Below are positions 1 to 23,921 of a stretch of DNA of 23,921 bases, piece after piece. The stretch covers positions 1 to 23,921 of the forward strand of contig CALSCQ010000731.1 in NCBI GenBank assembly GCA_943704525.1. Reading direction: 5' to 3'. The stretch's first letter is position 1, and the number at the start of each line of letters is the position of its first letter. Source of the DNA: Pigoraptor vietnamica. Taxonomy: Eukaryota; Opisthokonta; Filasterea. Below the pieces are notes generated by a model, which did not search any database, had not been told where the DNA came from, and saw only the letters and a program-made list of their open reading frames with translations. Made by a program: the position numbers and the translations under genes.

Positions 1-5
1 GTGTG

Positions 6-8
<3 letters not shown>

Positions 9-104
<96 letters not shown>

Positions 105-131
105 TGTGGTGTGTGTGTGTGTGTGTGTGTG
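9..131. repeat. (GT)n microsatellite at the left window edge
   Basis: The sequence is an almost pure GT dinucleotide run with a few interruptions around 97-110. It ends just before the 3' end of the RalGAP-alpha gene. The window begins inside this array, which suggests an assembly edge at a simple repeat. Confidence 0.95.
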
Positions 132-166
132 GAATCGGCAATGCGCGAATCGGCAATGGGCGGATA

Positions 167-3100
167 TTAAGGCTTGAAGCCCTCCTCGAGTGACATGACG
201 GCACGGTTGGCGTTGATGGCCGTCGCGCGCACAAGGGGCGCAAGCGACTTCTTGTCGATGATCATGCCGTTGAAGAGCGGTCCAAAGAAGGGCACCTGAG
301 GGGGCCATGAGCACGAGTCGCACGCAGAGTGAGCACGTGATAGATATAGCGCTGTACAGCAGTGTGTATGCGTCCACTCGTGTTTTGGGCATGCATATGT
401 AGATTGCGAGTGTGTGTGAAATGGCAGTGTTTGTTGGATCCGCGCACGCGCGCGTGGCACATACCGCGGGCTTCTTGTTGATGAGAATTTGGTACAGGCC
501 GTTCCTCAGCGGATAAATCACAATAATGGCGTCGTTGAAGCGCGTCTTGATAATCTCGGGTCGGTACTCGCGCGTGTGCTCGCTCCACACAATCTGCACG
601 CGGTCGTTGCCCACGTGACGCTTCTGCTCACGGAAGCGCAGTTAGGGACACAGCGCGGCCGATGCAAACATCAACCAGTCACTCACTGCGCATACGCTTA
701 CACGCGAGCAAGTGCAACCCTCATATGCGCCTCTCGAACAGACACGCGCGCGTATGCACACACCCATGCATCCCAGTGCTATCTGCCTCACGTCGGGGAA
801 AAAAAAAAGAAGAAGAAGGAGAAGGGAAAAAAAAAAATTGACAGTTTAAAACACTCGCCTTCTTGATCATCCACTGCGGGTCCTCCAGGTCCGACGGCAT
901 GCGCGTGGTCACGTGGTACACGACCTCCATCGTCGACGTCGCGTAGTACGGCGTCGTCTTGCCCGTCGACAGCTTGCGGTCAAGGCCGCCCATAAAGCCC
1001 ATGTGCGTGCCCAGGTCGACCTGCGTGCAGGGAAGAGAGGGTGAGGACGCGCACATGACACACGACGCAAGAGAGCGCGAGGGAATACCCAGAAGGGGGA
1101 ATCGTTGAATAAGAACTACGCCTTGTATCAAGAGAATAAGAGAACACCCATCGACAGAATGCGCACAATAGCACATTCCGCCGACATAAAGACACAGTTG
1201 GCAAAAGCAGCACTGCGGCTAATGCACTGACCTCCCAACCAAGCCCTGCCAGGAACTCCTCGTACAGTCGGCTGCCGCGCACGTTCGCGAGGATCGACTG
1301 CTCGTCCTCCTGCCCACGCGCCACGTACACGACACCGATCTTGTGATAGTCGCGGCTGCAACAACACAGACGTCGGATCAGCGTAAGGCATAGACGTGTG
1401 TCCATTAACTCCACGCAACACGAGAAAGTGCGAGATGGACGTCGAGAACCAACTCCCTCACCGGAAAAAACACAGACACACACACAATTGTAACGGCCTC
1501 GCACAATAGACAAACACAGCGCACGGGCCCACCTGCCGCTCTTGTCGAGCTGCTTGAGCCTTCGGAGCAGGTTGTCGTTCTTCTTGAGCACGTGAAAGTG
1601 GCGCCTGTTCTCCCACGAGAGGAAGCCGAGGTGGCTGAGGAGGAGGCGGCAGTGGTGAAACTGCGACACGGGCGTGGCGACGCTCGCGGGACGCACGGGC
1701 TCGCTCGCCATGTTGGGGCTGCGGAGGGAATGGGATGAGCGATGCAGGACAGCAGAAGAACCCAAAAATTGGACAAGCATAGCCCACGAAAGGAAGGGGC
1801 ACACGCATAATAGAAACACAAGTGAAGTAAACGCACACACAACTATGGAGTAATAGTCAGCACGCGGAGACACTGCGAACGACGACAGAATTGCCGCCAC
1901 CCACCCGGGCTGCGACTCGCACTGCCGCATAAAGGCGCGCTCGTCCGCCTCCTGCGCCGCAAGCGCTTCGGCGTAAGCTCCCTCCGTCCGCAGCATCCAC
2001 TCGGGCGTGGGGAAGGGAACGTCGAGCGGCGTGTGGAGGCACTCTGGGCTGGTCTCCCCAATGTACTGCAGGGCCTCCGCCAACATATCGATGCCCGCCG
2101 TCTTCGCGCCCTGGTAGTGCGGGCAGCGCTTCGCGTGCCGGTGGTAACGCATGTCCGGCCACAGCAGCACGCGTCGGGCGGCAGGGTCCGCATCGATCGC
2201 GCCCGTCGTGTCAAGCCGATCCACGACGCCCTGGTACTCGCACACGGCAGTGTCGTGCGCGCCCTGTTCAGTCTCCAGCGCACGCGCGGCCGCGGCACCC
2301 GACGTGGCCGAAATGACGGCGAGTCGCTCCGTCGTCGCGTCTTGCGGGTTGTAGAGGAGGGCGGCGTCCCACACGTGCTTGCCGGTGACGTCACGGATGA
2401 TGACGCGCGACTGCGCCGGGGACTCGTCGGTGGCGGGCATCTCGACGAGGGAGATGAGCGTCGTGTCGTTGTAAACGAAAAATTGGACGCCCTTATTGTC
2501 GAAAATCGCGGGGGTCAGCTCGTGGTTCTCCGACATGCCGTCGTCGTTGTTCTCGCTCACGCGGCACGTGAGGCGCGCGACGCCGGCGACCGACGGGAAG
2601 TTCGAAAAGTGGTTGAGGAGGTGAAGCAGGACCGTGCGCGCCGCAAGCACCGCCGACACGCTGTCCGTCCCAACGAAACCGACGATGCTCTGTTGATCGG
2701 CGCCGTCGGACATCGAGGGCCCAATCGCCGAGTGGTGGGTTCCGCCCGCGCCAGAGTCGCTCCTCTTCTTCGCGAGCTTCGGGTGGAAGGCGCCCTTCAG
2801 CGTGTGTTCCGCCGATTCCAGGCCGTTCCCGATCGCGTCGACGAACTTCACCGCGTCAATCTTGACGATCGAGTCAACAAACCGGCTCATCGCTTGCGTC
2901 GGCCCTGCGATAAGTGCCTGGTGGAGGCGACCGGGCGGCGGACCTCCCGCAGGAGGGCCTTCTCCTCCGGAGACACTGGCGAGTCCTTGCTGTGCGGCGA
3001 CTGTTCCTGCGGTCGGGGTGACGGACACGCTGTTGCCGGACGTCGACGAGTTGACACTGACGTTCGACGCGTTGATTTCGGCACCGGAGGCAGGCCGCGA

Positions 3101-6100
3101 GCCAAAGATTTTGGTCGACGGCGATTTCTCCAGAGACTGCTTCAGTTGCTGCGGTGAGAGGGTGGGAGGGAAAGTCAGGCCGAGGCATCGCGGGAATGCA
3201 CGTGAGTGCGTGTGCGTGTGCTCGTGGCGTGTGCTTCGTGCGTCTGCATGCGACCGTTGCTGTCTGCGGGCGATAGTGCGAGCGTGTCCTGTGCATCACA
3301 CATGTGGAAAACGTAAAGCTCTGCATCCCATCGAGCAAACATACCGCTCCGCTGGCGGCCCCGAGGGACGACACGGCGCTGCTCCCCTGCTGCTGCGGCG
3401 ACAGTCCCATCGCAAAGTCAATCACCGCAAACACGTTCTGCGCCAGCGCCGACCCGTTCAGCGCGTCGACGGGGATGACCATCAGCCAGTCCATTAGGCA
3501 AAAGAACAGCGCCGTCACCGTGGCGTCCTTCCTTCGGCTGTTCGGCGACGAAAGGGTTCCCGCAATGGTGGCCACGACGGCGTCGATAATGCGCTCGACG
3601 ACGCGCGGTCCGCCGAGAGCGTTGAGCTCGGCGTGTCGCTGGGACAACTCGCACACCATCTCGATCCCGAGGTGCGCGACGACCGTATCTTCCATGGGCA
3701 AGAGGGCGAGGAGCACGTCGATGCAGAGCTCGAGGTCCCTGCTCCACGCGCCGTTGCCCAGTTCCTGGAAGGTGATCGCAAACAGCGCGCACACACCCAT
3801 GCACCGCGTGCTCGTGTAGGGCTCCGAGCACACGATCCGCCGCAGCAGCTCCATCAGACGCGCCTTCACCTCCGACGCCTGCACGTGGCCGAGAGGCAAA
3901 ATGTCAGAGCCCGTCCGCGTGGACGTCGGATCGGCCGACTGAACGCCGGGAGCGGATATGGATCCGAGCGCGGCCGCGCTATCCGATGTCGACAGCCGCG
4001 GGACTTGGATGCTGATCTGCCCGAGCTCCTCCGCCGACGTCGAGTGCACTGACGGCTCGCGCGCCGGGTGTGCAAACACGCCGCCGCCGGTGGACGGGGA
4101 CCCGTCGAAGCGGACGGCGGGGAGCACGGGCATGTCGACGCTCTCGTAGAGAGAGGGGAGGCTAATGAGGGACGAGAGGATAGTGATGGCGTCGCGGCGC
4201 AGGGACTTTGGAACGGAGCCGTCCTGTATGAGGAGGAGATTGTCGATCGCCGCGATGAAGTCAGGGATGAGGATGGTCGCACCCGGAAAGACGTACGAGA
4301 ACAGGCCGATCGAGTTGGAGAGTATGGCCTCGAGAACAGACATGTCGCGGCCTGCGTGATGCACGCGCGCGAAGAATGGCGTCGGTTAGAGGGGTGCATG
4401 AACGGGCATCCTTAGCAGGGGTACTACCCCTGCATCCTTAGAGTGTGCCACGCCATAACAATGGGGCAAGGAGTCCAACAGCCAACGGTGCTTCAATATT
4501 CCAATTCGATAGAGTGATAAAGAAAGGATATTTGAAGACCAGACACGACAGTGAACATGCGCCACCACCTAACAAAGGGGGAAAGCGAAAGCCCATTCGC
4601 TAGCGGACCGATATGGCCTCAAATCAAACCGCGAAAGACAAAGCACGACGCGACGACACCCACTCGTCAGTCCCATGTGGAGCACGCGGTAGAAGTGCGG
4701 CAGATAATCCGCGGGGAGGGGGTTGTCGTGACGGCGCGCAATCATTCGGCAGAGGAGTCCATAGGCCATCGCACGGCCGCGGTGGTGCTCGTCGGGACGC
4801 GCGCACGCCTGCATTTTGCGGGGGTATGGCGTGTCATGAGAGTCCAACACCAATGCAGTGCCGGTTGTAACGTGCTCTCGACACGACTGTGCAGAGCAAC
4901 AGAGACTACAGAAAGTGCGCAGGCGTGGCGGTTGTAACAGCGCACGCGCGCACCTGGAATATCCACGTGGCAAACACGAACAGCGGCGGCAGTTCCGACG
5001 GCACCGGAGGTGTTGCGTAGTTGTCCAGCGACACACCCTGGTTCGCGCGAATCGTCGCCAGCGTGTCCCACACCCACACGAGGCACGTGATCGCCTCGGC
5101 AAAGTTGTCCGGGTCGCGAATGTGGTTGACGTTGCCGAGAATGCCGAGAACGTTGCGCCACATGAACATGGACAGAGACGCCGTCCACTCGAGCGACTGG
5201 ATCGCGACGAACGACTGCGGGCACACGCAAGAATGGTGTCAGCAATGCACTCGCACGTCCTTACGTGCACACGCTTGCGTTGTGACGCTCAGTTGCTTCC
5301 GTAGCGGTCGTGCGTTGAGATGTGCGAGCACACAGCACGTGACTTGACATGACCGCACTTCTTCCAACGCCTCACCTTGTACGTCTGGTGGACGACACCG
5401 TTGAGCAGCCTCGCAAACGACGGCGTCCGCGTCAGCTGGTTCTTCCGCCCAAACATTCCCGAGCTGCTCCCCCCCAGACTCACGCTCGACGTCGTCTCCA
5501 TCGCCTCGCGGTGGGCCGCCTTGGGCGAAGACTGCTGCGGCATGCCGTGCTGGTTCGACGCCTGCAGCGCGTCGTTTGCGGCATCGCCCGACGAACTCGC
5601 CTCCATGCCGCCGGCCTCTTGGTGGTGCTGCCTCCGCCGCTTCTGGTCGGCACGCTGGCGGATCTGCTCGAGGGGAAGGTTGTCGAGGTCGAGGGAGTAG
5701 ACGTGCTGTGCGAGCAGTCGCGTGAGCTGCATCATGGTCGTCTGCGATTGTGAAGGTCGATTGGTTCAGTCGCATGAACGTACATCTACGAAGCAGACAC
5801 GCTGTCGACAGTAGAAAAGTGGGCAAACCGAGACACGTACTCGACGCACGCACACCAAGCACACTAAAGCAACGGGACCCGTACGATACTTAAGAGACAA
5901 AGCCTAATTTCAACCCAACCGCACCTTCCACTGCTTGATGACTTCGGCCCAGTGCGTGAGCGACTGGAGCATGCGCAGAAGCCGCGTCCACATCTGTTCC
6001 GTCCCGTACTCGACGATGTTACCTCGAACCCACGCCACGAAGAGGGTCTGCGAAGGGGAACAGCGGTGTCAGCAACAAAACGTGGCACACAGACACGCAC

Positions 6101-6390
6101 ACGGACGAACGAACGCCACGTACGGAATTCAAGTCATCTGACATGGTACACACTCGCGCACACCTTACGGCGCCAACATCATGAAGACACTAGAAGATAA
6201 GCAACCGCACAGGGCGCCATCAAAGCTCAACCCACCTCAAGAACGAGCGCGGCGAGGTTCGCGGCGATGGGATCACGTGTGGCAGCGGGTTCTCCCTCGC
6301 CGAGAAGCACCTGGGTGATGCTCATAAGAGTGTCCAGCAGGTGCTCCCTGGGAGGTGCGAACAAAGTGAGTGCGCGAACGATTGCGACAC

Positions 6391-6478
<88 letters not shown>

Positions 6479-6750
6479 TGTGGCATGTGTGCGCACAAGC
6501 GAAAACAACGACGCACCATGTCTCGACGTTCATCTCGGAGCTCGTCTCGAGCGTCATGAGCTGGTAGAGCGACAACACTTCGATGCACACGTTGATCTGA
6601 CACAAAAGTCATTTGTATGAGCAATTGCGCAGACAAAAACAAGCGCCCACTTCCCACAACGCGCAAACGCGCCCATCCCACCCTTCTCTCTCTCACACAC
6701 ACACAGATGTCGGATCAACTTAAATCACAGATGTGTATCCATCGACTCCA

Positions 6751-6811
<61 letters not shown>

Positions 6812-6910
6812 GGAAGAGGAAGGGTCCCAAGGGCCACACCTGCACTCTCTCCCAAACACACACACAGAGGAAGGGGAAGGGTCCCAAGGGCCACACCGCT
6901 CTCTCTCTCC

Positions 6911-6942
<32 letters not shown>

Positions 6943-9596
6943 GAAAGACCCCAAGGGCCACACCTGCTGGTCGAGAAGGTCCGGCTGGCTCTTGCACGCA
7001 AACACCTGCGCCGTGTGCTTCACGAACAGACGCAGGTTCGAATGGAGGCCCGTCATGATGACGTCGTGCGGGTCGGCAATCTCGGGGTCGACGTCCGGCG
7101 CCTTTCCATTTATGGGCGACTGCATGAAGGTGGGCTTGACCTCCGCCTGAGAGGAAAGAGGAGAGAGTCAGGACACGCTGTAGCAATGGCACACGCAAAC
7201 ACATACTCGTTCAAGCGGATCCATAACAACAACCCTCGTGTTCCAAGTTGCGGAGCGGTCGGTGGTGAAGATAGAGCGGACTGCGGGCACACTCACCCGC
7301 ACCCACTCCCTGTACACGTCAATCGCCTGCTTCATCACGTCCTCGTGCGAGAATGGGAGAAGGAACGTCTGCGAGCGCAGCAGTAAGTCGAAGCGAAGAC
7401 AACTCACACCAACACAAACACGAACTTTATCTCTCGAGAGAGCGCAAGAACACACACACATAAATTATCGTCTTTGGTGCAACAACGGCAGCTCACCTGT
7501 CGGAAAATCTCGTGCATAATCTCAATGTTCTCGACGTTCGCGTAGAGGACGCTGCGAATCTGCTTGTGCCGCGGCGAGTTGCCAGTGACCCACATGCAGA
7601 AGGCAGCCACGACAATCGCGTGGATGTCCTTCGGGCACGAGCGGAAGCCACAGTCGGCTGGAAAAATGGCACAATGCAGAGACGCGTGAGACCAAATTCC
7701 ACAAACAGAGGTGTCAGACGCATCAATAGACCAGGTGACACACACACTGAATAGACGACGTGACACATCCCTCGTTCGTCCACACACTTCGGTGAGAAAT
7801 TGCATCTGAAGCATGCGAATATCCAACAGCCTAATTCGCCAAGACAAACGCGACGGAAACGCACCGTCCTGCTCGTCGGCGATCCCAAAGCGCTTGCACA
7901 CGGCGGGGTAGAGCATCGGCATGTAGTACTTTTTGAACTTGGCCAGCATGAATTTGAAGCTCGTCAGCGAATTCGTCTGCGGCGTCTCTATAAGGGGCCG
8001 TTCCTGCAGACACACGGTGCGTGGCGTGAGATCTCCGAGCGGTCGTTTTCACATACCGCATAATGCCATTCATAGCATTGATTCAGTCGCATCCCTTCCA
8101 CATAACCAGTGGCATCACTCCCATGAAACATAGCGAGCGATGCAAAACACGAGCGCACAACGACGCACCTTGAGCGTAATGTGGTCGAAGAAGTACGTCA
8201 GCAGCTCACGTGACTGGTCGGCCGGAGATCCCGTTTCCGGTCCCGCGGGTATCAGCGCGTGCTCAGGGACTGCGCAGTGGTGATGGCGACATTCAGGCAC
8301 TGATTTCCAATTCAGCCTTCACACGCAGCACACACAGGCCGGTACATGCACGCGTACAAACATACACACACACACACGCACATACTCTCACATACATAGA
8401 TACAGACAGACATACAAACATTACACACACTCACACACGCACACATAGGCAACTACGGGACATCGGAAAATAGCCACTTTGCACCGCAAAAAGCACCCAC
8501 TTCCAATCTGCGTCTGCCGCAGCTTCACGCCGGGCTCTCCCGGGGCAAACGGGGCGAGCGAAATGACGTTGCGGAAGAGAGAGATGCAGTGCTCGTTGGC
8601 CTGGTCACCCAGCCCCTCCATCCACAGCAGCAGCAGCCGAAAGCCCTCTTTTCGTATCTTGGATGAGTTGCCGAACACGAGCAGCTTCTCGATAATAGAA
8701 CCTGGCCGTGGGAAGAAGGTGAGTCGCCACGTGTGCGCGGTGTGAGTATAAGCGAGTGTGTACATGGCTTGCATGACATTCAACAGCTCCCTATGCTATG
8801 ACCAATCGAAGAATTCGCCAAGACACATGGACCTGCGCCCCCTCAAAGAGTGCTCGTCAAACGGCCACCCGTAAATAAATTAGCCCCCGTCAATCAAACT
8901 GTCCAACCGACGCCTCGGAAATCCAGATACGGACGCATAGCTGTTCGTGCGTCATGGCATCCCACTCCTAGCGTGACGGGACGACGCACGGGGGGAACGG
9001 CGGCGGCGGCTGCGGCTTCCCCGGGACACTCACCGATACTTCGTATCTGCCACTTCTTGTGGATGAGTTCGGCCACGTTGTAGAGGATCCGGTCCAGCAC
9101 CGCGATAATGATGCCGAGCTCCTCCTTCAGCGCGTCACTCACTTGCTTCTCCTTTGACACCTTGAGACGAATGGTCGCCTCGAGGTACGCAAAGGCATCA
9201 AAGACGACGGCATACACCTGCGCGAGAGTGCCAACGTGAGCGTGATGCGCCAATAAGTGACAGGGCACAGATGCATGCTGGCACAACGCTTGCAATCAAC
9301 CATTGGAGCCGCACAAACAATACAGATGACACGAAGACGTTTCAAATCGTGTGTACGCGACGAGCATCAGACACACAGCAGACCTGATAATAGCGCTCCT
9401 GGAAAAAGAGCTTCTGCTCGGCTTCGTTCGCGGCGTCGCAATACTCAATCACGGCGCGCAACCGCTTCAAATCGTCCGTTTCCTTGTCGAACGGCTTCAG
9501 CTTTCGCGCGAGCCGCGAGTCCCTCTTCGACTCATCCGTTTGCGCGATGGCGCCCGTGAGAGGCGCAAATGCCTTGGGGAGAGATCCCGTCCACAT
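167..9596 (-). CDS. RALGAPA: Ral GTPase-activating protein subunit alpha (RalGAP-alpha), 21 exons
   Basis: This is the catalytic alpha subunit of the RalGAP complex, which in animals pairs with a beta subunit and switches off Ral-type small GTPases. Exons, read downwards: 9596-9384, 9217-9034, 8701-8501, 8269-8169, 8003-7865, 7657-7497, 7368-7297, 7146-6964, 6596-6517, 6347-6236, 6047-5925, 5741-5376, 5214-4954, 4808-4664, 4351-3345, 3148-1905, 1718-1533, 1355-1232, 1020-859, 623-465, 295-167. The coding length is 5352 nt (1783 aa; human about 2036), and all exon phases close. Collinear blocks with animal RALGAPA include [65 protein letters not shown] and the C-terminal Rap_GAP domain ([51 protein letters not shown]). 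The probable catalytic Asn thumb is N1694 in RHVGND. The start is the first ATG after an in-frame upstream stop. Intron 19 (858-624) begins with GC. Individual boundaries of a few short exons could be off by a few bases. Confidence 0.95.
624..858 (-). other. GC-AG intron (RALGAPA intron 19)
   Basis: On the minus strand the exon ends ..ATGATCAAGAAG and the intron starts GCGAGTG. It ends GAGCAG before AAGCGTCACGTG. This boundary gives KKKRHVGND, which matches the animal KKLRHLGND block without gaps. No nearby GT donor preserves the frame without adding residues. The donor AAG|GCGAGT is otherwise a strong consensus, as is usual for GC donors. Confidence 0.8.
799..838 (-). repeat. Homopyrimidine tract (minus strand) 20 nt downstream of a GC splice donor
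   Basis: The plus strand is about 40 bases of A and G only. The transcript of RALGAPA therefore carries a U/C-only tract that begins about 20 nt inside the intron, near its 5' end rather than its 3' end. Confidence 0.85.
4406..4441. mobile_element. Candidate DNA-transposon remnant: two terminal inverted repeats flanked by a target-site-like duplication
   Basis: Within RALGAPA intron 14, a perfect inverted repeat CAGGGGTA-C-TACCCCTG (4416-4432) is flanked by direct copies of CATCCTTAG (4407-4415 and 4433-4441; 10 bp if the shared G is counted). Short CAGGGG ends are typical of hAT-type cut-and-paste elements, whose target duplications are 8 bp; 9 bp would suit Mutator-like elements. Nothing is left of any interior. 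The structure is seen directly; the transposon origin is inferred. Confidence 0.5.
6392..6474. repeat. (GT)n microsatellite in RALGAPA intron 9
   Basis: About 83 bp of pure GT lies inside the 169-bp intron 6516-6348, taking up half of it. On the transcribed (minus) strand it reads as CA. Confidence 0.95.
6753..6964. repeat. Compound (CA)n arrays with three copies of an exon/intron-junction segment
   Basis: Two (CA)n tracts (about 6753-6807 and 6910-6937) are interleaved with three copies of the 14-mer CCAAGGGCCACACC at 6827-6840, 6884-6897 and 6951-6964. The third copy covers the real RALGAPA exon 8 splice donor (minus strand CAGCAG|GTGTGGCC). The first copy also reads CAG|GTGTGG on the minus strand. 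The copies are spaced 57 and 67 bp apart. Confidence 0.85.
8353..8448. repeat. Imperfect CA-rich microsatellite in RALGAPA intron 3
   Basis: The stretch is a degenerate run of CA, CATA and GACA units inside intron 8500-8270. Confidence 0.8.
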
Positions 9597-9957
9597 TTTC
9601 AAATTGCACGGCCACTCAGGCGAGCGGCCCACAACACGATACGAGTACGCGTGCTGGCAGTATTCCGTCGCCCCTCAAGGGCGACTCTTGGGGACGTCCT
9701 CTCTGTCGCTGCGCGCGCGCACCTCGGCGCGAACACTCAGGAAGCTGTCATTGGCTGATGATCTCCAACACACACGCCGACAACTCGTTGGAGAGAGGAA
9801 TACGGCACGCACTTCCACGCAACGGAGAAACAGTGTGGGGTCGCGTGCACATGCGGGGTCCCTGTCCTCTTACTTTGAGTGTGAAACAGCGAAATGGCGA
9901 TGCGATTCTCACAAAGGCGCCAGTGAATACTGGTCCGTCAACACACACACGTCGTGT

Positions 9958-9969
9958 GCGAGATCTCGC
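9958..9969. promoter_or_regulatory. Perfect 12-bp palindrome GCGAGATCTCGC
   Basis: Its core CGAGATCTCG is shared with a second palindrome 33 bp away (centre to centre). Together they look like a duplicated binding site for a dimeric factor in the divergent promoter. Confidence 0.5.
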
Positions 9970-9990
9970 TGGAAAAGTGTTACTTAGTAT

Positions 9991-10002
9991 CCGAGATCTC
10001 GG
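9991..10002. promoter_or_regulatory. Perfect 12-bp palindrome CCGAGATCTCGG
   Basis: This is the second copy of the CGAGATCTCG core; only the outer base pair differs from the copy at 9958-9969. Confidence 0.5.
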
Positions 10003-10261
10003 GAGGTTACAAGGCCGTGTTGTGATGTCATTGTGGGTGTGCGGTTCGTCCTCGCTCACGCAACGAGTCACTCTGCCTTTACCCTCTCAAAAACCCATGC
10101 TAGACACGACGTGCTACGACAATTGAGAATTAGCGAAGCTGATATTGAGCAAGGTGCGTGGCTGAGACTCAGACACTCACGTGTGTGTGTGTTCTCGTCG
10201 GCGGTTGCCCATTCTTTTGCCCCGTTCGTGCTGTCATTGACTAACGTCTGAACCTCCGCAG

Positions 10262-11443
10262 ATTTTGAACAGAGATCCTGCAAACGTGGATCGTCGCATC
10301 CACCTGGGCTGGTCCTCCGGGACCGGCCGGTCGCCCTCGGCCCGTCGCTTTGTGCAGACGGTGGCTGGCGGCGACCCCCACGGCGTTGAAGCGTTCTCCG
10401 CTCCGGTGTGTGGGCGTTACGCTTGTTGATGTTCAGAATCTGACCGAGTGACACGCAGTTTTATTCCTGAGAGTATTGTGTTTAGCCGCCGATTTGTCCT
10501 TTTGGCTGTTGTTCATGGCCGCCGTTGGAGACGCCAAATTTCATTGAGACTGGTTGTTTCTGATGCTCGCAGTGCGTTGAGAACCTCCGCCAACCCGCCC
10601 GTGCGCGTGCACGTGGCACGACGCGTCGCTCGAACAGGCGGTGCCGCAAGGCCCCCGCGCTCAGCGATAGCAATTATCCGCCGCTCCCGCGGGTGCGTAC
10701 GTTGGCTTGGCGCTTTGTGCCATCACGAAAATCTAATCTCTGTTTCATTGGCGGTTGTGCTTGTAGTCTGCCCCCGTGGTCGGGTGCGTCCCGCAGCCGT
10801 GCGAGCCCAAGAAGATTGCGCTCGTCCAGGTATGAGGCGATGCGTTTCTGTTGCACCCCCTATAGCTTCATCTCCAGTCCGCTCACACACGGAATGCGCG
10901 CAGCTTGTTGCGCCGAAGGTGGACGGCTCCGCTCTCAACTATGCGGCCGCCCTCGAGTCCGTTTATGTTCCTCCCCTTCGTCCGTTGCCGGCACCCCGTC
11001 CCTCGTGCTCGCGGCGCCCTGTTACGTCGTTCACGGTGAAGTCCAAGCGCGCGTCGTCTACTGCTCCGTCGACACCCACGCCTTCTTCGGTCGCCGTTGT
11101 TTCTAGCGCGGCGGGAAAGAAGAACCGCCGTGCCAAGGGCACGAAAACGGACAGCGCTCGTCCTCTTCGCAGCGTGCGCCCTCGTACGTCCGTGCGGCCG
11201 CTCTCGCCCTCGATGGCTCTTCGCGAACGCATTCGCCGCATTCGCAATGCTCGCAAAGCAACCCTCTCAAAGGGGTCGCGCGCCGCCGGTGCCGCCGTGG
11301 CCGGTGCACGCCGTGCTTCTTCCCAGCGCACGCGCGCGCTGCAGCCGATGTGGATGGCGCTGTCGCTGTCGTTCGCGTCGTGTATGTCTTCTACGGCCGT
11401 TCGTGGCCGATTCGAACCGCAGCCGTTCGCGGTCGCCTGCTAG
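10262..11443 (+). CDS. Hypothetical basic Ser/Arg/Pro-rich protein, 5' end unresolved
   Basis: I do not recognise this protein. Four exons join without phase breaks: 10262-10405, 10573-10692, 10767-10829 and 10904-11443 (TAG stop). The first three are exact multiples of three and all introns are GT-AG, which supports a real gene. The sequence contains RRIHLGWSSGTGRSPSARRF, SDSNYPPLP, EPKKIALVQ, NYAAALESVYVPPLRPLP and then a long low-complexity tail rich in Ser, Arg, Ala and Lys (SAAGKKNRRAKG, RERIRRIRNARKATLSKG). No membrane segment or signal peptide is evident, and the basic tail suggests nucleic-acid binding or a nuclear/nucleolar location. The start codon lies upstream: the exon ending at 10153 either shifts frame or has a stop. 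The stop is only 51 bp before the trpE ATG. Part of the C-terminal tail could in reality be non-coding. Confidence 0.5.
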
Positions 11444-11494
11444 CGCGGGATTTTCCATCGCCTCCGTGCTGTGTCGTCTGTCGACGTGCAGTTA

Positions 11495-14073
11495 ATGTCG
11501 AATATGGCCGCTTGTGAAATCCGCCCCACGCTGGACGAGGTGCGCGCCCTCTCCGCGCAGGGCAACGTCATCCCCGTCTTCTGCGAGGAGTTTGACGACC
11601 TTGTGACGCCCGTGTCGGCGTATCTCAAAATCGCCGATGGCTCGTCTTACTCGTTCCTCCTGGAGTCCGTGACTCAGGGGGAGCGACTTGGCCGGTACTC
11701 CTTTATCGGCGTGAACCCCTACGAAATCGTCAAGTGAGTATGCGCCACTCTGCATTTGTGCACAGAAAATTGGCACGTGTCACGCATGCGTCGATGAATT
11801 TCGCTTGCGCGCCTTCCCCGTCTTACCGCTGTTTCTAAACGCGGCTGTGTCTGGACAGGACGGGCGAGGGCCACTCCGTCACCGGCGATCCCCTCAAGCC
11901 CATTGAGGAGCGACTCAAGTCGGTCAAGTACGTTCCTGTCGCAGGGCTGCCCCCGTTCACCGGCGGCGCGATCGGTGGGTGACTGCGCGAACTTGAAAAT
12001 GTTGTTGGAGATGATTCCGGGCGCATGCGTATTGTGCGAATTTGCTCCTCAGGCATGCCCAGATGTACGTCGTCTCTACGCTCGGCACTCATATCATATC
12101 CAAAATTGACCCCTCTCTCTTTCCTTTGGCAATTCGCAGGCTTCGTCACCTACGACTGCGTCCGCTACTTTGAGCCGCGCACGAACCGCCCGCTGAAGGA
12201 CGGCCTCCCCTTTCTCCCCGAGGCCCTCTTCATGTTCTGCAACTCGCTCATCATCTTTGACCACATCCGGCACGCCGTCCGCATCGTCTCGCACGTGCGC
12301 CTCGATGGCCCCGTCGACGCCACGACGTCCGACCCTGTTGCGGCCGCGTACGAGCGCGCGTGCGTGGACGTGCGTGCGCTTCTTGCCCGCCTCCAGCGTC
12401 CGGACACGCCGATGCCCAAACAGGGACCCGTGAACCCGTCGACAGAGGGCGTCGATCCCAACCACAAGCGCACCGAGTACGAGGGGATGGTGCACTCGCT
12501 GAAGAAGCACATCAACTGCGGCGACATTATCCAGGCCGTGCCATCGCGTCGCCTCGTGCGCGACACGGACGTCCACCCGTTCAACATGTACAGGCACCTT
12601 CGCTCCCTCAATCCGTCGCCGTACATGTTCTTTGTCGACTGCGAGGACTTTCAGGTCGGTCCCTCGTGCGCTCTGTTTTGGTCTTTGGTTCTCATTCGTT
12701 TTAATGCCTTGTCAATGGTAGTGCGCTTGTTTACAATTTCTCATTGTTACACATGCCTACTCACGTGTACTCGCCTGCGGTGCACGTGAAACAGATCGTG
12801 GGCGCATCGCCAGAGACACTTGTCAAAGTGACTGCGGACGGCACTGTCATCAACCACCCCATTGCGGGCACGCGCAAGCGCGGTGCGACACCGGAAGAGG
12901 ACGAGGCACTCGCGCGCGAACTTCTCGCGGACGAAAAGGAGCGCGCAGAGCACATCATGCTCGTCGATCTCGGACGGAACGATGTGTGAGTGTCTTTTCC
13001 CTCTTTCATAAGTGGGGTCGATGGGTCTATGATTTTAGCTGATCGGACATCACTTCCCATTGTTGCGATGGTGCTTCGTGTGGTAATGTGAGAATGCATT
13101 CTGCTTCGCGTAACGTTTGTCCACGCGTCCTCGCAACAGCAACCGGGTTTGCGATCCGCGCACCGTCAAGGTCGACTCGCTCATGCATATCGAGCGCTAC
13201 AGCCACGTGATGCACATTGTCAGCCAGGTAAGCAGTGGGCGCGCGTCGTGTGTGTGTGTGTATGTGTGTGTGTATGTGTGTGTGTTTGGGGGGGGCTTGT
13301 GCGTGGCGGGTCGTTGGTCCGTTGCGGATGTTGTGGACTTGCGTTTTCTTCTTATTCGAACTAGTCGATCGGGGTTCATCCTCTATAACTGCCTTGAAAT
13401 GGTCTAATTCTAACTTATTCGCTCCTCGCCCCTTAGGTTTCGGGCAAGCTGCGGTCCAACCTGACGCCCTTTGACGCATTCCGTTCGATTTTTCCCGCGG
13501 GAACCGTTTCGGGTGCTCCGAAGATCCGCGCGATTGAGCTCGTGTACGACCTCGAGCAGGAGCGGCGCGGAATCTACGCCGGCGGAGTGGGCTACTTCAG
13601 CTTTGGCGGCGAGATTGACACGTGCATCGCCATTCGGTGCGTGTGTGTGCATTCCCTGCGGAGTGTGTGTTTGTGGAGGTGCCCTTGTCTGGACTCGCAT
13701 GCCCTCGCCTCGAGCGTAATACCGGTCTGACGCGTGTTGTTAATCGTGCAGCACTATGGTCATGCACGCGGGCAAGGCGTACCTCCAGTCGGGCGGTGGC
13801 ATTGTGTTTGACTCGAACGCCAAGGACGAGTACGAAGAGACGGTGCGTCTCGGGTGTCTATTCGACGCGGCGGCAGCAAATGCCCGCGTCTTTCTGTTTG
13901 CTGGATGCAAGTGCGGTTGTGTTCGTGTCCACGCGTGCGGCTGTAACGTGGGTAACGTGGCTCATCATCCCTGTCGAACGCAGGTGAACAAGCTCGGCGG
14001 CAACGTCGCCGCAATTCGCAAGGCGGAACAGTACTACGCCCGCCAGCAGCGCCTCGACGCCGATCGCCAGTGA
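11495..14073 (+). CDS. trpE: Anthranilate synthase component I (TrpE), 8 exons
   Basis: This is the chorismate-binding subunit that, with TrpG-supplied ammonia, converts chorismate to anthranilate, the first committed step to tryptophan. Exons: 11495-11733, 11859-11974, 12140-12654, 12795-12985, 13140-13227, 13437-13636, 13752-13842, 13984-14073. The total is 1530 nt (509 aa), close to the usual 500-520 aa, and all phases close. Motifs: LLES (55-58), the N-terminal tryptophan feedback site of the family; [24 protein letters not shown] (312-320); [11 protein letters not shown] (343-353); [24 protein letters not shown] (405-417). The LLES motif suggests feedback control by tryptophan. No transit peptide is obvious, so it is probably cytosolic. 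The first ATG of the frame is used; a second lies nine bases on. A CAG acceptor-like site ends 3 nt before the ATG. Intron 5 is GT-rich. Confidence 0.97.
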
Positions 14074-14149
14074 CCGAACACGGACGTCATTTCCCCTGTG
14101 AGCACACTCCAACACAATCGTCGACAAAGCGAGCGAAAGAGTGCCAAAA

Positions 14150-15301
14150 ATGACTGACAAGGGCGGCGAATTGATCAAGGAGCGCCCTCTGCCTGACGTC
14201 ATCGACTGGGGCGGCAACACGCCCCGCTGCGTCATGGTCGACAACTACGACAGCTTCACGTGGAACATCTACCAGTACCTCTGCCAGCTCGGCGCGGACG
14301 TCACCGTCGTGCGTAATGACGCCGTCACCGTGGAGGACATTGCGCGGATGAACCCGACGCACGTCGTCATCTCTCCGGGTCCAGGTGCGGTCTTGCGCAG
14401 TGTCCTTTTCGTCGTTGCATGTGTTCAGGCTCATCTGGCGTTTGTGTGCCCCTTTCGTGTGCGTCTATCGCCATGCGATGTGTCTTGCTGTTCTCTGATA
14501 GCGCCACTCACGCACTCGCACACAAATGCTCCTGCAGGCCATCCATCGACGGATTCGGGCATTTCGCCTGACGTTATTCGCCGCTTTGCGGGCGTCATTC
14601 CCGTCCTCGGCGTTTGCCTCGGCGAGCAGGCCATGTACGAGGTGTATGGCGGGAAGGTACGTGCCGAGCGGGTTTGCATCTCGTTGTTCGTTTACATGCG
14701 CGTCTGTTTGTGCGTGTGTGGTGTGCCTGTGTGGCGTGCGTGCATAATCGTGTGCTGATACTTCTCTATCGTCGGTTCTCGCAATCGTCGTCGGCAGGTC
14801 ATCCACGCCGGCGAAATCATGCACGGCAAGACGTCGCTAGTGCGCAACGACGGCAAGGGGCTTTACAAGGGACTGCCCTCCGAGTTTGAGGTCATTCGGT
14901 ACCACTCGCTCGCTGGGGACAAGTCGTATGTCCCCCCGGACCTGGAGGTGCGCCATGCGAATAGTCATCAACTCGCGTAGTCTGTTTATCAACTCGCGTC
15001 ATTTGTGGAGTGTTCGCGGCGGTATAATTGCTGCCAGTCTGGGACGTGCTACCAGTTACTCCCAGACCCACGTGACCTATTTTGTGTCTCGCCGAGTTTC
15101 CGCGAGTCCTCATCTTTTCCACCCTCTTTGCCTCAGGTGACGTCGACGACGGCAAGTGGCGTCATCATGGGCGTTCGCCACCGCACCCTCTGCGTGGAGG
15201 GCGTCCAGTACCATCCCGAGTCGATCAAGAGCGACTATGGCAAGTCAATGTTCCTCAACTTCCTCCGCTGGCGTTCGGGCACGTGGGGCGACAACCTCTG
15301 A
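14150..15301 (+). CDS. trpG: Anthranilate synthase component II (TrpG, glutamine amidotransferase), 4 exons
   Basis: This class I glutamine amidotransferase supplies ammonia to TrpE. Exons: 14150-14384, 14538-14656, 14798-14947, 15137-15301; 669 nt (222 aa), which is single-domain length. Motifs: [16 protein letters not shown] (29-44), [15 protein letters not shown], nucleophile Cys105 in [17 protein letters not shown], and His194/Glu196 in QYHPES, so the catalytic triad is complete. The nucleophile loop reads GEQ where GHQ or GQQ is commoner. The sequence looks most like the G domain of fungal TRP3/trpC proteins, but it ends right after the domain instead of continuing into indole-glycerol-phosphate synthase. 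It starts 76 bp after trpE and stops 66 bp before trpD. Confidence 0.97.
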
Positions 15302-15367
15302 GCGCGTGAAAGAGAACAGGCGTCTGCGTCGGGCTTCTTTTAGTACTCGTTGTGCTGCATTGAGACA

Positions 15368-17070
15368 ATGGCGAACATCAAGACTTGCCTGAAGCACCTC
15401 ACGTCCGTGCCGCGGACGGCGCCATCGCACGACGAGCTCAAGCGCGCGTTTGGCGAAATTTTGTCGGGCGAAGCGACCGACGCCCAAATTGGAGCATTCC
15501 TTGTCGCCCTCAAGGCAGCCGGTGCGTTGCGGTGTTGTTGTATGTTGTTTTGTGTGGGGGTTAGTGAGTCAAAGTAGGGCGCGTCCAGTTTTGCTTCCGC
15601 CTGCTTTGTGGCTCGGGTTTTTACAGAATTTCTTATTTTTGTTGCATTGTTCAGGTGAAACGGCCGAACACCTTGCCGCGTGCGCGGAGGCGATGAACGA
15701 AGTCGCTATCCAGTGCCCGCTGGGTGAGTATGGCGCCTGGCCGGTACCGTGCCGCGCGATACCCAATGTGTTGCTGACCTTCTGCGTATTGTGCCTTCCT
15801 GCAGAGTTTGACGTGTACGACATCGTCGGCACCGGCGGCGACGGCCACGGGACATTCAACGTGTCGACAGCCGCAGCGATTGTCGCGGGCGCCGCTGGCG
15901 TGCGCGTGGGAAAGCACGGCAACAGGTGCGCGCGTGCTCGTTATCCCTAGGTGTTTCATGATGTCGTGAATTTCAAACGATGCGCAAAGTCTGGAAGCCT
16001 CTTTTTTTGTGCACGCATATCTAGTGGCGGACGTGGCTCGTTAGTTATTCACACGCCTTGTGTCCGGACTTGCGCAGGTCGGCGTCGTCGCCCAGTGGCT
16101 CTGCGGACGTGCTTGAAGCACTCGGCGCGCGCATCGCCATTGGCCCCGAAGTCGTGCGCGAGTCGCTGTCCCGCGCGGGCTTTTGCTTTCTGTTTGCGCA
16201 GACATTTCACCCTCTGCTCAAGCGCGTGGGAGTCATACGGTGGGCGCAACTGCGTGTGCGCGTGCTCGGTTGAAAATGGCCTCTGCCGCACACTCCGCAT
16301 CATATTAAGTATCTAGTGTCTCTTGCGAACAGCCTTGGTGCTTGTTAACTATCGTCTCATAGTCCCCTTCCCTTTCACTCTCTGTTATTCCAGGCGAGAG
16401 CTGGGTGTCCGTACGATCTTCAACCTCATCGGGCCGCTCTGCAACCCCGCGCGTCCCCGCGGCACCGTCGTGGGCGTCGCCAGTCGCGACGTGGGCGCAA
16501 TGATGGCTCAAGCGCTCGTGCGAACGGGCGTCAAGAGGGGAATGGTCGTGTGCGGCAGCGAGGGTCTTGACGAGGTGCGCTCGAGTGGTTTGATTGCGTT
16601 GCCGTGTTATGGCCGCTTTTAACTGCGGCGTTGTCGCACACTGTTACTCCCCTTTTGTCGCACACTGTTACTCCCCTTGGACTCATTTTCTTGCCCTGAC
16701 TCTCCTTTCTTCATCGGCCACGCAGATTAGCCCGGCGGGCGTGACGCACGTGTGGCGCATCCACGACGACGGCTCCATTCGCGAGCTGTCGATCAGTCCC
16801 ACGGACTTTGGACTCCCTCTCTATCCCCTCGAGGCGATGGTTGGAGGCAGCCCCACCGACAACGCCGGCATCATGCGCGCCGTGTTCGCTGGCACGCGTT
16901 CGCCCATCGCGGACTTTGTCGTCATGAACGCAGCCGCGCTCATCCACGTGGCGGGCCTTGTGCCTGAGGGCGATTACAAAGCGGCCGCTGCGCTTGCACG
17001 TGCTGCCATTTCGGACGGACGCGCGTCCAAAGCACTCGAGGCGTACGTCGCGGCCTCCAACGGACTGTGA
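15368..17070 (+). CDS. trpD: Anthranilate phosphoribosyltransferase (TrpD), 6 exons
   Basis: The enzyme transfers phosphoribosyl from PRPP to anthranilate. Exons: 15368-15521, 15655-15723, 15805-15925, 16078-16239, 16394-16574, 16726-17070; 1032 nt (343 aa), the normal family length, with all phases closing. Motifs: [14 protein letters not shown] (83-96), the PRPP-binding loop; KHGNR (111-115); [44 protein letters not shown] near the C-terminus. The KHGNR and RRELG motifs are each split by an intron and are restored exactly by splicing. The ATG is preceded by a pyrimidine-rich acceptor-like site (AG at 15342-15343). Intron 5 contains a perfect 24-bp tandem duplication. Confidence 0.97.
16631..16678. 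repeat. Perfect 24-bp tandem duplication in trpD intron 5
   Basis: 16631-16654 and 16655-16678 are identical, beginning TTGTCGCACACTG. They lie inside intron 16575-16725, and the lack of divergence implies a recent event. Confidence 0.95.
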
Positions 17071-17331
17071 AACACCTGCACACCTCTCTCCTATTGCCCG
17101 TTTTCGTCGTTACCTTTGCAATTGCTTCTGTTTTGTTTTAGTGTCGTAATACCCCCTTCATACGCTTCGTTCACTAGTGTACGTTTCCACTTTCGTTCCT
17201 TTCGTGTCTTCGTCTATCGTTTCTGCGTCTGCTCTGTGCCTGCGTGCGTGCGCGTGCGTTCTACGTCCCATTCCGCCTTCTCTCCTCCGAGCCTCGCTGC
17301 CTGAGGCGCTCGCGAGTGGGAGACCGCGAGA
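17071..17331 (+). promoter_or_regulatory. Intergenic region trpD to trpC-trpF, pyrimidine-rich
   Basis: This 261-bp gap is the widest in the trp cluster. It is strongly T/C-rich on the coding strand from about 17085 to 17295 and contains a CACTAGTG palindrome near 17173. It may combine the trpD 3' end with a promoter for trpC-trpF. I see no TATA-like box or gene. Confidence 0.4.
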
Positions 17332-19896
17332 ATGTCGGACGGCAAGCAGCAGACAATCCTCGAGCGCATTGTCGCTCGTCGGCGCCAAGACGTGCTCGAC
17401 GCGAAGGCGTCCCTCTCTCTCGACGCCCTTCGCGACGCCGTGCTGTCCGGACGCTACGATGCGGAGTTTCCCATTCTGGACTTCCACGCGGCGCTGGCCA
17501 AGGGCGGTCCGATGGCGCTGCTCGGGGAGATCAAGCGCGCGTCGCCGAGCCTGGGTGACATCTGTCCGGACATCAACGCGCCCGCGAGGTGTGTCCTCGT
17601 GTGTTGCGTTCGAGATGGAGTGTGTGTGGTGGATGTGTACAAGATTCACTGTTGTTTTGCCTTTGTAACGTCCCGCGGTTTCACGCAGGGCGGTTGAATA
17701 CGCGTGCGGCGGTGCGTCCGCCATTTCTGTGCTCACAGAGCCGACATGGTTCAAGGGCACACTCGCCGACATGGCCGCAATCAGGCGCGCAGTGTCTGCC
17801 CTTGGCACGAGCAGGTGTGTGTTAGTGGGCGCCTCTGCTTTCCGCGTGTCTGCTGCATATGTGTTAGAGCGCGAGTCTGCTTGTCTAAATTATTGTACTG
17901 AATTTACGTTGTGGGGGCAGAGGAATTCGCCATGCGCACAAGTGCCCCCCGCTCATCATGTGCGCTGCGCAGGCCCGCCATTCTCCGCAAGGACTTTGTC
18001 GTCGATGAGTACCAGGTGTATGAGGCGCGCGCACACGGCGCCGACAGCCTCCTCCTCATCGTCAAGGTGGGAAAATTGTTGCTCCCTTCGTCTAGTGTTC
18101 TCGTTTTCTGTGCTTTTTTTAAGTGTTGAATCGCCGTACCGATCCCACTGTCACCAACCCGGGCGGTTGTGGCTCAACCGGTCACCTGCTTTCGTTTTCC
18201 TCATCTTAGTGTTGAGGGTAAAATTTCTCGTTTTCTCAGCGTTGCATTCGCTGTAAACCATTCATTGCCACCAACCCTTTCTCCTTCCTTCGTCACTTTA
18301 TACTCAGGTGTTGACCGACGCCGAGCTCTCTGCGCTGTTGGCGCTCTCGCGCTCGCTTCGCATGGAGCCGCTTGTCGAGATCACGGATGCGGAGGAGATG
18401 CGGCGCGCACTTGCGGCGGGGTCACGTGTCATCGGCGTCAACAACCGCAACCTCCACGACTTCAAGGCATGTCACGTGCCCGTTCACAGCACGCTAGCTC
18501 TTGGAACTGCTGTGTGTTGATGATGCTCGCGCGTGCGTGTGCGTGCGCTGGCTTGTCTTCGTGCGCTGGCTTGTCTTCGTGCGCTGGCTTGTCTTCGTGC
18601 AAGTGTCTTGTGCGTCATGTTCATGGAAGGAAGTGTCGTCTCGTTTTTTCACTCGCATTCGCTGACTTGTGACTGTCCGATGTGCGCAGGTGGACATGAC
18701 GCGCACGGAGGCGGTCGCAAGCCTGGCACCCGAGGGCGTCATTCTCGCGGCGCTCAGCGGAATCTCGACGCGTGCGGATGTCGTGAGGTATGCTAGTGCG
18801 CAGTTGCATTCTTCTATCGATCATCTGGCCCTCACACGCCTATTTCTACGCTCGTTATGAAGGTATGCGACAGTGGGCGCTTCCGCCATCCTCGTCGGAG
18901 AGGCCCTCATGAGGGCGCGTGACCCGGGCCGTTTCGCGCGGTACGTTCACCAGACTCTGTGTGTGTGCAAGTGGTGTGGGCGGCTGTGTGTGCAATTGTG
19001 TTTGTGTGCTTGTGTGAGTTTGTGGCCTACGCATGATCCACATTAGCTTTCGCATCAACGTAGCTGTGTTTGACATGTCACCCTCTTGGCATGTCCACAC
19101 CCTCAGCTATCTCCTCGGCACGAGTAAACCGTCCGATGCCATCGTCAAGGTGTGCGGCGTGCGCGACGTCCCCTCCGCCCTCGTCGCAGCGTCCGCAGGC
19201 GCCGACATGATCGGCCTCATCTTCGCCAATTCGAGGCGCAAAGTAGACAACGCAACCGCCAAAGACATCGTCGCAGCCGTCGCATCGACACGCAAGGCCA
19301 AAGTCGAGGCGTGGAAGGGCCCGGTCGTCGCCGCATGCGGCGCGGGAGGATGGCATGCGTCGTGCGCCGACCTGCTGCTACGCGCGATACACTACACGGG
19401 GCCGCTCGTCGTCGGCGTCTTCTCGGATCAGTCCGAAGAGGAGATACGGGCGGTCGTCGAGGCGACTGGCATCGATATTGTGCAACTCCACGGAAGCGCC
19501 GAGGCTGCGGATATCGCCAAGCGCATCTCGAGGCCGACCATTCGCGCGGTGCACGTGGGAGAGAAGGACACGGCGGACGACGTGCGCGCGCGCGTGGCAT
19601 CGACCGTGGGCCATGATATCGCCGTCTTGCTCGACACGAAAGTGGGGACGGGGATGCAGGGCGGCCACGGCGTGGCGTTTGATTGGGCGATCGCTAAGGA
19701 CGTCACTGCGCGCGGTGTGTCGGGTGGCCCATTTCCCGTCTTGCTCGCCGGCGGGCTCACGCCGGAGAACGTTTGCGGCGTGCTCTCCTCCGTTGCGGTC
19801 GCCGGAGTGGACGTCTCGAGCGGCGTTGAAACGGACGGCGTTAAGGATCCCGAGAAAATTCGCGCGTTCGTCGGAAGCGTGCGTGCGCACTGCTAG
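17332..19896 (+). CDS. trpCF: Bifunctional indole-3-glycerol-phosphate synthase / phosphoribosylanthranilate isomerase (TrpC-TrpF), 7 exons
   Basis: The fusion catalyses the isomerase (F) and ring-closing (C) steps that give indole-3-glycerol phosphate. Exons: 17332-17588, 17689-17814, 17973-18066, 18308-18466, 18690-18787, 18863-18940, 19107-19896; 1602 nt (533 aa). The TrpC domain (about 1-270) has [51 protein letters not shown] and [13 protein letters not shown] instead of the bacterial SESGI is the fungal form. The TrpF domain (about 272-533) has KVCGVRD (Cys287), [17 protein letters not shown] (Asp447) and [24 protein letters not shown], again fungal TRP1-like. The intron at the domain joint (18941-19106) is phase 2 and restores RFARYLLG. 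The TrpF half is one 790-bp exon. The donor at 18467 is GC (AAG|GCATGT); using GT ten bases on would add three residues. Confidence 0.95.
18467..18689 (+). other. GC-AG intron (trpC-trpF intron 4)
   Basis: The exon ends TTCAAG, the intron starts GCATGT and ends GTGCGCAG before GTGGACATG. The product [11 protein letters not shown] matches the family block without gaps. A GT at 18476 would add Ala-Cys-His in frame and is the alternative. Confidence 0.65.
18543..18596. repeat. Three perfect tandem copies of an 18-bp unit in trpC-trpF intron 4
   Basis: The unit GTGCGCTGGCTTGTCTTC is repeated three times without a mismatch, within the GC-AG intron. Confidence 0.95.
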
Positions 19897-19941
19897 CGGC
19901 AATTTGTGGGCGTGTTGGCGTGTGGTGTTGAAGCATTGTTT

Positions 19942-20055
19942 GCGTGAGGGCGTCATTTCGTTGTTCGTTCGTCGTGCGCGTTTCCTTAGTGTGCGTGTCG
20001 CGTGAGGGCGTCATTCGTTGTTCGTTCGTCGTGCGCGTTTTCTTAGTGTGCGTGT
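19942..20055. repeat. Tandem duplication (58 + 56 bp) downstream of trpC-trpF
   Basis: Copies 19942-19999 and 20000-20055 both begin GCGTGAGGGCGTCATT and differ only by a short indel and a substitution. They lie just past the trpC-trpF stop, in the 3' flank or UTR. Confidence 0.9.
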
Positions 20056-20200
20056 GTTGGAGTAAAGCGTGGAGTGAAGCGCAGTGTCTGCAATTCGGAT
20101 GTCGTGGGCGACCAGCGTTGCGTGCGGTGCGTGTTCCCTCCGATGCAGTCTCGCCAGACTGTACAATGCCTGTTGAGATTCAGAGGGCGCACACAACCAA

Positions 20201-20218
20201 GGGCTCTAATTGGAGCCC
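20201..20218. promoter_or_regulatory. Inverted repeat GGGCTC-TAATTG-GAGCCC
   Basis: Two perfect 6-bp arms flank a 6-bp spacer, upstream of the DUF72 gene. It could be a dimeric protein site or a hairpin in the trpC-trpF 3' end. Confidence 0.45.
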
Positions 20219-20230
20219 AACGCGCGGGTA

Positions 20231-20321
20231 GTTGTGGCATGTGAGACGCACTTTGCCGCAACAAAGGCGTTTAGTAGGCGGAATTTCCTTTGTTGTGGCA
20301 ATGGAGACACTTTGCCCCAAC
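20231..20321. promoter_or_regulatory. Duplicated inverted-repeat module, four GTTGTGGC-like octamers
   Basis: GTTGTGGC occurs at 20231-20238 and 20292-20299. Its near-complement GCC(G/C)CAAC occurs at 20255-20262 and 20314-20321. Each half is thus an inverted repeat with a 14-16 bp spacer, and the two halves are direct repeats about 61 bp apart. The inner pair also forms a 13-bp imperfect stem (20255-20267 with 20287-20299, 12/13 paired). It lies 160-250 bp upstream of the DUF72 ATG. Confidence 0.55.
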
Positions 20322-20480
20322 TATTAAATTTAGGAAAGTCTAATGTTTGTAACGCATAAGTAACGGCGCGAATTTTGGATCGACTTCGGCGGACAACGTG
20401 ACAACTGTCACTTCTGTCTTATAAAATCGTTTTTTCCAACTTCCAAGCCTTTGCGTGCGTGCATACCTTGAGTGCGGAGA

Positions 20481-22570
20481 ATGGACGCACGCGGCAAGGT
20501 GCTCCTGGGCACATGCGGGTGGACGGACGAATCGGTGAGCGATGGACCGTTGTTGTTGCGCTTTCGTCATGCAGCGCCGCCGTCGCCTCAGTGTCCTTTG
20601 TACCGTGGGCGCTCTGCGAGCTGTATTGGGCGCTCTGCAAGCTCACATTTCGCGAGTATTTGCAGCGATCTGCATGTGTCGTTGTTGTTTTTCTTTCGTC
20701 TCAGCAAATACGTTTTGTTTCAACGACGGTGCGATTAATCGTGTCTGTAGAACATTAAATCGTGCAATCGGCAGACGGCGTTTCCGCACATCTCACTGAC
20801 TTTTACTCCCGGCACAGCTCTTGCGCTGCGGTCGCTTCTACCCCGGTCACGTGCGCAACAACGAGGACCGCCTGCAGCACTACGCGACGTTCTTCCCCTG
20901 CGTCGAAGTGGACACTTCGCTATATGCGGTTGCATCGCCAAAGAACGTCGAAAAGTGGTGCGGCCTTGTTCCGAAGGACTTTGTCTTCCACTTCAAGGCG
21001 AGTTTGCGGCTGCGTCTGCCTTCGCCCTTTGCGCCCGTCGCTCTCCGTGTTCTGCGGCTGCGTCTGCCTTTGTACTTTGTACCCATCGCTCTCCGTGTTC
21101 GCTGTCGTCTCTGTCTATGGATTTCCTAATGACAGACGCACCGTTTGCCATCGGCTTCTCACGCGCGTGCACTCGCACGCATGTACGCAGGCGTACGGTC
21201 TTTTCGCCCTTCAGAGCATGTCCATTCCGTCTCTGCCCTATGTTGTCAAGCAAATCCTTCCGCCCGCACTCGCATCGCTGGGTAACGTTACGCTCACGGC
21301 ACTCCCCGACGACTGCAAGGCCGCGCTGTGGGCACACTACAACGCATCGCTGTTGCCGGCGTACACGGCGGGAAAGCTCGGTAAGCTGCGGTTTCGTGAG
21401 TGCGCCTGTGGTAGCGCCGCACTTCCAGCGTTGTTTGTGCACGAGTAGAGAGCATAGATCGGATTTATTGGCTGTGCAGCTCTTCGCCGAAGTGTAGACT
21501 GCCTTATCTGCGCTATCGGAACAAACTCACTCATCATCGCGTCGCCACCTCTCTTCTCGCTCTTCCCGTACGCACCACACACGCGCGTACGCACGCACGC
21601 GCACACACAAGGCGTCGTCGTGTTCCAGTTCCATGTCGGCTTCAAGCCCACCGAGGCCCACTTTGAACACATCCGGGAGTGTCGTCGGCGCCTCGACAGC
21701 CGATACAAAATGGCCGTCGAGTTCAGGGACCGCGCGTGGCTGCAGATGCCAGAGGGGAGTAACGTAACGGCCGGGGACGAGGACGGTCGCGGCAGCAAAG
21801 GGTCGCAGCTAACATCCACCCTCGACGACACACTCGCGTTCCTTCGCTCTCTCTCAATCATCTACATTGTCGCGGACGAACTCTACAGCGAGATGCCCAA
21901 CGCGGCCCAGAGCGGCACGTCACGTGACGGCGTCATCCCCGTGCGCGCGGGCGTCGCTTCCCCCGCGTGTGCGTACATTCGCCTCCACCGCCGACAGGGG
22001 TCGGACCGACTCCTCGGGGAGAGCGAAGTGCGCGACTGGGTTGCGCGCGTCGCCGAGCTCTCGCGAAACGTCGATGGCCCCGTGTATTTCCTGCTGAGCA
22101 CGGCACATGAGGACCAGGCCATAGTCAACGCCAAGCGACTCGTCGCGTCTCTCAAGGAGCTGGCGTTCGACTGGCCCGCGCACTACCGCGCGTGGCAGCA
22201 GAAGAGGGGCGGGCTGCTTGCCTTCGTGTCGTCGGCGCCAAAGAAGAAGGGCGGCAATGTGGAGGAGTCGTCTGGCAGTGGGCAACGGGAAGTGGGCGCC
22301 GCCGAGACCGCGCAGGATGCGGAGACCGCGGAAACTGTAGAGAGCGTCGTAACGAGCGGGAATGGCAGCGCACGCGAAGGCGAACCGAGTGGCGGGAAGC
22401 GCAAGATGGATGTCGGCGACGGCGAATCGAAGGATGGCGAGAGTCCTAAACGCGCGCGTGTGGGAGAGGGATCGCCTGCGTCGCGCGGCGCAAGCCCGAA
22501 AAAGGCGCTGGCGCAGCACGCCAAGGGGGTGCGTCCGATCACGTCGTTTTTTGGGAAGGGCAAGGAATGA
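20481..22570 (+). CDS. DUF72 (YecE-like) TIM-barrel protein with charged C-terminal tail and PIP-box-like end, 4 exons
   Basis: The DUF72/YecE family is a TIM-barrel fold of unknown reaction. Exons: 20481-20534, 20818-20997, 21191-21380, 21612-22570; 1383 nt (460 aa), all phases closing. Family blocks: LGTCGW (usual GTSGW), CGRFYPG, LQHYATFFPCVEVDTSLYA, VEKWCGLVPKDFVFHFKA, FQFHVGFKPTEAHF, MAVEFRDRAWL, YIRLHRR, VYFLLSTAHEDQAIVNA. The domain ends near residue 350. The tail is acidic, then basic, with KRK (404-406), PKRARV (420-425), PKK (437-439) and a C-terminal VRPITSFFGKGKE. VRPITSFF (448-455) resembles a PCNA-interacting PIP box lacking the first Gln. A nuclear, replication- or repair-linked role is inferred, not shown. 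The donor at 20998 is GC (AAG|GCGAGT). Introns 2 and 3 are 193 and 231 bp. Confidence 0.9.
20998..21190 (+). other. GC-AG intron (DUF72 gene intron 2)
   Basis: The exon ends CACTTCAAG and the intron starts GCGAGTTTG and ends ACGCAG before GCGTACGG. The product FHFKAYGLF restores the family block F-K-A. The nearest GT donor breaks the frame. Confidence 0.75.
21006..21101. repeat. 48-bp tandem duplication in the DUF72 gene intron 2
   Basis: Copies 21006-21053 and 21054-21101 both begin GCGGCTGCGTCTGCCTT and share CTCTCCGTGTTC; they differ at several bases. The duplication starts 8 bases inside the GC-AG intron. Confidence 0.85.
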
Positions 22571-22832
22571 GGACGATTGCGACGGGTTCGGGGGAGGCGG
22601 CAACGATTGGATTCGTGAGGGCGACTGCGGCGCGGATAACACTGCGACACGCTGCGCTGCGTGCTGCACAAAGCCACTTCACTCGATCGCGACCCGCGCA
22701 TCCGATTTGATCGTCTTATGCAATGACGACGACGTCCGCCGGCCCGTTCATAGTTCGGTCCTGTCCGCCACTCGCATGCCCGATGTGAGTCACACCTCAG
22801 GTTTCCGCGAGTGACCTCACGTCGCCAGTGCG

Positions 22833-23649
22833 TCACACGTCTTGTTTGCCGGGCGCGAGGCACTGCAGTTGCCGCAGGAAGCCGCGATTAGGCGAGGCGC
22901 AAGGGCGCGCCTGTTTGACGGTGGCCATGGCGCCCTCGAACGGCATGCCACGTGATACGATGAGATAGGCGACGACGACTGCGCACGAGCGGGATACGCC
23001 GGCGTTGCTGATAAAAAAAGGAATGTGAATGAAAATTCGTTGAGCGATTCGCAAACGGGCACATGCCGACATGTGGCACACACAGGCATGCAAGTAAGCA
23101 CGCGCGCACCCTCACTCATTCACTACTTCTCTTCCACTCGCACTTCACACACACTCGTGCGTTCTCACACATAAACACACGCGCCAGTGTCACATGAACA
23201 CACGACTACGCCCACGTGAACGCACGACTACGCACCAGTGCACGAGGACGCCACCGGCCGCGCGTCCCACTTCGATGAATTCGGCGCAACGGCCAATGTG
23301 CTGTTCGAGTGGCTCCGTGTCAATGTCCAGCAGAGGGACATCGAGGTATTCGAACAACTGCGGAAGATCAGTGGCGAACGGCTTGAGCACGTCGCGCAGT
23401 GCACAAGAGGGTATCTTCGTATATGTGCGTGCGATTGAAGCAGGCGCACACGCAGGTCCAAAGGGGCACGCGCAGCTCAAGCGATAGCAGGAACGCACGT
23501 GCAGCTGAGGGACGCGGAGAACAACGCACCTCTGGGAAGGCGTTGGAGACTCCCGTTGCGACGTTGAGGATGTGCGTGACGCCCGACGTGCGCAGGTCGT
23601 CGAGTGAGTGCGCGGCGTCTTGGCTCCCAACGAACAAGCCGTCAATGAC
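22833..23649 (-). CDS. Dual-specificity protein phosphatase, DUSP19-like, 5' end outside or unresolved
   Basis: This is a cysteine-dependent phosphatase of the atypical DUSP class, probably acting on phospho-Tyr/Thr in signalling proteins such as MAP kinase modules. Exons, read downwards: 23649-23530, 23357-23236, 23007-22833 (TGA); 138 residues are visible, about one catalytic domain. Blocks: [48 protein letters not shown] (likely general-acid region), [16 protein letters not shown], signature HCNAGVSRS (Cys split by an intron), AVVVAYLI. The HCxxGxxRS loop is intact, so it looks active. The first visible exon begins at an acceptor (CCACAG|GTC) with no start codon, so at least one 5' exon lies beyond it, possibly across the (CA)n array or off the window. 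It converges on the DUF72 gene with 262 bp between the stops. Confidence 0.9.
23191..23233. repeat. Tandem duplication next to the DUSP exon splice donor
   Basis: 23191-23211 and 23213-23233 match at 18 of 21 positions (both contain CACGACTACGC). On the minus strand the second unit is the sequence immediately after the donor of the phosphatase exon ending at 23236. Confidence 0.75.
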
Positions 23650-23813
23650 CTGTGGAGGGTTCGCAATTCAGAACAGGTAAAAGATACCCTCGGTTACAAA
23701 GCGGGATGAAGGCTTCGTGGGTAGAGATGCAGAGCACAGACACTTATCTTTATAATTTCTTTCCACATACACGTGCACACATCCACGCACACGCACACAT
23801 ACACAGAGACACA
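23650..23813. other. Non-coding stretch upstream of the visible phosphatase exons
   Basis: This is probably intron or 5' flank of the DUSP gene on the minus strand. It is AT-richer than the exons and grades into GT/CA-rich sequence. I see no exon that could be joined with confidence. Confidence 0.4.

Positions 23814-23921
<108 letters not shown>

Follow-up and report, generated by a model that had tools for sequence, protein, structure and literature searches.

An intron-rich tryptophan gene cluster in bacterial operon order in Pigoraptor vietnamica, probably a remnant of a transferred Chloroflexota operon

Gene content and organization of the cluster

Four consecutive genes of the tryptophan pathway, encoding TrpE, TrpG, TrpD, and a TrpC-TrpF fusion, occupy positions 11495 to 19896 on the forward strand of a contig of the filasterean Pigoraptor vietnamica. 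The window, meaning the whole stretch of DNA analyzed, is 23,921 nucleotides long and represents the entire contig CALSCQ010000731.1 (C287) of assembly GCA_943704525.1. The initial annotation had described four same-strand trp genes in the order E-G-D-CF, interrupted by 21 introns, and models spliced at the exon junctions confirm this description, yielding four proteins without interruption.

On the basis of gene models, family assignments, and trees, the first gene encodes TrpE, anthranilate synthase component I (11495 to 14073; 509 aa, 8 exons and 7 introns), followed by TrpG, the anthranilate synthase glutamine amidotransferase (14150 to 15301; 222 aa, 4 exons and 3 introns), and TrpD, anthranilate phosphoribosyltransferase (15368 to 17070; 343 aa, 6 exons and 5 introns). 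The last gene, assigned by gene model, Pfam, and tree, encodes indoleglycerol-phosphate synthase and phosphoribosylanthranilate isomerase as a TrpC-TrpF fusion (17332 to 19896; 533 aa, 7 exons and 6 introns), whose final exon (19107 to 19896; 790 bp) contains the entire TrpF domain, free of introns, with an exon junction at the C-terminus of TrpC. From stop codon to the next ATG, the genes are separated by 76 bp (14074 to 14149), 66 bp (15302 to 15367), and 261 bp (17071 to 17331), and neither AATAAA nor ATTAAA occurs in any of these forward-strand gaps. TrpG is a separate gene that ends in its own stop codon and is set apart from the TrpC-TrpF gene by TrpD, so that the locus contains no G-C(-F) fusion of the fungal TRP3 type.

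The 21 introns range from 75 to 241 bp; 20 are of the GT-AG type, and the only GC-AG intron is the fourth of the TrpC-TrpF gene. GTGCG is the most frequent donor (7 of 21), and visual inspection showed donors of this style in a further gene from the same genome.

Pfam matches cover both TrpE domains, both TrpD domains, and the GATase, IGPS, and PRAI domains, all with E values of at most 4.8e-17 and above the gathering scores. Among the NCBIfam models, TrpE passes the equivalog cut-off of TIGR00564 (558.4 versus 517.7 bits), TrpD the equivalog-domain cut-off of TIGR01245 (358.7 versus 199.05 bits), and TrpG the subfamily cut-off of TIGR00566 (211.9 versus 121.05 bits), a model that cannot tell TrpG from PabA, although the genome has a PabAB on another contig, C441. 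The IGPS (PF00218; 266.6 bits, gathering score 27) and PRAI (PF00697; 131.7 bits, gathering score 22.7) domains reside in one protein. The proposal that the locus covers every step from chorismate to indoleglycerol phosphate is borne out at the level of family membership. The proteins are predicted to form an ordinary pathway, in which TrpE and TrpG would produce anthranilate, TrpD would add phosphoribose, and TrpF followed by TrpC would generate indoleglycerol phosphate, with tryptophan itself presumably made by the separately encoded TrpAB.

Copy number and genomic setting

Profile searches of the contigs of the 32.5 Mb genome (32,526,649 bases, 1,395 contigs) found no second TrpD, TrpC, or TrpF, and matches to PF00591 (4 exon matches), PF00218 (4), and PF00697 (1) were confined to the cluster locus. 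Five of the eight PF00425 matches fall at the cluster and three on contig C441, where GATase and chorismate-binding pieces occur together; this candidate for a second TrpE was rejected and identified as PabAB. The search for trpA and trpB suggested by the initial annotation located TrpA on contig C972, fused ahead of TrpB in A-B order. Since both are absent from the cluster, the operon is not preserved whole, and five of the seven genes are found in order. The combination of dispersed orthologues and a misassembled region, which the initial annotation had raised as a possible objection, was not found.

Although the genome is a draft in many contigs, the explanation of the cluster as an assembly chimera or bacterial contamination, for which no evidence was found, has next to no probability. 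The contig is a genuine nuclear one, as indicated by the 21 introns, with donors in a style found elsewhere in the genome, by a Rap-GAP exon and a DUF72 gene on the same contig, and by an even composition, the GC content per kb across the window being 0.54 to 0.66 with no step at the cluster. As further observations on this genome, T-box domains occur on six contigs, and its EF-1alpha is identical at 75 of 77 residues to presumably mammalian chains, both features indicating an opisthokont and probably a single-celled holozoan. An exact 18S pattern had no match in the assembly; a shorter pattern matched exactly once, on C1236, in a stretch without an Rfam hit that looks by inspection like a SET-domain gene.

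Bacterial and fungal relatives

A TrpE search of genome contigs, from which 80 loci were kept, returned five Chloroflexota loci at the top with 57-61% identity (L018-L022), all others reaching 54% at most. Among the kept loci, either L018, L019, or L020 scored highest in bits for every one of the seven domains (E, G, D, C, F, A, and B). These relatives belong to a Tepidiformia-like clade of Chloroflexota with operons in the order E-G-D-C-F-B-A. Its core loci are L018 (JABTUD010000002.1), L019, L020, L159, and L160, of which L018-L020 come from metagenome-assembled genomes with conflicting labels (Thermoflexaceae, Dehalococcoidia, and Tepidiformaceae). The core operons share with the cluster not only the order E-G-D-C-F but also insertions in TrpC and TrpF, and they provide the highest identities found, including 77-81% for the first part of TrpB (L018-L020). 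Unlike the cluster, they have separate C and F genes, with B and A downstream, and approximately 1.5-2.3 kb occupied by other ORFs keeps E and G apart; each trp gene of L018 and L019 is an uninterrupted open frame. As for other sources, phage records gave zero matches, the three stretches of viral contigs that fitted a pattern included no relative, and plasmid records remained below the core loci among the matches listed for TrpE (39-43% identity; 20 of 633 records), TrpD (42-44%; 6 of 108), and TrpCF (32-38%; 6 of 1,837).

Some other Chloroflexota (L155-L158) resemble the cluster in having a TrpCF fusion, encoded as a single open frame, and inheritance of the fusion from bacteria was considered because the fused proteins of genomes G319 and G291 ranked second and third in the TrpCF search (one phylum only). 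These ranks arise because both domains match. A bacterial origin of the fusion was rejected because the TrpC of the two proteins is more distant (46 and 47%; 43-47% identity to the window TrpC across L155-L158) and because the concatenated tree does not place L157 and L158 in the core clade. Judged from these sequence relationships, the fusion in L155-L158 looks independent of that in the cluster.

Each Trp domain was treed separately, with support expressed as bootstrap/SH-aLRT; the eukaryotic comparators were all fungal, P. vietnamica being the sole protist. Of the fungal comparators, yeast TRP4 is the one verified against a database entry, being identical to PDB 7dsj at 380 of 380 residues; the others are presumed to represent the true sequences. 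All seven domains group with the one Chloroflexota clade, although the support is moderate for TrpF and TrpG, and in most trees fungal TRP2, TRP3, TRP4, TRP1, and TRP5 (presumed sequences except TRP4) are the sisters of the window proteins. For TrpE, the window and yeast are united at 100/99 and joined by L018-L022 at 100/100, and this joint clade is nested within a wider Chloroflexota set by nodes of 97/81 and 100/96, although some intervening nodes are weaker (e.g., 81/40). The window TrpG groups with two fungal rows (100/97) before joining the core (94/78), and for TrpD the window, yeast TRP4 (a long branch), and L018-L020 form one set (98/97). The eukaryotes are united at 99/88 for TrpC and 91/86 for TrpF, and L018-L020 join them at 100/99 and 90/85, respectively. 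The five-row sets of TrpA (100/99) and TrpB (100/100) include the protein encoded on C972; the pairing with yeast is supported for TrpB (97/94), and no such pair is resolved within the TrpA set. Concatenation of E, G, D, C, and F (30 rows) unites the window with yeast, again a long branch, at 100/100, and both with the five core loci at 100/100.

In quick trees built for the five cluster domains without any eukaryotic comparators, the window joins only loci of the Tepidiformia-like clade in all five (SH-aLRT 95-100), and it is nested among core loci for TrpE (with L018 and L021; 95) and TrpG (with L018, L159, and L160; 85). When identity alone is compared, yeast lies no closer to the window than it does to L018 (TrpE 51.9 and 51.3%, TrpG 58.1 and 59.2%, TrpC 46.0 and 47.1%, TrpD 35.9 and 38.2%, respectively), and the window TrpE is 62.6% identical to that of L018.

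Origin of the cluster and comparison with known systems

The cluster is probably what remains of a single bacterial trp operon that was acquired by a eukaryotic ancestor shared with fungi and gained its introns later. This supports one of the two readings in the initial annotation, that of an old transferred operon, since E, G, D, C, and F, and also A and B, share one Tepidiformia-like sister group. Because the fungal Trp proteins (presumed sequences except TRP4) occupy the same position in the trees, the transfer appears to be ancient and common to fungi and this lineage, rather than specific to the protist. Fungal affinity had been put forward as a mark of secondary clustering; it does not separate the two readings, as the fungi and the window sit at the same place beside the bacterial clade.

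Separate or indirect transfers, in which this lineage obtained the operon later and independently of fungi, either from the same bacteria or from another eukaryote, are unlikely. The nesting of the window TrpE and TrpG among core loci in the trees without eukaryotic comparators would, taken alone, fit a later transfer, as would a TrpE closer to that of L018 than to the presumed yeast TRP2, which is about equidistant from both. Against this stand the full support for the window and yeast in the concatenated tree and an AU test in which the grouping of the window with the five core loci without yeast, named after the tree was seen, was rejected (p-AU 0.00012), a result in which four of the five yeast parts are presumed sequences and yeast is a long branch. 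The occurrence of tryptophan-pathway genes in fungi and choanoflagellates, as described in PMC4339202, also suits vertical inheritance. Transfer between eukaryotes keeps some probability.

Somewhat less probable still is secondary clustering, whereby genes of Chloroflexota origin dispersed early and were later regrouped here by selection for co-regulation or co-inheritance. Metabolic gene clusters do arise de novo in eukaryotes, yeast trp genes are dispersed, and TrpAB lies elsewhere in this genome. However, the layout reproduces the donor order in uniform orientation, which is one out of 192 possible layouts when four units are already adjacent (4! x 2^4 / 2), and that order is found in 36 of the 37 bacterial loci having all five genes, which were picked by TrpE similarity. 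The 76- and 66-bp gaps are also tight, judged on this locus alone. The reverse direction, with the Chloroflexota clade receiving the operon from a eukaryote, is very improbable. Because the concatenated tree makes the core clade the sister of the eukaryotes, this node alone does not fix the direction; the position of the joint TrpE clade inside the wider Chloroflexota, the single open frames of L018 and L019, and the continuation of the core operons into B and A nevertheless argue against it.

Under ancient operon transfer, the donor would be a Tepidiformia-like Chloroflexota lineage with an E-G-D-C-F-B-A operon, and the recipient a eukaryotic ancestor common to fungi and P. vietnamica, presumably in a single event. 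Spliceosomal introns would have been gained afterwards, C and F would have been joined into one protein by a junction that carries an intron where TrpC ends, and A and B would have left the cluster and fused as A-B, the order also of yeast TRP5. E, G, D, and CF would have kept their place and order in this lineage, where the enzymes are presumably active and may be expressed coordinately. In fungi the genes would later have become scattered and G would have been joined to C-F: in yeast G is fused with C, and in most fungi also with F, in contrast to the separate G and intervening D observed here. A broader version, for which the balance tips just slightly in favor, holds that a stem opisthokont took the whole tryptophan pathway, all seven domains, in one such transfer; the order of five would have been kept here since before the animal-fungal split, the fungal G-C-F fusion would be another trace of the operon, and animals would have lost tryptophan synthesis by losing this imported operon.

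One bacterial operon, whose order a living protist still displays, appears to be the source of a core pathway of amino-acid synthesis that this protist and fungi have in common. With a donor group named, the origin of fungal tryptophan synthesis becomes directly testable, with a bearing on why animals need dietary tryptophan, and the locus is a natural setting in which to ask whether the order of an operon can survive the gain of introns and what holds that order together. Among the papers listed by literature searches on trp origin or operon transfer, no prior report of this case was found.

Operon transfers to eukaryotes are known as recent, peripheral cases. Wickerhamiella/Starmerella yeasts reportedly acquired a bacterial siderophore operon, which resembles the cluster in the joint uptake of several neighboring bacterial genes by a eukaryote. 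The siderophore transfer is recent and limited to one yeast clade, whereas the trp cluster belongs to primary metabolism, is intron-rich, and is apparently shared with fungi. According to PMC3942023, trp genes are unlinked in most eukaryotes, and diatoms, dinotoms, and other stramenopiles possess an InGPS-PRAI (TrpC-TrpF) fusion like that of the cluster; the stramenopile cases described there are fusions, in contrast to the ordered cluster of P. vietnamica.

Gene models and copy number of the trp cluster

The draft genome of Pigoraptor vietnamica comprises 32,526,649 bases in 1,395 contigs, and the window is one complete contig, C287. Four genes are arranged head to tail on its forward strand: TrpE (11495-14073; 509 aa, 7 introns), TrpG (14150-15301; 222 aa, 3 introns), TrpD (15368-17070; 343 aa, 5 introns), and a TrpC-TrpF fusion (17332-19896; 533 aa, 6 introns), all predicted by splicing at consensus junctions picked by hand. 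The proteins of all four genes exceed the Pfam cut-offs, as do TrpE, TrpG, and TrpD, the three that were run, the NCBIfam cut-offs; the enzymes and their reaction order, assigned by family, would follow established biochemistry. The spliced models and family matches bear out the initial annotation of four consecutive same-strand genes in the order E-G-D-CF with 21 introns, and the gene order, gene models, and common bacterial affinity of the cluster are solid.

The introns (20 GT-AG and one GC-AG) measure 75-241 bp, with a density of 4.35 per kb of coding sequence. In-frame read-through meets a stop in 16 of the 21, and two of the remaining five cause a frame shift. TrpE intron 7, TrpG intron 1, and TrpD intron 2 are open if read through, so their status as introns is based on splice sites and homology. 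The intergenic gaps of 76, 66, and 261 bp, each devoid of AATAAA and ATTAAA, would leave little room for every gene to have its own terminator and promoter, so overlapping transcription or multi-gene transcripts are possible. Elsewhere on the contig, a Rap/ran-GAP domain exon (PF02145, E 1.5e-14), apparently part of a larger gene, lies on the opposite strand at 724-1176, and a forward-strand DUF72 gene (PF01904) of at least two exons occupies 20821-22570, 3' of TrpCF.

In profile searches of the genome, PF00591, PF00218, and PF00697 match at the trp cluster only, while PF00425 also matches contig C441. There, chorismate-binding pieces with 25-33% identity to TrpE occur together with GATase pieces, and the gene is assigned as aminodeoxychorismate synthase and not as a second TrpE. 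The single TrpA match lies on the reverse strand of contig C972 (L098, 4206-5699), where one long open frame continues into TrpB as an A-B fusion, both domains of which group with core Chloroflexota. The search for trpA/trpB and second copies proposed in the initial annotation thus located TrpAB on C972 and matched D, C, and F at the cluster alone, although the lack of further copies is not absolute, since the searches score the best candidates in a draft genome. A uroporphyrinogen-decarboxylase-like ORF, recognized by eye, adjoins TrpA-TrpB.

Several other genes of this genome were also observed. About seven T-box domains, some partial, would be many for a single-celled organism, and T-box factors are also present in some early fungi and nucleariids. 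The domain (PF00907) gave 11 matches, 10 of them above the cut-off, on six contigs (C844, C791, C1344, C123, C1365, and C854), two being adjacent on C1344, and none in 14 prokaryote controls. T-box factors are reported in unicellular holozoans (PMC7147346, PMC8061703). The EF-1alpha gene is split by contig ends (end of C137, start of C435, end of C310), with the C-terminus in two copies. Its first 77 residues show two differences from 4c0s and 5lzs, which we take to be mammalian chains, versus four from 1f60, presumably the yeast chain; the middle part, where the opisthokont insertion would fall, was not found in the draft genome. Taken together, the EF-1alpha and T-box matches point to an opisthokont, and most likely to a unicellular holozoan. 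On contig C1236 (L112), which gave no Rfam match, a SET-domain gene resembling SUV4-20 was recognized by eye; its introns are of the GTGCG type.

Bacterial relatives of the trp genes

Scanning genome_contigs with six TrpE peptides revealed relatives encoded in 586 of at least 589 stretches, of which the best 80 were kept. Among these best 80 of at least 586, the top five are Chloroflexota with 57-61% identity, and the others reach at most 54%. Within these loci, G, D, C, F, A, and B likewise each score highest in bits in L018 (JABTUD010000002.1), L019, or L020, a ranking that is not independent because the 80 loci were chosen by TrpE similarity. A separate TrpCF search of 400 genomes from this phylum gave matches in 347. 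Genomes G231, G151, and G001 (the carrier of L018) ranked first, fourth, and fifth by bits, with TrpC identities of 55-58%; ranks two and three went to G319 and G291, whose fused proteins are less similar (48 and 44% identity) and match across both domains. Complete E-G-D-C-F-B-A operons are present in G231 (L159) and G151 (L160), which together with L018-L020 represent a Tepidiformia-like core clade. All five of E, G, D, C, and F occur in 37 of the 80 loci, in this order in 36, and B-A follows in 21 of the ordered loci, in a count that allows intervening genes.

In quick trees of E, G, D, C, and F built without any eukaryotic comparator, the window groups with core-clade loci alone for every gene (SH-aLRT 100, 98, 99, 99, and 95, respectively), which makes its bacterial affinity independent of such comparators. 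TrpD falls beside the core clade, and the branching order for TrpC and TrpF is not fixed.

Relationship to fungal trp genes and competing explanations

The yeast TRP4 comparator is identical to PDB 7dsj across 380 residues; the other eukaryotic Trp comparators are provisional sequences, which we take to stand for the named proteins, and except for TrpD the sharing with fungi depends on them. In the TrpE tree (59 rows, 56 bacterial), yeast TRP2 is sister to the window (bootstrap/SH-aLRT 100/99), and the pair joins L018-L022 (100/100) within a broader Chloroflexota set; Arabidopsis ASA1 is placed with Planctomycetota. The window and two fungal TrpG sequences (64 rows) group at 100/97 and join four core loci at 94/78. 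TrpD (49 rows) unites the window, L018-L020, and TRP4, a very long branch, at 98/97. Eukaryotic TrpC sequences (47 rows) group at 99/88, and with L018-L020 at 100/99, the provisional plant IGPS being placed elsewhere; for TrpF (41 rows) the values are 91/86, and 90/85 with the core. The five-row set including window and yeast reaches 100/99 for TrpA (26 rows), without resolving the two inside it, and 100/100 for TrpB (31 rows, first ~210 residues), with window and yeast paired at 97/94.

Lengths between conserved motifs were also compared. The TrpC stretch from SVLT to RKDF spans 29 residues in the window and the five core loci; of 50 bacterial rows, six share this length (the core and one other), 21 have 23, and 10 have 24-28, with 13 unscored. 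In the provisional fungal proteins the stretch comes to 28 and 31. From KxCG to VGVF, TrpF of the window spans 84 residues, as do L018 and the provisional Aspergillus sequence; the length is 85 for L019, L020, L025, L159, and L160, and the pattern was inapplicable to 33 of 45 bacterial rows and to the provisional yeast TRP1.

One ancient acquisition of the trp genes, common to the window organism and fungi, is the best reading and a probable one. A separate or indirect transfer would accommodate the comparator-free trees, in which TrpE (with L018 and L021, 95) and TrpG (with L018, L159, and L160, 85) of the window are nested among the core-clade loci, a position that alone would fit a later event, and also the plain identities of TrpE, TrpG, TrpC, and TrpD, by which yeast is about equally distant from the window and L018. 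However, this nesting is reversed once yeast is added. In a concatenation of the five proteins (30 rows), window and yeast pair at 100/100 and join the five core loci, themselves grouped at 99/97, with support of 100/100. Constraining the window and core loci to exclude yeast is 40.7 log units worse (p-AU 0.00012, for a group named after tree inspection and with yeast as a long branch), and such a transfer appears unlikely. Re-clustering of dispersed trp genes is judged quite improbable. The initial annotation had taken one shared bacterial sister group as the mark of operon transfer, and separate phylogenies of E, G, D, C, and F, and likewise A and B, each place the window with a single Chloroflexota core clade.

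Among the titles and abstract openings listed for trp origin and eukaryotic operon acquisition, none describes trp genes clustered in order in the nucleus of a eukaryote, or fungal trp genes derived from Chloroflexota. Trp genes are described as unlinked in most eukaryotes, with fusions known (PMC3942023), and tryptophan biosynthesis as one of the functions lost in animals and kept in fungi and choanoflagellates (PMC4339202). Steps to tryptophan are among the families enriched in osmotrophic groups, including Fungi and Teretosporea (PMC13345962); the main text of that paper lacks the word Chloroflexi, and its trees could hold part of the present result.

Comparison with bacterial operons

The window differs from its closest bacterial counterparts in several respects. 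In the core loci, E and G are separated by approximately 1.5-2.3 kb of other ORFs, judged by eye to be nudix-like in L018 and L019, in contrast to 76 bp in the window; E adjoins G in non-core loci such as L023, L024, and L026. In the Tepidiformaceae chromosome (L022), trpC lies about 16 kb from trpE. Furthermore, the core loci read have separate C and F genes, overlapping by 4 bp in L019, whereas these are fused in the window. The last TrpCF intron is found where the TrpC domain ends, and a single intronless exon of 790 bp contains the entire TrpF domain. Such a structure would be expected had a downstream trpF, overlapping or adjacent, been joined to trpC through a new intron. Other Chloroflexota (L155-L158) also carry TrpCF fused in one frame, with TrpC identities of 43-47%, and neither of the two fused loci included in the concatenated tree groups with the core clade; their fusion is apparently independent, and that of the window therefore looks eukaryotic in origin.
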